From NCBI RefSeq assembly GCF_028292925.1, contig NZ_JAQGLK010000053.1, positions 1 to 64,000 of the forward strand: 64,000 nucleotides of DNA, read 5' to 3'. Origin of the DNA: Sphingomonas bacterium (lineage in GTDB: Bacteria > Pseudomonadota > Alphaproteobacteria > Sphingomonadales > Sphingomonadaceae). How positions within the stretch are numbered: position 1 is the first letter of the stretch; each line of letters begins with the position of its first letter. The notes beneath the pieces are model-generated. The model ran no database searches. It saw nothing but the letters and a program-made list of their open reading frames with translations, and was not told where the DNA came from. Shown here piece by piece: positions 1-64,000 of this stretch. The position numbers and the translations under genes were made by a program.

Positions 1-533
1 TCCAGCGCGATCAGTTCGGCCTCCATCGCCCGCCCGGCAAAGGCCGGCAGCACCCGCGCCAGCCCCTCGGTCGAGGCATGCGCGCGGTGGGCGGCCGAGA
101 AGGCATCGTTGACGTAGAGATCGCCCAGGGCAGCGAAGCGCGCGATCACCGCCGGATCGTTCGTCTCCTCGCCCCCGAAGAAGCGCGTATTCTCGAGCAG
201 GCCGATGTCGCCGGGGCGAAGCGACGCGACGGCCGCTGCGGTGTCCCCCTCCCAGTCGATGAAGCGAACCTCGCGGCCGAGCACCCGCGCCAGCGGCATG
301 GTGATCTGCGCCAGCGAATATTCGGGCGCAGGCACCTTCGGGCGGCCGAAATGGGCCAGAACCAGAACGATGGCCCCCTTGTCGGACAGCTCGGCGATGG
401 TCGGCGCGGCGGCGCGCAAACGGGTATCGTCCGTCACCCGCGCGCCGTCCATGGGCACGTTCAGATCCTCGCGGACCAGAACGCGCTTGCCGGTCACCTC
501 GCCGATATCGTCGAGCGTCTTGAAGGCAGTCAT
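1..533 (-). CDS. pgk: Phosphoglycerate kinase, N-terminal part (cut by window edge)
   Basis: Glycolytic and gluconeogenic enzyme that transfers a phosphate from 1,3-bisphosphoglycerate to ADP in the cytosol. About 177 of the usual 390-400 residues are present because the gene runs off the left edge. The ATG at 533 opens a protein with the N-domain hallmark VLVREDLNVP near residue 19, the AHFGRPK substrate-loop motif and the LLENTRF motif. It lies 39 bases behind gap, so it is the third gene of a tkt-gap-pgk operon. The identity is secure; the C-terminal nucleotide-binding half cannot be judged. Confidence 0.95.
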   Translation of the reverse strand, partial: MTAFKTLDDIGEVTGKRVLVREDLNVPMDGARVTDDTRLRAAAPTIAELSDKGAIVLVLAHFGRPKVPAPEYSLAQITMPLARVLGREVRFIDWEGDTAAAVASLRPGDIGLLENTRFFGGEETNDPAVIARFAALGDLYVNDAFSAAHRAHASTEGLARVLPAFAGRAMEAELIAL

Positions 534-572
534 CGCATCATCCCGTTCGTCATCGGCCCGCGAACGCGACGA

Positions 573-1583
573 TCAGAGCAGCTTCGCCATTGCCGACGCG
601 GTATCGACCATGCGGTTGGAGAAACCCCATTCGTTGTCGTACCAGCTGAGCACGCGGACCAGCTTGCCCTCCAGCACCGCCGTCTCGAGGCTGTCGACGG
701 ACGAGGAGTGCGGGTTGCCGAGGAAGTCGATCGAAACGAGCGGATCGGTGACATATTCCAGCACGCCCTTCAGCGGGCCGCTCTCGGCCGCCGCCTTCAG
801 CACGGCGTTGACTTCCTCGACGGTCGTGTCGCGCTTTGGCGTGAAGGTCAGATCCACGACCGATACGTCCGGGGTCGGCACGCGGATCGACGAACCGTCG
901 AGCTTGCCCTTGAGCTCGGGAAGCACCTCGCCGACGGCGCGCGCGGCGCCGGTGGTCGTCGGGATCATCGACATCGCGGCGGCACGGGCGCGGCGCATGT
1001 CCGAATGGATCTGGTCCAGGATCCGCTGATCGTTGGTGTAGCTGTGGATCGTCGTCATCAAGCCGCGCTCGATGCCGATCGCGTCGTTCAGCACCTTGGC
1101 GATCGGCGCCAGGCAGTTGGTGGTGCACGAGGCGTTGGAGACGATCTTGTGCTCCGCCGTCAGCTTGTCATGGTTGACGCCGTAAACGACCGTCAGATCG
1201 ACATTCTTGCCCGGGGCGGAGATCAGCACGCGCTTGGCGCCGGCCGACAGGTGCTTGCCGGCGGACTCACGGTCGGTGAAGAAGCCCGTGCACTCCAGCG
1301 CGATATCGATGCCGTCGGCCGCGTGCGGCAGGTTGGCGGGATCGCGCTCGGCCGTCACCTTTATGCGCTTGCCGTCGATGATCAGGTCGGTGCCGTCGGC
1401 CGAAACGTCGCCCTTGTAGGCGCCGTGGACGCTGTCGCGCTTGAACAGCAGCGCGTTCGATTTGGCATCGGCCAGATCGTTGATCGCAACCAGCTCGAGC
1501 CCGCTGTCCGGATTGGCCAGCACGGCACGGGCGACGAGGCGCCCGATCCGCCCGAAACCGTTGATCGCAACCTTGACCGCCAT
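573..1583 (-). CDS. gap: Type I glyceraldehyde-3-phosphate dehydrogenase
   Basis: Converts glyceraldehyde 3-phosphate, phosphate and NAD to 1,3-bisphosphoglycerate. The 336-residue protein is full length for the family. It starts with the Rossmann motif INGFGRIGR (7-15), carries the acid residue expected to bind NAD ribose in INDL (D36), the catalytic Cys153 in [12 protein letters not shown] and His180 as general base. It ends with [15 protein letters not shown] strong ribosome site (AGGAGA) lies inside the last codons of tkt, and the ATG begins two bases after the tkt stop, so translation is coupled. Cofactor preference for NAD over NADP is inferred from the INDL motif. Confidence 0.97.
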
Positions 1584-1585
1584 CT

Positions 1586-3577
1586 CTACTTCTCCTGCAG
1601 TTCGCGAAGCGTCGCCTGGATCTTCGGCGCGATCGCCTGGGCCGTCAGCCCGAAATGCTCGTACAATGCCTCGATCGCCCCCGACGCGCCGAACCCGTCG
1701 ACGCCGAAGCGCAGGCCGCGCGTCATCGTGTAGCGCTCCCAGCCCATCGTGCTACCCGCCTCGATCGAGACGCGGAGCAGCTGCTCAGGCTGGAGATCGG
1801 GGAGGACCTCGTCGCGATACGCCTGCGGCTGCGCATCGAAGCGCGACCAGCACGGCATCGATACCACGTCCGCACCGATGCCGTCCGCCTCCAGCAAGTC
1901 GGCGGTGGCCAGCGCGATCTCGACCTCGGATCCGGTGGCGATCAGCAGCACCCGGCGCTCGGCCGTCGCGGCGCGCAGGCGATAGGCGCCGCGCGCGGTC
2001 AGGTTCTCGCTCACGTCGGTGCGCACCTGGGGCAGGTTCTGCCGGGTCAGCGCCAGCAGCGACGGACCGTCGGCCTTCGCCAGCGACAGCGCCCAGGCCT
2101 CGGCCGTCTCGATCGTGTCGCACGGCCGGTACACGTCGAGGTTCGGCATCAGCCGCAGCGACATGAGGTGTTCGACCGGCTGGTGCGTCGGGCCATCCTC
2201 GCCCAGCCCGATCGAATCGTGCGTCATGACGTAGACGACGCGCGCCTGCTGCAACGCCGACAGGCGGATCGCCGGGCGGCAATAATCGGAGAAGACCAGG
2301 AAGGTGCCGCCATACGGGATCACGCCGCCGTGCAGCGCCATGCCGTTCATCGCCGCCGACATGCCGAACTCGCGGATGCCGTAATAGACGTAGCGGCCGG
2401 CATAATCGTCCGACGTGAACGCCTTTTGCGCCTTGGTCTTGGTGTTGTTCGATCCGGTCAGATCGGCCGACCCGCCGACCGTGTCCGGCAGATCCGCGTT
2501 GATCGCTTCCAGCGCGATCTCGGATGCCTTGCGGGTCGCCAGCTTCTGCGGCTTGGCGATCAGATCGGCGAGGTGCTTGTCCAGCGAAAAGCCCTCGGGC
2601 AAGTCGCCGCGCATCCGCCGCGCGAATTCGGCGCCGTCGGCATGGGCCGCGGCGCGCGCCTCCCACTCGGCGCGAAGCGGTGCGCCACGGTCGCCGGCGG
2701 CAGCCCAGGCGGCAGTGACGTCGTCGGGCAGGACGAACGGCTCGCTGGTCCATTCCAGCACCTGCCGCGCCGCCTTGATCTCGTCCGCGCCGAGCGCGGC
2801 GCCGTGGGTGGCGGAGGTGCCCTGCTTGTTCGGCGCACCATAGCCGATGATGGTGCGGCAGGCGATCAGCGACGGCCGGGGATCGGCCAGCGCCTCCTCG
2901 ATCGCGCGGGCGACATCCTCGGGATCGTGGCCGTCGCATGCCACGGTATGCCAGCCATAGGCGGCGTAGCGCGCGGCGATGTCCTCGCTCGTGGAGAGCG
3001 ACGTCGCGCCATCGATGGTGATCTGGTTATCGTCCCACAGGACGTTCATGCGGCCAAGCTTCAGGTGCCCGGCCAGCCCGGCGGCTTCGTGGTTGATGCC
3101 CTCCATCAGGCAGCCGTCGCCGGCGATCACCCAGGTGCGGTGATCGACCAGATCGTCGCCGAACTGCGCGTTCAGGTGCCGCTCCGCCATTGCCATGCCG
3201 ACGGCCATCGCCAGCCCCTGGCCGAGCGGGCCGGTCGTCGCCTCGACGCCTTCCAGCTCGAAATTCTCCGGGTGGCCGGCGCAAGGGCTGCCGAGCTGAC
3301 GGAAGTTCGCCAGATCCGCCATCGTCGGCCGGTTGTAGCCGGTGAGGTGGAGCAGCGCGTAGATCAGCATCGAGCCATGGCCGGCCGACAGGACGAAGCG
3401 ATCGCGATCGGCCCATTTCGGCGCCTTCGGATCGAACTTCAGGTATCGCGTGAACAGCACCGTGGCGACATCGGCCATGCCCATCGGCATGCCGGGATGG
3501 CCGCTATTGGCTGCCTGCACGGCATCCATGGCCAGCGCACGAACGGCATTGGCGAGCTGCTTGGGGGCGATCGTCAT
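1586..3577 (-). CDS. tkt: Transketolase
   Basis: Thiamine-diphosphate enzyme moving two-carbon ketol units between sugars in the pentose phosphate pathway. With the ATG at 3577 the protein has 663 residues, normal for bacterial transketolase. Visible are SGHPGMPMG with the catalytic His near residue 27, the ThDP motif GDGCLMEG (about 153-160) closing with DDN, and [13 protein letters not shown] holding the Glu that activates the cofactor. A TTG at 3589 would add four residues (MPPA), but the downstream ATG gives the usual family start; neither has a clear ribosome site. It is the first gene of the tkt-gap-pgk operon. Confidence 0.96.
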
Positions 3578-3761
3578 GGCTGGCGGCAAGGCTCGTGTTC
3601 GGGGTGCGAAGGATCGATTGTTTCGACCCTGGCTGGATGGCCGCCCTATTGTCCCGCGCGGCGCGGATCGTCAACCGCGAGGGGCTGCGCGACGAGCGGT
3701 TCGCCCCGGAACGGCACGGCGTCATGTTGCCGCCTTCGCCAGCCATGCTATGCCCCCGCCA

Positions 3762-4004
3762 ATGTCTGATGAACGAATGATCCGGGCCCTGGGCCGATTG
3801 GAACAGGCGCTGCTGCGCGCCGAGGCGGCGGGCGCCGCGCTGGCGCAATCGGCCGGCGAAGGCGACGCCGCACGCGACTCGCTGGCCCATGAACTCGCCG
3901 GGCTGCAATCCCGGCACGAACGGCTTCGCGCCACCGCCGGCGCCGCGATCGAGCGGCTCGATGCGCTGATCGAGCCCGCCGCGGCGGAGACCGCGCATGG
4001 CTGA
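3762..4004 (+). CDS. Small coiled-coil protein in the zapA operon (ZauP-like)
   Basis: An 80-residue acidic, alanine- and leucine-rich protein predicted to be almost entirely alpha-helical coiled coil, with heptad-like leucines (LGRLEQALLRAEAAG, HELAGLQSRHERL) and no membrane segment. The ATG at 3762 fits the start of the helical region; the longer open frame upstream lies antisense to tkt and is noise. Its stop overlaps the zapA start by eight bases, so the two are co-translated. In Caulobacter, ZapA works with a coiled-coil partner, ZauP, encoded beside it. Position and shape suggest the same role here, but sequence identity to ZauP was not tested. Confidence 0.75.
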   Translation: MSDERMIRALGRLEQALLRAEAAGAALAQSAGEGDAARDSLAHELAGLQSRHERLRATAGAAIERLDALIEPAAAETAHG

Positions 4005-4329
4005 GGTCGAGGTCCGCATCGGCGGGCGCAAATACGAACTCACCTGCCGCGACGGCGACGAGGACCGGCTGCGCGTGCTGGCCGACATGGTCGACAGCAA
4101 GGTGGCGGAGGCGGCGCGCGGCATGGGCGGGCTGAACGAGGTGCGCCAGCTCCTGTTCGCCGCCCTGCTGCTCGCCGATCAGTTGAGCGAGGAACTGGCC
4201 AAGCCGGCGCCGCCGCCACCGCCACCGGCGGTGATCGACGACGAAGTGGCGATCATGGTGGTCGAAGAACTCGCATCGCGCGTCGAATCGCTCGCGACGA
4301 GGCTTGAGAACGGCGGCGTGCGGGCCTAG
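3997..4329 (+). CDS. zapA: Cell division protein ZapA
   Basis: FtsZ-ring associated protein that bundles FtsZ filaments at midcell. The 110-residue product begins with the ZapA domain, a beta strand pair (VEVRIGGRKYELTC) that matches the family's IxGxxYxxxC pattern. A long helix follows, with the tail containing a run of eight prolines before a last helix. Translation starts inside the end of the upstream coiled-coil gene. The 6S RNA gene follows directly, the same zapA-ssrS-ygfA order known from many proteobacteria, which supports all three calls. Confidence 0.9.
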   Translation: MAEVEVRIGGRKYELTCRDGDEDRLRVLADMVDSKVAEAARGMGGLNEVRQLLFAALLLADQLSEELAKPAPPPPPPAVIDDEVAIMVVEELASRVESLATRLENGGVRA

Positions 4330-4331
4330 GT

Positions 4332-4500
4332 TGGGGGTGGCGGGCACTGCCCGGTACGAGCCACGATAATCCCTGAGGCTATTCATCATCCTAGGGAGCT
4401 GTCCCTGCCCGGGCCCTGGCCCGACGCACATGGTTCCCACCTGACGTTACAGGCGTCAGAGGATAATCAGGCAAACGGCCACGGCGGTCCCGCCACCCCG
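4332..4500 (+). ncRNA. ssrS: 6S RNA
   Basis: Regulatory RNA that binds sigma-70 RNA polymerase. The stretch between zapA and the 5-formyltetrahydrofolate cyclo-ligase gene folds back on itself: gggtggcggg near 4335-4344 is complementary to cccgccaccc at 4489-4498, which would close a rod about 165 bases long, the usual 6S size. The location is the conserved one for 6S RNA. The ends are set by the closing stem and may be off by several bases. No protein frame is needed to explain this region. Confidence 0.8.
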
Positions 4501-4534
4501 CCCCGTTGCGCATCACTGTCAAGGTCAGGATCCG

Positions 4535-5137
4535 ATGGAGAACGCGCCCACCGGCGAGGCTGCCACGGACCGCACTTTCCTTGACAAGGCGGCGCTTCGC
4601 CGCGCGCTGCGCGCCCGCCGCCGGGCGTTCCTCGGTTCGCTGGATCCGCGCCAGACCGCCGAATTGTACCGCGGCCTGGTGCTCCGGCTGCTCCCCCACA
4701 TGGAAGGCGCGACGATCGTCTGCGCCTATGTCGCGACCGGCGGCGAGATCGACCCGCTGGAGATCCTGCTGCACGCGGCGGGCATGGGGCTGCGCACCGC
4801 CCTGCCGCGGATCGAGAGCCGCGAGGAGCCGATGACCTTCCGCAGCTGGATACCGGGCGAAGAACTCGTCCCTGGCCCACTCGGGCTTACCCAGCCGACG
4901 GCCATGGCGCAGATCTGCCGGCCCGACCTGATACTCACCCCGCTGCTCGGCTTCGATCGCACGCTCGGCCGGATCGGCCAGGGTGCGGGCTTCTACGATC
5001 GCGCCTTCGCGGCCAATCCGGATGCGCGGCGAATCGGGCTCGCATGGTCTGTGCAGGAGGTCGATCTTATCCCGACCGACCCGTGGGACATGCCGCTCCA
5101 CGGGATTGCCACCGAACGCGAATGGATTGCGCCATGA
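4535..5137 (+). CDS. 5-formyltetrahydrofolate cyclo-ligase family protein
   Basis: Converts 5-formyltetrahydrofolate to 5,10-methenyltetrahydrofolate using ATP, in folate recycling. The 200-residue protein has the family's basic N-terminal helix (LRRALRARRRAFLG), the central FRSWIPGEEL segment and the diagnostic C-terminal motif GRIGQGAGFYDRAF, which shapes the nucleotide and folate sites. Length is normal. It follows the 6S RNA gene, as ygfA (fau) does in E. coli, and its TGA overlaps the ATG of the next gene (ATGA), so the two are probably co-translated. Confidence 0.93.
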   Translation: MENAPTGEAATDRTFLDKAALRRALRARRRAFLGSLDPRQTAELYRGLVLRLLPHMEGATIVCAYVATGGEIDPLEILLHAAGMGLRTALPRIESREEPMTFRSWIPGEELVPGPLGLTQPTAMAQICRPDLILTPLLGFDRTLGRIGQGAGFYDRAFAANPDARRIGLAWSVQEVDLIPTDPWDMPLHGIATEREWIAP

Positions 5138-5361
5138 TGCCACCCCCCTCCGAACCGAGTTGGCGCAAGCCGGCGGGCATGCTCCTGATCCTGGTACTGA
5201 TCGTCGCATGGACGGTGCTGATCGCGTCGGCGTCGCGAATCGTCGGCGTCTGGCCGTGGTACGCGCAGGCGGTGTTCTACACCGTCGCCGGCGTCGCCTG
5301 GATCTGGATCCTGCCGCTCAAGCGGCTGCTGCACTGGATGGAACTGGGCCGCGGGTCGTGA
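5134..5361 (+). CDS. DUF2842-type small membrane protein
   Basis: A 75-residue protein with two hydrophobic helices, about residues 15-34 and 43-63, and a short loop rich in tryptophan (VGVWPWYAQ). This pattern fits the DUF2842 family of alphaproteobacterial inner-membrane proteins of unknown role. It starts at the ATG overlapping the stop of the folate gene; a second ATG follows immediately. The only clue to its job is its place in the zapA-6S-folate cluster. No charged or catalytic residues point to an activity. Confidence 0.75.
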   Translation: MMPPPSEPSWRKPAGMLLILVLIVAWTVLIASASRIVGVWPWYAQAVFYTVAGVAWIWILPLKRLLHWMELGRGS

Positions 5362-5402
5362 CGGCGAACCCCTGAGCGGCGGCGCCACCACCCGCAAGGG
5401 GA

Positions 5403-5479
<77 letters not shown>

Positions 5480-5516
5480 TTGGGAGCCGCGCCACTAAGG
5501 GAGGGTCCGTGGGCTG

Positions 5517-6749
5517 TCAAGCAGTCCGCTGCGGCGATCCGTCGCTTCTTGGTTCGGTAACCACCAGCGGCTCCTCGGGAGCGGCGGACGTGAGCGTCCC
5601 CTCGTCGAACAGGAAACCCGCAATGTCGGGCTTGCCCGCCGCATCCAGCACCGTTTTCAGGATGATGAGCAGCGGCACCGCCAGCAGCGCCCCCGTCGTC
5701 CCCCACACCCACCCCCAATAGCTCAGCGCGACGAGGATCAGCAGCGGGTTGATGGTCAGCCGCCGGCCGACCAGCGTCGGCGTGATCAGATTGGCCTCGA
5801 TCAGGTGGATGCCGACGAACAGGGCGGCAGGCACGAGCGCGTACCAGACATCGGGATAGGTCATCAGCCCGCCCAGCGCGAGCAGCAGGGCGACCGCGAT
5901 CGGGCCGAGATAGGGGATGTAGTTGAGCAGCGTGGCGATGCCGCCCCACATCAACGGCGTCGGCATGCCATAGGCCCACAACGCGCCGGACAGCACGATG
6001 CCGAGCGAGACGTTGATCAGCGTGATCATCCCCAGATAGGCGGACGTCGCGTCCACCATCTCCTGAATTACCCGCGCTGTCGTCATCGCGCTCGAAAAGC
6101 TTGCGCGGCCGGTGATCGTCCGCCGCCGCATCCGCGTCCATCCGGACAGGAAGAAGAACACGACGAGGATCGCGAAGAAGAACTGGATCAGCGCGGCCGG
6201 GGCGGAGGTGGCGATCAGATCGAGCAGCGAGTTCGGCGTCTCCAGCGCCACCGTCCGCGGCGCGGTCGCGGGGTGCCGCGCCATCGTCTTCAGCGCCTCG
6301 TTCAGGAATCGCTCCGCGGCCGCATATATGTCGATCAGCGGAGACAGGTTGCTGCGGATCAGGCCGATCCGCGCCGGCAGCAACGTCGCCCAGTCCGCCG
6401 CCGGCACGATGATCGCCGCGACCGCCACGTTCGCCGCCACGAGGAACAGGAGCACGCAGACCAGGGCGGCCAGGTGCGATGGCACGCGCCGCCGTTCCAG
6501 CCACTCCAGCAGCGGGACGAGCGCGATGGCGATGACCAGCGCGGCGGTGACCGGCAGGAAGAATTCGGCGCCGGCCCGCAGCGCGAACGGCAAGGCCAGC
6601 ATCAGCCCGATGCCGGCGATCAGGACGAGCGCGGCAAGCAGGCGATCGCGGCGAAAGGCGATGGTGGCATTTTCCACGAGCGCCTCGTCGATGGACGATG
6701 CCGGGCCGGGCGCTGACCGCGCTGCTGGTTTCTCCACCTGAACGTCCAC
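5517..6749 (-). CDS. AI-2E family transporter (PerM/DUF20 type)
   Basis: Predicted inner-membrane protein of 410 residues with about seven to eight helices, among them a hydrophobic pair at roughly 36-70, another near 90-112, and three to four in the C-terminal half. Family signatures include GGIATLLNYIPYLGPI and the region NPLLILVALSYWGWVWG near the end, both typical of the AI-2E transporter (PerM-like) family. Members have been linked to export of autoinducer-2 or to sodium/proton exchange; the substrate here is unknown. Translation starts at a GTG. The gene runs toward tRNA-Asp and diverges from the wall hydrolase gene. Confidence 0.85.
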   Translation of the reverse strand: MDVQVEKPAARSAPGPASSIDEALVENATIAFRRDRLLAALVLIAGIGLMLALPFALRAGAEFFLPVTAALVIAIALVPLLEWLERRRVPSHLAALVCVLLFLVAANVAVAAIIVPAADWATLLPARIGLIRSNLSPLIDIYAAAERFLNEALKTMARHPATAPRTVALETPNSLLDLIATSAPAALIQFFFAILVVFFFLSGWTRMRRRTITGRASFSSAMTTARVIQEMVDATSAYLGMITLINVSLGIVLSGALWAYGMPTPLMWGGIATLLNYIPYLGPIAVALLLALGGLMTYPDVWYALVPAALFVGIHLIEANLITPTLVGRRLTINPLLILVALSYWGWVWGTTGALLAVPLLIILKTVLDAAGKPDIAGFLFDEGTLTSAAPEEPLVVTEPRSDGSPQRTA

Positions 6750-7042
6750 GCAGCCCCCAATGCCCGATCACGGCGCCGCCGGCCGAGTCGCACAGCCGCC
6801 CCTCGCCAACCCTGACGAGCAATCGTGTGACAGGTTCCATCGAATCATTCGAGCCGTCCCGTCGCCGAAACGACTCGTCGTCGCCCGTTTGACCGATCCG
6901 CCCGCCCGATCCAGAGGGAGCGCATCCGGTCGTCGGGGGACGACTTTCCTATCAGCCCCCTTTGGCAAGTCGTGGAGACATCCGCGTCCGCATCTTTCGT
7001 GGCGGACGATGGACAAGCTTTGCGCATCAAGCGGAGTTCTAG

Positions 7043-7681
7043 ATGTTTTCAGTCGGCAAGCCTTTCGTTGCGTTGGCCACCCTGTCGTTGGTCAGTGCCG
7101 CCATGATGGCGCCCGCGACGACCTTTGCCGCTGAATTGCCGGCCACCCTGTTCCAGCAGGCGGCCTATACGATGTCCTCCCCGGCCGATCCGGCCCGGAC
7201 GATCTGGGATGAGACGCTCACCGCCGTCGATCTCGCCATTGCGATGCAGCCCGGTGCGGGCGAAGCCTCCGCCAGCGCGGAGATCGCCGCTGAGGATGCC
7301 GACGAGACCGCCGCCATCGATCCCGAGCTGGAATGCATGGCCAAGGTGGTCCACCACGAAGCCGGCAACCAGAGCCGCCGCGGCCAGCTGGCCGTCGCAC
7401 AGACGATCCTGAACCGCATACAGTCCGGCCGCTTTGCAGACACGATCTGCGGTGTCGCCAACCAGCCCGGCCAGTTCTTCCGCACCGCCGCCTACGATCC
7501 CGATCGCAGCGGCGCGCAGTGGCAGAGCGCGCTTTCGGTCTCGCGTCAGGCCCGTCGCGGCGAGGCGGCGGACGTCGCGCCCGGCGCGCTATTCTTCCGC
7601 GCCTCCTATGCGTCAGCCAACCGCTTCTTCCGCAGCCGCCAACAGGTCGCGACGCTCGGTGACCACGTCTTCTATCGCTGA
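7043..7681 (+). CDS. SleB-like cell wall hydrolase, secreted
   Basis: A 212-residue exported protein. Residues 1-30 form a signal peptide ending near TTFAAEL, followed by an acidic, alanine-rich linker to about residue 92. The C-terminal 115 residues match the SleB/CwlJ hydrolase fold: the motif MAKVVHHEAGNQS holds the catalytic Glu, then GQLAVAQTILNRI, and GQFF before the last strand. Such enzymes cleave peptidoglycan glycan strands; in non-sporing bacteria they are probably wall-remodelling enzymes. A ribosome site (GGAG) lies about nine bases before the ATG. It diverges from the transporter gene across a 293-base gap. Confidence 0.85.
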   Translation: MFSVGKPFVALATLSLVSAAMMAPATTFAAELPATLFQQAAYTMSSPADPARTIWDETLTAVDLAIAMQPGAGEASASAEIAAEDADETAAIDPELECMAKVVHHEAGNQSRRGQLAVAQTILNRIQSGRFADTICGVANQPGQFFRTAAYDPDRSGAQWQSALSVSRQARRGEAADVAPGALFFRASYASANRFFRSRQQVATLGDHVFYR

Positions 7682-7688
7682 GACGCAC

Positions 7689-7714
7689 GCGGCGCGGCAC
7701 AGCGCGCCGCCTTT
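7689..7714 (+). terminator. Weak hairpin after the wall hydrolase gene
   Basis: GCGGCGC at 7689-7695 pairs with GCGCCGC at 7704-7710, followed by only CTTTG. It starts eight bases after the stop codon, so it may end transcription, but the short T run makes this uncertain. Confidence 0.35.
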
Positions 7715-7945
7715 GCCCGGCGCGGCACCCATTGCCCCACCGCCCTGCCGGATTCTCAACCTGCCTGCGGCGCGCCGGCTCGGACCGGCCGCGGCTCCGC
7801 CGGGCACCATTCCCGCAAGATGCGGCACATCATCGTTCCCAGTCGGATCGTCGCCGGCCGCGCGCGGATTGCGGAAGCGGGCATGCGCCCCCTTCCCGCC
7901 GCAATCGCTTGGCATTCGCGCCGAACCGATATTAAGGACCCAACG

Positions 7946-8188
7946 ATGAGCGAACGCGACGAAACCTTCGCCAAGGTGGCCGGGCAGATCGAGCCCTTCA
8001 ACAAGAAGGGCGTGGCGCTGGGCGAGGCGACGACCTTTGCCGGCGATCTCGAATGGGACAGCCTGACCGTCATGGACTTCGTCGCCTCGATCGAGGACGA
8101 GTTCGACATCATCATCACGATGAACATGCAGGCGGAGATCGAGACCGTCGGCCAGCTCGTCGATGCCGTCGAGAAACTGAGGGCCTGA
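7946..8188 (+). CDS. Acyl carrier protein, probably for sphingolipid synthesis (AcpR-like)
   Basis: An 80-residue carrier protein. The phosphopantetheine attachment site is Ser39 in EWDSLTVMDF, the family's DSL motif. Most residues are acidic or hydrophobic, as in other carriers. A ribosome site (AAGGA) sits seven bases before the ATG. The gene ends 52 bases before serine palmitoyltransferase and shares its direction, matching the acp-spt pair known from Sphingomonas and Caulobacter, where the carrier presents the acyl chain to the synthase. That role is inferred from the pairing; the housekeeping fatty acid carrier would normally sit near fabD or fabF. Confidence 0.9.
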   Translation: MSERDETFAKVAGQIEPFNKKGVALGEATTFAGDLEWDSLTVMDFVASIEDEFDIIITMNMQAEIETVGQLVDAVEKLRA

Positions 8189-8240
8189 TCGCCCGTGTCG
8201 CTGCCCGTCGACACCCGGGCCACCGAAGCTGGATGACAAG

Positions 8241-9500
8241 ATGACCGAAGCCGCACAGACCGCCGACGATACCCAGCCGCTCTCCCCCGCGATGCCGGAA
8301 CGCGATCTGTTTTCCAAATTCGACCCGCTGATCGCCGAGCGCGAGGCGCTGTTGGCGACCGGGGTGCGCGATCCGTTCGCGATCGTGATGGATCAGGTCA
8401 CCTCGCCTACCGAGGCGATGATCCAGGGCCGCAAGACGATCCTGCTCGGCACCTACAATTACATGGGCATGACCTTCGATCCGGACGTGATCGCCGCGGG
8501 CAAGAAGGCGCTGGACGAGTTCGGAGCCGGGACCACCGGCAGCCGGGTGTTGAACGGCACCTACGATCCGCACACGGATTGCGAGGCGGCGCTCCGCGAA
8601 TTCTACGGCACGAAACACGCAATGGTGTTCTCGACCGGATATCAGGCCAATCTCGGCATGATCTCCACCCTCGTCGGCAAGGGCGAGTATGTCATTCTCG
8701 ATGCCGACAGCCACGCCTCGATCTACGACGGCTGCTGGCTGGGAAATGCCGAGATCGTCCGCTTCCGCCACAACTCGGTCGAGGATCTGGACAAGCGGCT
8801 TGGCCGCCTGCCCAAGGAGCCCGGCAAGCTCGTCGTCCTCGAGGGCGTCTATTCGATGCTGGGGGATGTCGCGCCGCTGCCGGAGATGGTTGCCGTCGCC
8901 AAGAAGCATGGCGCGATGATCCTGTGCGACGAAGCGCATGGCATGGGCTTTTTCGGTGAACATGGCCGCGGCGTGTTCGAGGAAATGGGCTGTTCGGACG
9001 ATATCGACTTCGTCGTCGGCACCTTTTCCAAGTCGGTCGGCACGGTCGGCGGCTTCTGCGTCTCCAACCATCCGAAGTTCGAGGTTCTGCGCCTCGTCTG
9101 CCGGCCCTACGTTTTCACCGCCTCGCTGCCGCCGAGCGTCGTCGCCACCGCGGCCACCTCGATCCGCAAGCTGATGCATGCCGGCGAAAAGCGGGCCCAC
9201 CTGTGGAAGAATTCGCGCCGGCTCCACCAGGGGCTGCGCGATCTCGGCTTCACGCTCGGCACGCAGACGGCGCAGTCGGCGATCATCGCGGTGATCCTGC
9301 CGGAACAGGATACCACGGTGCGGATGTGGCAGGCGCTGCTGGAACTCGGCCTGTACGTCAACATGGCACGTCCGCCGGCCACCCCTGCCGGCACATTCCT
9401 TCTCCGCTGTTCGCTGTGCGCCGAACATACCGACGATCAGGTCGGCGAGATCCTGGAAAAGTTCGCCGCTGCCGGCCGAGCGGTGGGCTGCCTCTCCTGA
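8241..9500 (+). CDS. spt: Serine palmitoyltransferase
   Basis: Pyridoxal-phosphate enzyme that condenses serine with a C16 acyl thioester to give 3-ketosphinganine, the first step toward the sphingolipids that replace lipopolysaccharide in sphingomonads. The 419-residue protein matches the soluble bacterial enzyme in length. Key residues are visible: His158 in DADSHAS stacking on the cofactor, Asp230 and His233 in CDEAHGMGFF, and Lys264 in GTFSKSVGTVGGF forming the Schiff base. This set is one position below that reported for the Sphingomonas paucimobilis enzyme. The other alpha-oxoamine synthases (KBL, ALAS, BioF) share the fold, but the carrier gene next door favours this call. Confidence 0.95.
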   Translation: MTEAAQTADDTQPLSPAMPERDLFSKFDPLIAEREALLATGVRDPFAIVMDQVTSPTEAMIQGRKTILLGTYNYMGMTFDPDVIAAGKKALDEFGAGTTGSRVLNGTYDPHTDCEAALREFYGTKHAMVFSTGYQANLGMISTLVGKGEYVILDADSHASIYDGCWLGNAEIVRFRHNSVEDLDKRLGRLPKEPGKLVVLEGVYSMLGDVAPLPEMVAVAKKHGAMILCDEAHGMGFFGEHGRGVFEEMGCSDDIDFVVGTFSKSVGTVGGFCVSNHPKFEVLRLVCRPYVFTASLPPSVVATAATSIRKLMHAGEKRAHLWKNSRRLHQGLRDLGFTLGTQTAQSAIIAVILPEQDTTVRMWQALLELGLYVNMARPPATPAGTFLLRCSLCAEHTDDQVGEILEKFAAAGRAVGCLS

Positions 9501-9547
9501 CGCGGGCCAGCCGCGATCCATTTGGCCGGCGAGGTGGCAGAACGTAG

Positions 9548-11533
9548 GTGACGGTAGGGCACGACGATCCGATCGGCGACGATCTCGATGGCCTGCCGCC
9601 CTGGCGTCTCTGGCTGGCAGGCGCGGCCGCCGTCGCCGCCGCGGCGCTGCTGGTCGGGCTCGTCCTGCTCGTCTCCGCCTCCAACAGGGATCGCGATGCC
9701 GATCTGACGCGCGAACGTCAGAGCTACGATACCGTCATTATCGCACGTGCGCTGGATGCCGGCATGGCGCGGGCGGAGGCGGCACTCGGGCGTTTCGTCA
9801 TCAGCGGCGATCGCGATACCGGCGTCATCTACTACCGGGAATGGCAGCGCGCCGGTCGTCTCCTTGCCCGGTTGAAGCATCTGACCGCCGCGAACCCGGA
9901 TCAGGCGGCCCGCGTCTCCGAGCTTTCGGCCCTGTACCGCACCCGCAGCGGCGAACTCGCCGCACCGGCGCTCCGCGCGACATACCGCCAGGGATGGACC
10001 GCGCTGTCCATGTTCAACGATGCCGGCAACGCGCCATCGATCGCACGGATCAACGCCCTTCTCGATCGCGTCGCGGAGGAGGAGCGCGGCATGCTGGCCG
10101 CCCGCGCGCAAACCTCGGCGCGCTCGGGCGAGCGCGCCAACACGCTCGCCTGGCTGCTCTCCCTGCTCGGGTTGCTACTGGCGGTCGGCGCGGCGGGTCT
10201 GGCCTGGGCGGTGATCCACGCGATCGGCCAGGGCCGCCTGTCCGATCGCGCCGCGCGGTTCGCGGCCGACCGCGCCGGCCTGCTCGAACAGGCGGTTGCC
10301 GATCGCACCCGCGAACTGCGCGAGACGAACGCGGCGCTGCGGGACGAGGCGGAGACGCGGGCCGGCGCCGAGGCGCAGCTGCGCCAGGCCCAGAAGATGG
10401 AGGCGGTGGGGCAACTTACCGGCGGGATAGCGCACGATTTCAACAACATGCTGGCGGTTGTCGTGGGCGGGCTGGATCTGGCCAAGCGCAGGCTGGCGCT
10501 CAATCCGCAGGATGCCGGCCGCCACATCGACAATGCCATGGAGGGCGCCAACCGGGCCGCCGCGTTGACCCGCCGGCTGCTCGCCTTCGCCCGCGCCCAA
10601 CCGCTGCTGCCGGAACTGATCGCGCCGGCCACCCTGATCGCCGGAATGTCCGACCTGATGGACCGCACGCTGGGCGAACGGATCCGGGTGGAGACGCAGC
10701 TCGCCGGATCGTCGTGGCGGATCTGGTGCGATCCCGGACAGCTGGAAAACGGAATCCTCAACCTTGCCGTCAACGCCCGCGATGCGATGGACGGGGAGGG
10801 ACGGCTGACCATCACCATCGGTGACGTGACGCTGCGCGACGGCGAGGTGGGCGAGATCAGCGGCGGCGATTACGTGCGGATCGCCGTGACCGACGATGGC
10901 TGCGGCATGACCCCGGAAGTGATGGAGCGCGTGTTCGAGCCGTTCTTCACCACGAAGCCGACCGGCAAGGGCACCGGATTGGGGCTGAGCCAGGTGTTCG
11001 GCTTTGCCCGCCAGTCGGACGGCGAGGTGGCGATCGCCTCGGCTCTGGGCGCGGGCACGACGATATCGATCTACCTCCCCCGTGGCCACGCCGGGGATGC
11101 GCCCCCTCCAGACGATTCGGCCGCTCCGCCTGCCCAGGCAAAGGAGGCGAGTGCCGTGATCCTCGTCGTCGAGGACGATGCGCGTGTCCGCGCCGCGACG
11201 ATGGAGGCGCTGGCCGAACTCGGCCATGCGCCCCTGGGCGCCTCCGGCGGCATCGAAGCACTGGAGATGCTCGACGCGCGGCGCGACATCCGGCTGATCC
11301 TGACCGACGTGGTAATGCCGGAGATGACCGGGCCGGAGCTGATCTCCCGCGCCGCGCCGCTCTACCCGCATGTCGGCGTGCTCTATGTGACGGGCTATGC
11401 CGGCGAGGCGGCGGATGGCGGGAAGCTTGCCGGCTGCGACGTGTTGCGCAAACCATTCACCATCGCCGCACTGGATCGTGCCACCGCCACCGTTCTGGCG
11501 GTCGGATCCAGCCCACCGATCGCCCGCGCCTAG
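9548..11533 (+). CDS. Hybrid sensor histidine kinase with receiver domain
   Basis: A 661-residue membrane sensor. A first helix spans about 21-43, a periplasmic CHASE3-like helical domain follows, and a second helix lies near 202-224. The phospho-acceptor is His296 in GGIAHDFNNML, the N box includes NLAVNARDAM (N409), and the ATP lid glycines are in DDGCGM (449-454) and GKGTGLGLS (473-481). A receiver domain from about 535 carries Asp587 in ILTDVVMPEM. Translation uses GTG at 9548, 47 bases behind spt, so co-transcription with the sphingolipid genes is possible. No DNA-binding partner is in the window; the signal is unknown. Confidence 0.93.
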   Translation: MTVGHDDPIGDDLDGLPPWRLWLAGAAAVAAAALLVGLVLLVSASNRDRDADLTRERQSYDTVIIARALDAGMARAEAALGRFVISGDRDTGVIYYREWQRAGRLLARLKHLTAANPDQAARVSELSALYRTRSGELAAPALRATYRQGWTALSMFNDAGNAPSIARINALLDRVAEEERGMLAARAQTSARSGERANTLAWLLSLLGLLLAVGAAGLAWAVIHAIGQGRLSDRAARFAADRAGLLEQAVADRTRELRETNAALRDEAETRAGAEAQLRQAQKMEAVGQLTGGIAHDFNNMLAVVVGGLDLAKRRLALNPQDAGRHIDNAMEGANRAAALTRRLLAFARAQPLLPELIAPATLIAGMSDLMDRTLGERIRVETQLAGSSWRIWCDPGQLENGILNLAVNARDAMDGEGRLTITIGDVTLRDGEVGEISGGDYVRIAVTDDGCGMTPEVMERVFEPFFTTKPTGKGTGLGLSQVFGFARQSDGEVAIASALGAGTTISIYLPRGHAGDAPPPDDSAAPPAQAKEASAVILVVEDDARVRAATMEALAELGHAPLGASGGIEALEMLDARRDIRLILTDVVMPEMTGPELISRAAPLYPHVGVLYVTGYAGEAADGGKLAGCDVLRKPFTIAALDRATATVLAVGSSPPIARA

Positions 11534-12462
11534 CGGACCGCGCCCTTGCGCCAGAGGCGTGGCAGCAGGCTGATCGCGCCGATCAGCGGATGGCGGCGCT
11601 GCCACGGGCGGATGGCGATAGCGGTGCCGGCATGCCGATTGATCTTCCACGCCAGGTAATCGATGCCCCCGGCGAACGTGGCGCTGGCCTTGGCGAGCCT
11701 GGCAAGCGTCAGCAGCTTGCCTTCCAGGCGCCGCCGCGCCCATTCGCGCGCGCCGCGACGGCGGTCTTCCTCCATAAGCGGCCGCACGAAGCGCACCCGG
11801 CCATCGCGCCCGATCGTCGCCGGCTCGCCCGCCGCCATCAGCGCGGCGCCGGTGAAGCGGCGATAGCGTTCCGGATCGAAGGCGACGACGGATCCGGCGC
11901 GATCCCGCCGCTCGGCCCGCAGTTCGGCGCCGTAGGTCAGCGCAAACGCCTGTTCCCACAATTCCATCGTGCCGACACTGTCCGCCAGCATCGGCCGCGC
12001 TGCCGCGATCAATGCCGGAGCCGCCTGCGCCACCGCAGCTACCGCCCGTCGCCGCGCAATCTCGTTGGCCGACCAGACCAGCCGGGACGGCTGCGCAAAC
12101 CGCGCCCACACCGCCACGTTGCGCGTCCGCGACGATGCCAGCCGGGCAAAATCCGCCTCGCTCAGCACCGCATATTTGGCGACCAGCCCATCGGCCTCGA
12201 ACGGGAAGACATTGGGCGGCAGCAGGCGGTTGGCCAATGCCAGCCCGCGGTTACCGTAGGCATGGCCGTAATCGGAGACGATCAGGTAGAAATCGAGCAT
12301 CAGCCCGTCGAGCTGGCTGGCGCGCAGGCACGAACCGTAGAACAGCACCGCCGTGGCGCCGCGGCCATGCGCCGCGGCGATGGCGGCGGCCATCCGCGCC
12401 ACCCGCGGATCCACCGCCTCCGCGAGTTCGTCGGCGACGAGCGAAGCGAGCAGACTTTCCAC
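11530..12462 (-). CDS. Tam41/Mmp37-like nucleotidyltransferase, possible CDP-diacylglycerol synthase
   Basis: A 310-residue soluble protein. The N-terminus has a nucleotidyltransferase-like loop FYGSCLRAS (41-49) and a strand LMLDFYLIV with Asp57. It is followed by KYAVLSEADF (96-105), a trailing W/RFAQPSRL segment and, later, TYGAELRAE (176-184). The order resembles the mitochondrial Tam41 family, which has YGSG, KYGV, a W..LY.AGRL.KP stretch and SYGGDIRM, and makes CDP-diacylglycerol from phosphatidate and CTP. The start is a GTG 12 bases after the upstream kinase stop, so the two genes form an operon. The assignment is from remembered motifs; a divergent nucleotidyltransferase with another substrate is the main alternative. 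Its stop shares CTAG with the kinase gene facing it. Confidence 0.6.
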   Translation of the reverse strand: MESLLASLVADELAEAVDPRVARMAAAIAAAHGRGATAVLFYGSCLRASQLDGLMLDFYLIVSDYGHAYGNRGLALANRLLPPNVFPFEADGLVAKYAVLSEADFARLASSRTRNVAVWARFAQPSRLVWSANEIARRRAVAAVAQAAPALIAAARPMLADSVGTMELWEQAFALTYGAELRAERRDRAGSVVAFDPERYRRFTGAALMAAGEPATIGRDGRVRFVRPLMEEDRRRGAREWARRRLEGKLLTLARLAKASATFAGGIDYLAWKINRHAGTAIAIRPWQRRHPLIGAISLLPRLWRKGAVR

Positions 12463-12474
12463 CTGGTGATGCGA

Positions 12475-13464
12475 TCAGGCGGCCAGGCGCAGGAACGGCA
12501 CCGGCGCGGTCGGCGTCAACACGATCGGCCGCCCTTCGGAGGCGCGGAAGATCTCGCCATCCAGGATGACGCTGGGGCGGGCGCCCTCGATCCGGATCTC
12601 GTCCCCGCGCTCGACATGGATGCCGGACATACGCTGCCGACCCAGCCGGCCCATCACGCCCGCTGCGATCGCCCGCACCAGCGAGAATGGCCGGTGATCG
12701 ACAAGCATCAGCTTCAGCACGCCATCCATCGGCCGATGCGATGCCGTGGTGCGGGTGCCGATCAGCAGCCGTTCCAGCGTGGTGACGATCAGAACCGAGA
12801 AATGCCCCTGCAACTGCCCCTGCCGCAGCAGCGACACCTTCACATGGCTTGGCCGCGGCGGCAGAAATGCCGCCCGTATGCCGAACACCAGCGACAGGAT
12901 CACGGCGAACGCGGTCAGCACGTGGCTGAGCCCGTTGGGCCAACCGAGCGGATAGACCTTGTTGCGGCAGAACAGGATCGAATCGGCCAGCCCCGCGCCG
13001 CCCAGGAACATGCCCAGTACCGGGCGCGCACCGGCCTGCCCCGCCTCTCCGTCGGAAAGCGAGATCAGTTCCCGCGCCACGATATGATCGGCAAGCCGCC
13101 CCTCGCGCGTCAGTTGCATAACTCGGGCAAGCGCCCCCAGCGGATCGCCCGCGGCACCCAGATCGAGCGCGATCAGGTTGGTCTTGCCGTTGGGCAGCAC
13201 CGCAACCGGCGGCGGCGTATCGCCGAAATGGCCCGAATGGTAGATCTCGGTCAGAGCAGTCTGCACCGTTCCGTCGCCGCCGTTGATCACCAGAACGCTC
13301 GGCTGGATGCGGGCGATGGTGCGCATCGCCTCCCCGATCTGGTCGACATCCTCTACCTCGTAATGGAAGATGTCGGGGTGCTGGGCGCAGAAACTCCGCA
13401 CCGCCGGCAGCAGCGCGCGATTGCCCGTGGATCGGGGATTGGAGAGCAAGGCGACGCGCGGCAT
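12475..13464 (-). CDS. Diacylglycerol kinase family protein (DAGKc domain)
   Basis: A 329-residue lipid kinase homologue. The N-terminal catalytic domain opens with SNPRSTGN (phosphate loop, 8-15), then INGGDGTVQ with the hallmark GGDGT at 62-66, and VLPNGKTNLIALDL. The C-terminal beta-sandwich contains HVERGDEIRIEGARP and an LDGE motif, both usual for YegS/DagK-type kinases. It would phosphorylate diacylglycerol or a related lipid such as a sphingoid base at the membrane surface. The start lies three bases after the DUF2141 stop and the gene leads into the Tam41-like gene, which suggests a phosphatidate to CDP-lipid sequence. Confidence 0.85.
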   Translation of the reverse strand: MPRVALLSNPRSTGNRALLPAVRSFCAQHPDIFHYEVEDVDQIGEAMRTIARIQPSVLVINGGDGTVQTALTEIYHSGHFGDTPPPVAVLPNGKTNLIALDLGAAGDPLGALARVMQLTREGRLADHIVARELISLSDGEAGQAGARPVLGMFLGGAGLADSILFCRNKVYPLGWPNGLSHVLTAFAVILSLVFGIRAAFLPPRPSHVKVSLLRQGQLQGHFSVLIVTTLERLLIGTRTTASHRPMDGVLKLMLVDHRPFSLVRAIAAGVMGRLGRQRMSGIHVERGDEIRIEGARPSVILDGEIFRASEGRPIVLTPTAPVPFLRLAA

Positions 13465-13467
13465 TCT

Positions 13468-13980
13468 TTAAATTCCCATCGCGAGCGGCTTGATCGACAG
13501 CCCCTGTCGGTAGTTCAGTACGACGTCGATCGCCTTGGGCGCCGGGCCGACACCGATCACCACATCCTGGAAACGCGGCTTGAGCGACGTGATCGAGATG
13601 TGCGGGTTGCGCGAGAAGCCACCGCCATCGTTCCAGCCGGATTTTCCGCTGCCGTCGATATCGTGGCGAACCGCGATCGCGTAATTGCCGGGACGCGGCA
13701 GCGCGACGCACACGTCCATCGGCCCGGAACGGCTCACCGGCAGGTCGATCCGCTTGAGCTTGCGCCCCTTGGCGAGGAAATCGCCGGGCTCGTCGCCATA
13801 GACCTGGACGCGCAACATGCCCGTCCGCGCCTTGAAGCCGAACACACGGACGAGTACCGCCGACGTGTCGACGCCCGGCCGGCAGGCCGCCGCATCGGGC
13901 CCGACCGCCGCCTGCACGCCACCCGCCGGGGCGACGAGCGCCAGGGTGGACGCCGCAAAGAGAGCAATCAGTTTCGACAT
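13468..13980 (-). CDS. Secreted DUF2141 domain protein
   Basis: A 170-residue protein with a signal peptide (about 1-24, ending GGVQA) and a DUF2141-type domain after it. Recognisable parts are the strand GMLRVQVYGDEPGDF, the segment YAIAVRHDIDGSGKSGWN and the GFSRNPHI stretch. In this family these correspond to an AxxHDxNxNGxxD loop that looks able to hold a metal ion. Function is unknown. It is the first gene of a trio with the lipid kinase and the Tam41-like gene and is transcribed away from lptF, which may point to an envelope role. Confidence 0.8.
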   Translation of the reverse strand: MSKLIALFAASTLALVAPAGGVQAAVGPDAAACRPGVDTSAVLVRVFGFKARTGMLRVQVYGDEPGDFLAKGRKLKRIDLPVSRSGPMDVCVALPRPGNYAIAVRHDIDGSGKSGWNDGGGFSRNPHISITSLKPRFQDVVIGVGPAPKAIDVVLNYRQGLSIKPLAMGI

Positions 13981-14103
13981 GACCTCAACACCTCCGGCAG
14001 CTATAGCGGCCGCGCCCGAACGGCGCGGAGCCGTGCCCCGTTATTCACGATGCCAAAGTCGGCTTCGTTTGCGGCCAAAACATGGTGATGAGGCGTCCGA
14101 ATC

Positions 14104-15315
14104 TTGAGAATTGGCAGCCTGATCGATCGCTACCTCGCCCGGCTGATCGCGGTGCCGTTGCTGGGCACGCTGATCGTCGCGGCCATGCTGCTGATTCTCG
14201 ACAAGATGCTCCGCCTGTTCGACTTCGTGGCATCGGAAGGGGGGCCGGTCAGCGTCGTCTGGCGGATGCTCGCCAATCTCATCCCGGAATATCTCTCGCT
14301 CGGCATCCCGATCGGGCTGATGCTCGGGATCCTGCTCGCCTTCCGCAAGCTGGCGCTCTCGTCGGAACTGGACGTGTTTCGCGCGGTCGGCATGGGCTAC
14401 GGCCGGCTGCTGCGCGTGCCCTATGCCTATGCAGCCGCGCTGGCGCTGCTCAACCTGGCGATCGTCGGCTTCGTCCAGCCTTATGCGCGCTACGCCTATG
14501 AAGGGCTGCGGTTCGAATTGCGCTCCGGCGCGCTCGGCGCGTCGATAAAGGTCGGCGAGTTCTCGCGGCTGGGCAAGCGGATGACGCTGCGGGTCGAACA
14601 GAGCCGCGACGGCGGGCGCGAGTTGACGGGGCTGTTCGTGCGTACCGAGACGGCCGGCGGCAAATCCGTCGCGGTGACGGCCGAGCGCGGCCAGTTCCTG
14701 GCGACGGACGATCCGAACACGATCATCCTGCGGCTGTCGCAAGGCGTTCTCGTCAACGATGCGCCGGGCTTCCGCACGCCGCGGGTGCTGAGCTTCGTCG
14801 CCCACGATCTGCCGATCGATCTGCCGCAAAGCGAGGCGTTCCGCCGGCGTGGCGGTCGCGATGCCGAACTGACCATGCCCGAACTGGTCCGGGTCGCGCG
14901 CCAGAAGGAAACCACCCAGGAAACCCGCAACACGCTGCGCGCCAATTTCCACTTCCGGCTGGTGGAGGTGGCGACGATGTTCCTGCTGCCCCTCCTGGCG
15001 GTCAGCCTGGCCGTACCGCCGAAGCGATCCTCGTCCGCACTGGGCGTGTTCCTGTCGATCGTGATCATCGTCACCCAGCACAAGATCAACGAATATGCCG
15101 AGGCGCTCGGCGCGCGCGGCGGCGTCGATCCGGCAATTGCCTTGTGGGTGCCGTTCGTGGGGTTCGCGGCGCTCACCTGGTGGATGTACCGCACCCTCGC
15201 CCACGTTCCCGGCGGACAGCCGATCGGCGCGCTCGAACGGGGCGCCGCCGTGATCGGCTCCGCCTTCCGGCGCTGGATCGGCCGCCGCCGTCGATCCATA
15301 CAGGCATCCGCATGA
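14104..15315 (+). CDS. lptF: LptF family permease
   Basis: One of the two membrane subunits of the LptB2FG ABC exporter that lifts lipopolysaccharide-like lipids from the inner membrane. The 403-residue protein has three N-terminal helices (including IAVPLLGTLIVAAMLLIL), a periplasmic beta-jellyroll from about 140 to 270, and three C-terminal helices beginning near 285. The N-terminal segment with LSLGIPIGLMLGILLAFRKL and ELDVFRAVGMG is diagnostic of LptF/LptG. A TTG serves as start, with GATGAGG about ten bases upstream. Its TGA overlaps the lptG ATG. In a sphingomonad the cargo may be glycosphingolipid. Confidence 0.9.
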   Translation: MRIGSLIDRYLARLIAVPLLGTLIVAAMLLILDKMLRLFDFVASEGGPVSVVWRMLANLIPEYLSLGIPIGLMLGILLAFRKLALSSELDVFRAVGMGYGRLLRVPYAYAAALALLNLAIVGFVQPYARYAYEGLRFELRSGALGASIKVGEFSRLGKRMTLRVEQSRDGGRELTGLFVRTETAGGKSVAVTAERGQFLATDDPNTIILRLSQGVLVNDAPGFRTPRVLSFVAHDLPIDLPQSEAFRRRGGRDAELTMPELVRVARQKETTQETRNTLRANFHFRLVEVATMFLLPLLAVSLAVPPKRSSSALGVFLSIVIIVTQHKINEYAEALGARGGVDPAIALWVPFVGFAALTWWMYRTLAHVPGGQPIGALERGAAVIGSAFRRWIGRRRRSIQASA

Positions 15316-16406
15316 TCCTCGGCCTGCTCTCCTCCCCTACGATCACGTTCTACATGGCGCGCACCTTCCTGGTGCGGACGCTGGCCGTGCTGGCCGCGCT
15401 GGTGATCGTCCTCCAGGCGCTCGACCTGCTCGGCGAATCCGGCAACATCCTGGCCTATCCGGGCAATGGCGATGCCCAGCTGTGGCAATACGTGGCGCTG
15501 CGCGCGCCGCAGATCATCGCCCGCTTCCTGCCTTTCTCGGTGCTTCTCGGCACGCTCGTCACGCTGGCGACGCTCAACCAGAACAGCGAGATCATCTCGA
15601 TGAAGGCGGCGGGCATCTCCGCGCACCAGATCCTGGCGCCGCTGATCGTCGCCAGCATCGGCGTGGCGGTCGTCTCCTTCATGTTCAACGAACGGATCGT
15701 CGCGCGGGCGACGGCAACGCTGACCGCGTGGCAGGCGGCCAGCTACGGCCCGCTGCCGCCCGACCGGGGCATCGCCAGCAACGTCTGGGTGCGTGACGGG
15801 GACGATCTGATCCACGTCGATCAGGCATCGGGCCGGGGCGCCGGGGTGCGGCTGTCCAACGTGACCGTCTACGATCGCTCCGGCGGGACGCTGAAGACGA
15901 TCGTCGATGCGCCCGCTGCCCGGCAGGTCGGCGCCGCGTGGCAGTTGCAGCAGGCCCGCAGCTTCGACATCGCCTCCGGCAAGGTGACGCGGGTGCCCAC
16001 GCTGATCTTCGGCCGCGGCATCACCCCCGATCGGTTCACCCTGGCGGATGTCGATGCGGACGAACATTCGTTCGCATCGCTGCGCGACAGCATCACCGAA
16101 CTGCACGAGGCGGGCCGCCCGACCGGGCCGCTGGAGGCAGGATTGTGGCACAAGATCTCCGGGCCGATGTCGGCGATCCTGATGCCGTTGCTGGCCGGCG
16201 TCGCCGCCTTCGGGCTGGCGCGATCGGGGCGGCTGTTCATCCGCGCCGTGATCGGCATGGCGCTCGGCTTCACCTATTTCGTGGCGGACAATTTCGCGCT
16301 GGCGATGGGCAATCTGGGCGCCTACCCGCCGCTTCTGGCCGCCTGGGCGCCGTTCGTGCTGTTCCTGCTGATCGGCGAGGCGGTGCTGATCCGCACCGAG
16401 GAATAA
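15312..16406 (+). CDS. lptG: LptG family permease
   Basis: Partner of LptF in the lipid exporter. The 364-residue protein has the same six-helix plan with a central periplasmic domain. The motif LPFSVLLGTLVTLATLNQNSEI followed by SMKAAGIS is the LptG version of the family signature. A final helix carries FVLFLLIGEAVLI. Translation starts at an ATG overlapping the lptF stop (ATGA); the much longer open frame upstream lies inside lptF and was not used. No lptB or lptC is seen in the window. The convergent scoB gene ends 42 bases away. Confidence 0.9.
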   Translation: MILGLLSSPTITFYMARTFLVRTLAVLAALVIVLQALDLLGESGNILAYPGNGDAQLWQYVALRAPQIIARFLPFSVLLGTLVTLATLNQNSEIISMKAAGISAHQILAPLIVASIGVAVVSFMFNERIVARATATLTAWQAASYGPLPPDRGIASNVWVRDGDDLIHVDQASGRGAGVRLSNVTVYDRSGGTLKTIVDAPAARQVGAAWQLQQARSFDIASGKVTRVPTLIFGRGITPDRFTLADVDADEHSFASLRDSITELHEAGRPTGPLEAGLWHKISGPMSAILMPLLAGVAAFGLARSGRLFIRAVIGMALGFTYFVADNFALAMGNLGAYPPLLAAWAPFVLFLLIGEAVLIRTEE

Positions 16407-16448
16407 GCCGGCGACGGCGACGGCGCCGCGCGCCACCGGCGGCCTTGC

Positions 16449-17084
16449 TCAGCTGATATAATGCGCGGTCGTCTTGGCGGCCACCTCGTCGGCGGTGACG
16501 CCGGGGGCGAGCTCGACCAGCTTGAACGGGGTCTGGTGATCGGGCCGCTGGAACACGCACAGATCGGTCACGATCATGTCCACCACATTCTGGCCGGTCA
16601 GCGGCAGCGTGCACGCCGGGATGAACTTGGCTTCGCCGTTCTTGGCATTGTGCTCCATCACGACGATGATCTTCTTTACCCCGGCGACGAGGTCCATCGC
16701 CCCGCCCATCCCCTTCACCATCTTGCCGGGGATCATCCAGTTGGCGATGTCGCCATTTTCCGAAACCTCCATCGCGCCCAGCACGGTCAGGTCGATATGG
16801 CCGCCGCGGATCATCGCGAAGCTGTCGGCCGACGAGAAGTAGCTCGACGACGGCAGCTCGCTGATCGTCTGCTTGCCGGCGTTGATCAGATCGGGATCAA
16901 CCTCGTCGTCATACGGGAACGGCCCGATGCCCAGCATCCCGTTTTCCGACTGGAGCGTCACCTCGACCCCGGCGGGGATGTTGTTGGCCACAAGCGTCGG
17001 GATGCCGATGCCCAGGTTGACGTAGAAGCCATCCTGCAGCTCGCGCGCGGCGCGTGCCGCCATCTGGTTGCGGTCCCAGGGCAT
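16449..17084 (-). CDS. 3-oxoacid CoA-transferase, subunit B
   Basis: Beta subunit of a succinyl-CoA:3-ketoacid (or acetoacetate) CoA-transferase, which moves CoA between acids to feed ketone bodies or beta-keto acids into the citric acid cycle. The 211-residue protein carries [14 protein letters not shown], then [10 protein letters not shown] whose Glu forms the covalent acyl-CoA intermediate, and GGAMDLVAG. The ATG at 17084 comes one base after the stop of the acid phosphatase gene, which itself separates it from subunit A. Exact substrate (acetoacetate versus oxoadipate) cannot be read from sequence. Confidence 0.92.
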
Positions 17085-17085
17085 G

Positions 17086-17985
17086 TCAGTTCGGCTCCTT
17101 GCGATTGCTGTCCGCTGGATCGCGCCAGCGCTTGTCCGCGGGAAAGATGTCGTCAATGCCCCCCGCCAGCGCCGGGCCATAGACCGGGTTCGGCAGCACG
17201 AACCAGCCACGCCCCCACAGCCGATCGACCGGCGGGCTGCCGGTCGCCACCCGCCGGGCGGTGACGCTGCCGACGCTGCGGAACAGATCGCTGAAATCGC
17301 CGAGCTGATCGCCGCCCAACGCCATCACGCAAAAACGCGCCGCGATCCGCGCACGGCGCATGTCCTTGCGCGATCCGGTAGCGTCGTCGCCGGACAGGAA
17401 CAGGGTTTCGCCGTGCACCGCAGGCCCGAGCCCGGCCGCTTCGATCGCCGCCCGGCTCTCCGCCGCGTTGGCGGCCTTGCGATTGCTGTTGAAGATCACC
17501 GTCAGCCCCATCGCCCGCAGCCTGGCCAGCGCCTCGGCGGCGCCGGGTGCGGCGACCGTGCTGGCACCGCCGGTCTTCTCGAACCGGTCCCACCGCGCTT
17601 CGTCGAAGCTGTTGGCGCCGCGGGCGAGATCGTCTGCCTCGGCGCCCAGGTTCAGAAGTACCGTTTCGTCGACGTCGAACACCGCAGCGGGCGGTTTTCC
17701 CGCGCACGACACGAAGCGCGGCGCCGCCAGCGTGGCGTCGTCAGCCAGCACGACGCCGCTGCGATCCTTGCCGGCCAGCCGCGATGCCACATGGTCGATC
17801 ACCGCGTTCCACGTCTGCCGGCTGATCGCCGCGCCCTCGCCCGAGCCGTAGAGATACTGCATGCCGCGCAACTGCGGCGGCTCCGCACGCAGCGCCTGGG
17901 CCGGGGGGACGGACACGCGGCGCATCTCGACCGGGGTGCACCCCGCCAGCGCAAGGCCCGCCGCCACCAGCGCGACCGGACGCAT
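17086..17985 (-). CDS. HAD-superfamily acid phosphatase lipoprotein
   Basis: A 299-residue lipoprotein: the signal peptide ends in the lipobox LAGC at about residue 15, so it should be anchored to a membrane facing the periplasm. The catalytic HAD motif I is FDVDETVL with nucleophile and acid/base Asp. Motif II is the Asn/Ser of IFNSNRK and motif III lies around [12 protein letters not shown], a layout typical of class B/C secreted acid phosphatases. The ATG overlaps the stop of scoA (TGATG), and its own stop is one base before scoB, so it sits inside the CoA-transferase operon. A GTG one codon upstream is possible. Confidence 0.88.
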
Positions 17986-18716
17986 CACACCTCGCTGCCG
18001 GCCGTCGCTGGCCCCGCATCGCGCTGCCGGACGGTGCGGAACTCGATCTTCTTGTCGTAGGGGGCGCCGAGGACGAGCCGCTTGATGTAGATGCCCGGCA
18101 CGTGGATCGCATCGGGGTCGAGGCTGCCGACCGGCACGATCTCCTCGACCTCGGCGACGGTCATGTAGCTGGCGGTGGCGGCGGGCTGATTGAAGTTGCG
18201 CGTGGTCTTGCGGAACATCAGGTTGCCGCTCTCGTCCGCCTTCCAGCCCTTGATGATCGACAGATCGGCACGGATGCCGCGTTCGAGGACGTAGGTTTCG
18301 CCGTCGAACTCCTTGGTTTCCTTGCCCTCGGCCACGATCGTGCCGACCCCGGTCTTGGTGTAGAAGCCGGGGATCCCCGCGCCGCCTGCGCGCATCCGCT
18401 CAGCCAGCGTGCCCTGCGGGCAGAACTCGACCTCCAGTTCGCCGGCCAGATACTGGCGCTCGAATTCCTTGTTCTCGCCCACGTAGGAGGAGATCATCTT
18501 GGCGACCTGCCGGGTGCGCAGCAGCTTGCCGAGCCCCTCATTGTCGATCCCGGCATTGTTCGACGCGACCGTCAGCCCGGTGACGCCGGAGGCCTGGATC
18601 GCATCGATCAGCCGTTCGGGGATGCCGCACAGCCCGAAACCCCCGGCGCAGATGGTCATGCCGTCGAACAGCAGCCCGTCCAGCGCGGACCGGGCATCGG
18701 GATAGACTTTCTGCAC
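17985..18716 (-). CDS. 3-oxoacid CoA-transferase, subunit A
   Basis: Alpha subunit of the CoA-transferase, 243 residues. The N-terminus contains the family signature CAGGFGLCGIPERLI, followed by ASNNAGIDNEGLG; further on GAGIPGFYTKTGVGT and GNLMFRKTTRNFN match the succinyl-CoA:3-ketoacid type. The start was placed at a GTG (18716) because GGAGA lies eight bases upstream; the open frame further upstream does not resemble the family. It faces the dioxygenase gene across a 170-base divergent region containing a perfect palindrome. Confidence 0.92.
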   Translation of the reverse strand: MQKVYPDARSALDGLLFDGMTICAGGFGLCGIPERLIDAIQASGVTGLTVASNNAGIDNEGLGKLLRTRQVAKMISSYVGENKEFERQYLAGELEVEFCPQGTLAERMRAGGAGIPGFYTKTGVGTIVAEGKETKEFDGETYVLERGIRADLSIIKGWKADESGNLMFRKTTRNFNQPAATASYMTVAEVEEIVPVGSLDPDAIHVPGIYIKRLVLGAPYDKKIEFRTVRQRDAGPATAGSEV

Positions 18717-18758
18717 GCATCGTCTCCACGATCTTCGTGCGCCAGATAGGCGCCCGCG

Positions 18759-18772
18759 TTGACGCGCGTCAA
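18759..18772. promoter_or_regulatory. 14-base perfect palindrome between scoA and the dioxygenase gene
   Basis: TTGACGCGCGTCAA is a perfect inverted repeat lying 43 bases before the scoA start and 115 bases before the dioxygenase start. It is in the only shared control region of the two divergent units, so it is a candidate operator. No regulator gene is adjacent, and its identity is unknown. Confidence 0.45.
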
Positions 18773-18886
18773 TCGCATGGGGGCGTTGGCGATTGCACGT
18801 CCGCCAGCACCATGGCATCTTCGTAACGAACGAGACGATCCCGGAAGATGCCGGGACGTGTGCGAGACGATGCGAGGAACATGACG

Positions 18887-20353
18887 ATGGCAGCGCGCGC
18901 CTTCCCCCCCAGCCTGCACTATCAGGGCCTGAATGCGCCGGTGCGGATGGAGATCGACATCCGCGACCTGCCTGTGGAGGGGGAAATCCCGGCCGAGATC
19001 GCCGGTGCCTTCTTCCGCGCGGTGCCCGATCCCGCGCACCCGCCGATGCTGGGGGAGGATGACAACGTGCTCTCCGGCGATGGCATGGTCGGCCGCTTCC
19101 TGATCGAGGACGGCCATGTCGATTATACGACCCGGTACGTCCGCACCGAGCGGTTCGAGGCGGAGCGCAAGGCGCGGCGGTCCCTTTTCGGCAAGTATCG
19201 CAACCCCTTCACGGACGATCCTTCCGTCGCCGGGGTAGACCGCACCGTCGCCAACACCACCCCGATCTGGCACGCGGGCCGGCTCTACATGACCAAGGAG
19301 GACGGCCGCGCCTACCGCGTGGATCCGATCACGCTGGAAACGATCGGCCGCTGGGACTGGAACGGGGCGCTGAAATCCGAGACGATGACGGCGCACGCCC
19401 GCATCGATCCGGAGACGAACGAGATGTTCGCCTATGGCTATGAGGCCGCCGGGCTCGCCAGCCGGCAGATCGCCTATTTCATCGTCGGCCCGGACGGGGA
19501 GCTGCAATCCGAGCAGTGGTTCGAGGCGCCATATGCCGCGATGGTCCACGATTTCGCGATCACCGAGAAATTCGCCATCTTCCCGCTCTTTCCGACCACC
19601 GCCGATCTCGATCGCCTGAAGGCCGGCGGGGCGCACTGGGTGCATCAGCAGGATGCACCCAGCTGGATCGGCATCATGCCGCGCTATGGCAAGGTGGACG
19701 AGATGGTGTGGATCGAAGGGCCGGCCGGGGTCCACGCCTACCACTTCATGAATGCCTTCGACGATAACGGCGCGATCCAGATCGACGTCTGCCTGTCGGA
19801 CACCAACGCCTTCCCGTTCATCCGCAGCGCCTCCGGCATCGATCGCCACCAGAGCACGGTCCGCAGCTCGCTCAGCCGGTGGACGATCGATCTCGAGGCG
19901 AAGGCGATCACGGAACGGGTCGTCGGCCCGCCCGGCGACCTGCCGATGATCGAGCGCAAGGATCAGGCACGCCCCTACGGCCACGGCTGGTACATCACCT
20001 ACGATCCGAACCAGGGCCCGCCGATCCCCGCCGGCCCGGTCGAGACGGCATGCAACACGCTGTTCCGGATCGAACCCGGCAACGGCCGGCTGGAGGCGCT
20101 GGGCCTCGGCCCGACGCGGGCGATCAACGAACCCGTCCACGTCCCCTCCTCCGATCCCGGCCATGGCGGCTGGCTGTTGGCGGTGGTGGACGAGCGCGCG
20201 GGCGACGGCTTCAAATCGGCCTTGTGGGTGATCGAGGCGAGCGACATCGCCAAGGGCCCGATCGCCACGGTGCCCGTGCCCGTGCCGATGCGCCCGCAGG
20301 TCCATGGCTGGTGGGTTCCGCAGGCGGAGCTTGAGGCAGCCGCCCGGGCCTGA
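18887..20353 (+). CDS. Carotenoid-cleavage-family dioxygenase, lignostilbene type
   Basis: Non-haem iron enzyme of the RPE65/CCO family, 488 residues. The four iron-binding histidines are visible: H170 (TAHAR), H221 (VHDFAI), H286 (HFMNA) and H473 (QVHGWW). Tyr104 in FGKYRNP and Lys137 in TKEDG are 33 residues apart. That is the spacing of Tyr101 and Lys134, which bind the 4-hydroxyl of stilbenes in lignostilbene dioxygenases, with the same +3 shift as the first two histidines. Cleavage of a phenolic stilbene to two aromatic aldehydes is therefore the best guess. ATG 18887 was chosen because GAGGA is eight bases upstream; 18881 and 18848 are alternatives. Downstream aldehyde dehydrogenases would use its products. 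Confidence 0.85.
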   Translation: MAARAFPPSLHYQGLNAPVRMEIDIRDLPVEGEIPAEIAGAFFRAVPDPAHPPMLGEDDNVLSGDGMVGRFLIEDGHVDYTTRYVRTERFEAERKARRSLFGKYRNPFTDDPSVAGVDRTVANTTPIWHAGRLYMTKEDGRAYRVDPITLETIGRWDWNGALKSETMTAHARIDPETNEMFAYGYEAAGLASRQIAYFIVGPDGELQSEQWFEAPYAAMVHDFAITEKFAIFPLFPTTADLDRLKAGGAHWVHQQDAPSWIGIMPRYGKVDEMVWIEGPAGVHAYHFMNAFDDNGAIQIDVCLSDTNAFPFIRSASGIDRHQSTVRSSLSRWTIDLEAKAITERVVGPPGDLPMIERKDQARPYGHGWYITYDPNQGPPIPAGPVETACNTLFRIEPGNGRLEALGLGPTRAINEPVHVPSSDPGHGGWLLAVVDERAGDGFKSALWVIEASDIAKGPIATVPVPVPMRPQVHGWWVPQAELEAAARA

Positions 20354-20383
20354 CCCCCGATCCTGCCGCCTGGGTCGCGGGCA

Positions 20384-21265
20384 TCAGCCCGGATAGGATC
20401 GCATCCTCAGCCATAGCTGCGGCAGGCGGCGCCCTTCCGGCACCACCGCCTGCGCGGTCTGCTGGCTCATGCCGGATCGCACCGCTGCGGCGATCTTGCT
20501 CTGGTCGGTTCGTGCGCAGGCGACATCGATCGCGTGGCTATAGGCGAAACGGTTGAGCAGGCGCGACGTCACGCCCGGCCGGGCATGCTCGTGCAGTTCC
20601 ACGATGATATCCGTGCGGCGCAGCGCGGGCACCCTGCCCGGATCGAGCAGGCCGTTCTCATATCCTTCGATGTCGACGATCAGCAGCGCCCGGTCGACGC
20701 CGGACAATCTTCCCTCCAGCTCGGAATGATCGCACCAGCCGCCGATCGTCACCCTGCCCGCGACCCCGTTCTCCGCGGCGAGGGCACGGACGAACTCCTG
20801 CGATTTCGGATCGACGTCATAGGCGAACACCGCGGTATCCGGGCTGCCGACGGCGAACCCGACGGCATAATAGCCCTCGGCCGAACCGACATCGACGACG
20901 GCATCGTAGCGGGCCGCCAGCGCTTCGGAGATCCAGGGTGCGATTTCCTCCTCATAGCTTCCCAGAAGCTTGGGGCCGAGCAGGCTCCCGGTGGAGCGGG
21001 TGAAGTAACGCATCCCGGCGAACGGCCCGGTCGCAAGCCGGGCCACGCCGGGATCGATCCCGAGGGCGGCCATCGCGGCGGCATTGCGCCGATCCGTGCC
21101 ATGCGCCGCCGAATCGTTCGCGCCGGCGGCCTTGCGCCGTCCGATGCCCGTGACGCCCCAGACCTGCTTGAGAAGCGCCTCGGCCACGGGAGAGACGAAA
21201 TACAGCCGTTCCGTCCACGTCTGCGCCCGTCGAACGTCCGTGATCGCGTCACCAATTTCGCTCAT
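20384..21265 (-). CDS. SAM-dependent methyltransferase, FkbM-like
   Basis: A 293-residue soluble protein. The SAM-binding Rossmann motif is VVDVGSAEGYYAVGF, followed by an acidic strand end (FAYDVDPKS) and LIVDIEGYENGLL, which resembles the DVEG..L motif of FkbM-type methyltransferases; a VELHEH segment follows. The N-terminal 100 residues are unusual and not recognised. Start is the ATG at 21265, with GGGAG seven bases upstream. It converges on the dioxygenase gene, 30 bases apart. Acceptor is unknown; O-methylation of a sugar or phenol is possible. Confidence 0.7.
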   Translation of the reverse strand: MSEIGDAITDVRRAQTWTERLYFVSPVAEALLKQVWGVTGIGRRKAAGANDSAAHGTDRRNAAAMAALGIDPGVARLATGPFAGMRYFTRSTGSLLGPKLLGSYEEEIAPWISEALAARYDAVVDVGSAEGYYAVGFAVGSPDTAVFAYDVDPKSQEFVRALAAENGVAGRVTIGGWCDHSELEGRLSGVDRALLIVDIEGYENGLLDPGRVPALRRTDIIVELHEHARPGVTSRLLNRFAYSHAIDVACARTDQSKIAAAVRSGMSQQTAQAVVPEGRRLPQLWLRMRSYPG

Positions 21266-21390
21266 GCCCCGACTCCCGCACATCGATCCGGAGACGGGAT
21301 TTACCTATCGTCGGGCCGCGGGAGCGGGGAACCTCATCCGATGTGACTTCACTCGGACGGTCGGCTGGCTCCCCGCCCGCGCGCGTGGGA

Positions 21391-22308
21391 TCAGGTAAGA
21401 TCGCCCAGCGCGATCTTCGTGCCCGCCGCGGCCGCCTTGTTCGCTTCGCGGCGGAGGTGCTCGATGTGGAGCCGCCCCTCCGGCACATCGCCCTGGGGCA
21501 ACGCGGCCATCGTCATTTCGTATATTTCCTGAATGTCGGGGCCATGCTCCGGGTGGGTGAGGATCAGGCCCTTGTTGTCGCGGATGCCTTGCACCGTCTT
21601 CTCGCCGACTTCCTCGGGATCCATGCCCAGATCGAAGCCGGTGCCGAATTGTGCCAGTTCCGCCTCGTCGACCTTGCCGAGCCCGCTGTCGGCAAACTGA
21701 TCGGGCCGTTTCAGCGCCGAATCCCAGGCGTTGGTGCGGGTGAGGCCGGGGCACATCAGCGAAACGCCGATATTATGCGGCGCCAGATTATAGCGCAGGC
21801 ATTCGGTGAGGCCGCGGACGGCGAACTTGGACGCGGTGTAGATCCCCGCCTGCGGCCCGGCGATGAACGCGGCCATCGATGCGACGTTGACGATGTGCCC
21901 GCCCTCGCCATGCGCCTTGATCTTCGGGATGAAGCTCACCTGGCCGTTGACGACCCCGCCGAAGTTCACCCCCATGATCCAGTCGAAATCATCGTAGGTC
22001 GCCTCGTCGGTCGGCCCGAACACGCTGACCCCGGCATTGTTGACCAGGATGTGCACCTTGCCGAACGCATGCTCCACCTCGTCGGCGGCGGCGGCAAAGC
22101 CGGCCCGATCCGACACGTCGAGTCGGATCATCAGCGGCGCGGGAAAGCCTGCCTGCGCAAACCATTCGATCGCCGCATCGCGGTGGGTTTCGTTGCGATA
22201 GCTGAGCGCCAGTTCGCATCCCGCCCGTGCCAGCGCCTTGGCGATGCCGAGGCCGATGCCCGATACGCCGCCGGTGACGAACGCCGTCCGCCCCTCGAGA
22301 TCCTGCAT
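21391..22308 (-). CDS. Short-chain dehydrogenase/reductase
   Basis: NAD(P)-dependent oxidoreductase of 305 residues. The classical SDR pattern is complete: nucleotide loop TGGVSGIG (12-19), NNAG at 90-93, catalytic Ser144, Tyr157 and Lys161 in YTASK. The C-terminal 55 residues beyond the core (PEEVGEKTVQGI onward) are longer than usual and are shared by a subset of SDRs that act on bulky alcohols. A GAGG-type ribosome site precedes the ATG. It is divergent from the second SDR gene, with a shared 107-base promoter region. Substrate is unknown; an aryl or benzylic alcohol would suit the neighbourhood. Confidence 0.88.
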   Translation of the reverse strand: MQDLEGRTAFVTGGVSGIGLGIAKALARAGCELALSYRNETHRDAAIEWFAQAGFPAPLMIRLDVSDRAGFAAAADEVEHAFGKVHILVNNAGVSVFGPTDEATYDDFDWIMGVNFGGVVNGQVSFIPKIKAHGEGGHIVNVASMAAFIAGPQAGIYTASKFAVRGLTECLRYNLAPHNIGVSLMCPGLTRTNAWDSALKRPDQFADSGLGKVDEAELAQFGTGFDLGMDPEEVGEKTVQGIRDNKGLILTHPEHGPDIQEIYEMTMAALPQGDVPEGRLHIEHLRREANKAAAAGTKIALGDLT

Positions 22309-22360
22309 CCTTCCCTCCCCCTGCCATTGTGGTTCGCTGCTGCGGCTGCGCGCAGTTCGA

Positions 22361-22389
22361 TTGACATGGCAAAGCAGCGGGGCATGGTG
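22361..22389 (+). promoter_or_regulatory. Possible sigma-70 promoter for the SDR-ALDH-decarboxylase operon
   Basis: TTGACA at 22361-22366 is a consensus -35 box. The -10 position, 17 bases downstream (ATGGTG), is a poor match. It lies 27 bases before the TTG start of the SDR gene, so it could drive the whole plus-strand run. Confidence 0.35.
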
Positions 22390-22415
22390 AAGCGAAATCA
22401 CGGAGAGGATCGGGA

Positions 22416-23225
22416 TTGAGCGGTCTTGAGGGCGAGGTAGCACTGGTTACCGGCGGGGGACGCGGCTTCGGTCGGGCGATCAGCATGGCGCTTGCGTCGG
22501 CAGGCGCATCGGTGGGCGTGATCGCGCGCAGCCGCGACCAGATCGACGAGGTGGCCGGCGCGATCGAGTCGGCGGGCGGGCGCGCGCTGGCCGTCACGTG
22601 CGACGTCACCGATCGCGCGCAGGTCGCCGATGCCGTGGCTGCGGTCTCCCGGCGGTTCGGGCCGGTCTCCTTTCTCGTCAACAATGCCGGTATCGCCGGC
22701 CCCTACGGCCCGATCGCGGAAACGGATCCCGATGCGTGGTGGCAGGCACAGAAGATCCATCTCTATGCGCCGCTGCTGTTCTCCAGCGCGGTGCTGCCGG
22801 GGATGCTGGCGCGGGGCGGCGGCCGGATCGTCAACATCGCCAGTCGCGCCGCGATCATGTTCCAGCCGGGCCTGTCCGCCTATGTCGTCGGCAAGTCGGC
22901 GCAGGTGAAGTTCACCGAGCACCTCGATGCCGAGACGCGCGACAAGGGGGTGCGCGCCTTCGCCCTCCAGCCCGGCGACGCGCCGACCGAATTTGCCCAC
23001 GCGACGATCAACGATCCCGGCGCAAAGGAGCATCTGCCGGGCATGCTGGAGATCCTCGGCAAATGGGTCGATGAGGTCGATCCCCGGCCGGTGCTCGACA
23101 AGTGCGCCGAAAAGGTCGTCGCGATCGCGGAAGGACGCTGGGACCGGATTGCCGGCCAGTATCTGGATGTGGACTGGGACTGGAACACCACCGCCGCGAC
23201 GGAACGGCAGACCCGCCACGATTGA
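22416..23225 (+). CDS. Short-chain dehydrogenase/reductase
   Basis: A 269-residue SDR with TGGGRGFG as nucleotide loop (12-19), NNAG at 89-92, Ser143, and Tyr156/Lys160 in YVVGK. Translation starts at TTG with GAGG eight bases upstream; the next in-frame candidates would cut off the nucleotide-binding strand. It opens a plus-strand run (SDR, aldehyde dehydrogenase, decarboxylase, transporter) with small gaps, so it is the first gene of an operon. The C-terminus (GQYLDVDWDWNTT) is not typical of fatty acid reductases, which favours a catabolic alcohol or diol substrate. Confidence 0.9.
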   Translation: MSGLEGEVALVTGGGRGFGRAISMALASAGASVGVIARSRDQIDEVAGAIESAGGRALAVTCDVTDRAQVADAVAAVSRRFGPVSFLVNNAGIAGPYGPIAETDPDAWWQAQKIHLYAPLLFSSAVLPGMLARGGGRIVNIASRAAIMFQPGLSAYVVGKSAQVKFTEHLDAETRDKGVRAFALQPGDAPTEFAHATINDPGAKEHLPGMLEILGKWVDEVDPRPVLDKCAEKVVAIAEGRWDRIAGQYLDVDWDWNTTAATERQTRHD

Positions 23226-23273
23226 CGGCGCAGCACTGCTGCCGAAACCCTGACATTTGAATGGAGAGACGAG

Positions 23274-24719
23274 TTGGCCGAAGGCTATGACACCGAACTG
23301 AAGCTCTTCATCGACGGCGAATGGATCGGCGCGGAGGGACGCGACACCCACATCGTCGTCAACCCGGCCACGGGCGAGGCGCTGGGCGCGCTGCCGCTGG
23401 CCAACGCCGACGATCTCGATCGGGCGCTGGATGCGGCGGCGCGCGGCTTCAGGATCTGGCGCGCGGCGCCGGCCGACCAGAAAGCGGCGGTGCTCTCCGG
23501 CGCGGCGCGGCTGCTGCGCGAGCGGATCGACCGGGTCGCCCGCATCGCCACGATGGAGGAAGGCAAGCCGCTGCCCGAGGCCCGCGGCGAGGTGATGATG
23601 GCCGCCAACCTCTTCGATTTCTACGCGGGCGAGGTGAAGCGGATCTATGGCCGCGTCCTCGTGCGCCCGGCGGGCACGCTCAGCCGGGTGATGAAGGAGC
23701 CGGTCGGCCCCATAGCGGCCTTCTGCCCGTGGAACTTCCCGATCGGCAATCCCGCGCGCAAGCTGGGTGCGGCGGTGGGCGCCGGCTGCTCGATCGTCGT
23801 CAAGCCGCCGGAGGAAGCGCCGGGCTCCGCGATCGAGGTGCTGAAGGCGCTGCTGGATGCCGGGTTGCCGAAGGAAGTCGCCAGCATGGTGTTCGGCGTG
23901 CCCGACACCGTCTCGCGCCACCTGATCGCCTCGCCCGTCACCCGCAAGGTCAGCTTCACCGGATCCGTGCCCGTCGGCAAGCACCTGGCGAAGCTCGCCG
24001 CCGAGCAGATGATGCGCACCACGATGGAGCTGGGCGGGCATGGCCCCGTGCTGGTGTTCGACGATGCCGATCTCGATCGCACGCTCGATCTGCTGGTGCC
24101 GCACAAGTTCCGCAACTCCGGCCAGGTGTGCGTGTCGCCGACCCGCTTCTACGTGCAGGAAGGCATTTACGACCGCTTCGTCCGCGAGTTCGCCGAGCGG
24201 GCAGGCAAGCTGAAGGTCGGTGACGGGCTGGACGCGGCGTCGAACATGGGGCCGATGGCGAACCCGCGCCGGCCGGATGCCATCGAGGCGTTCGTCGAGG
24301 ATGCGGTGAAGGTCGGCGCACGTGTTGCCGCCGGCGGGACGCGGGGCGGCGGCACCAGCGATGGCGGCTTCTTCTTCCGCCCGACGGTGCTGGCGGACGT
24401 GCCGCTGGAGGCGCGGATCATGAACGAGGAGCCGTTCGGCCCGATCGCGCTGATGCGCCCGTTCAAGACGTTCGACGAGGCGATCGAGCAGGCCAACCGC
24501 CTGCCCTATGGCCTGGCCGCTTATTGCTTCACCGAGAATGGCCGCCGTGCCCTTCTGCTCGGCGATGCGATCGAGAGCGGGATGATCGGCATCAACACCG
24601 TCGGCATCGGCGGCGCGGACTCCCCCTTCGGTGGCGTCAAGGATTCGGGCCACGGATCCGAGGACGGACCCGAGGGGCTGGAGGCCTGCCTCGTCACGAA
24701 GGCCATTCACCAGGCCTGA
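23274..24719 (+). CDS. NAD(P)-dependent aldehyde dehydrogenase
   Basis: A 481-residue ALDH. Catalytic residues are present: Asn154 in CPWNFP, Glu252 in MELGGH and Cys286 in NSGQVCVSPTRF, with the cofactor loop FTGSVPVG. The sequence is closest in feel to the succinate-semialdehyde/aryl-aldehyde branch (N-terminal LFIDGEW, VCVSPTRFYV). A TTG start with GGAGAG six bases upstream is used, 48 bases after the SDR gene. With the dioxygenase and decarboxylase nearby, oxidation of an aromatic aldehyde to a carboxylate is likely; the exact substrate is not deducible. Confidence 0.92.
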   Translation: MAEGYDTELKLFIDGEWIGAEGRDTHIVVNPATGEALGALPLANADDLDRALDAAARGFRIWRAAPADQKAAVLSGAARLLRERIDRVARIATMEEGKPLPEARGEVMMAANLFDFYAGEVKRIYGRVLVRPAGTLSRVMKEPVGPIAAFCPWNFPIGNPARKLGAAVGAGCSIVVKPPEEAPGSAIEVLKALLDAGLPKEVASMVFGVPDTVSRHLIASPVTRKVSFTGSVPVGKHLAKLAAEQMMRTTMELGGHGPVLVFDDADLDRTLDLLVPHKFRNSGQVCVSPTRFYVQEGIYDRFVREFAERAGKLKVGDGLDAASNMGPMANPRRPDAIEAFVEDAVKVGARVAAGGTRGGGTSDGGFFFRPTVLADVPLEARIMNEEPFGPIALMRPFKTFDEAIEQANRLPYGLAAYCFTENGRRALLLGDAIESGMIGINTVGIGGADSPFGGVKDSGHGSEDGPEGLEACLVTKAIHQA

Positions 24720-24748
24720 GCGTACAGGAACCTATTCGGAGCGAAGAC

Positions 24749-25798
24749 ATGACCGAACTGAAGACCGGCGGTGCCCAGGGCTATCTGCGCATCGCCACCG
24801 AGGAAGCATTCATCACCCAGGGCGTACTCGACGCCTATATGCGGCTCGTCGCGGAAGGGTTCGACGATCCGGGTTTCGCCAGCCTGTGGGGCTTCTATTC
24901 CAGCTCGCCTTCCGCGCGCGGCGTGCAGATCCGCGACGGGCTGCTCTCGCTCGGCACCAAGCGCCTGGCCGATATGGATGCGGCGGGGATCGACAAGGGC
25001 ATCATCGCCCTCACCGCGCCTGGCACCCACGTCTTCCAGGCGGACGAGGCCAAGGCGCTGACGACGGATGCGAACGACCAGCTGGCGGAGGCGTGCCGCG
25101 CACATCCCGACCGTTTCGTGGGGATGACGGCGATCGCCCCGGCCGATCCGGCATGGTCCGCGCGGGAGATCCAGCGCGGCGCGGATCTTGGCTTCAAGGC
25201 GGTGATCCTGAACGGCCACGTCAACGGCGAATATACCGATCACGAAAAGTACTTCCCGATCTTCGAGGCCGCCGAGGCGCTCGGCACGCCGATCTACCTG
25301 CACCCGCAGGGGCCATCGAAGGGGCTGATCGCGCCGCTGCTGGAACGCGGGCTCGACGGAGCGGTGTACGGCTTCGGCGTCGATACCGGGCTGCACCTGC
25401 TGCGGCTGATCGTGACGGGCGTGTTCGATCGCTTTCCGAACCTGAAGCTGATCGTCGGCCATGGCGGTGAGGCGCTGCCTTACTGGTCGTACCGCCTGGA
25501 TTACATGCATGCAGCGGGTGTGAGGTCGAACCGGTACGAGTTCCTGAAGCCGCTGAAGCTCGGCGCGATCTCGGCCTATCTGAAGACGAACGTGTTCGTC
25601 ACCTTCTCGGGCATGGCGTTCCCGCCGGCGATCCGCTTCTGCAAGGAAGTGCTGGGGATGGAACGGATCATGTACGCCATGGACTACCCGTACCAGTACG
25701 AACCCGACGAGGTTTCGGCGCAGGACGACATGGAGCTGAGCCCGGAGGACAAGCGCGCCTTCTTCCAGACCAACGCCGAACGCATCTTCAACCTCTGA
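24749..25798 (+). CDS. Amidohydrolase-family aromatic decarboxylase, LigW-like
   Basis: A 349-residue TIM-barrel protein of the ACMSD/gamma-resorcylate decarboxylase group. Its opening (LKTGGAQGYLRIATEEAF), the SLWGFYSSSPSAR stretch, DYMHAAGVRS and MDYPYQY follow LigW, the 5-carboxyvanillate decarboxylase of Sphingobium SYK-6, as I remember it. Expected Mn-binding and catalytic residues are Glu19, His185 in YLHPQ, His238 in VGHGGE and Asp312 in MDYPY. It would remove a ring carboxylate placed next to a phenol. The ATG has GGAG upstream; its TGA overlaps the transporter start. Substrate is inferred, not shown. Confidence 0.82.
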   Translation: MTELKTGGAQGYLRIATEEAFITQGVLDAYMRLVAEGFDDPGFASLWGFYSSSPSARGVQIRDGLLSLGTKRLADMDAAGIDKGIIALTAPGTHVFQADEAKALTTDANDQLAEACRAHPDRFVGMTAIAPADPAWSAREIQRGADLGFKAVILNGHVNGEYTDHEKYFPIFEAAEALGTPIYLHPQGPSKGLIAPLLERGLDGAVYGFGVDTGLHLLRLIVTGVFDRFPNLKLIVGHGGEALPYWSYRLDYMHAAGVRSNRYEFLKPLKLGAISAYLKTNVFVTFSGMAFPPAIRFCKEVLGMERIMYAMDYPYQYEPDEVSAQDDMELSPEDKRAFFQTNAERIFNL

Positions 25799-27459
25799 TG
25801 GCCAGCGAAGCGCCCGTCGCGCCCGTCGCGCATCCGCAGCTGGCGATCACCGGCGCCAAGCTGGGCGGCGGGCGCAGCTGGTACGTCCTCATCCTGCTCA
25901 CGCTGGTCGCCTCGGTCAGCCTGCTCGACCGCCAGATCATCACGATCCTGGCGGTCGACATCAAACGCGATCTCGGCCTCAACGACAGCGAGGTGGGGCT
26001 GATCTACGGCACCTTCTTCGCGATCTTCTATGCCCTGTTCTCGATTCCGCTCGGCCGGCTGGCGGACGGCTGGGTACGTACCCGGCAGGTCGCGCTGGCC
26101 CTCGGCGGGTGGTCGCTCGCCACGATCGGCTGCGCCTTTGCGGGCGGCTTCGCATCGATGTCGGCCTGGCGCGTCGGCGTTGCGATAGGCGAGGCGGGAG
26201 CCGGCCCGGCCGCCTATTCGCTCGTCGCGGATCTCTTCCCCAAGGCGAAGCGGGCCACCGCGTTCGCGATCTACGGATCGTCCTCGGCGATCGGTGTCGG
26301 CCTGTCGATCGCGATCGGGGGCATCGTCGTCGATGCCTGGAACCGCGCCTTCCCCGGCGGTGTCGGCTGGTTCGGGCTGGTCGGCTGGCAGGCGGCGTTC
26401 ATCGTGGCGGCTCTGCCCGGCTTCGTCCTGGGTGTGCTCATCCTTCTCGTCCGCGAACCGCTGCGCGGCATTTCGGACGGCATCATCCAGCCGCCCGAGG
26501 CGCATCCCTTCCGCAAGGCAGGGGGCGAGCTGATGGCGCTGGTGCCGCCTTTCTCCTTCCTCAATCTGCAGCGGATCGGCGCGGGGATCGGCGCGCGCCG
26601 GCGCAACCTCGGCTATCTGGCGCTGGCCGTCGCCTTCGTCGCCGGGATGACGGCCGCGGTCCACGCGATGATCCCGCCGGACAAGCTCAAGATCTACACC
26701 ACGGTCCTCGGCATCCGCGTTACCAGCCACCTCGTCCAGTGGGCGATCGTCGGGTTCGGCGGCTATGCCGCTTTCTCGTGGATACAGGCGCAGCGGGTCC
26801 GGGATCCGGTGGCGGCAAAGGTCATGTGGTCCAGCCCGACGTTCATCGCGATGATCGTCATCGCCTCGTTCAACCTGCTGCTCAATTACGGCTATTCGGC
26901 GTGGATGGCGCCCTATGCCGTCATCACCTTCCATGCGCCGATGGCCGAGGTCGGCATCAAGCTTGGCCTTGCCGCGGGCGTGGCGGGCGGGGCCGGCACG
27001 ATCGTGGGCGGCGTCGTCGGCGACTGGGCGCGCAAGCGTACGCCCACCGGGCGGATGTGGGTGCTGCTGTTCTGCACCTTCGTGCCGCTGCCGATGGCGT
27101 TCATCACCCTCAGCCAGACGACGCTCGATTCGTACCTGGCGTGGCTGCTCGCCTCCAGCTTCATTCTCACCGGCTGGTTTCCCTGCTGCACGGCGACGCT
27201 GCACGATCTGGTGTTGCCGCGGATGCGTGGCACCGCCACCGCGATCCTGTATCTGGGCATCACGATCATCGGCATGGGCACCGGGCCATACGTCGTCGGC
27301 ACCGTCAGCGACGTGACCGGCAGCCTCAGCCGCGCGATTCTGACCGGCTATTCCGCCTCCGTCGTCGTGTGGATCGCGATCTTCGTGGCGATGCGCCATC
27401 TGGCCCGCGACGAGGCGACCCTGCTCGACCGCGCACGCTCCGCCGGCGAGCCCGTCTGA
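25798..27459 (+). CDS. MFS transporter, probable uptake of aromatic compound
   Basis: A 553-residue major facilitator with about 12 helices. Residues 1-28 are a flexible cytosolic tail, then LLTLVASVSLLDRQIITILAVDI opens helix 1, and GRLADGWVRTRQVAL is the conserved loop between helices 2 and 3. The pattern LLDRQII and GEAGAGPAAYSLVADLFP puts it in the Spns/aromatic-acid group. It starts at the ATG overlapping the decarboxylase stop. A central loop of about 60 residues contains IRVTSHLVQ, longer than in most MFS proteins. Position inside the operon implies it carries that pathway's substrate. Confidence 0.85.
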   Translation: MASEAPVAPVAHPQLAITGAKLGGGRSWYVLILLTLVASVSLLDRQIITILAVDIKRDLGLNDSEVGLIYGTFFAIFYALFSIPLGRLADGWVRTRQVALALGGWSLATIGCAFAGGFASMSAWRVGVAIGEAGAGPAAYSLVADLFPKAKRATAFAIYGSSSAIGVGLSIAIGGIVVDAWNRAFPGGVGWFGLVGWQAAFIVAALPGFVLGVLILLVREPLRGISDGIIQPPEAHPFRKAGGELMALVPPFSFLNLQRIGAGIGARRRNLGYLALAVAFVAGMTAAVHAMIPPDKLKIYTTVLGIRVTSHLVQWAIVGFGGYAAFSWIQAQRVRDPVAAKVMWSSPTFIAMIVIASFNLLLNYGYSAWMAPYAVITFHAPMAEVGIKLGLAAGVAGGAGTIVGGVVGDWARKRTPTGRMWVLLFCTFVPLPMAFITLSQTTLDSYLAWLLASSFILTGWFPCCTATLHDLVLPRMRGTATAILYLGITIIGMGTGPYVVGTVSDVTGSLSRAILTGYSASVVVWIAIFVAMRHLARDEATLLDRARSAGEPV

Positions 27460-27476
27460 ATACCGGCGCCTTACCG

Positions 27477-27507
27477 AAGCACCCAAGCCCCCCCAAGCAC
27501 CCAAGCC
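27477..27507. repeat. Short direct repeat before the second aldehyde dehydrogenase
   Basis: The 13-base unit AAGCACCCAAGCC occurs at 27477-27489 and again at 27495-27507, an 18-base period, just before the ribosome site CAGGAGAG. It may be a slippage product or a leader element. Confidence 0.6.
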
Positions 27508-27522
27508 TCAGGAGAGAAACCC

Positions 27523-29022
27523 ATGGCCACCCTCGCCCCGCAGCCCGACTTTTCGGAAAAGGTCCGCGGTTTCCTCGATCGGGAGACCAAGCTGCTGATC
27601 GACGGCAAGTGGGTGGCATCGACCGGATCGAAGACGGTCGAGACGCACGATCCCTCCACCGGCAAGTCGATCGCGCATTTGATCGATGCGAGCGACGAGG
27701 ACGTCAACCGCGCCGTGGCCGCGGCCCGCCGCGCCTTCGATGACGGTCGCTGGTCGGGCCTGCCTGCCGCGCAGCGCGAGCGGATCATGCTCAAGTTCGC
27801 CGATCTGATCGAGGCGCATGCCGAGGAACTGGCCGAGCTGGAATCGATCGACAACGGCAAGCCGCGCTTCTTCGCCGCCCATGTCGATATCCCCGCGGCG
27901 ATCGCGCAGTTCCGCTACCAGGCGGGTTGGGCGACCAAGCTGCACGGCAACCACCACGCACCCTCCAGCGCACCCGAGGGCGCCTTCCACGCTTATGTCC
28001 GGCGCGAGCCGCTCGGCGTGGCGGCGCTGATCGTGCCGTGGAACTTCCCGCTGCTGATGGCGGCGCTGAAGCTCGCCCCCGCGCTCGCCGCCGGCTGCAC
28101 GATGATCCTGAAGCCGGCCGAGCAGACCAGCCTCAGCGCGCTGCGGCTGGGCGATCTGTTCCAGGAGGCGGGGATCCCCGACGGCGTGGTCAACATCCTG
28201 ACCGGCCTGGGCGAGACGGTGGGCGACGCGCTGGTGCGCCACCCCGATGTCGACAAGGTGGCGTTCACCGGCTCCACCAACGTCGGCAAGATCATCACCC
28301 GCACCGCCGCCGACACGTTGAAGCGGGTCACGCTGGAACTGGGCGGAAAATCCCCGGTCATCATGATGCCCGATGTCGACATGGAGCAGGCGACCGGGGG
28401 TGCGGCCAACGCGATCTTCTTCAATGCGGGCCAGGTCTGCGTCGCGGGATCGCGGCTCTATGCCCACAAGAGCATCTTCGACAAACTGGTCGAGGGGGTG
28501 GCGGATGCCGCGTCCAAGCTGAAGCTCGGGCCGTCCCTCCACGCCGAGTCCCAGATGGGGCCGCTCGTCTCGTCGGAACAGCGCGACCGCGTGCTGTCGT
28601 ACATCGAGAGCGCGCGCACCCAGGGCGCATCGATCGTGACAGGGGGCGAGGGGCATGGCGATGGCGGCTACTTCGTCCAGCCGACGGTGATCGCCAATGT
28701 CGACCGCGACATGAAGGTGATGCGGGAGGAGATATTCGGCCCCGTCGTCTGCGCGACCCGCTTCGACGATCTCGACGAGGTGGCGCGCCATGCCAACGAT
28801 ACCGAATTCGGGCTCGCGGCATCGGTGTGGACCAAGGATGTCAGCACCATGCACAAGCTGGCGGCGAAGATCAAAGCGGGCACGATCTGGGGCAACTGCC
28901 ACTCGATGATCGATGCATCGCTCCCGTTCGGTGGGTACAAGCAGTCGGGCGCCGGCCGCGAGCAGGGTCTGGAAGGCGTGCTCAACTATACCGAGACCAA
29001 GACGGTGATCATCGCGCTCTGA
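27523..29022 (+). CDS. Aldehyde dehydrogenase (class 1/2 type)
   Basis: A 499-residue ALDH with Asn174 in VPWNFP, Glu272 in LELGGKSP and Cys306 in NAGQVCVAGSRLY, plus the NAD loop FTGSTNVG. Length and the C-terminal GGYKQSGAGREQG match the tetrameric class 1/2 enzymes related to phenylacetaldehyde and coniferyl aldehyde dehydrogenases. It starts 64 bases after the transporter with a CAGGAGAG site upstream, so it is probably part of the same operon. It may oxidise one of the two aldehydes made by the dioxygenase; this is inference from context. Confidence 0.92.
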   Translation: MATLAPQPDFSEKVRGFLDRETKLLIDGKWVASTGSKTVETHDPSTGKSIAHLIDASDEDVNRAVAAARRAFDDGRWSGLPAAQRERIMLKFADLIEAHAEELAELESIDNGKPRFFAAHVDIPAAIAQFRYQAGWATKLHGNHHAPSSAPEGAFHAYVRREPLGVAALIVPWNFPLLMAALKLAPALAAGCTMILKPAEQTSLSALRLGDLFQEAGIPDGVVNILTGLGETVGDALVRHPDVDKVAFTGSTNVGKIITRTAADTLKRVTLELGGKSPVIMMPDVDMEQATGGAANAIFFNAGQVCVAGSRLYAHKSIFDKLVEGVADAASKLKLGPSLHAESQMGPLVSSEQRDRVLSYIESARTQGASIVTGGEGHGDGGYFVQPTVIANVDRDMKVMREEIFGPVVCATRFDDLDEVARHANDTEFGLAASVWTKDVSTMHKLAAKIKAGTIWGNCHSMIDASLPFGGYKQSGAGREQGLEGVLNYTETKTVIIAL

Positions 29023-29030
29023 TCCGCGCC

Positions 29031-29064
29031 GCGCCCCCTTCGCCTTTCCGGCCGGAGGGGGCGC
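29031..29064 (+). terminator. Hairpin after the second aldehyde dehydrogenase gene
   Basis: GCGCCCCCT at 29031-29039 is perfectly complementary to AGGGGGCGC at 29056-29064, and the loop contains CCGGCCGG. There is no T run, so this may be a weak terminator or an mRNA-stabilising hairpin. Confidence 0.4.
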
Positions 29065-29076
29065 ATCGCGGCTGGC

Positions 29077-29101
29077 GATCATTGAAACAATCGTTATGAT
29101 C
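29077..29101. promoter_or_regulatory. Inverted repeat before the third aldehyde dehydrogenase gene
   Basis: GATCAT (29077-29082) is mirrored by ATGATC (29096-29101) around an AT-rich core that itself contains ATTG-AAA-CAAT. It lies 26 bases before the GTG start in an otherwise GC-rich gap, so it is a candidate operator or promoter core. Confidence 0.4.
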
Positions 29102-29127
29102 GGGGGAAATAGACGAGAGGACCTGGC

Positions 29128-30615
29128 GTGACCGACATCCTGCTGCCCGAGGGCGTGACCCTGGCCCACCCCGACAGGCTGTTCATCGGCGGCGAATGGG
29201 TGTTGCCGCAGGGCGGCGGCCGCATCGAGATCGTCTCCCCGAACACCGAACAGGTCGTCGCCTTCGTGGCGGAGGCGGGTGAGGCAGACATGGACGGGGC
29301 CGTCGCCGCCGCCCGCGCCGCCTTCGATCGCGGGCCGTGGCCGACGATGCCGCCGGCCGAGCGCGCCGCGCGGATGCAGGCGATGCTCGATTGGCTGAAG
29401 GCCCGACATGGCCAGATGGCGCTCTGCCAGACCGCGCAGATGGGGGCGCTGGCGACGATGGCGCCGTTCCTGGTGGCGGGCGGCAGCGAGACGCTGGAGC
29501 GCAATATCGGCTATGCCGCCAAGTTCGACTGGGTGAAGCGGCGCGAGACGAACGTGCCGGGCAAAACAGCGTTCATCGCCCACGAGGCGGTCGGCGTGGT
29601 CGCCTGCATCGCGCCCTGGAACGTTCCCTATTCGACGATGATGGGCAAGGTCGCGCCCGCGCTGATCGCCGGCTGCACGATCATCATGAAGCCTTCGCCC
29701 GAAACCCCGCTGGAGGCCTATTTCATTGCCGAGGCTGCCGAGGCGGCCGGGATTCCCGCCGGCGTCGTCAACCTCGTCCCTTCGCACCGCGATGCTGCCG
29801 ACTATCTCGTCCGCCGCTCCGGCGTGGACAAGATCAGCTTCACCGGATCGACCGTGGCCGGCCGCCGCATCGCCAGCGTCGCGGGGGAGCGGATCGCCCG
29901 CGTCACCCTCGAACTGGGCGGGAAATCGGCGGCGATCGTGCGAGACGACATGCCGACCGAGCTTGCCGCCAAGATCCTCGGCCGCACGATCACGATGCTC
30001 TCCGGCCAGATCTGCGCGACGCTGAGCCGCGCCATCGTTCCCGCCGCCCGCCACGACGAGATCGCCGACGCGATCGCAGCCGAGATGAAGCTGGTGAAGA
30101 TCGGCTATTCGGACGATCCGGCAACCGAAATGGGTCCGGTCGCGATGAAGCGGCAGCTCGACCGGGTCGAGGACTATATCGCCAAGGGCAAGGCCGACGG
30201 CGCCGACCTGCTTACCGGCGGCACCCGGCCGAGCCACCTCAACCGCGGCTACTTCATCGAGCCGACCCTGTTTGCCAATGTCGACAACAAGTCGGCGATT
30301 GCGCAGGAGGAGATATTCGGGCCGGTGCTGGCGCTCATCAAGGCGGACGATGAGGATCATGCGATCGCGCTGGCCAACGACACGATCTACGGCCTGAACA
30401 ATTCGGTGCTGACGCAGGATGCCGACGCCGCCTACCGGATCGCCCGGCGGCTACGATCCGGCGGGTTCAACCAGAATGGGCTCGGCGCGGATTTTTCCCT
30501 GCCGTTCGGCGGGTTCAAGCAGTCCGGCATCGGCCGCGAGGGCGGGCCGGAGGGGCTGCACGCCTATCTTGAATCCAAGACGATGCTGCTCGACGCTGCG
30601 CCCGCCGGGCTCTGA
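29128..30615 (+). CDS. Aldehyde dehydrogenase
   Basis: A 495-residue ALDH with Asn165 in APWNVP, Glu262 in LELGGKSAAI and Cys296 in SGQICATLSRA. Replacement of the common GQVCxA by GQICAT and NVP in place of NFP set it in a different branch from the two ALDH genes upstream. It has its own gap of 105 bases with an inverted repeat, so it may be separately controlled. GTG is the start, with AGAGG seven bases upstream. Substrate unknown; the cluster setting suggests another aromatic or side-chain aldehyde. Confidence 0.9.
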   Translation: MTDILLPEGVTLAHPDRLFIGGEWVLPQGGGRIEIVSPNTEQVVAFVAEAGEADMDGAVAAARAAFDRGPWPTMPPAERAARMQAMLDWLKARHGQMALCQTAQMGALATMAPFLVAGGSETLERNIGYAAKFDWVKRRETNVPGKTAFIAHEAVGVVACIAPWNVPYSTMMGKVAPALIAGCTIIMKPSPETPLEAYFIAEAAEAAGIPAGVVNLVPSHRDAADYLVRRSGVDKISFTGSTVAGRRIASVAGERIARVTLELGGKSAAIVRDDMPTELAAKILGRTITMLSGQICATLSRAIVPAARHDEIADAIAAEMKLVKIGYSDDPATEMGPVAMKRQLDRVEDYIAKGKADGADLLTGGTRPSHLNRGYFIEPTLFANVDNKSAIAQEEIFGPVLALIKADDEDHAIALANDTIYGLNNSVLTQDADAAYRIARRLRSGGFNQNGLGADFSLPFGGFKQSGIGREGGPEGLHAYLESKTMLLDAAPAGL

Positions 30616-30661
30616 GCTTCTGGCCGCTCGGCGCCTCGTGGAGCCGGGCGGTCGTCCCATG

Positions 30662-30694
30662 CAAAAACGCCGCCCCGTTGGTACGGAGCGGCGT
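30662..30694 (-). terminator. Rho-independent terminator of csbD
   Basis: On the minus strand the stem ACGCCGC/GCGGCGT (30667-30673 with 30688-30694) with inner CCGT/ACGG pairs is followed by five T (30663-30667). It lies 33 bases past the csbD stop. Confidence 0.8.
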
Positions 30695-30726
30695 AGCATG
30701 CGACCCGTTATCGGGGTTGGTAAGCG

Positions 30727-30909
30727 TTAGATGTTGTCGCCAAGCGCGCCCTTCACGGAGCCTTTGACTTTCTGCAGATCGCCCTTGGCTTCCTGCGCAT
30801 CGCCCTCGGCCTGGATGTCGGGACGATCCACCGCGTCGCCGACAACCTGCTTCACCTTGCCGGCGGCTTCGTTGGCGTAGCCCGCGGCCTTGTCGGTCAG
30901 TTCACCCAT
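30727..30909 (-). CDS. CsbD family stress protein
   Basis: A 60-residue hydrophilic protein beginning MGELTDKAAGYANEAAGKVKQ, with the repeating GxVKG/AKGDLQKVKG pattern that marks CsbD. Family members are abundant, unstructured or helical proteins made in general stress and stationary phase; their biochemical role is not settled. It stands alone, with its own terminator 33 bases downstream and a 100-base gap upstream. Stress-sigma control is usual for the family, but no clear promoter box was recognised here. Confidence 0.9.
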   Translation of the reverse strand: MGELTDKAAGYANEAAGKVKQVVGDAVDRPDIQAEGDAQEAKGDLQKVKGSVKGALGDNI

Positions 30910-31009
30910 GGTGGTACTCCTACGCTGGTGCGCCGGACGGGGATCGTCGTGGCTGCATCTGTCGGGGAGTTAAACGGAAACCGGACCGATAGGGTTCCAT
31001 TTTGTTGAT

Positions 31010-32014
31010 TCAGATCAATCCGGCCAGCGGGCTCGAGGGATCGGCGTAGCGGCGCTTGGCCATCCGACCGGCCCGGTAGGCCAGCCGTCCGGCCTCCACG
31101 GCGGCGCGCATGGCATGCGCCATCAGGATCGGATCCTTCGCCTCGGCGATCGCCGTGTTCATCAGCACGCCGTCACAGCCAAGCTCCATCGCCGCCGCCG
31201 CATCGGAAGCCGTGCCGACGCCGGCATCGACCAGTACGGGCACGCCCGCGCCCTCGACGATCAGCCGGATGGTCACTTCGTTCTGGATGCCCAGGCCGGA
31301 GCCGATCGGCGCACCCAACGGCATGATCGCCACCGCGCCGGCATTTTCCAGCCGCTTCGCCCCGATCGGATCGTCGGCGCAATAGACCATCGGTTCGAAC
31401 CCCTCCTTCGCCAGGATTTCCGTGGCACGGAGCGTCTCGATCATATCGGGGTACAGCGTCTTGGCCTCGCCCAGCACCTCCAGCTTGACGAGGCTCCACC
31501 CGCCCGCCTCGCGCGCCAGCCGGAGCGTACGGATCGCCTCGTCGGCCGTGAAGCAGCCGGCGGTGTTCGGCAGATACGTGATCCGCTTGGGATCGATATA
31601 GTCGGTCAGCATCGGCGCATTGCGATCGGCGATGTTGACCCGGCGGACCGCCACGGTGACGATCTCTGCGCCCGATGCCTCCACCGCTGCCGCATTCTCG
31701 GCAAAGCTTTTATACTTGCCGGTGCCCACGATCAGCCGTGACCGGAAGCGCCGGCCGGCCACCGTCCACCCATCGTCCGCCAGCGTCGTGGCATGATCCC
31801 CGCCGCCAACGAAATGGACGATCTCGAGCTCGTCGCCATCTTCGATCAGCACATCCGCCAGCGTCGATCGCGGCACCACCTCCAGGTTGCGCTCCACCGC
31901 CACCTTGGTCGGCTCCAGGCCGAGCTCGCTTGCCAGGTCGGCAATGGTGATCCCACCCATCACGCGCCGATGTTCGCCATTGACGCGGATGCTGATCGTG
32001 CCGTCGGTAGTCAT
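31010..32014 (-). CDS. thiG: Fused sulfur carrier ThiS and thiazole synthase ThiG
   Basis: Makes the thiazole phosphate half of thiamine. Residues about 7-72 are a ThiS ubiquitin-like fold ending IVHFVGGG, and from about 85 the protein is Thi[11 protein letters not shown], Lys177 in VKLEV forming the imine with 1-deoxyxylulose 5-phosphate, and APIGSGLGI near the phosphate site. In free ThiS the Gly-Gly is the C-terminus and becomes a thiocarboxylate; here it is internal, at 70-72, and followed by a 12-15 residue linker. Length, 334, equals the sum of the two. No TPP riboswitch fits the 62-base gap to aroQ. Confidence 0.93.
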
Positions 32015-32076
32015 GCCGTGCTATTCTCCGTAGGAGATCGCCAATATAGATACGGTCAACCGAACGGAACCCGCTT

Positions 32077-32517
32077 GTGAGCGATCAGCAGACCATCTTC
32101 GTCCTCAACGGCCCCAACCTCAACCTGCTCGGCACCCGCGAGCCCGATGTTTACGGCCGCGACACGCTGGACGACATAGCCGGGCGGCTGGAGGATCAGG
32201 CGTTGCCGCTGGGCCTGTCCATCGACATGCGCCAGTCCAACCATGAGGGCCACCTGATCGATTGGCTGCACGAGGCGAATGCCGCCGGCGCGAAGGCGGT
32301 GATCCTCAATCCGGGGGCCTATACCCACACCTCGATCGCGCTCCACGATGCGATCAAGGCGATAAAGGTGCCGGTAATCGAGGTCCATCTGTCGAACCCG
32401 CACGCGCGTGAGGCGTTTCGACACAAGAGCTTGGTCGGGCAGGCGGCCAAGGGAACGATCGCCGGATTCGGCGCGATGTCCTACGCGCTCGCGCTGGACG
32501 CCGCTGCCAAGCTCTGA
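32077..32517 (+). CDS. aroQ: Type II 3-dehydroquinate dehydratase
   Basis: Third step of the shikimate pathway: removes water from 3-dehydroquinate. The 146-residue protein is the normal dodecamer-forming size. Motifs: [16 protein letters not shown] with the catalytic Tyr26, [21 protein letters not shown] with Asn78, and [17 protein letters not shown] with His103. Start is GTG. It is 36 bases before accB, the usual aroQ-accB-accC order of alpha- and gammaproteobacteria, so all three are probably co-transcribed. Confidence 0.96.
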
Positions 32518-32553
32518 CACTAGCGCGCACATAAGGGATAAAGGGACAAAGAT

Positions 32554-33057
32554 ATGCCCGACCAGACCAATGGCGGCATGCAGGTCGATCCGGCGCTCGT
32601 CCGCACGCTTGCGGAACTGCTCGATTCGACGCAGCTGACCGAAATCGAAGTACAGGACGGCGCCCGCCGGATCCGCGTGGTGCGCAACATCGCCGCCCCG
32701 GTGCAGGCCGCGCCGCAAATCGCCGCCGCCGCTCCGCCGGTAGCCGCCGCCCCGGCCTCTGCGCCGGTGGCGACGCCGCCGGTCGCCGCGCCCGATCCGG
32801 ATGCCGCGCCGACCGCCGAACATCCCGGCACGATCCGCTCGCCGATGGTCGGCACCGCCTATCTCTCGCCCGATCCGGCGGCCAAGCCGTTCGCCTCGCC
32901 CGGTGACAAGGTGGCGGCCGGCGATACGCTGCTGATCGTGGAGGCGATGAAGGTCATGAACCCCATCGTTTCGCCCCGCGCCGGCACCGTGCGCGCCGTG
33001 TTCGTCGAAAGCGGCCAGCCCGTGGAGTTCGATCAGCCGCTCGTGATCGTCGAGTAA
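32554..33057 (+). CDS. accB: Biotin carboxyl carrier protein of acetyl-CoA carboxylase
   Basis: Carries the activated CO2 for malonyl-CoA formation. The 167-residue protein has a short N-terminal domain, a flexible Ala/Pro linker (about 48-88), and the biotinyl domain with EAMKVMN, where Lys133 is biotinylated. The thumb-like insertion typical of AccB is present around [18 protein letters not shown]. It lies two bases before accC. Confidence 0.96.
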
Positions 33058-33059
33058 TC

Positions 33060-34409
33060 ATGGCCATTCAGAAAGTATTGATCGCCAATCGTGGCGAGAT
33101 CGCGCTGCGCATTCACCGCGCCTGCCACGAAATGGGGATCAAGACGGTCGCGGTGCACTCCACCGCCGATGCCGATGCCATGCACGTGCGGCTGGCGGAT
33201 CAGGCGGTGTGCATCGGCCCGCCGCCCGCGGGCGAGAGCTATCTCAATATCCCGAACATCATCTCGGCTGCCGAGATCAGCGGCGCTGACGCGATCCATC
33301 CGGGTTACGGCTTCCTGAGCGAGAATGCGCGCTTTGCCGAAATCGTCGAGCTGCACAACATCATCTGGATCGGGCCGAAGCCCGAACATATCCGGACGAT
33401 GGGCGACAAGATCGAAGCCAAGCTGACAGCCGCCAAGCTCGGTCTGCCGCTGGTGCCCGGTTCCGACGGGCCGTTGAACGACATCGCCGAGGCCAAGCGC
33501 ATCGCCACCGTGATCGGCTATCCGGTGATCATCAAGGCGGCGTCCGGCGGCGGCGGCCGCGGCATGAAGGTGGTCACATCCGAGGACCAGCTCGAATCGC
33601 TGATGAGCCAGGCCGGATCCGAGGCGAAGGCGGCGTTCGGCGACGCGACCGTCTACATGGAAAAGTATCTCGGCGACCCCCGGCACATCGAGTTCCAGGT
33701 GTTCGGCGATGGCAACGGCAATGCCATCCACCTGGGTGAGCGCGATTGCTCGCTCCAGCGGCGCCACCAGAAGGTGCTGGAGGAGGCCCCCTCCCCGGTC
33801 ATCACCGCCGACCAGCGCGCGCACATGGGCGGCATCGTCGCCCGCGCGATGGCCGACATGGGCTATCGCGGCGCGGGGACGATCGAGTTCCTGTACGAGA
33901 ACGAGGAATTCTACTTCATCGAGATGAACACCCGCCTGCAGGTCGAGCATCCGGTGACGGAGATGATCACCGGCGTCGATCTGGTGCGCGAACAGATCCG
34001 CATCGCGGAGGGGCGCCCGCTGTCCGTCACGCAGGAAGATCTGCAGTTTCGCGGCCACGCCATCGAATGCCGCATCAATGCCGAGGATCCACGCACCTTC
34101 GCGCCGTCGCCGGGGCTGGTGAAGGGCTTCCATGCGCCGGGCGGCATGCACGTCCGGGTCGATAGCGGCCTCTACGCCGGCTACCGCATCCCGCCTTATT
34201 ACGACAGCATGATCGCCAAGCTGATCGTATACGGCACGACGCGCGAGGGCTGCCTGCGCCGCCTGCGCCGCGCGCTGGAGGAGTTCGTGATCGAAGGGGT
34301 CAAGACGACGATCCCGCTGCACCAGGCCTTGCTCGACGATCCCGAATTCCAGCGCGGCGAATATACGATCAAATGGCTTGAGGAGTGGCTGGCGGAGCAG
34401 GGGGCGTGA
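33060..34409 (+). CDS. accC: Biotin carboxylase subunit of acetyl-CoA carboxylase
   Basis: ATP-dependent carboxylation of the biotin on AccB. The 449-residue protein matches the family: [11 protein letters not shown] at the start, the glycine-rich lid [35 protein letters not shown] with catalytic-site residues, and [14 protein letters not shown] holding the metal-binding Glu. Two bases separate it from accB, and its TGA overlaps the GTG of the arsC-like gene. Confidence 0.97.
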
Positions 34410-34744
34410 GGGCGACGATCTGGCACAACCCGCGCTGTTCCAAGTCGCGCGAGACACTGGCCATCCTCAATGCCGAGCCCGGTGTTGAAGTCGACGTGAT
34501 CGAATACCTCAAGACTCCGCCGAGCCTGGCCGATCTGTCGCGCCTGATCGGGCTGGCGGGATTGCGCCCCGGCGAGGCGCTGCGCCGCAGCGAGCCCGGC
34601 GCCGCCGATCTTGCCGATGCCGGGCAGGACGACATGCTGGCGGCGATGGCGCGCGATCCGATCCTGATCGAACGGCCGCTCGTCGAAACCGCCAAGGGGG
34701 TGCGCCTGTGCCGCCCGCCGGAGAAGGTGCGCGAGATCCTCTAG
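34406..34744 (+). CDS. ArsC family arsenate reductase-like protein
   Basis: A 112-residue thioredoxin-fold protein related to glutaredoxin-dependent arsenate reductase. The catalytic Cys11 sits in [11 protein letters not shown], and the C-terminal [18 protein letters not shown] contains the Arg-rich substrate region with one of the family's three arginines. GTG is the start and overlaps the accC stop. No ars operon genes are near, so it may be a Spx/ArsC-like protein of other function rather than true arsenic resistance. Members are often found as single genes in housekeeping operons. Confidence 0.85.
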
Positions 34745-34815
34745 GCTGGGCCGTTCCGGCCGCGGCCGGACGCGCGCGGCTTTGAAAAGCAGCCGCGCTG
34801 CGCTACCTCGCCAAC

Positions 34816-35538
34816 GTGTCACCGCTCGATCCCGATCTGCTGCTGCGGGCCTATTCGATCGGCATCTTCCCGATGGCGGACAGCCGCCGCGCGCGCGATA
34901 TCTTCTGGGTCGAGCCCAAGAAGCGCGGCATCCTGCCGCTGGACGGTTTCCGCCTCTCCCGATCGCTGGCCAAGACCTTGCGGTCGGATCGGTTCCGGGT
35001 AACGGCGAACCAGGCCTTTGCCGCGGTGGTGGCCGCTTGCGCCGAAGCCACGCCGGATCGCCCGGATACGTGGATCAACGATCCGATCGAAAACGCCTAT
35101 TTCGCGCTGCACGCGCGCGGCCACGCGCACTCCGTCGAATGCTGGGAGGAGGACCGGCTCGTCGGTGGTCTGTACGGGGTAAGGCTGGGTGCCGCCTTCT
35201 TCGGCGAAAGCATGTTCAGCCGCAGCCGGGATGCATCCAAGGTCGCGCTGGCGCATCTGGTGGCGCGGCTACGGGCCGGTGGCTTCCGCCTGCTCGACTG
35301 CCAGTTCCTCACCCCCCACCTCGCCTCGCTCGGGGCGATCGAGATCGGGCGGCAGGATTATGTCGCGTTGTTGGACGGCGCGCTCGGCGGCGGGACGGGC
35401 GCCGCAGGAGCCCTCGCGGGGCCGGCCGACTTCTTCGCGCTGGACCGCGCGGAGGCCGGCTCCGGGGTGGCGACCGACACCGTTTCCGGCCCCATATCGG
35501 GATGGCGCATCGCGCAGCTCTTGGGCCAGACATCGTAG
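34816..35538 (+). CDS. aat: Leucyl/phenylalanyl-tRNA-protein transferase
   Basis: Adds leucine or phenylalanine to proteins with N-terminal Arg or Lys and so marks them for ClpAP, the N-degron pathway. The 240-residue protein has [14 protein letters not shown] near the start, [21 protein letters not shown], and [18 protein letters not shown], which matches the family signature around the aminoacyl-adenosine pocket. Start is GTG. The last 181 bases overlap the convergent DUF2155 gene. A second N-degron transferase gene, bpt, lies about 10 kb away. Confidence 0.94.
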
Positions 35539-36014
35539 ATCGGGTGCTCGACGACGTTGAGTGACGGCGACTCCTTGAAGACCCAGCCCGAGAAGATCCG
35601 CCGCCACCGCTGATCGCGCCCGCGCACGTCGGCCTGGAGGAAGGCGCCGGTCAGCTTCTGCGGCTCCCACGGCGCGGTCGCCTCGCAGGCGCGCAGGCGG
35701 ACGATCAGATCGCCGATGCGCACCCCCTGCCCCGGCTTCAACGTCACGTCGCGCCAGAGCCCGTTACGCTTGTTGAGGATGCCGACGATCGCCTGCCGCT
35801 CCGCCATCGGCGTATCCGCCATTGCCGCGGGAGCAGCCGGCCGGGCCGTTGATCCGGCGGGCGGTGGAACGGCCCGCCCGCTCGCGGGGGCCGGCGCCGC
35901 GACGGGCACCGCAACGGACGCCGCGGCCTGTTCGTTCTGAAGCGCCAGCGCGCCTTGCCAGGCAGCTATGCCGGCGAGCGCGGTAAGCGCCAGCGCGGCG
36001 AGCGGGTGCTTCAC
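35358..36014 (-). CDS. DUF2155 domain protein, secreted or membrane-anchored
   Basis: A 218-residue protein with an N-terminal signal or anchor ([18 protein letters not shown]), an Ala/Pro linker to about 68, and a DUF2155 domain. The domain reads [21 protein letters not shown], then [23 protein letters not shown] and Cys167. It ends with a 50-residue low-complexity tail antisense to the 3' end of aat. The start is a GTG overlapping the mlaD-like gene's TGA. The function of DUF2155 is unknown; placement after an MCE protein points to the envelope. The tail length is odd and could differ in relatives. Confidence 0.82.
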
Positions 36015-36535
36015 GGCGCGGGCGTCGCCGCGGTGCCATCCGGGGATGTGCCGCCGGTGCTGCTGTCCGTACTGCCGCCGCTACCCGACTTGTTGATGAA
36101 CTGACCGATCAGCCCCATCATGTCGAGAGATCCTTGCGTGTCGATGATCGTATCGCCGCTCTTCAGCGGAGTTTCCGAACCGCCGGGGACGAGCGCGACA
36201 TACGTGCCGCCGAGCAGCCCTTCCGAGGTGATCGCGGCGCTGCTGTCCGAAGGGAACTTGATCGCCGGATCCAGCGCCAGCGTCATCGCCACCTGGAAGC
36301 TCTGCGGATCGAGCTTCTGGCCGGAGACCGAGCCGACCTTCACGCCGGCAACGCGCACGTCCGTACCCGCGCTGACGCCGACAGCGTTGGGAAACAGGGC
36401 GGTCACGTGCACCGCGTCCCCGCTGGTGCGCCCGCCGGTACGCTGCAGCGCGAACAGCACGAACCACGCGGCAAGCAGCACGACCAGCAGGCCGACCAGC
36501 GCTTCGGCGCCATTTTCCCGGATCAGGCTCTTCAT
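36011..36535 (-). CDS. MlaD/MCE family lipid-transport protein
   Basis: Periplasmic, membrane-anchored subunit that passes phospholipids between the membranes. The 174-residue protein has one N-terminal helix (VGLLVVLLAAWFVLFAL), then an MCE domain: VTALFPNAVGVSAGTDVRVAGVKVG, and SEGLLGGTYVALVPGG. A Ser/Gly/Thr-rich tail follows. It begins three bases after the NDUFA12 stop. MlaE and MlaF, the usual membrane and ATPase partners, are not adjacent, so it depends on genes elsewhere or is a stand-alone MCE. mlaA is in the window at 54.3 kb. Confidence 0.9.
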   Translation of the reverse strand: MKSLIRENGAEALVGLLVVLLAAWFVLFALQRTGGRTSGDAVHVTALFPNAVGVSAGTDVRVAGVKVGSVSGQKLDPQSFQVAMTLALDPAIKFPSDSSAAITSEGLLGGTYVALVPGGSETPLKSGDTIIDTQGSLDMMGLIGQFINKSGSGGSTDSSTGGTSPDGTAATPAP

Positions 36536-36538
36536 GGC

Positions 36539-36919
36539 TTAGTTGGGGCTCCAGGCCTCATAGTCGCCGGTCGCAGCGGCGCGGCGGCCACCCTGCTCCA
36601 GCGCGCCGGCGGGCCGATACGCCTCGGGCGTGCCGGTGCGGTTGGCGACTGCGGGTTTCTCCCACGCGCGGGGGGCGGGCAATGCCTCGTCCGGCACGGC
36701 ATCGATCGTGTTGTGCAGCCAGCTATGCCATTCGGGCGGCACGCGGCTGGCATCGTTCGATCCGTTGTAGATCACCCAGCGGCGGCTGCCCTTCTTGGCC
36801 TGGAAATAGACGTTTCCAAGCGAATCCTCGCCCACCCGGCCCCCATGACGGCGGGTGAAGAGCGCGGTGCCGATGGTGGCGCCATCCCACCAGGTGAAGA
36901 TACTTTTTAGCAGGCCCAT
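36539..36919 (-). CDS. NADH dehydrogenase accessory subunit NDUFA12
   Basis: A 126-residue accessory subunit of respiratory complex I (B17.2 homologue) found in alphaproteobacteria and mitochondria. The family pattern is clear: FTWWDGATIGTALFTRRHG, DSLGNVYFQAKKG, RRWVIYNGSNDASRVPPEW and HSWLHNTID. It is peripheral and holds the assembled complex together. In this genome it is not with the nuo genes but in an operon with a cold-shock protein, a DUF192 protein and mlaD, a separation already common in the group. Confidence 0.93.
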   Translation of the reverse strand: MGLLKSIFTWWDGATIGTALFTRRHGGRVGEDSLGNVYFQAKKGSRRWVIYNGSNDASRVPPEWHSWLHNTIDAVPDEALPAPRAWEKPAVANRTGTPEAYRPAGALEQGGRRAAATGDYEAWSPN

Positions 36920-36994
36920 GCCCGTCGCTTAGCGCCGAAGCCCGCCCGGACGCAACAACTCTCGCCGCGGATCGACCGGCAGCGCCAGCGCGTG

Positions 36995-37483
36995 TCAGCC
37001 CCTTGGCCCGCCCGGCCAGCTGACCCGATCGTTCGGAGCGATGCCCTGCGCCGCGGCGGCACCGCCGGCAAGCTCCAGCACAGCCACCACCGGCTCGCCC
37101 GAATCGACCACGTCGAGCGACTGCGGCACGGTGTTGGCGGCGATCCGCGCGATCGTGCCGTCGGCGCGGATGAAGATCATGTCGAGCGGGATAAGCGTGT
37201 TCTTCATCCAGAAACCGGCTTCGCGCGCCGATGCCATCGGGAAGAGCATGCCCGTACCCTTGGCCACCTTCGTGCGGAACATAAGCCCGCGCGCCTGCTC
37301 GGCGTTTGTCCGCGCCAACTCCACCGTGAAGCGGCGCACCCCCTGCGCGGTCGTGATGCTGAGCGGCAGCCGCTGCATCGCTGCCGGCTTTGCTGCAACC
37401 GCGTTCGGCTTCGCGCAGGCCGACACACCCGCGGCGGAGGCAGCCGCGATCGCCAGCCCCGCCAGCAGCCCGAAGCGACGCAT
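36995..37483 (-). CDS. DUF192 family exported protein
   Basis: A 162-residue secreted protein. The signal sequence ends in VSACAKP, which has a lipobox-like Cys, followed by the DUF192 domain: VELARTNAEQARGLMFR, then GMLFPM, FWMKNTLIPLDMIFI and VVAVLELAGG. DUF192 proteins are small soluble barrels of unknown role in many bacteria and archaea. The ATG overlaps the cold-shock gene stop (ATGA). Longer frames upstream lie in the cold-shock gene and are not used. Confidence 0.9.
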   Translation of the reverse strand: MRRFGLLAGLAIAAASAAGVSACAKPNAVAAKPAAMQRLPLSITTAQGVRRFTVELARTNAEQARGLMFRTKVAKGTGMLFPMASAREAGFWMKNTLIPLDMIFIRADGTIARIAANTVPQSLDVVDSGEPVVAVLELAGGAAAAQGIAPNDRVSWPGGPRG

Positions 37484-38100
37484 CACTCGCCGACCGCGAC
37501 GACGACGGCCAGCGGCCCCTTGCGCCCGTCCGCGATGCGGGCGAGCAGACGTTGATCGGGAAGGAGATCGGTGATCCCGGCGCGGCGAATGGTTTCCATG
37601 TGGACGAATATATCCTGCGTCTCGCCCACGCGCACCAGGAAACCATAACCCTTCAGCCGGTTGAACCACTTGACGGTCACCGCTTCGAATTCGCCCGCTT
37701 CGTGGATCAGGCGGACGGGATCGACCCGCTCCTCGCAACGGACCGGCTGCGCATCGGCATCCGGGCCGGTGGCGCTGCTGAGGTCGATCGTGACGACGCG
37801 GCGGCACTGCAGCCCGCGATCCCGCCGCACCGCCAGGCATTCGACCCGCGCACCCTCGGGCAGGGTGCGGCGGCCATGATCGCGCAGGACGGAGAAGTGG
37901 AGGAGGACGTCGCCTTCGTCATTGTCACCCGTGACGAAGCCGAACCCGCGTGTGGCATCGAACCATTTCACCGATCCGGACACGCGCTCGAGCGGCTCGC
38001 CGCCGGCATCGACGAGATCGGCGGAGATGCCCTCGCCGTGCGACGCCTGCCGCGGCAGATCCAGATCGAACGTGGTCGATAATGGCTGGTCGAGCTTCAT
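37483..38100 (-). CDS. Double cold-shock-domain protein
   Basis: A 205-residue RNA/DNA-binding protein with two CSD modules. The first (about 40-105) has [17 protein letters not shown] and DVLLHFS; the second (about 140-205) has [15 protein letters not shown] and [10 protein letters not shown]. Both retain the aromatic RNP1 and RNP2 residues, with the KGYGF variant in the second. Such twin proteins occur in alphaproteobacteria and respond to cold or stationary phase. It heads the operon DUF192-NDUFA12-mlaD-DUF2155 and has an AT-rich inverted repeat 30 bases upstream. Confidence 0.92.
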
Positions 38101-38129
38101 TCAGGCCAACAACCCCCCTGTTATCCTGT

Positions 38130-38148
38130 TAATCTAGCATAAAGATTA
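38130..38148. promoter_or_regulatory. AT-rich inverted repeat before the cold-shock gene
   Basis: TAATCT (38130-38135) and AGATTA (38143-38148) form a perfect inverted repeat with a seven-base spacer between the recX stop and the cold-shock start. In a GC-rich genome this could be an operator or a 5' leader element. Confidence 0.4.
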
Positions 38149-38161
38149 CGCCGCCCGAAGA

Positions 38162-38728
38162 TCAATTCGGCTCGCCGTCCTCATCCGGGACAGGACTGAT
38201 GCCGGGATCGGCATAGGCGAAGGCCCGCGCGACGTGGCTCGGGTGGCCGGCGCGGAGCATCGCCGCCAGCGACTTGTGCCGCTGCTCCCGATCTCCCGCC
38301 TCCCTCGCGAACGGCCCGATTCGCCGCCGCCGGGCAAATGCCTCGCCTGCCGCCCACGGCGACTCGGCCGCACCCTGCAGCGCCGCTTCGCTGTCCTCGC
38401 TGTCGATCCCCGCCGCGCGCAAGGCGGCGCCCACGCGGTGGGCACCATAGCCACGCCGGCCGAGCGAGGCTGTGCGCGCCTCGGCAAACGCGCGATCGTC
38501 GACAAAGCCGGCCTCGGTCAGCCGCGCGATCAGCGACTCGATTGCCGGGGGGTGGTCGCCCGCCCAGCCCCGCTCGGTCAGCTTGCGGCCGAGATACGCC
38601 CGGAGCTTGGCGCGACTCGTGGCGTAGCGCGCGACATAATCGATCGCGAGCCGCTCGATGGCGGCCGCGTCCAGCGGCCGACGGTTGCGATCTGATCCTT
38701 CACGTGCCACGCGCCACGATTGTGCCAC
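38162..38728 (-). CDS. recX: RecX family regulatory protein
   Basis: Inhibitor of RecA filament growth. The 188-residue protein is helical with the three-helix repeats of RecX: YVARYATSRAKLRAYLGRKL, then IESLIARLTEAGFVDDRAFA and GYGAHRVGAALRAAGI, the last two being typical. recA is not beside it, as is common in the group. GTG at 38728 is the likely start, with no clear ribosome site, and GTG at 38710 is possible. It is divergent from the acyl-AMP ligase gene by 59 bases. Confidence 0.87.
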   Translation of the reverse strand: MAQSWRVAREGSDRNRRPLDAAAIERLAIDYVARYATSRAKLRAYLGRKLTERGWAGDHPPAIESLIARLTEAGFVDDRAFAEARTASLGRRGYGAHRVGAALRAAGIDSEDSEAALQGAAESPWAAGEAFARRRRIGPFAREAGDREQRHKSLAAMLRAGHPSHVARAFAYADPGISPVPDEDGEPN

Positions 38729-38787
38729 AGTAGGGCCGGATTGAGTAGTTTTTAGCTCCGTGAGCGGAGAGATGGGAGCCGCCGAGG

Positions 38788-40566
38788 GTGCTTACAGAGG
38801 TTTCAGGGGCGGCAATCGATGGCGCGGGCACCCGCGCGACGACCGCTGTTGCCCCGACGCCCACGCGGGACGAACTGTCGCGGCGCTTCTCGGACTTCGC
38901 CACGCTCGGGCAAGCGATGGACTATGCCGCCACCGGTAAACGCGGCCTCAATTTTCACGACCCGCGCGGCAATCTCGCGCGGGTCTATCCGTATTCGGAG
39001 CTGCGCGCCGACGCGATCGCCTGCGCCTATCGCCTGATCGGCCACGGCCTCGTGCCGGGGGACAGGGTCGCACTCGTCGCCGAGACGGGAACCGAGTTCG
39101 CCGCCTTGTTCTTCGGCTGCGTCTATGCCGGCGTCTGGCCGGTCCCGCTGCCCCTGCCGACCTCGTTCGGCGGGCGCGACAGTTATATCGACCAGCTCTC
39201 CGTCCAGCTTGGCAGCTCCGATCCGAAGCTGCTGCTCTACCCCGCCGAACTGGCCGAGCTTGCCGGCGCGGCGGCGGCCTCGTGCGGCGTGGAGGGCATC
39301 GCCTGGGAGGATTTCGCCGGCCTGCCCGCGGCAGCGGCGGCGCTGCCCACCCCCGATCCGGACGACGTCGCCTACCTTCAATATTCGAGCGGATCGACGC
39401 GCTTTCCGCACGGCGTCGCCGTCACCCACCGCGCGCTCCTCAACAATCTGGCGGCGCATTCCCACGGCATGGAAGTGATCGAAACCGATCGCTGCATTTC
39501 ATGGCTGCCCTGGTATCACGACATGGGGCTGGTCGGCTGCTTCCTCTCGCCGGTCGCCAACCAGGTCTCCACCGATTACCTGAAGACCGAGGATTTCGCC
39601 CGCCGGCCGCTGGCGTGGCTCGACCTGATCAGCCGCAATGACGGCACGACGCTCAGCTACTCGCCGACGTTCGGCTACGATATCTGCGCACGGCGCATGT
39701 CGAGCCAGTCGAAGGTGTCGGAGCGATTCGATCTGTCGCGCTGGCGGATCGCCGGCAACGGCGCGGACATGATCCGGCCGGACGTGATGCAGGCCTTTGT
39801 CGATGCCTTCGCCGATGCCGGGTTCAGCGCCTCGGCCTTCCTGCCCAGCTACGGGCTGGCCGAGGCGACCCTGGCGGTATCGATCATGCCGCCGGGCGAG
39901 GGTATCGTCGTCGAGCTGGTCGAGGAGACGCAGCTGTCCGGCGGGGGCGATCGGGTCGGCCGGCCGCAACGGTATCGCTCCATCGTCAATTGCGGCAAGC
40001 CGGTGCGCGACATGATCGTGCAGATCCGCGACGAGGACGGCGCGGTTCTTCCGGAACGTGCCATCGGCAAGCTGTGGGCCAAGGGGCCCTCGATCATGCA
40101 GGGCTATTTCCGCGACGAGACGGCCACCGCGGCGTGCATGTACGACGGCTGGCTGGATACCGGCGACATGGGCTATCTGTCCGATGGCTACGTCTACATC
40201 GTCGGCCGCGCCAAAGACATGATCATCATCAACGGCAAGAATCACTGGCCGCAGGATATCGAGTGGGCGGTCGAGCAGTTGCCCGGTTTCAAGGCGGGCG
40301 ACATCGCCGCCTTCGCGATCACCACCCCCGGTGGGGAGGAAACTCCCGCGGTCCTGGTCCAGTGCCGGACCTCGGACCCCGCCGAGCGCACCCGCCTGCG
40401 CGACAAGATCCGGGAGAAGGTGCGGTCGATCACCGGCATGAACTGCGTGGTCGAACTGGTGCCCCCGCGCACCCTGCCGCGCACCAGTTCGGGCAAGCTC
40501 AGCCGGGCCAAGGCGCGCAACCTGTATCTCTCCGGTGAGATCCAGCCCTACGATCTCGCCGCCTGA
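38788..40566 (+). CDS. Fatty acyl-AMP ligase
   Basis: Activates a fatty acid as acyl-adenylate and probably loads it on a carrier protein. The 592-residue protein is a FAAL: VWPVPLPLP near 120, a P-loop SSGSTRFPHGV (the canonical Lys is replaced), LPSYGLAEATLAVS (motif A5), WLDTGDMGYL (A7), and LPRTSSGKLSRAKAR (A10 with catalytic Lys). Replacement of the CoA-loop region is typical of FAALs. Start is GTG. In Caulobacter an acyl-ACP synthetase supplies the sphingolipid carrier, so this gene may serve acp-spt at 8 kb; that link is inference. Confidence 0.85.
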   Translation: MLTEVSGAAIDGAGTRATTAVAPTPTRDELSRRFSDFATLGQAMDYAATGKRGLNFHDPRGNLARVYPYSELRADAIACAYRLIGHGLVPGDRVALVAETGTEFAALFFGCVYAGVWPVPLPLPTSFGGRDSYIDQLSVQLGSSDPKLLLYPAELAELAGAAAASCGVEGIAWEDFAGLPAAAAALPTPDPDDVAYLQYSSGSTRFPHGVAVTHRALLNNLAAHSHGMEVIETDRCISWLPWYHDMGLVGCFLSPVANQVSTDYLKTEDFARRPLAWLDLISRNDGTTLSYSPTFGYDICARRMSSQSKVSERFDLSRWRIAGNGADMIRPDVMQAFVDAFADAGFSASAFLPSYGLAEATLAVSIMPPGEGIVVELVEETQLSGGGDRVGRPQRYRSIVNCGKPVRDMIVQIRDEDGAVLPERAIGKLWAKGPSIMQGYFRDETATAACMYDGWLDTGDMGYLSDGYVYIVGRAKDMIIINGKNHWPQDIEWAVEQLPGFKAGDIAAFAITTPGGEETPAVLVQCRTSDPAERTRLRDKIREKVRSITGMNCVVELVPPRTLPRTSSGKLSRAKARNLYLSGEIQPYDLAA

Positions 40567-40626
40567 CCCGCCTGCACCCTTGCGCTGGCAGCGACCGGCC
40601 GCTATGTGCGCCGGTCTCCGATCTGG

Positions 40627-40702
40627 AGGAGTGTAGCTCAGTTGGTAGAGCATCGGTCTCCAAAACCGAGGGCCGTGGGTTCGAGTCCCCCCACTCCTGC
40701 CA
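40627..40702 (+). tRNA. tRNA-Trp (CCA), CCA encoded
   Basis: Acceptor AGGAGTG pairs with CACTCCT; the D arm has GCTCAGTTGGTAGAGC; the anticodon loop CTCCAAA gives CCA; the T arm is GTGGGTTCGAGTCCCCC. Discriminator G and CCA are present. It sits ahead of secE, as tRNA-Trp does in many proteobacteria. Confidence 0.97.
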
Positions 40703-40735
40703 TCTGCTGAAAGGCAGAAGCGGCGCAGATCGGTA

Positions 40736-40805
40736 GACAGGATCGGGCCAGGGTCGCGCCGGTGGATTTCCGGATGCGGCCGCTGGCCCTGTCCGGTTTG
40801 TTTTG
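40736..40805 (+). terminator. Hairpin between tRNA-Trp and secE
   Basis: GGGCCAG (40745-40751) pairs with CTGGCCC (40783-40789), extended by GACA/TGTC outside, and followed by CCGGTTTGTTTTG. It may terminate the tRNA transcript or attenuate into secE. Confidence 0.4.
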
Positions 40806-40826
40806 AAGCGGAAGGGCTGCGAAAAC

Positions 40827-41066
40827 GTGTCGGCGGTGTCAACAGGCGGGTTCTTCGGAAAGGTCGGCGACCTCGTCCGCAGCGTGCCCGAATTCATCCA
40901 GCAGGTGAAGGCGGAGACGCTCAAGGTCTCTTGGCCCACCCGGCGGGAAACAATCGTCACCGCGATCATGGTCGTCATCATGGCGTTCACGCTCGGCATC
41001 TTCTTCTTCGCCGTCGATACGGTATTCAGCCGGATCGTTCAGGCGCTGCTTTCGACCCTCGACTAA
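40827..41066 (+). CDS. secE: Preprotein translocase subunit SecE
   Basis: Small essential subunit of the SecYEG channel. The 79-residue protein has a cytosolic amphipathic segment (VPEFIQQVKAETLKVSWPTRRET, with the conserved VSWPTRxET motif) and one membrane helix (IMVVIMAFTLGIFFFAVDTVF). GTG at 40827 was chosen because GGAAGGG lies ten bases upstream and it starts the conserved part; the TTG at 40803 is an alternative. It is followed by nusG, 33 bases on, the usual secE-nusG pair. Confidence 0.93.
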   Translation: MSAVSTGGFFGKVGDLVRSVPEFIQQVKAETLKVSWPTRRETIVTAIMVVIMAFTLGIFFFAVDTVFSRIVQALLSTLD

Positions 41067-41099
41067 TTCTGGGTTGGACTGAGTTTTAGGATCGCTTCC

Positions 41100-41639
41100 A
41101 TGTCGCGCTGGTACATCATCCACGCCTATTCGGGCTTCGAGAACAAGGTCCGCGACGCCATCATGGCGGACGCGACGCGGCTCGGGCTCGATGCCCTCGT
41201 CGAATCGGTCGAAGTGCCGACCGAGAAGATCACCGAGGTCCGCCGCGGCAAGAAGATCACGTCGGATCGGAAATTCTTCCCCGGCTACGTGCTCGCCAAG
41301 CTCGAGATGAACGACGACGTCTATCACCTCGTCAAGAACACGCCGAAGGTGACGGGCTTCCTCGGTTCCTCGGGCAAGCCGCAGCCGATCACCGAGGCCG
41401 AGGCCGCACGCATCCTGAACACCAAGGACGAGGCCGCCGCCGCTGCGCCGAAGCAGAAGGTGAAGGTCGACTTCGAGATTGGCGATCAGGTGAAGGTGCT
41501 CGACGGTCCGTTCGCCAGCTTCAACGGGCTGGTCGAGGAGCTCGATTTCGATCGCAGCCGCGTCAAGGTGTCGGTGTCGATCTTCGGCCGCGCCACCCCG
41601 GTCGAGCTCGAGTTCGAACAGGTCGAGCGCGTCAAATAA
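41100..41639 (+). CDS. nusG: Transcription termination/antitermination factor NusG
   Basis: Binds RNA polymerase and couples it to ribosomes or Rho. The 179-residue protein has the NGN domain (WYIIHAYSGFENKVRD, FFPGYVLAKLEM, VKNTPKVTGFLG) and a C-terminal KOW motif (FEIGDQVKVLDGPFASFNGLVEEL). Between them is an alanine-rich linker with lysines. It is the middle of secE-nusG-rplKA. Confidence 0.97.
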   Translation: MSRWYIIHAYSGFENKVRDAIMADATRLGLDALVESVEVPTEKITEVRRGKKITSDRKFFPGYVLAKLEMNDDVYHLVKNTPKVTGFLGSSGKPQPITEAEAARILNTKDEAAAAAPKQKVKVDFEIGDQVKVLDGPFASFNGLVEELDFDRSRVKVSVSIFGRATPVELEFEQVERVK

Positions 41640-41722
41640 AAAGGTTTCCGGTTCCGGCCGGATCAGTCGCGGGAGGCGGGCTTCGGCCAGCCGCATGGAC
41701 CGCTAAGCCATAGGAGTGAAAC

Positions 41723-42154
41723 ATGGCGAAGAAGATTACCGGTTACATCAAGCTGCAGGTGCCGGCCGGCAAGGCCAATCCCAGCCCGCCGATCGGCCCC
41801 GCTCTGGGTCAGCGCGGCGTCAACATCATGGAATTCTGCAAGGCGTTCAACGCCTCGACGGGCGACCACGACGTCGGCACGCCGCTGCCGACCGTGATCA
41901 CCGTCTATGCCGATCGCAGCTTCTCGTTCGCGACGAAGACGCCGCCGGCGACGTACCTGATCAAGAAGGCCGCCAACCTGAAGTCGGGCTCCAAGGAGCC
42001 GGGCAAGGTGTCCGCCGGAACGATCAAGCGTTCGCAGCTCGCCGAAATCGCCCAGGCCAAGATGAAGGACCTGAACGCGAACGATATCGAGGCTGCAACG
42101 AACACGATCGAAGGCTCCGCCCGCGCGATGGGCCTCGAAGTGGTGGAGGGCTGA
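41723..42154 (+). CDS. rplK: 50S ribosomal protein L11
   Basis: Ribosomal stalk-base protein at the GTPase centre. The 143 residues carry the N-terminal [30 protein letters not shown] and C-terminal [13 protein letters not shown]. The spacing to nusG is 83 bases and to rplA four bases. Confidence 0.98.
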
Positions 42155-42158
42155 TAAC

Positions 42159-42857
42159 ATGGCCAAGCTCAGCAAGAAGGCCAAGGCGATGGCCGCGGCA
42201 GTGGATACCCTGAAGCTGCACGGCGTCGACGAGGCGATCGGCCTCGTCAAGGCGAACGCCACGGCGAAGTTCGACGAGACGATCGAGGTCGCGCTCAACC
42301 TGGGCGTCGATCCGCGTCACGCCGACCAGATGGTCCGCGGCGTGGTCACGCTGCCCAGCGGCACCGGCAAGACGGTTCGCGTCGGCGTGTTCGCCCGCGG
42401 TGCGAAGGCGGACGAAGCCCGCGCGGCGGGTGCCGATGTCGTCGGCGCCGAGGATCTGCTCGAAATCGTTCAGGGTGGCACGATCGAGTTCGATCGCTGC
42501 ATCGCCACGCCCGACATGATGGGTCTGGTCGGCCGCCTCGGTAAGGTTCTGGGTCCGAAGGGCCTGATGCCGAACCCGAAGCTCGGCACGGTGACGATGA
42601 ACGTCGCCGCCGCTGTCGAGGCTGCCAAGGGCGGCCAGGTCGAGTTCCGCGTCGAGAAGGCGGGGATCATCCACTCCGGCATCGGCAAGGCGAGCTTCCC
42701 GGCAGCTGACCTGCGCGCCAACTTCGACGCGTTCGTCGATGCGATCCTGAGGGCCAAGCCGACGGGCTCCAAGGGCAAGTATCTGAACAAGATCTCGGTC
42801 AGCTCCTCGATGGGGCCGGGCGTGAAGGTCGATGTCGCGGAAGTGAACGTCGCCTAA
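42159..42857 (+). CDS. rplA: 50S ribosomal protein L1
   Basis: Forms the L1 stalk that handles deacylated tRNA and represses its own operon. The 232-residue protein has the family segments [18 protein letters not shown] and [40 protein letters not shown] hairpin follows ten bases after the stop. Confidence 0.98.
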
Positions 42858-43159
42858 CCACATTCCTGCCGCCCTTCGGGGCGGCACGAACCCCTCCCCG
42901 CGCCGCTCCGGCGGCCGCGGAGGTATCCGTCCGAGACTGCGGGTGGGCGTCAGCCCTTAATCTCCCGCAATAGACGGGGAAGCGTTTTCCGGTGGCCCGT
43001 GCAAGCGGGCATACCGGGTCTGCCGGCGGGGTCCTTCCCGCCCGCGTCAGGCAACCTCCCCCATCACTCCCGGACGAACCGCCGGGCCGTACATCGTGTG
43101 CGGCCCGACGGCTCAAACGCCTGCCGGGCTGTCCGGCGGGCAGTGCAATGGAGTGAGGC
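42858..43159 (+). promoter_or_regulatory. Leader of rplJL with several hairpins (probable L10 regulatory region)
   Basis: A 302-base untranslated gap between rplA and rplJ. Hairpins are visible at 42867-42886 (8-bp stem, TTCG loop), 42989-43017 (CCGGT/ACCGG around GCCCG/CGGGC with an internal loop), 43084-43106 (GGGCCG/CGGCCC) and 43119-43141 (9-bp stem), the last 18 bases before the start. This arrangement suits the known autoregulation of rplJL by L10 bound to its leader. The exact L10 site is not determined. Confidence 0.6.
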
Positions 43160-43681
43160 ATGGATCGTACTCAGAAGTCTGAGGTCGTATCCGAACTGAC
43201 CCGCACCTTCTCCGAGACCAGCGTGGTTATCGTCACGCGCAATCTCGGCCTGACCGTGGCGCAATCCACGGTGCTCAGGAACAAGATGCGGGAAGCCGGT
43301 GCCGCCTACAAGGTATCGAAGAACAAGCTGGCCCGGATCGCGCTGGAAGGCACGACCTACGCCCCGCTTGCCGACCTGCTGACCGGCCCGACCGCGCTCA
43401 GCACGTCGACCGATCCCGTCGCCCCGGCGAAGGTGATCGTGGACTTCGCCAAGACCAACGACAAGCTGGAGATCGTCGGCGCCGTAATGGGGACGACCGT
43501 CCTCGACGTTGCCGGGGTGAAGGCGCTCGCCGAGCTGCCGTCGCTCGACGAACTGCGCGCCAAGATCGTGGGCCTTATCCAGGCGCCCGCGACCAAGATC
43601 GTCCAGATCGTCCAGGCTCCGGCTGCTCAGCTCGCCCGCGTTCTTTCGGCTTATGCCGAGAAGGACAAGGAAGCGGCCTGA
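43160..43681 (+). CDS. rplJ: 50S ribosomal protein L10
   Basis: Base of the L7/L12 stalk, 173 residues. The start MDRTQKSEVVSELTRTFSETSVVIVTRNLGLTV matches the alphaproteobacterial L10 N-terminus. LRNKMREAGAAYKVSKNKLARIAL is the rRNA-binding part, and the C-terminal helix binds L12 dimers. It follows the structured leader and lies 54 bases before rplL. Confidence 0.97.
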   Translation: MDRTQKSEVVSELTRTFSETSVVIVTRNLGLTVAQSTVLRNKMREAGAAYKVSKNKLARIALEGTTYAPLADLLTGPTALSTSTDPVAPAKVIVDFAKTNDKLEIVGAVMGTTVLDVAGVKALAELPSLDELRAKIVGLIQAPATKIVQIVQAPAAQLARVLSAYAEKDKEAA

Positions 43682-43735
43682 ACCTTTCTACCCTGACGTG
43701 ACTAATGGGGTTCAGCCCCGAAACGGAGACTTACC

Positions 43736-44107
43736 ATGGCAGACCTTCAGAAGATTGTTGACGACCTCTCGGCGCTGACCGTGCTCGAGGCAGCCGAGCT
43801 GTCGAAGATGCTCGAAGAGAAGTGGGGCGTTTCGGCCGCCGCTGCGGTTGCCGCTCCGGCAGCAGCCGGCGCCGCCGCTCCGGTTGTCGAAGAGAAGACC
43901 GAGTTCGACGTGATCCTCACAGGCGACGGTGGCAAGAAGATCAACGTCATCAAGGAAGTCCGCGCGATCACCGGCCTGGGCCTGACCGAAGCGAAGACGC
44001 TGGTCGAGTCCGCTCCGAAGGCGATCAAGGAAGGCGTGAGCAAGGACGAGGCCGAGAAGGTCAAGGCCCAGCTCGAGGGCGCCGGCGCGACCGTCGAACT
44101 CAAGTAA
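43736..44107 (+). CDS. rplL: 50S ribosomal protein L7/L12
   Basis: Flexible stalk protein that recruits translation GTPases, 123 residues. It has the N-terminal dimer helix ([29 protein letters not shown]), an Ala-rich hinge, and the C-terminal domain with [21 protein letters not shown]. It is the last gene of the ribosomal run; rpoB does not follow. Confidence 0.98.
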
Positions 44108-44134
44108 GCACACGGCTTCGGCCGATCGGGGTGG

Positions 44135-44152
44135 CGCGGGTTCGAACCCGCG
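44135..44152. repeat. 18-base palindrome resembling a tRNA T-arm
   Basis: CGCGGGTTCGAACCCGCG is a perfect palindrome, 27 bases after rplL. It contains GGTTCGAACCC, which is the T-arm core of tRNA genes, but no acceptor or anticodon arm is found on either side. Confidence 0.6.
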
Positions 44153-44168
44153 GCATTACGGGGATGGG

Positions 44169-44203
44169 GGGCGGTCCGGCAACGGGCCGCCCTTTTCTCG
44201 TTT
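44169..44203 (+). terminator. Rho-independent terminator of the ribosomal operon
   Basis: A 9-bp stem GGGCGGTCC/GGGCCGCCC (one T-G pair) with a six-base loop is followed by TTTTCTCGTTT. It is 61 bases past the rplL stop. Confidence 0.85.
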
Positions 44204-44323
44204 GGGCCGGCCGATCCGTACATCCCTCCCGGCCCTCGCAGCGGATTGCAGCCGGGCGGCGTTGCGATACTATCCGCCCCGAGGCCGCCGGTGCGACGCG
44301 GCGTATCGCAACGAGGGGATAGA

Positions 44324-45085
44324 ATGATGCACACCAGGCTCCTGCTGATCGCCGCCGCCACGCTGGCCACCGCTGCCGGCGCGCAGACCGCCCGGACCGC
44401 CGACACCCCGGCCGCGACACGGGCTGTCGCTGCGCCCGACCGGCCGGCCGCGGACAAGGCCCGTGATGCCGATCGCAAGCCCGCCGCCATGCTGGCCTTC
44501 GCCGGCATCAAGCCGGGCGACAAGGTGGCCGACCTGATCCCCGGCGGGGGTTATTTCACCCGCCTGTTCGCCAAGGCGGTGGGTGCCAACGGGCACGTCT
44601 ACGCCGTCGTGCCCCCGGCCATGGTGGCGCGCAATCCGAAGGCTGCCGACGGGGTGAAGGCGATCGCCGCCGAGCCCGGATACAAGAACGTCTCGGTAAA
44701 CGTCGCGGCGATGAGCGGCATGGCGCCCGCCGGCACGCTGGACGTGGCGTGGACGTCGCAGAACTATCATGACGTGTACAACAACATGCCGTCGGCAGGT
44801 GCCGATCTGGCGCGAGCGGTATTTGCGGCGCTGAAGCCGGGGGGCGTGTTCGTGATCGTCGATCATGCTGCGGCGGCCGGCACCGGAGACGAAGCTGCCA
44901 AGCCGCTCCACCGCATCGATCCCGCCAAGGTCCGCGCCCAGGTGACCGCGGCCGGCTTCGTCTTCGAGGGCCAGAGCGACGCGCTGGCCAACGCGGCGGA
45001 CACGCACGACAAGCCGGTGTTCGATCCGGCGCTCCGCGGCAAGACCGATCAGTTCGCGCTCAAGTTCCGCAAGCCGCGCGGCTGA
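44324..45085 (+). CDS. Exported class I methyltransferase-like protein
   Basis: A 253-residue protein with a signal peptide (MMHTRLLLIAAATLATAAGAQT) and then a Rossmann-type methyltransferase fold. The SAM-binding loop is VADLIPGGGYFTRLFAK, the second strand HVYAVVP, and a later segment WTSQNYHDVYNNM is typical of this exported group. SAM is not expected outside the cytosol, so these proteins may bind another ligand or be retained inside. The start ATG at 44324 has GAGGGG five bases upstream; 44327 is possible. It is alone between a terminator and the bpt gene. Confidence 0.82.
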   Translation: MMHTRLLLIAAATLATAAGAQTARTADTPAATRAVAAPDRPAADKARDADRKPAAMLAFAGIKPGDKVADLIPGGGYFTRLFAKAVGANGHVYAVVPPAMVARNPKAADGVKAIAAEPGYKNVSVNVAAMSGMAPAGTLDVAWTSQNYHDVYNNMPSAGADLARAVFAALKPGGVFVIVDHAAAAGTGDEAAKPLHRIDPAKVRAQVTAAGFVFEGQSDALANAADTHDKPVFDPALRGKTDQFALKFRKPRG

Positions 45086-45133
45086 TCCGCCGCGCTGCTC
45101 CGTCCCAGGGACGATGGAGCAGCGCGGCCGCAC

Positions 45134-45940
45134 CTAGCGGGTGATCGACACACCCTTGGGATCGACCCCGGCGGAAACCCCGGTGCGCGGCGCGGCTGCC
45201 GGTGCCGGCGGCGAGAAACGCTGCCAGCCGGTCGGGCCGAGCCGCTCGATCGGCTGGAACCGCGTCTTGTATTGCATCCGCGCCGAACCCTCGACCCAGT
45301 AGCCGAGATAGACGAACGGCACGCCCGACGTGGCGGCGCGGAGGATGTGATCCATGATGATGTAGGTGCCGAGCCCGTCGCGCGCGCCTTCGCCGGTATC
45401 GAAGAAGCTGTAGATCATCGACAGGCCGTCGCTCTGATGATCCGTAAGGCACGCCCCCACCAAACGGCCGGGCACCCCGTTCACCGTCGTCATGCGATAC
45501 TCGACGATGTAGGTGTTGACTGGCGTCTGCTCGACCATGTCGGCAAAATCGAGCTCGTCCATGTCCGCCATGCCGCCGCCGGGGTGACGCGATGCCAGAT
45601 AGCCGCGCAGGAGCGCGAACTGCTCCTCGGTGGTCCAGGGCTTGCAGGCGGTGACGACCAGATCGTCGTTGCGGCGGAGCAAACGGCGCTGCGTGGCGCT
45701 CGGCTCGAACTCCGCGGCAACCACGCGGACCGATACGCAGGCCGTACAGTCCAGGCAGCTCGGCCGATAGGCGACGCCCTGGCTGCGGCGAAAGCCGATA
45801 CGCCCCAGCGCATCGTTGAGCTCGCCGGCATTGTTGCCGGACAATTCGGTGAAGACCTTCCGTTCGGTCTTGCCCGGCAGATAGGGGCACGGCGCGGGCG
45901 TCGTGACGAAGAAGCGGGGGAAGCGGAATTGTGCGCTCAC
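45134..45940 (-). CDS. bpt: Aspartate/glutamate leucyltransferase (Bpt)
   Basis: Adds leucine to proteins with N-terminal Asp or Glu, feeding them into ClpAP degradation. The 268-residue protein shows the ATE/Bpt signature: [16 protein letters not shown] near residue 18, [12 protein letters not shown] (C62, C65, C68), and the C-terminal [16 protein letters not shown]. Start is GTG at 45940, six bases after GGAGGAGGA. The longer frame upstream is not used. The aat gene elsewhere in the window supplies the other bacterial N-degron transferase. Confidence 0.93.
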
Positions 45941-46073
45941 CAACGATCCTCCTCCACGCGGCCAAAGCGGCCCGTGCCACCGATCAGGACTATGGCGACT
46001 GCGGGAGGCAGTGAAAAGTGCGTTAACCAACGAAAAAAGGGTTAAGCGCCGGCCGCGACGGGCGCGCCGGCGA

Positions 46074-47324
46074 TCAGGCGAGTTCGACTGGTGTGGCCTC
46101 ATAGCCGTTTTCCGCCAGCGCCTGCATCAAGCGCGCCAAATGGAGCTGATCGCGCGTCTCACATTCGATATCGGTGATCAGCCCCTTGGCCGGCAGCGTC
46201 GAAAAGACGCGCTGGTGATAGACCTCGATGATGTTGACCTGCTGTTCGTCGAACACGCGGGCGACGTGGTAGAGCGCGCCCGGCCGATCCTGCAGCTTGA
46301 TGCGCAACCGCGCCAGCCGCCCGGAACGCGCCAGATCGCGCAGCAGCACGTTGGCGAGCAGGCGCGTGTCGATGTTGCCCCCGCACAGCACGATCCCCAC
46401 GTTGCGCCCTGCGATCCTCTCCGGATGCCCGAGCAACGCGGCCAGCCCGGCCGCCCCGGCGCCCTCGACCACCGTCTTCTCGATTTGCAGCAGCAGCGAT
46501 ACGGCCCGCTCCAGATCGCGCTCGCCCACCAGCAGGATCTCGTCGACCAAAGCCCGGACGATCGTGGAGGTGATCGCGCCGGGTTCCTTGACGGCGATCC
46601 CCTCGGCCAGCGTGTCGCCCGAGCACGGCAGCGACAGCCCCTTCATCCGCGCATACATGGAAGGATAGAGCTCGGCCTGCACGCCGATCACCTCGATCGG
46701 GCGGTCCTGCGCCTTGGCGACCGTCGCGCAACCGGAAATGAGCCCGCCACCGCCGATCGGGATGACGAGCGTGTCGATCTCCGGCGCGTCCTCCAGCATC
46801 TCCAGCGCGACCGTACCCTGGCCGGCGATGATGACGGGATCGTCGAACGGGTGGACGAACGTCAGCCCGCGTTCGCGCGCTACCTCCAGCGCATGTTCAT
46901 AGGCGTCGTCGTATCGCTCGCCGTGCAGAATGATGGTCGCGCCGTGGCTCTCCGTCTGGGCGACCTTCACCTGCGGGGTCAGCACCGGCATCACGATCGT
47001 CGCCGGGATGCCGAGCCGCGCAGCATGATAGGCAAGGCCCTGCGCATGATTGCCGGCCGACGCCGCGATCACCCCCTTGTCGCGCGCCGCCTGATCGAGC
47101 TGGCACAGCTTGTTGAGCGCGCCCCGCTCCTTGTAGGCGGCGGTGAACTGCTGATTCTCGAACTTCAGCCAGACCTTCGCCCCGGTCATCGCCGAAAGCG
47201 TTCGGCTATGAAGCGTGGGGGTGCGGATCACGGCATCGCCGATCCGCGCCCGCGCTGCGCGCACGTCGTCTAGAGAAACGGGCAGACCGGAGTCCGTCGC
47301 ATTGTCCTTGGGCAGGGTGGCCAT
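46074..47324 (-). CDS. ilvA: Threonine ammonia-lyase with ACT domain
   Basis: PLP enzyme making 2-oxobutyrate from threonine (isoleucine precursor). The 416-residue protein has PLP Lys65 in [13 protein letters not shown], the cofactor phosphate loop GGGGLISG around 191-198, and a C-terminal ACT domain (about 335-410) with [20 protein letters not shown]. The single ACT and compact size match the TdcB/short IlvA form; allosteric control by isoleucine is possible. A ribosome-site-poor start ATG at 47324 is 86 bases from the divergent dehydrogenase gene. Confidence 0.95.
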
Positions 47325-47410
47325 CCGCCAGCCCTATCGCAAGCGTCCGCGTAAATGAACCGCTTTCGCGGGCGCTGGCGGAGATGGGCAAAACTGCCTA
47401 TTCGCTGCCC

Positions 47411-48277
47411 ATGGCAAGGATCAGCTTCATCGGTCTCGGCGTCATGGGTGGCCCTATGGCGCGGCACCTGCTCGCCGCAGGGCACGACGTGACCGTTTAC
47501 AACCGCACCCGCGCCCGCGCCGAGGCGTGGGTCGCCGCGAACGGCGGCACGCTGGCCGAGACGCCTGCGGCCGCAGCGGCGGAGGCGGACGCGGTATTCT
47601 CCTGCGTCGGTGCCGATCCCGATCTGGAAGCGGTGACTTTGCGCTCCGACGGCTGCTTCCGGGCGATGAAGCCCGGCACGTTGTTCGTCGATCACACCAC
47701 GGTATCGGCGCGGATCGCCCGCCAGCTGGCAACCGAGGGCAAGGATCGTGGGCTGCTCGTCGTCGATGCGCCGGTATCCGGCGGCCAGGCCGGCGCGGAA
47801 AATGGCACGCTGTCGATCATGTGCGGAGGATCCGCCAAGGCGTTCGCCGCCGCCGAGCCGCTGATGCAGGCCTATGCCGCGCGGATGGTCCATGTCGGCG
47901 CTGCGGGTTCGGGGCAGCAGGCCAAGATGGTCAACCAGGTCTGCATTGCCGGCACCGCGCAGGGCCTGGCCGAGGGCCTCCGCTTCGCCCAGAATGCCGG
48001 GCTCGATCTGGACAAGGTGTTCGAGGCGGTCTCCGGCGGCGCCGCGGCCAGCTGGCAGATGACGAACCGTTGGCATACGATGGCGGAGGACAGCTTCGAC
48101 TTCGGCTTTGCGGTCGACTGGATGCGCAAGGATCTGGGCCTCGCGCTGGAGGAGGCGCGGGCGAACGGCGCCTCCCTGCCGCTGGCGGCGCTGGTCGATC
48201 AATTCTATGCCGACGTCCAGGCGCTCGGCGGCAACCGGCAGGATACGTCCGCGATCGTCCGCAGGCTGCCGCGGTGA
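47411..48277 (+). CDS. 3-hydroxyisobutyrate dehydrogenase family oxidoreductase
   Basis: A 288-residue NAD(P)-dependent beta-hydroxyacid dehydrogenase. It begins MARISFIGLGVMGGPMA with the cofactor loop GLGVMG, then DAPVSGGQAGAENGTLSIM, the family's substrate-binding signature, and Lys172 in GQQAKMVNQ as catalytic base. Substrate could be 3-hydroxyisobutyrate, tartronate semialdehyde or a related acid. The start was put at 47411, where the typical motif begins; an ATG at 47384 would add nine residues. Its TGA overlaps the start of the amidohydrolase gene. Confidence 0.9.
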   Translation: MARISFIGLGVMGGPMARHLLAAGHDVTVYNRTRARAEAWVAANGGTLAETPAAAAAEADAVFSCVGADPDLEAVTLRSDGCFRAMKPGTLFVDHTTVSARIARQLATEGKDRGLLVVDAPVSGGQAGAENGTLSIMCGGSAKAFAAAEPLMQAYAARMVHVGAAGSGQQAKMVNQVCIAGTAQGLAEGLRFAQNAGLDLDKVFEAVSGGAAASWQMTNRWHTMAEDSFDFGFAVDWMRKDLGLALEEARANGASLPLAALVDQFYADVQALGGNRQDTSAIVRRLPR

Positions 48278-49926
48278 TGCGCGTTGCCGCAGCCTGGTGC
48301 GCCGCCGCTCTGCTGCTCTCGGCGCCTGCGCACGCGGACGGGCTGGTCGATGACGTCAACGGCTATACGACCGACGGCAAGGGCCGGCTTGCCCGCTTCA
48401 ACGGTCTGCTGATCGGCGCGGACGGCCGCGTGGTGCGGCTGCTCGACCGCAAGGACAAGCGCCCCGACAAGCTCGACTTCAGGCTGGACGGCAAGGGCCG
48501 CACCTTGATCCCCGGGCTGATCGACGCGCACGGCCACGTCATGGCGCTGGGCTTCCAGTCGCTCCAGCTCAACCTGTTCGACACCACCACATTGGCCGAA
48601 GCGCAGGACCGATTGCGCAGGTTTGCCGCCGGACATCCCAATTCCGCCTGGATCCGTGGCGGTGGCTGGAACCAGGAGAAATGGGGGCTCGGCCGCTTCC
48701 CGACGGCGGCGGATATCGATCCGATCGTCCGCGAGCGCCCCGTCGTGCTTGCCCGCGTCGACGGGCATGCGCTGCTTGCCAACTCGGCGGCGATGGCGGC
48801 GGCGGGGATCACCGCCAAGACGCCCGATCCGGCCGGCGGCCGCATCGAGCGAGACGCGGCGGGCAAGCCGACCGGCGTGTTCGTCGACAAGGCGCAGGCC
48901 CTGATCGAACAGGCCGTGCCGGCGCCGTTGCCGCGCGAGCGGGACGCGGCATTCGCCAAGGCGCAGGAAATCCTGCTCGGCTTCGGCATCACCGCCACGG
49001 CCGACATGGGCACGACGGGCGACGACTGGCAGGTGATGCGCCGCGCCGGGGATCGTGGCGATCTGCGGGTGCGGATCGTCAGCTATGCCCACGGCATCGA
49101 GCCGATGATATCGATCGCCGGCACCGGCCCGACGCCCTGGCTGTACGACGGCCACCTGCGGATGATCGGCGTGAAGCTGTATGCCGATGGCGCGCTCGGC
49201 TCACGCGGGGCGTGGCTCAAGGCTCCCTATGCGGATGCGCCAGGACAACGCGGCCTCCAGTTCCTCGACGACGCCAAGCTGCGCAACCTGATGAGCCGCG
49301 CCGCGATGGACGGCTTCCAGGTCGCCATCCACGCCATCGGCGATGCCGCCAACGCGCAGGCGCTGGACGCGATCGACGAGCTTGCCGAAACGTACAAGGG
49401 CGATCGCCGCTGGCGGATCGAACATGCGCAGATCGTCGATCCCGTCGATCTGCCGCGCTTTGCCCGGCACGGTACGATCGCATCCATGCAGCCCGTGCAC
49501 CAGACATCGGACCGGCTGATGGCCGAGGCGCGGCTCGGGCCCGTGCGATTGACCGGGGCCTATGCGTGGGCGTCGATGTTGAAGAACGACGTGCCGCTGG
49601 CGTTCGGGTCTGACTATCCTGTCGAGAGCCCCGATCCGTTCGCCAACATCGCCGCCGCGATCAGCCGCGAGGATGCCGGCGGCCAGCCGCCAGGCGGCTG
49701 GATGCCGGCCGAACGCCTTACCTTCGATCAGGCGCTGGCCGCCTTCACCTCGGGCGGCGCCTACGCCGCGTTCGCGGAGGATCGGCTCGGCACGCTCCAG
49801 CCCGGCCGGATGGCGGATTTCCTGCTGATCGACCGCGACATCGCCGCGGCCACCCCGGCCGACATCCGCGCGACGCAGGTGACCGAGACCTGGGTGGGCG
49901 GCAAGCGGGTGTGGGTGCGCAAATAG
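48277..49926 (+). CDS. Exported YtcJ-like amidohydrolase
   Basis: A 549-residue metal-dependent hydrolase with a signal peptide (about 1-20, LLLSAPAHA). The metal-binding HxH is in IPGLIDAHGHVM; further residues of the site are IHAIGDAANAQA, RIEHAQIVD and the Asp in FGSDYPVE, which match the YtcJ/AepA group of the amidohydrolase superfamily. Targets are probably amides or cyclic amides; none can be named. ATG overlaps the upstream TGA, so it is in an operon with the hydroxyacid dehydrogenase. Export of an amidohydrolase is seen in several sphingomonad relatives. Confidence 0.9.
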   Translation: MRVAAAWCAAALLLSAPAHADGLVDDVNGYTTDGKGRLARFNGLLIGADGRVVRLLDRKDKRPDKLDFRLDGKGRTLIPGLIDAHGHVMALGFQSLQLNLFDTTTLAEAQDRLRRFAAGHPNSAWIRGGGWNQEKWGLGRFPTAADIDPIVRERPVVLARVDGHALLANSAAMAAAGITAKTPDPAGGRIERDAAGKPTGVFVDKAQALIEQAVPAPLPRERDAAFAKAQEILLGFGITATADMGTTGDDWQVMRRAGDRGDLRVRIVSYAHGIEPMISIAGTGPTPWLYDGHLRMIGVKLYADGALGSRGAWLKAPYADAPGQRGLQFLDDAKLRNLMSRAAMDGFQVAIHAIGDAANAQALDAIDELAETYKGDRRWRIEHAQIVDPVDLPRFARHGTIASMQPVHQTSDRLMAEARLGPVRLTGAYAWASMLKNDVPLAFGSDYPVESPDPFANIAAAISREDAGGQPPGGWMPAERLTFDQALAAFTSGGAYAAFAEDRLGTLQPGRMADFLLIDRDIAAATPADIRATQVTETWVGGKRVWVRK

Positions 49927-49948
49927 CACCGGGTCAGGGGAGCCGCAC

Positions 49949-50134
49949 CTAGCTATCGCCGATACGGATCGTTCCGGTCCGCGCCGGGGTGGCATACACG
50001 CCGATGCGGCTGCCGAAATCGCGCACCATCGTCCTCGATACGGCGGGGGTACGGATGCCGGCATCGGGATCGATCGTCACCATCCCGCAGCGATAGATCG
50101 GTAGTGGCCGATCATCTCGCCAGCCATTGTCCGG
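49949..50134 (-). pseudogene. Remnant of a MOSC-domain protein gene (C-terminal piece)
   Basis: The minus strand holds an open stretch of about 61 codons ending in TAG. It reads DNGWRDDRPLPIYRC, then MVTIDPDAGIRTPAVSR, and closes with FGSRIGVYATPARTG and TIRIGDS. This is the ending of a MOSC domain: RC before a DP turn, then FG.Y and a final G.I..GD. No MOSC-like N-terminus exists upstream, where the frame runs antiphase into dsbD. It therefore looks like a truncated gene left next to dsbD. A short real gene starting at ATG 50083 is unlikely because the domain would be too small to fold. Confidence 0.6.
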
Positions 50135-50135
50135 C

Positions 50136-52154
50136 TCAGGTCCGCCCGGTCCCGGCCAGCGCCACGAGCATGCCGGGGGTCAATATCTGCGGCAATTCCT
50201 GCGCTTTGCCGCCCGGTGGATAGAATAGATAGAAGGGCACGCCCGATCGGCCATGTTCGGCAAGGAAGCGGCTGATCGTCGCATCGCCCTTCGTCCAGTC
50301 GCCGACCAGCACCGCGACCTTGTTTGCGCCGAACGCCTCCGCCACCTCGCTGCGTTCGATCGCCGCCTTCTCGTTCACCTTGCAGGTCAGGCACCAGTCG
50401 GCGGTGAAATAGACGAATACCGGCCGCTTTTCCGACTGCAGCGCCGCCAGCCGCGCCTCGCTGAATTGTTCGGACGGCAGCTCGGCCCCGGCCGGCTGCG
50501 CCGCGACGAGACCCATCGCGCCAAGCAGCGCCACCGCCGGCGCCAGCGGCCACCATGCCCGCCCGACACCCCGCGCCTGGCGCTGGCCGACCCACCACAA
50601 GGCGATGGCGACGATCAGCGCGGCCCCCAGCCCCAGCGTCATTCCATCCACCCCTGCCAGCCGGCCGAGGATCCACGCCAGCCCAAGTGCGGTGGCGAAC
50701 ATCGGCAGGGACAGGATGCGGCGGAACCGGCCCATCCACGCGCCCGGCCGCGGCAGACGCCGCCGCAGCGCGGGCACGAACCCGAGCAGCAGGAACGGCA
50801 GCGCCAGCCCCAGCCCCAGCCCGGCGAACACCGCCAGCGCCGCAGCCGGCGGCAGCACGAGCGCCGCGCCGAGCGCCGCGCCCATGAACGGACCCGTGCA
50901 CGGCGTGGCGACGAAGGCGGCGAGCGCCCCCGTCCAGAACGCGCCCGCCGTTCCGCCCGAGGCGGCAAGCGCCCCGCCCCCGCTCATCGCCGGCAATTCG
51001 AACAATCCTGCCAGGTTGAGCGCGATCGCGGAGACGAGCAGCAGCAGCACGACGATGACCCGCGGATCCTGCAACTGGAACGCCCACCCTGCCGCGCCGC
51101 CCCCGGCGCGAAGGGCAAGCAGCAGCCCGCCGAGGCCAACGCAGACCAGCATCACCCCCGCCGTATAGGCGATCGCCTCGGTTCGCGCGGTCCGCTCCGC
51201 CCCGCCCGTCTTGGCAAGGCTCAGCGCCTTCAGGCTCAGGATCGGGAAGACGCACGGCATGACGTTGAGCAGCAGCCCGCCGAGCAGCGCCCCGCCGAGC
51301 GCGAGCAGGAAGGTGCCCGCCCCGCCCCCGCTTGTTCCGGGGGCCACCACGCCCGGCGTGGCGGCAATCGTCAGCCCGCTGCCGTCGCCGATCTTGAGCA
51401 CGCCGTCGATCCGCTGCGGCGCCACCCCGCCTTCCTTGCCGCGGGTCTCGATCGTCAGCATGTCGCCGCTGCGCGATACGGCCTGCGGCGCCGCGTAATC
51501 GATCGCGCCATCGGTCAGCGGGAAGAAATAGGCGCCGTCGGCGGCGATCGAAGCCGGCAGCGGCACGCCGATCCGCACTGCACCGTCCTCGATCTGGAAC
51601 AGGGCCTGCGCATCCAGCGGGCGCGGCAGCGCCGCCCGCCAGCGATCGAAATCGCCCCTGCGCCCCGCATCCGCCGCACCGGAACCCGCGACCAGATCGA
51701 GCGCGAGCTCCCCCTTTTCAGGCACGCAGATCCGGTCGGTGCAGGCCAGCCAGTTCAGCCTGACGCGGATGGGCAACTTCGTGCCCGCCGCCACCCCCGC
51801 AGGGATCGTCAGATCGACCAGCTGGGCATAGTCCCTGTCATACACGTAGTTCATCAGGCCGGAGACGATCAGCGTCTGCGGAACCGGATAGGCGATCGAG
51901 CCGGCCTTCATCCCCGCCGGCAGCACCCAGTCGGCGGACATCTCCTGCCCTGCGTCGCCCGGATTCTTCCAGTAGCCGTGCCACCCCGGCTGCGGCTGCA
52001 TGACGATCGCCAGCGTCACCTTCGATCCCGGTGCCGGCTGCGATGCCTCCGCAACCAGGCTGGCGGCGATGTGGTTGGCGGCCTGCGCCGGAGCGAGCGC
52101 GAACAGCCCCAGGAACGCGAGGAGCAGACGGAGCAGCGGCGCGGATCGGATCAT
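50136..52154 (-). CDS. DsbD/ScsB-type thiol:disulfide interchange protein
   Basis: Moves electrons from cytosolic thioredoxin across the inner membrane to periplasmic partners. The 672-residue protein has a signal peptide, an N-terminal periplasmic domain with Cys138 and Cys143 in LACTDRICVPEKGE, and a CcdA-like membrane core with NVMPCVFPILSLK and ATPCTGPFMG holding the two membrane cysteines. The C-terminal thioredoxin domain carries WCLTC. The long N-terminal domain is of the ScsB kind. Start ATG at 52154; the open frame upstream lies in the beta-helix gene. Confidence 0.93.
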   Translation of the reverse strand: MIRSAPLLRLLLAFLGLFALAPAQAANHIAASLVAEASQPAPGSKVTLAIVMQPQPGWHGYWKNPGDAGQEMSADWVLPAGMKAGSIAYPVPQTLIVSGLMNYVYDRDYAQLVDLTIPAGVAAGTKLPIRVRLNWLACTDRICVPEKGELALDLVAGSGAADAGRRGDFDRWRAALPRPLDAQALFQIEDGAVRIGVPLPASIAADGAYFFPLTDGAIDYAAPQAVSRSGDMLTIETRGKEGGVAPQRIDGVLKIGDGSGLTIAATPGVVAPGTSGGGAGTFLLALGGALLGGLLLNVMPCVFPILSLKALSLAKTGGAERTARTEAIAYTAGVMLVCVGLGGLLLALRAGGGAAGWAFQLQDPRVIVVLLLLVSAIALNLAGLFELPAMSGGGALAASGGTAGAFWTGALAAFVATPCTGPFMGAALGAALVLPPAAALAVFAGLGLGLALPFLLLGFVPALRRRLPRPGAWMGRFRRILSLPMFATALGLAWILGRLAGVDGMTLGLGAALIVAIALWWVGQRQARGVGRAWWPLAPAVALLGAMGLVAAQPAGAELPSEQFSEARLAALQSEKRPVFVYFTADWCLTCKVNEKAAIERSEVAEAFGANKVAVLVGDWTKGDATISRFLAEHGRSGVPFYLFYPPGGKAQELPQILTPGMLVALAGTGRT

Positions 52155-52201
52155 GGCCGCGACATAGCACGATTTGCCGCGCGCCAAGGATCCGCCGTGT
52201 C

Positions 52202-53134
52202 TCAGCGCGTCTCGAACGCGGTGATGCCCTTGGCCAGCTGGTTGGGGCCGATCTTCAGCGGTTCGTGGCTCCAGTCGGCGACGAACACCGTCGACCATTC
52301 CACCCCCGGTGCCAGCGACGCCTTGTTGCCGTTGACGGTCAGCCCGGCGGAGGGGTTGTCGCGCGATTCGGGGGCGACCGTCACGAAGGCGCTGTGGTTT
52401 TCCTTGTTCTTGCCCTGGACGAAGGTGTTGCCGCTGATCGTGCCCGTCGAACCGGCGGACAGATCGATCATGTAGTTCGTGGTCTTGCCGGCGGTATCGT
52501 CGAAGCTGGAATCGCGCACGTCGATGTTGACCGCGCGGCTCTTCAGGTAATGCCCGCCCGTTCCGCGCTCGAACCGGGATCGGGTGACGATCAGGTTGCC
52601 GTAGCGGCCGATGTAGAGGCCGTGCGCGCAGCCGGCGCTGTTCGCACAACTGCCGAGCCCGGAGAAGGTCGAGCGATCGACGCGGATGGTGGAACGGGGA
52701 TCGTCGGCCGAAAGGATCCCCTGCTCCGAATCGCGGAAGATCGTGTTGAGTACGGTCAGCGGCCCCTTCTCAAGCCGGATGCCGGCGCCGTTGCCGTCGG
52801 GCACGCGCATGTTCTGGAACACCAGCCCGTCCACCGCCGCGTCACGGCCGCGCAGGACGAGCGCGGCCTTGCCCTCGCACGTGCCGCCATCGAACACCGC
52901 GGTGCCCGGCTGAACGGCGCGGAAGGCGACGCGGCCGGCCTCGACGATCGCGCAATCCTTGTAGCGGCCCGGCGCGACCAGGATGGTGCCGTCGCTGCCG
53001 CCGATCGCCTTCACCGCATCGTCGAGGCGGTAGAAGGTGCGGCCGGTTTCCTGAACGGTGAAAGGCGCGCCGGCCTGCTGCGCGGCCAGCGGCGCGGCAA
53101 GGACGATCGCCAAAGCGGCAAGGCGGATCTTCAT
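52202..53134 (-). CDS. Secreted right-handed beta-helix protein
   Basis: A 310-residue exported protein with a clear signal peptide (cleaved near APLAAQ). The body has repeated strand-turn units of 20-25 residues, for example AVDGLVFQNMRVPDGNGAGIR, TVLNTIFRDSEQGI and TISGNTFVQGKNKENHS, with Asn and Gly at turns. This is the pattern of pectate-lyase-like parallel beta-helices (NosD/PbH1 repeats). It may bind or cut a polysaccharide, but no catalytic motif is evident. It is 73 bases downstream of the ArsR-methyltransferase gene and 47 bases before dsbD, all on the minus strand. Confidence 0.8.
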   Translation of the reverse strand: MKIRLAALAIVLAAPLAAQQAGAPFTVQETGRTFYRLDDAVKAIGGSDGTILVAPGRYKDCAIVEAGRVAFRAVQPGTAVFDGGTCEGKAALVLRGRDAAVDGLVFQNMRVPDGNGAGIRLEKGPLTVLNTIFRDSEQGILSADDPRSTIRVDRSTFSGLGSCANSAGCAHGLYIGRYGNLIVTRSRFERGTGGHYLKSRAVNIDVRDSSFDDTAGKTTNYMIDLSAGSTGTISGNTFVQGKNKENHSAFVTVAPESRDNPSAGLTVNGNKASLAPGVEWSTVFVADWSHEPLKIGPNQLAKGITAFETR

Positions 53135-53207
53135 CGGCGGATGGCTCCGAAAGAGGCAGGGAATCGGATCTGCGGCAGCATGCCGATCTATCGAGCCTAA
53201 TACAAAG

Positions 53208-54170
53208 TTAGGCCTGTCGGCTAACCATCTTCTCCGTGACCGGGCGGCACCCCAGCCACAGCTTTACCGTCAGCTCGCCGCCGCCAAGCTGGCCGACGTC
53301 GGCCACGTCGAGATCCGCGGCAGCGAACCAGTTTGCGATCTGCTCGTCGGCGAAGCCGAGACGGGCGTGGGCATCGCGGGTGCGCAGTTCCTCGCGGTCG
53401 TGGCTCGCGAAATCCACGATCAGGAGCCGCCCGCCGGGGGCGAGCAGCCGGGCGGCCTCGGCCACCGCCGATCGCGGCTGCTGGGCATAGTGCAGCACCT
53501 GGTGGAGCAGAACGGTGTCCGCCGATCCGCTCGGCAGCGGCAGGGCATACATGTCGCCCTGGCGCAGCTCGGCACGGTCCTGCCCGCTGGCGGCCAGCTT
53601 CGATCGGGCGAGCCGCAGCATCTCCGGGCTGCGATCGATCCCCAGCGCACTGGCGGCGGCCGGGCCGAGCAACTCGATCATTCGCCCGGTGCCCGTGCCG
53701 ATATCGACCAGCCGGCCGATCGCCCCACCGTCGAGCGCGCGGACGATTGCCGCCTCGACCTCGCTTTCGGCGACGTGGAGCGAGCGGATCGCGTCCCACT
53801 CCTCGGCGTGGCCGGCAAAGTAGCGTTCCGCGGCGGCGGCGCGATCGGCCCGTACCGCCGCCAGCCGGGCGACGTCCGCCACCTCCCACGGATCGCCCGG
53901 CGTGCTCGCGCTCAGCGCGTCGATCGCCGCGAGCAGGGGCGCCACCCGCCCCTCCTCGCCCAGCCCCAGGAACACCCAGCTGCCTTCCTTGCGGCGATCG
54001 GCGATCCCGGCGTCGCACAGGATCTTGACGTGGCGCGACACCCGAGGCTGGCTCTGCCCGAGCACCTGCGCGAGTTCGCCAACCGACAGCTCCATCGCCC
54101 GCAGCAGCGCGAAGATCCGCAGCCGGGTCGGATCGGCCAGCGCACGAAAGATATCCAGGGCCTGCCGCAT
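53208..54170 (-). CDS. ArsR-family regulator fused to a methyltransferase
   Basis: A 320-residue two-part protein. Residues 1-85 are a winged helix-turn-helix of the ArsR type (LADPTRLRIFALLRAMELSVGELAQVLGQSQPRVSRHVKIL) without the Cys residues that bind metals. From about 115 a class I methyltransferase follows: VDIGTGTGRMIELL as the SAM loop, GIDRSPEMLRLARSKL, then HQVLHYAQQP and DFASHDREELR. Fused ArsR-methyltransferases are often linked to methionine and SAM supply in the group, but no met gene is next to this one. The target promoter is unknown. Confidence 0.9.
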   Translation of the reverse strand: MRQALDIFRALADPTRLRIFALLRAMELSVGELAQVLGQSQPRVSRHVKILCDAGIADRRKEGSWVFLGLGEEGRVAPLLAAIDALSASTPGDPWEVADVARLAAVRADRAAAAERYFAGHAEEWDAIRSLHVAESEVEAAIVRALDGGAIGRLVDIGTGTGRMIELLGPAAASALGIDRSPEMLRLARSKLAASGQDRAELRQGDMYALPLPSGSADTVLLHQVLHYAQQPRSAVAEAARLLAPGGRLLIVDFASHDREELRTRDAHARLGFADEQIANWFAAADLDVADVGQLGGGELTVKLWLGCRPVTEKMVSRQA

Positions 54171-54272
54171 CGCCCGAATGCCTAGAGAGGCCGGGGGGCG
54201 CCGGTCAACGGCTTGTGCACCGCACTATGCTATGGCAGGCGGCGGGCTCGGCAACGGTAAGGAAATTGAGGC

Positions 54273-55337
54273 ATGCGGGCTTTGGCTTCGGTGGCGGCAC
54301 TCGCCCTGATCGCGGGGTTGCCGGCGCATGCCAGTGCACAGGATGCCGCGGGCGGGGGCAGCGTCGTCGCGCCCGCGCTGGATACGCCGCCGACGGTGGC
54401 GCCGGGCATCGTCGCGGGCGATCCGGCCGATGCCGGCGCCGCACTCGCCGCGGCATCTGCGGAGGACGCGCCGGTGCAGCGCGACCCGCTGGAAGGCTTC
54501 AATCGGGCGATGTGGGGCGTCAACATGGCGCTCGACAAGGTGATCATGAAACCGGTCTCGTCCGTATACCGCGCCGTCGCCCCCCGGCCGGTGCGGCGCG
54601 GGCTTTCGCGCGTGCTGAGCAACCTGACCGAGCCGTTCTCGTTCATCAACGGGCTGCTGCAGGGCAAGAGCAAGCGCGCGTTCAACTCGCTCGGCCGGTT
54701 CGTCGTCAATTCGACGATCGGCGTCGCCGGTCTTGCCGATCCTGCGTCCAGGATGGGGATGCGGCCGACGCCGGAGGATTTCGGGCAGACGCTGGCAAAG
54801 TGGGGGGTCAAGAGCAGCGCCTATATCGTGCTGCCGCTGCTCGGGCCGTCGACGATCCGCGACGGCATCGGCACGGGCGTCGCCTTCTTCGCGGACCCGT
54901 ACCGCATCGGTCTGCGCGAATCCGGCCTGTCGACCTGGGAGCAGCGTGGCGTCAACGCGTTCGAGGTCGTCAGCGCCCGCAGCGACCTGACCGAAGCCGG
55001 CGGCGACAGCTTCCTGGCCTCCAGCCTCGATCCCTACGCCGTCGCACGTTCGGCCTATCTGCAGCGCCGGCAGGCCGCGATCCTGGATCAGGACGATGCA
55101 GGCGCGGCAAGCACCAGCGCCGCCGCCGGTGCCAGCGGACCGGACGATGCGGCGATGCAGGCGGCGATCGCCGAGATCCAGGACCAGTCGGGCCAGGCCG
55201 GCGATCCCGCCGCGGCCAGCGGCGGATCGGTGCCGGCACCCACCCCGGCGGAAGCGGCGATGCCGGCCGACCCGGCGGCGGACGGTTCTTCCGCTCCGGC
55301 GGCGGACCCCACGGCCGCGCCGTCGCCGGACGCCTGA
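54273..55337 (+). CDS. mlaA: MlaA family outer-membrane lipid asymmetry protein
   Basis: Removes misplaced phospholipids from the outer leaflet of the outer membrane. The 354-residue protein has a signal peptide, then the MlaA core: DPLEGFNRAMWGVNMALDK, FINGLLQGKSKRAFNSLGRFVVNSTIGVAGLADPA and GMRPTPEDFGQTLAKWGV. A long Ala/Pro/Asp-rich tail (from about 270) is disordered. There is no Cys at the end of the signal peptide (GLPAHASAQ), unlike the classical lipoprotein VacJ. An MCE protein at 36 kb could be its inner partner. Confidence 0.92.
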   Translation: MRALASVAALALIAGLPAHASAQDAAGGGSVVAPALDTPPTVAPGIVAGDPADAGAALAAASAEDAPVQRDPLEGFNRAMWGVNMALDKVIMKPVSSVYRAVAPRPVRRGLSRVLSNLTEPFSFINGLLQGKSKRAFNSLGRFVVNSTIGVAGLADPASRMGMRPTPEDFGQTLAKWGVKSSAYIVLPLLGPSTIRDGIGTGVAFFADPYRIGLRESGLSTWEQRGVNAFEVVSARSDLTEAGGDSFLASSLDPYAVARSAYLQRRQAAILDQDDAGAASTSAAAGASGPDDAAMQAAIAEIQDQSGQAGDPAAASGGSVPAPTPAEAAMPADPAADGSSAPAADPTAAPSPDA

Positions 55338-55453
55338 ATACTACCCGGACTATAGACATTGCAGGTGCCGCTGCTCGGCAGTAAAGGCCACCATCGACTT
55401 GCGGCCTGCCGGGCCCACCGGCGGCACGCATCCCAGAACAGGAATATCATCCC

Positions 55454-55717
55454 ATGAAGAAGACCATCGCTCTGTCGTTCGTCGTTGCCGCCGCGCTCGG
55501 CCTCGCCGCTTGCTCCAGCCAGAGCACCAATGAAACCGCCGCCGCCGCGGACAACGCCTCGGCCGAAGTCGCGGCAACCTCCTCGGAAGCCGTCAACGAC
55601 GTCAGCGCCGCCGCCGACGAAGCCGGCAACTCGCTGGGCGACGCCGCCGACGCGACCGGCAACGTGCTGGACAATGCCGGTGACGCGATCGAGACCGCGG
55701 CCGAGAACACGTTCTGA
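55454..55717 (+). CDS. Small lipoprotein, Ala/Asn/Asp-rich
   Basis: An 87-residue predicted lipoprotein: the signal sequence MKKTIALSFVVAAALGLAAC ends in a lipobox, and the mature part is helix-forming and acidic (AAADNASAEVAATSSEAVNDVS, then AADEAGNSLGDAADATGNVLDN). No family was recognised; it resembles entericidin-like or other small cell-envelope peptides. A strong terminator follows 26 bases after the stop, so it is a single-gene transcript. A second short lipoprotein gene lies directly beyond that terminator. Confidence 0.8.
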   Translation: MKKTIALSFVVAAALGLAACSSQSTNETAAAADNASAEVAATSSEAVNDVSAAADEAGNSLGDAADATGNVLDNAGDAIETAAENTF

Positions 55718-55743
55718 TCCGATCGATCTGACCCGATCGGCGA

Positions 55744-55777
55744 GGGGGTCCGTCTCATCCGAGACGGGCCCCCTTTT
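55744..55777 (+). terminator. Strong rho-independent terminator
   Basis: GGGGGTCCGTCTC (55744-55756) pairs with GAGACGGGCCCCC (55761-55773) around the loop ATCC, followed by TTTT. One T-G pair only. It ends the small lipoprotein transcript. Confidence 0.9.
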
Positions 55778-55832
55778 CGTTTGCGCCGGCTCCGCTACGT
55801 CTAGGGTTCAGCGGAACGGCGGGAGCGAAGCG

Positions 55833-56063
55833 ATGAAAAGACCTGGCCTGGAAATTCTTCTGATCGCGGCTGGGCTATCCGTCGCGGGCTGCGGCGAGGG
55901 CGACAACCAGACGGTGGGCGGTGTCAGCCCGGAAGAGGCGGCACAGCTGAACGATGCCGCCGAGATGCTCGACGCGTCGGCCGACGGGCTGGCCGCGCCC
56001 GAGGGCGAGGCGATCGACAGCGAGAGCAACAGCGGCGACGCGGCGGACGCCAACGGCGCCTGA
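55833..56063 (+). CDS. Small lipoprotein, acidic
   Basis: A 76-residue protein with a signal sequence (MKRPGLEILLIAAGLSVAGC) whose lipobox VAGC is clear, then a short acidic tail (GEGDNQTVGGVSPEEAAQLNDAAEML and ESNSGDAAD). Not recognised. GGGAG lies eight bases before the ATG. It sits between the terminator of the previous small lipoprotein gene and the groEL terminator, with the same direction as the former. Shared composition suggests a related envelope role. Confidence 0.75.
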   Translation: MKRPGLEILLIAAGLSVAGCGEGDNQTVGGVSPEEAAQLNDAAEMLDASADGLAAPEGEAIDSESNSGDAADANGA

Positions 56064-56121
56064 CCCCCCGGACGGCCGCGCGCCTCGTTCGGCGCGGGCC
56101 TGCCGGACACTACAGACGCGG

Positions 56122-56153
56122 AAAGGGCCGGGGATCGCTCCCCGGCCCTTCCT
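56122..56153 (-). terminator. Terminator after groEL
   Basis: AAGGGCCGGGGA (56123-56134) and TCCCCGGCCCTT (56139-56150) form a perfect 12-bp stem with loop TCGC. Read on the minus strand it is followed by TTC; on the plus strand by CCTTTCG, so it may work both ways between groEL and the lipoprotein gene. Confidence 0.75.
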
Positions 56154-56184
56154 TTCGATCGAGCGATCGACTGGGTAGAGGGAC

Positions 56185-57867
<1,683 letters not shown>

Positions 57868-57880
57868 TCAGGCGGAAGGT

Positions 57881-58168
57881 TCAGCCGACGATCCCGAGGA
57901 TGTCGCTTTCCTTCATGATCAGCAGGTCTTCACCGTTGATCTTCACCTCGGTGCCGGACCACTTGCCGAACAGGATCTTGTCCCCGGCCTTCACGTCCAG
58001 CGGGGTGATCTTGCCGTCATCGGCCTTCAGGCCACCGCCGGCGGCGACGACTTCGCCTTCCTGCGGCTTTTCCTTGGCGGTGTCGGGGATGATGATCCCG
58101 CCAGCCGTCTTCTCTTCAGCCTCGACACGACGAACGAGCACGCGATCGTGCAACGGACGAAAATTCAT
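57881..58168 (-). CDS. groS: Co-chaperonin GroES
   Basis: Ten-kilodalton lid of GroEL, 95 residues: [33 protein letters not shown] includes the mobile loop, and [22 protein letters not shown] is the C-terminal half. The start ATG at 58168 was chosen; the frame upstream is leader. A CIRCE element and sigma-70 promoter lie 75-135 bases upstream. Confidence 0.98.
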
Positions 58169-58244
58169 GGGCGCACCTCTTCCAATCGTGCGGGATCCAG
58201 GAAGCATTGCGCTCCGGCCACCCGCACAGGTTGATGTAAAACTC

Positions 58245-58271
58245 TTAGCACTCGCCCGAGGTGAGTGCCAG
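58245..58271. promoter_or_regulatory. CIRCE element (HrcA operator) of groESL
   Basis: TTAGCACTC, nine bases, GAGTGCCAG: matches the CIRCE consensus TTAGCACTC-N9-GAGTGCTAA with two differences in the right half. It sits just downstream of the groES -10 box, where HrcA would block initiation or elongation. Confidence 0.92.
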
Positions 58272-58275
58272 CACG

Positions 58276-58304
58276 CATATGTTGCCGGCAGTTACGGCTG
58301 TCAA
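58276..58304 (-). promoter_or_regulatory. Sigma-70 promoter of groESL
   Basis: Minus strand: TTGACA (58299-58304), 17-base spacer, CATATG (58276-58281). The CIRCE starts about five bases downstream of the -10 box, covering the expected start site. Confidence 0.75.
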
Positions 58305-58369
58305 CGGGTCGGGATCGTGACCGGGCGCGGTTGCGAATACGGAGCCGAACCGCCACACACCGCGCCGCC

Positions 58370-59299
58370 ATGGCCACCCCCCGCCCCCTACCCCCGCGCG
58401 ACGACCAGCGGATGCTCGGCATCCGGCTGCGCATCGCATCGATCAGCTGCTTCGCGACGATGTCGGCGCTGGCCAAGCTGGCGAATGGCGGCGGGGCATC
58501 CACGCTGGAGATCCTGTTCTTCCGCAACGGACTGGCCCTGCCGGTGATAATCGGCGTGCTGCTGGCCGGTCCGGGGCTTCGCTCGGTCGCCACCAAGCGC
58601 CCGGGGGCGCATCTCGGGCGGTCGGTCATCGGCCTCGGCAGCATGTTGCTGACCTTCCAGGGGCTGTCGATGCTGCCGCTGGCGGATGCCACGTCGATCG
58701 GCTTTTCCGCGCCGCTGTTCGCGACGATCCTGTCTGCCGTGCTGCTCGCCGAGCCGATCCACCGGCACCGCTGGACGGCTATCGCGATCGGCATGATCGG
58801 CGTGCTGATCATTATGCGGCCGGGCGGCGGCCATGCCTCGCTGGCAGGCATGGCGATCGCAGTGGGCGGCGCGTTCACCAGCGCGATCGCCACCGTGACC
58901 ATCCGCTCGCTGGGCACGACCGAGCCGGCGACGACCACCGTTTTCTGGTTCACGCTGGGCGGCACGATCGCGACCAGCCTCGTCCTGCCGTTCGTCGCGC
59001 AGGCGCATGATCCGCTGACATGGTGCGCGCTTGTCGGCACGGGGCTGGCCGGCGGCTGCGCTCAGGTGCTGATGACGACCTCGCTGCGGCACGCACCCGT
59101 CTCGGTGGTGGCGCCGTTCGATTATCTCAGCCTGCCCTGGTCGATCCTGTACGGCTTTCTGCTGTTCAGCGCCGCTCCGTCGGCGACGACGCTTGCCGGG
59201 GCGGCGCTGATCGTGGCCAGCGGCCTCTACACCATCCACCGCGAACGGCGGCTGCGGCGCGATGCGATCGCCGCGGCATCTACCCCCGTGGAAGCCTAG
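58370..59299 (+). CDS. EamA family transporter (drug/metabolite exporter)
   Basis: A 309-residue membrane protein with ten helices in two EamA repeats. The first repeat spans about 12-145 (LGIRLRIASISCFATMSALAKL, AVLLAEPI), the second about 150-295 (GGAFTSAIATVTIRSL, YGFLLFSAAPS). This is the DMT/RhaT type; many members export amino acids or metabolites. It follows the groESL promoter region divergently and precedes a branched-chain or phenylalanine dehydrogenase, but no pathway link is shown. ATG at 58370 is used; upstream frames are not supported. Confidence 0.87.
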   Translation: MATPRPLPPRDDQRMLGIRLRIASISCFATMSALAKLANGGGASTLEILFFRNGLALPVIIGVLLAGPGLRSVATKRPGAHLGRSVIGLGSMLLTFQGLSMLPLADATSIGFSAPLFATILSAVLLAEPIHRHRWTAIAIGMIGVLIIMRPGGGHASLAGMAIAVGGAFTSAIATVTIRSLGTTEPATTTVFWFTLGGTIATSLVLPFVAQAHDPLTWCALVGTGLAGGCAQVLMTTSLRHAPVSVVAPFDYLSLPWSILYGFLLFSAAPSATTLAGAALIVASGLYTIHRERRLRRDAIAAASTPVEA

Positions 59300-59308
59300 T
59301 CCGGCGAA

Positions 59309-60361
59309 TCAGTCGCCCCGCCCGATCAGCCGCTGGGCGATGCGGTCCGCCACCGTCGCCGCGGGCAGGCCGGTCGCGGCGCTTTCCGCCCAGACCTGCT
59401 CCAGCCGCCCCGGTATCTGGCCGACGCGCGCCTCCACTTCGGCGCGATCGCCGTGGCCGAGATATTCCATCCCGACGTTGATGATCCCGCCGGCATTGAT
59501 CACGTAATCCGGTGCGTAGAGAATATTGCGGGCGTGCAGCCGGGCGGCATCTTCCGGAGTCGCCAGCTGATTGTTTGCGGCGCCCGCCACGATCGGCGCG
59601 GCAATCGCCGGGATCGAACGCTCGTTCAGCACCGCACCCAGCGCGCAGGGGCTCAGCACGTCCGCCTCGACACGCAGGATATCCCCGGCGGCAACCGCCG
59701 CACCGCCCAGCGCCGCCGCCAGGGCCGCGGCACGATCCGCATCCACATCGGCCAGCGTCAGCCGGGCGCCCGCCGCAGCGAGCAGTTGCGCCAGCCCGCC
59801 GCCGACGCTTCCGACGCCCTGGATGGCAACGTGCACGCCGGCCAGATCGTCACGGCCGAGCGCGCGGCGCACCGCCGCCCGGATACCCAGAAACACGCCG
59901 AGGGAGGTCATCGGCCCGGGATCGCCGCCCGCGGCCTCCGCTGCGACGGGCAGGCCGGCGACGTGCCGCGTCTGCCCACGGATCGCGACCATGTCGGCAT
60001 CGTTCATGCCGACATCCTCGGCAGTGACGTAGCGGCCACCCAGGCTGTCGATCGCGCGGCCGAACGCGGCCAGCAGCGCCGGCGACTTCAGCCCGTCTTC
60101 CGGTGCCAGGACGACGCCCTTGCCGCCGCCCAGCGGCAGCCCGGCCATCGCGTTCTTGTAGCTCATCCCGCGCGACAGCCGCAACGCATCGACCAGCGCC
60201 TGATCGCCATCGGCGTAGCGCCAGAACCGCGTGCCCCCCGCCGCGGGCCCGAGTGCGGTGGAGTGGATCGCCACGATCGCGCGCAGGCCGGAACCCGTAT
60301 CGCTGAACAGGTGGACGCCCTCATGGGCATCGAAATCGGGATAGTCCCATAGCGATGGCAT
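59309..60361 (-). CDS. Leucine/valine/phenylalanine dehydrogenase family protein
   Basis: NAD-dependent oxidative deaminase of the Glu/Leu/Phe/Val dehydrogenase superfamily. The 350-residue protein has Lys69 in SYKNAMAG and Lys81 in LPLGGGKGVV (the substrate-binding and catalytic lysines), GRYVTAEDVGM, and the Rossmann loop IQGVGSVGGGLAQLL. The size fits the octameric Leu/Val/Phe dehydrogenases rather than Glu dehydrogenase. ATG at 60361 begins the conserved N-terminus; the open frame upstream overlaps tRNA-His. It converges on the EamA gene with only nine bases between them. Confidence 0.9.
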   Translation of the reverse strand: MPSLWDYPDFDAHEGVHLFSDTGSGLRAIVAIHSTALGPAAGGTRFWRYADGDQALVDALRLSRGMSYKNAMAGLPLGGGKGVVLAPEDGLKSPALLAAFGRAIDSLGGRYVTAEDVGMNDADMVAIRGQTRHVAGLPVAAEAAGGDPGPMTSLGVFLGIRAAVRRALGRDDLAGVHVAIQGVGSVGGGLAQLLAAAGARLTLADVDADRAAALAAALGGAAVAAGDILRVEADVLSPCALGAVLNERSIPAIAAPIVAGAANNQLATPEDAARLHARNILYAPDYVINAGGIINVGMEYLGHGDRAEVEARVGQIPGRLEQVWAESAATGLPAATVADRIAQRLIGRGD

Positions 60362-60413
60362 CGCGTGGGTCCTTGCATGGTTCGGACGGGAGGGATGCGG
60401 GCCAGGGTGCCGC

Positions 60414-60491
60414 TGGGGCGATCGACGGGGATTGAACCCGCAACCTCCGGTACCACAAACCGGCGCTCTAACCAATTGAGCTACGACCGCC
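60414..60491 (-). tRNA. tRNA-His (GTG), CCA encoded
   Basis: Minus strand: G-1 plus acceptor GCGGTCG pairing with CGATCGC, D arm AGCTCAATTGGTTAGAGC, anticodon loop TTGTGGT giving GTG, T arm GCGGGTTCAATCCCCGT, discriminator C and CCA. The extra 5' G and C73 are hallmarks of tRNA-His. Confidence 0.97.
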
Positions 60492-60572
60492 ACGGCATGC
60501 CCCGTGGACGGGCCGCACATAGGATCGAGAAGGGGGAAGCGTCAAGGATTGCGGAGCGGCTGCACTAGCCGC

Positions 60573-60596
60573 CCGCCAAGAATAACTTTCTGGCGG
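60573..60596. promoter_or_regulatory. Inverted repeat upstream of the Rrf2 gene
   Basis: CCGCCA (60573-60578) and TGGCGG (60591-60596) flank a 12-base AT-richer core. It lies about 100 bases before the regulator gene and could be its operator; a hairpin for the tRNA on the other strand is also possible. Confidence 0.35.
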
Positions 60597-60694
60597 TTTG
60601 GCCGGCTCCGGGCGAACGGCGCCGCATAGAGGGGGCGCGGGAACGCGAGCACCGGGGGTTGCCGTGGACGCCATGAACGGACAGAAGACGGCCG

Positions 60695-61162
60695 GTGCTA
60701 TCCCAGCGAACCCGCTACGCCATCCGTGCGCTCCTGCACCTGGCCGATCGCTATGGCGGCGGGCCGGTGCAATTGGGCGAAATCGCCGAGGCGCAGAACA
60801 TTCCCGCCAAGTTCCTTACCGTGATCCTGTCCGAAATGAAGCGGGCCGGGCTGGTGGAAACGATGCGCGGCAAGGTCGGCGGCTACTGGCTCGCCCGCGC
60901 GCCGGGGGAGATCACCTACGGGCAGATCGTCCGCCTCACCCGCGGATCGCTGGCGCTGCTGCCGTGCGCCGCGCGGCTGGCCTACACGCCGTGCGAGAAC
61001 TGCATCACCGAATCGCAGTGCCGGCTTCATGCCGTGATGCTGAAGGTGCGCGACGAGACCGCGCGGCTGCTCGACACGATCACGCTGGCCGAGCCGCTGG
61101 CGGATCTGGCCGAGGTGCAGCTGGCGCCGGTCGATCTTCCCCAGGCGGGGCTCCCGTCGTGA
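60695..61162 (+). CDS. Rrf2 family transcriptional regulator, sulfur-linked
   Basis: A 155-residue winged-helix protein of the Rrf2 family. The N-terminal domain is typical (LSQRTRYAIRALLHLADRYGGGPV, IAEAQNIPAKFLTVIL, MRGKVGGYWLARAP). The C-terminal part carries four cysteines (C91, C100, C103, C109) in the pattern C-X8-C-X2-C-X5-C, which could bind an iron-sulfur cluster or sense thiols, as CymR-like and IscR-like regulators do. GTG starts it. It lies 38 bases before cysT, so it probably controls sulfate uptake; the operator was not identified with certainty. Confidence 0.88.
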   Translation: MLSQRTRYAIRALLHLADRYGGGPVQLGEIAEAQNIPAKFLTVILSEMKRAGLVETMRGKVGGYWLARAPGEITYGQIVRLTRGSLALLPCAARLAYTPCENCITESQCRLHAVMLKVRDETARLLDTITLAEPLADLAEVQLAPVDLPQAGLPS

Positions 61163-61200
61163 TCGCGCGCACGCGCCAGCCCTCAGCGTCCCGCTAAGCC

Positions 61201-62085
61201 ATGGCGACGCACGCGGCGATGCCGCCCTCCGCCCGCTTGCCCGCCGTGAGGCGCCGGCGCTTCTGGAAGCGGCGATCGGTGCTGCCCGGATTCGGGCTGA
61301 CCTTCGGGTTCAGCCTGCTCTACCTGTCGCTGATCGTGCTGATCCCCATCTCCACGGTGTTCGTACGGACCGCGGGCATGGGCTTCGGCGATTTCCTCGC
61401 CGTCGCCTTCTCGCCCCGCGCGCTGGCCGCCTACCGCCTGAGCTTCGGCGCATCGCTGGCGGCGGCGGGGATCAACGCTGTGTTCGGGCTGCTGATCGCG
61501 TGGGTGCTGGTGCGCTACGATTTCCCCGGCAAGCGGGTGGTGAGCGCGATGGTCGATCTGCCGTTCGCGCTGCCTACCGCAGTCGCCGGCATCGCGCTGA
61601 CGGCGTTATACGCCGATACCGGCTGGATCGGCGGCTATCTCGCCCCGCTCGGTATCAACGTCGCCTACACGCCGCTGGGTGTGGTCGTCGCGCTGATCTT
61701 CATCGGTCTGCCGTTCGTGGTGCGATCGGTGGAGCCGGTGCTGGCCGATCTCGGTCGCGACGTCGAAGAGGCCGCCGCGTCGCTTGGCGCGGATCGCGGC
61801 CAGACGTTCCGGCGGGTGATCCTGCCCGCGATCCTGCCCGCCCTGCTCACCGGCTTTGCGCTCGCCTTCGCGCGTGGTGTCGGCGAATATGGATCGGTGA
61901 TCTTCATCGCCGGCAACCAGCCGTTCCGATCCGAGATCGCGCCGCTGCTGATCGTCACCCAGCTCGAACAATATGATTATCCCGGCGCCACCGCGATAGC
62001 GTGCGTGATGCTCGTCATCTCGTTCCTGCTGCTCCTCCTCATCAACCTGATCCAGATCTGGAGCAGGCGGCGGATGATCGGCTGA
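61201..62085 (+). CDS. cysT: Sulfate/thiosulfate ABC transporter permease CysT
   Basis: Inner-membrane permease of the sulfate importer. The 294-residue protein has six helices, with [21 protein letters not shown] and the cytosolic coupling helix [27 protein letters not shown] (EAA motif). Its TGA overlaps the ATG of cysW. The cys operon starts right after the Rrf2 gene. Confidence 0.95.
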
Positions 62086-62945
62086 TGGCAAACAATCGCG
62101 CCGCCCGCAGCGCCCGCCGCGCCACCGCCGAATCCCCGTGGGTACGCCGTGGGCTGATCGCGCTGGCGCTCGGCTTCCTGCTCGTCTTCCTGCTGATGCC
62201 GCTGATCGCGGTGTTCGGCGAGGCGTTGAGCCGTGGGCTCGCGCCCTTCTTCGCCGCGATGGTGGAGCCCGATGCGCTCGCCGCGATCCGGCTGACGCTG
62301 CTCACCGCCGCGATCAGCGTACCGCTCAACTGCGTGTTCGGCGTGGCCGCGGCCTGGGCGGTCACCAAGTTCGACTTTCCGGGAAAGGGCTTCCTGATCA
62401 CGCTGATAGATCTGCCTTTTTCCGTCTCACCCGTGGTCGCCGGGCTGATCTACGTGCTGCTGTTCGGCAGCAATGGCTGGTTCGGCCAGTGGCTGATCGA
62501 TCATGATATCCGGATCGTCTTCGCGGTGCCCGGCATCATACTGGCCACCACGTTCGTCACCTTCCCCTTCGTCGCGCGCGAACTGATCCCGCTGATGGCC
62601 GAACAGGGGCGTGACGACGAGGAAGCGGCGCTGTCGCTCGGCGCGAACGGCTGGCAGACCTTCTGGCGCGTCACCCTGCCGAACATCCGCTGGGGGCTGC
62701 TCTACGGCGTGCTGCTCTGCAACGCGCGCGCCATGGGCGAGTTCGGCGCGGTCTCCGTCGTCTCCGGCCACATCCGCGGCGAGACGAACACGATGCCGCT
62801 TCACGTCGAGATCCTCTATAACGAATATAACTTCGTCGCGTCGTTTGCGGTGGCATCGCTGCTGGCGCTGCTCGCCCTGGTCACGCTCGTCATCAAGAGC
62901 GTGCTGGAATGGCGCTACAATTATCACGGATCGGGGCGGCACTGA
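62085..62945 (+). CDS. cysW: Sulfate ABC transporter permease CysW
   Basis: Second permease, 286 residues. The coupling motif is [23 protein letters not shown], the [31 protein letters not shown] region is typical of CysW, and [15 protein letters not shown] follows. Start ATG overlaps the cysT stop and its stop overlaps the cysA start. Confidence 0.95.
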
Positions 62946-63988
62946 TGGGCATCCAGCTCACCAACATCGGCAAGGCGTTCAGCGGATTCACCGCGCTGAA
63001 CGATGTCAGCCTGGAGGCGCGTTCCGGCGAGTTCCTGGCGCTGCTCGGGCCGTCAGGCTCCGGCAAGACCACCTTGCTGCGGATCATCGCCGGCCTCGAA
63101 TTCGCCGATAGCGGCCATGTCGCCTTCGACGGGGAGGACGTGACCGATCGCGCCGTGACCGATCGCGGCGTGGGCTTCGTGTTCCAGCAATATGCCTTGT
63201 TCCGGCACATGACGATCGCCGACAACATCGCCTTCGGCCCCAGCGTGCGCAAGCGGCGCGACCGGCCGGCCAAGGCGGAAATCGCCCGCCGGGTGGAGGA
63301 GTTGCTCGATCTCGTCCAGCTTTCCGGCCTGGGCAAACGCTACCCGGCGCAGCTCTCCGGCGGCCAGCGCCAGCGGGTCGCCCTCGCCCGCGCTCTGGCG
63401 GTCGAGCCGCGCATCCTGCTGCTCGACGAGCCGTTCGGCGCGCTGGATGCCAAGGTCCGCAAGGATCTGCGTCGCTGGTTGCGCGAACTGCACGATCGGA
63501 TGGGGCTGACCTCCATCTTCGTCACCCACGATCAGGAGGAGGCGCTGGAGCTGGCCGATCGCGTCGTCGTCATGGATCATGGCAAGATCGAGCAGGTGGC
63601 CGAGCCGGAAACGATCTACAACGATCCGGCCACGTCCTTCGTGTTCGACTTCGTCGGCGAATCGAATCGCTTGCCGGTGAAGGTTTCCGGCGGCGTCGTC
63701 CGCTACGGCAACGTACCCGTCGAGGCCGGGATCGATGCACCGCGCGACGGTGCCGCGACCCTGTTCTTCCGCCCGCATGACGTGGCGTTCGGCCACCCGC
63801 ACGCGGCTGGCGCGATCACCGCCCAGGTTGCGCTCGCCCGCCCGCATGGCGGGACGACGCGGCTGGAGGCAGGGATCGACGGCAAGGATGCGCCGCTGGA
63901 ACTGGACTTCCGTGGCGATAATCCGCCGCGCGTCGGCGATCGGATCGGCGTGCGCCCGACCAGGGGCCGCCTCTTCTACGACGGCTGA
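62945..63988 (+). CDS. cysA: Sulfate ABC transporter ATP-binding protein CysA
   Basis: ATPase driving CysTW, 347 residues. Walker [10 protein letters not shown] (35-43), signature LSGGQRQR (137-144), Walker [11 protein letters not shown] (157-166), and a regulatory C-terminal TOBE-like domain from about 235 ([17 protein letters not shown]). The start overlaps the cysW stop (TGATG). No periplasmic sulfate-binding protein (Sbp or CysP) is in the window; the sequence ends 12 bases after this gene. Confidence 0.96.
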
Positions 63989-64000
63989 GCGGGATCGGAC

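Follow-up and report, generated by a model that had tools for sequence, protein, structure and literature searches.

A probable lignin-stilbene locus in a Sphingomonas bacterium that may combine parts of beta-1 and beta-5 dimer catabolism

Which lignin dimers would be served by a locus that places a lignostilbene dioxygenase (LSD) close to a LigW-type decarboxylase? The question arose in a 64,000-nucleotide stretch (the window), which represents contig C199 of a 2.8-Mb, 95% complete Sphingomonas bacterium assembly. Seven of the nine genes across 18887–30615 are on the plus strand, the dioxygenase gene among them. The enzymes are of known kinds; their order in the locus has not been described before. 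Taken together they form a compact gene set whose products probably cleave two-ring stilbenes from lignin and process the aldehydes and acids so formed to vanillate and ferulate.

The dioxygenase gene (18887–20353, plus strand, PF03055; alternative starts at 18848 and 18881) encodes an LSD of the NOV2/LsdA type. Its product passed the NCBIfam NOV2 lignostilbene dioxygenase model NF053780 (819 bits, cut-off 650), but fell below the cut-offs of the other lignostilbene dioxygenase model, NF053778 (458 bits, cut-off 800), and, by far, of the apocarotenoid model NF052295 (175 bits, cut-off 675). In the LSD tree it lies inside the NOV2 clade (SH-aLRT 99). The solved structures in the PDB closest to it by sequence are lignostilbene dioxygenases, and the top fold matches of its AlphaFold model (pLDDT 81, 11 sequences; segment 49–64, which includes Leu62, below 50) are 5V2D, LsdA, LSD4 and NOV1, with carotenoid enzymes much later. 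The protein thus does not group with carotenoid-cleaving enzymes, a placement named beforehand as counting against a stilbene-cleaving role, and we reject that identity.

Alignment and a position check in NOV1/LSD4 numbering put the iron ligands at His170, His221, His286 and His473 and equate Tyr104 and Lys137 with the Tyr101/Lys134 pair, so the sequence-only reading was right that all six residues are kept. It missed the third conserved pocket residue: Phe59 of LSD4 and NOV1, which in LSD4 stacks on the guaiacyl ring (PMC8191317), is Leu62 in the window dioxygenase. Likewise Ser283 is Tyr285. At position 59 all NOV2-clade members carry Leu or Ile, and at 283 Phe or Tyr; NOV1/LsdD-clade members carry Phe and Ser, respectively. 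An LsdD/NOV1-type dioxygenase is rejected, since Leu62, Tyr285, the NOV2-clade position and the NF053778 score are all contrary to it. In SYK-6, LSD5 and LSD6 have Phe at 283 and favour lignostilbene over DCA-S, a stilbene that arises from phenylcoumarans (PMC8191317); because the Leu62/Tyr285 pocket resembles theirs at 283, lignostilbene would be the likelier substrate here. Changing residue 283 alone in LSD4, which cleaves DCA-S at about 10^6 M-1 s-1, left the relative preference between DCA-S and lignostilbene unaltered. NOV2 itself has been placed in beta-1 catabolism (PMC11323797).

SDR1 (21391–22308, minus strand) is, by structure matches and clade, an LdpB-like Calpha ketone reductase/dehydrogenase. 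The Calpha-dehydrogenases 4YA6, 4Y98 and 4YAE are among its four best solved structures. Its clade of 13 rows (SH-aLRT 100) has 10 members beside an ldpA-like SnoaL lyase gene, nine of these pairs being seen in full, while L107 shows the lyase with the SDR outside its match list; for one clade member, L069, no ldpA-like gene lies nearby in the stretch examined. Belonging to a clade with SDRs found beside ldpA was our mark of an LdpB, and SDR1 bears it. In SYK-6, ldpB and ldpA have adjacent locus tags (PMC12997858). The clade context of SDR1 points to beta-1 catabolism. No LdpA gene was found in the window locus; the LdpA-clade gene of the genome is on another contig, C155 (SH-aLRT 99). It scored 346 bits against 8ABT, whose record says only SnoaL-like protein and which we take to be LdpA itself.

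The LigW-type decarboxylase (24749–25798, plus strand, amidohydrolase-2), putatively acting on 5-carboxyvanillate or 5-carboxyferulate, found its best PDB match in Novosphingobium LigW (4INF, 474 bits), followed by the 5-carboxyvanillate decarboxylase 4ICM (234 bits), with other families at 141 bits or less. It grouped with characterised LigW rather than with gamma-resorcylate or ACMS decarboxylases, so the grouping outside LigW that had been named as a danger to the LigW-like assignment was not seen. Glu19, His185, His238 and Asp312, its putative metal ligands, are invariant in 17 relatives, and a check of catalytic positions also found Arg57, Arg249 and Tyr315; these we take to be the window counterparts of the LigW Mn ligands and catalytic Arg/His. 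The 5-carboxyvanillate decarboxylase structures 4INF/4QRN share the family and the same putative metal ligands, but are ~60% identical to the window lineage, and the window protein falls apart from them, in a clade that also holds gammaproteobacterial sequences.

ALDH1 (23274–24719, plus strand, TTG start) precedes LigW by a 29-bp spacer and shares 64% identity with the N. subterraneum (L101) gene in the FerD position. It thus shows both features by which we recognised FerD, identity above 50% and a ligW neighbour, and it adjoins LigW in most related loci. A genome-wide scan yielded 80 loci, among which the order ALDH1–LigW–MFS recurs, often with SDRs and a SnoaL-like gene before it and a minus-strand NOV1/LsdD-type dioxygenase after it. 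With 1126 bits to 5J53, the L101 dioxygenase is undoubtedly NOV1-like, and the gene order there fits the numbers Saro_0793–0802, whose described neighbourhood is SDR-SDR-MFS-pcfL-ferD-ligW-MFS-lsdD (PMC11323797, PMC12997858). PcfL, LsdD, FerD and LigW from that cluster convert dehydrodiconiferyl alcohol to vanillin/vanillate and ferulate (PMC11323797, PMC12997858), and N. aromaticivorans FerD and LigW have been shown to turn 5-formylferulate into ferulate (PMC11323797). Since the L101 order matches a cluster of demonstrated chemistry, ALDH1 is by homology FerD-like, presumptively acting on 5-formylferulate, and the cassette chemistry is known. The gene combination, which the sequence-only reading did not recognise, is therefore for the most part that of a known lignin-dimer cluster.

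The likeness to Saro_0793–0802 of Novosphingobium aromaticivorans (ligO, ligN, pcfL, ferD, ligW, lsdD), read via the N. subterraneum locus, covers the ALDH–LigW–MFS order and the nearby SDRs and lignostilbene dioxygenase. The window locus differs in having no pcfL, no DUF2490 gene, a NOV2-type rather than LsdD-type dioxygenase, different SDRs, two extra ALDHs and a FerD–LigW pair of another lineage. Neither PcfL nor LsdD genes, our marks of a Novosphingobium-type beta-5 (DC-A) pathway, were found in the locus, nor was any phenylcoumaran ring-opening enzyme (PcfL or PhcC/D/F/G).

Because the LSD and SDR1 are kept in the window while the LdpA-clade gene is on C155, we read the locus as a composite of part of a beta-1 (diarylpropane) module and the FerD–LigW finishing step of beta-5 catabolism, with a probability of roughly 0.55. 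Families, pocket residues, neighbourhoods and the presence of downstream genes come directly from the sequence, and from them we infer every substrate and the joint working of both modules, as follows. In the dioxygenase, four His would hold Fe(II), and Tyr104 and Lys137 would bind a 4-hydroxyaryl ring; the enzyme would cleave a lignostilbene-like compound at its interphenyl double bond, releasing two aromatic aldehydes, vanillin or substituted vanillin. SDR1 would ready beta-1 dimers for the LdpA lyase, whose gene lies elsewhere in the genome. ALDH1 would oxidise a formyl group on the ring, such as that of 5-formylferulate, and LigW would remove the resulting ring carboxylate, giving ferulate or vanillate, with ALDH2 and ALDH3 oxidising vanillin or side-chain aldehydes and the MFS permease importing aromatic acids. 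Products would pass through LigM-like O-demethylation to the protocatechuate 4,5-cleavage pathway. The genome carries two LigM-like O-demethylases, one checked against the PDB and the other a clear paralogue by eye, and on contig C69 a LigB (447 bits to 1B4U) beside a LigA-like gene and probable LigC/J/U, named from translations.

It had been proposed that all these genes serve a single route, from stilbene cleavage through aldehyde oxidation to removal of a ring carboxylate. The dioxygenase and LigW families hold; the route as a whole is not established, given a NOV2-type LSD, an SDR1 tied to beta-1 and the missing PcfL and PhcC/D/F/G. The composite reading has its own difficulty: lignostilbene would yield vanillin only, for which FerD and LigW are not needed, so a beta-1 dioxygenase leaves its linkage to FerD–LigW functionally unexplained.

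That linkage is unusual. Among the family genomes, 37 have a close LigW and 35 of these also carry a NOV2-type LSD; in the other surveyed family genomes it lies 11 kb to 3 Mb from LigW when on the same contig; the window genome, at 5.9 kb (start to start), is the sole exception. LsdD-like genes in surveyed family genomes are 3–15 kb from LigW. The window arrangement is kept, across two contigs, in the sole other genome of the genus, where the cluster (L063) contains two MFS genes and neither ALDH3 nor the methyltransferase-like gene. Being mostly conserved in this one genome, the cluster is more than chance. The nearest named match of the LigW region is the MAG Sphingomonas bacterium RYN_517, at 85%. 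Outside the family, in the alphaproteobacterial MAG locus L150, the 3' end of a NOV2-like LSD gene (49%) overlaps the start of LigW.

The same observations bear on a linear beta-5 pathway, which we consider possible but doubtful. In it the NOV2-type dioxygenase takes LsdD's role and cleaves DCA-S to vanillin and 5-formylferulate, ALDH1 and LigW convert the latter to ferulate, and a PcfL-like step is encoded elsewhere, at C159 or C155. Spacing below 6 kb in the window genome alone, retention of the linkage in the same-genus genome and the L150 overlap all favour it, as does an assembly (~5% short of complete) in which no LsdD orthologue was found, the best other LSD being 43% identical. The pocket speaks against it, since the NOV2-clade pattern (Leu59, bulky 283) is like that of the lignostilbene-preferring LSD5/LSD6 at 283; so do the retention of wild-type DCA-S cleavage by a SYK-6 LSD6 mutant and a further LSD in the genome (C90) with Phe59 and Thr283. 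The PcfL-like genes at C159 and C155, ~45% identical to the PcfL-position gene, were rejected as PcfL on falling outside its clade in the tree.

Other loci share parts of this make-up. SYK-6 SLG_12580–12860 (lsdA/LSD6, ldpB, ldpA, ldpC, ligW2, lsdD) co-locates an LSD, LdpB and a LigW-family enzyme, as does the window locus; LSD6 has Phe at 283 and was compared with the window dioxygenase by residue. The SYK-6 set is spread over many genes with ldpA and lsdD, whereas the window locus is compact and has neither. In L084 (Parvularcula sp.) and L147 (an alphaproteobacterial MAG) the order is NOV2-type LSD, SDR1, LdpA, with SDR–FerD–LigW–MFS–LsdD following within a few genes; the NOV2-type LSD adjoins SDR1, and FerD–LigW–MFS is within ~10 kb. 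These loci contain LdpA and a second, LsdD-type LSD, both absent from the window locus.

The FerD–LigW pair has its own ancestry. In quick trees without bootstrap, LigW and ALDH1 of the genus each grouped with three gammaproteobacterial MAG sequences (76–79% and 79–83% identity, respectively; SH-aLRT 100 for both). Neither falls among the other sphingomonad sequences, to which LigW is 53–62% identical; thiG next door shares 77–83% identity with its full-length counterparts in the family's other genera. As the pair is closest to Steroidobacteraceae-type gammaproteobacteria, the simplest reading is horizontal transfer, in either direction; MAG binning could mislead, yet three separate MAGs agree. 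Movement of the FerD–LigW finishing cassette between alpha- and gammaproteobacteria is thus suggested. A mobile-element origin was rejected: the long repeats are only matches between ALDH paralogues, no tRNA adjoins, and GC is near that of the flanks. The thiG neighbours gave no empty insertion site, scoAB not being found beside thiG in other genera.

A somewhat more speculative and rather unlikely extension is that in this genus the NOV2-type dioxygenase, of a kind assigned to beta-1 dimers, was recruited into a FerD–LigW cassette exchanged with Steroidobacteraceae-type bacteria and does LsdD's beta-5 stilbene cleavage. One locus would then serve two lignin linkages. Lignin-dimer pathways are being transferred to industrial hosts, and a compact natural fusion of a NOV2-type dioxygenase with FerD–LigW would be a useful alternative part; it also tests how far LSD clades can substitute for one another.

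Least probable is cleavage of another phenolic alkene, either the diguaiacylbutadiene of pinoresinol catabolism by a PinU-like enzyme or a plant stilbene (piceatannol, resveratrol), with the neighbours as general aromatic-aldehyde clean-up: in strain LY pinU and pinZ are coupled, the F199 pinZ homologue Saro_2808 adjoins Saro_2809 (NOV2), and NOV2 cleaves piceatannol well, but the locus has no pinZ-like reductase gene and the SDR1 linkage favours ldpA instead.

The remaining genes fit around these modules. As the sequence-only reading had it, two SDRs, three ALDHs, the LigW-like decarboxylase and the MFS permease were all recovered from open reading frames and Pfam/NCBIfam models, and the plus-strand run (22416–30615) has close or overlapping starts, with a 1-base overlap of the LigW and MFS frames and other spacers of ~30–105 bp. 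SDR2 (22416–23225, plus strand, TTG start, PF00106; 84% identity in the same-genus genome) possibly oxidises an alcohol side chain. The MFS permease gene (25798–27459, plus strand, PF07690) comes after LigW in most related loci, and its product probably takes up aromatic acids. ALDH2 (27523–29022, plus strand) is phenylacetaldehyde-dehydrogenase-like, below cut-off for the StyD model (630 bits, cut-off 850); kept in the same-genus genome at 92% identity, it is a candidate vanillin or coniferaldehyde oxidiser. ALDH3 (29128–30615, plus strand, PF00171) ends the run. The orphan gene at 20384–21283 (minus strand), with a methyltransferase-like motif VVDVGSAEGYYA and no Pfam or NCBIfam match, is missing in the same-genus genome, and a search of 59 genomes gave only two weak matches; it is probably outside the pathway.

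Upstream, on the minus strand (16449–18718), scoB (16449–17090), a HAD phosphatase gene and scoA (17985–18718), the sco genes named from translation and the earlier reading, are probably flanking genes rather than pathway genes. They are divergent from the dioxygenase gene as had been described, but scoA and scoB are not directly adjacent: the acid-phosphatase-like HAD gene (17086–17988, minus strand) intervenes, with short overlaps. In the same-genus genome (L064) the scoA–scoB interval is only ~165 bp. The whole of that contig (G034:C143) is palindromic, running scoB-scoA-LSD and then LSD-scoA-scoB at equal identities, probably an assembly artefact.

Other lignin-dimer genes were noted in passing. 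At L150:8589–11056 the NOV2-like LSD and LigW are followed by an ALDH and then an LdpA-like gene, a close FerD homologue being absent nearby. A gammaproteobacterial bog MAG (L074:4449–16865) carries FerD–LigW, a second LigW-family gene, Calpha-dehydrogenase-like SDRs and LigE/LigF-like GSTs, named by eye, which would place lignin-dimer genes beyond sphingomonads. In the window genome, an LdpA/PcfL-family lyase gene on C159 (L191:8096–16890) lies near MFS-, GMC-oxidoreductase- and GST-like genes (neighbours by eye), and this stretch is likely a second dimer-catabolism locus.
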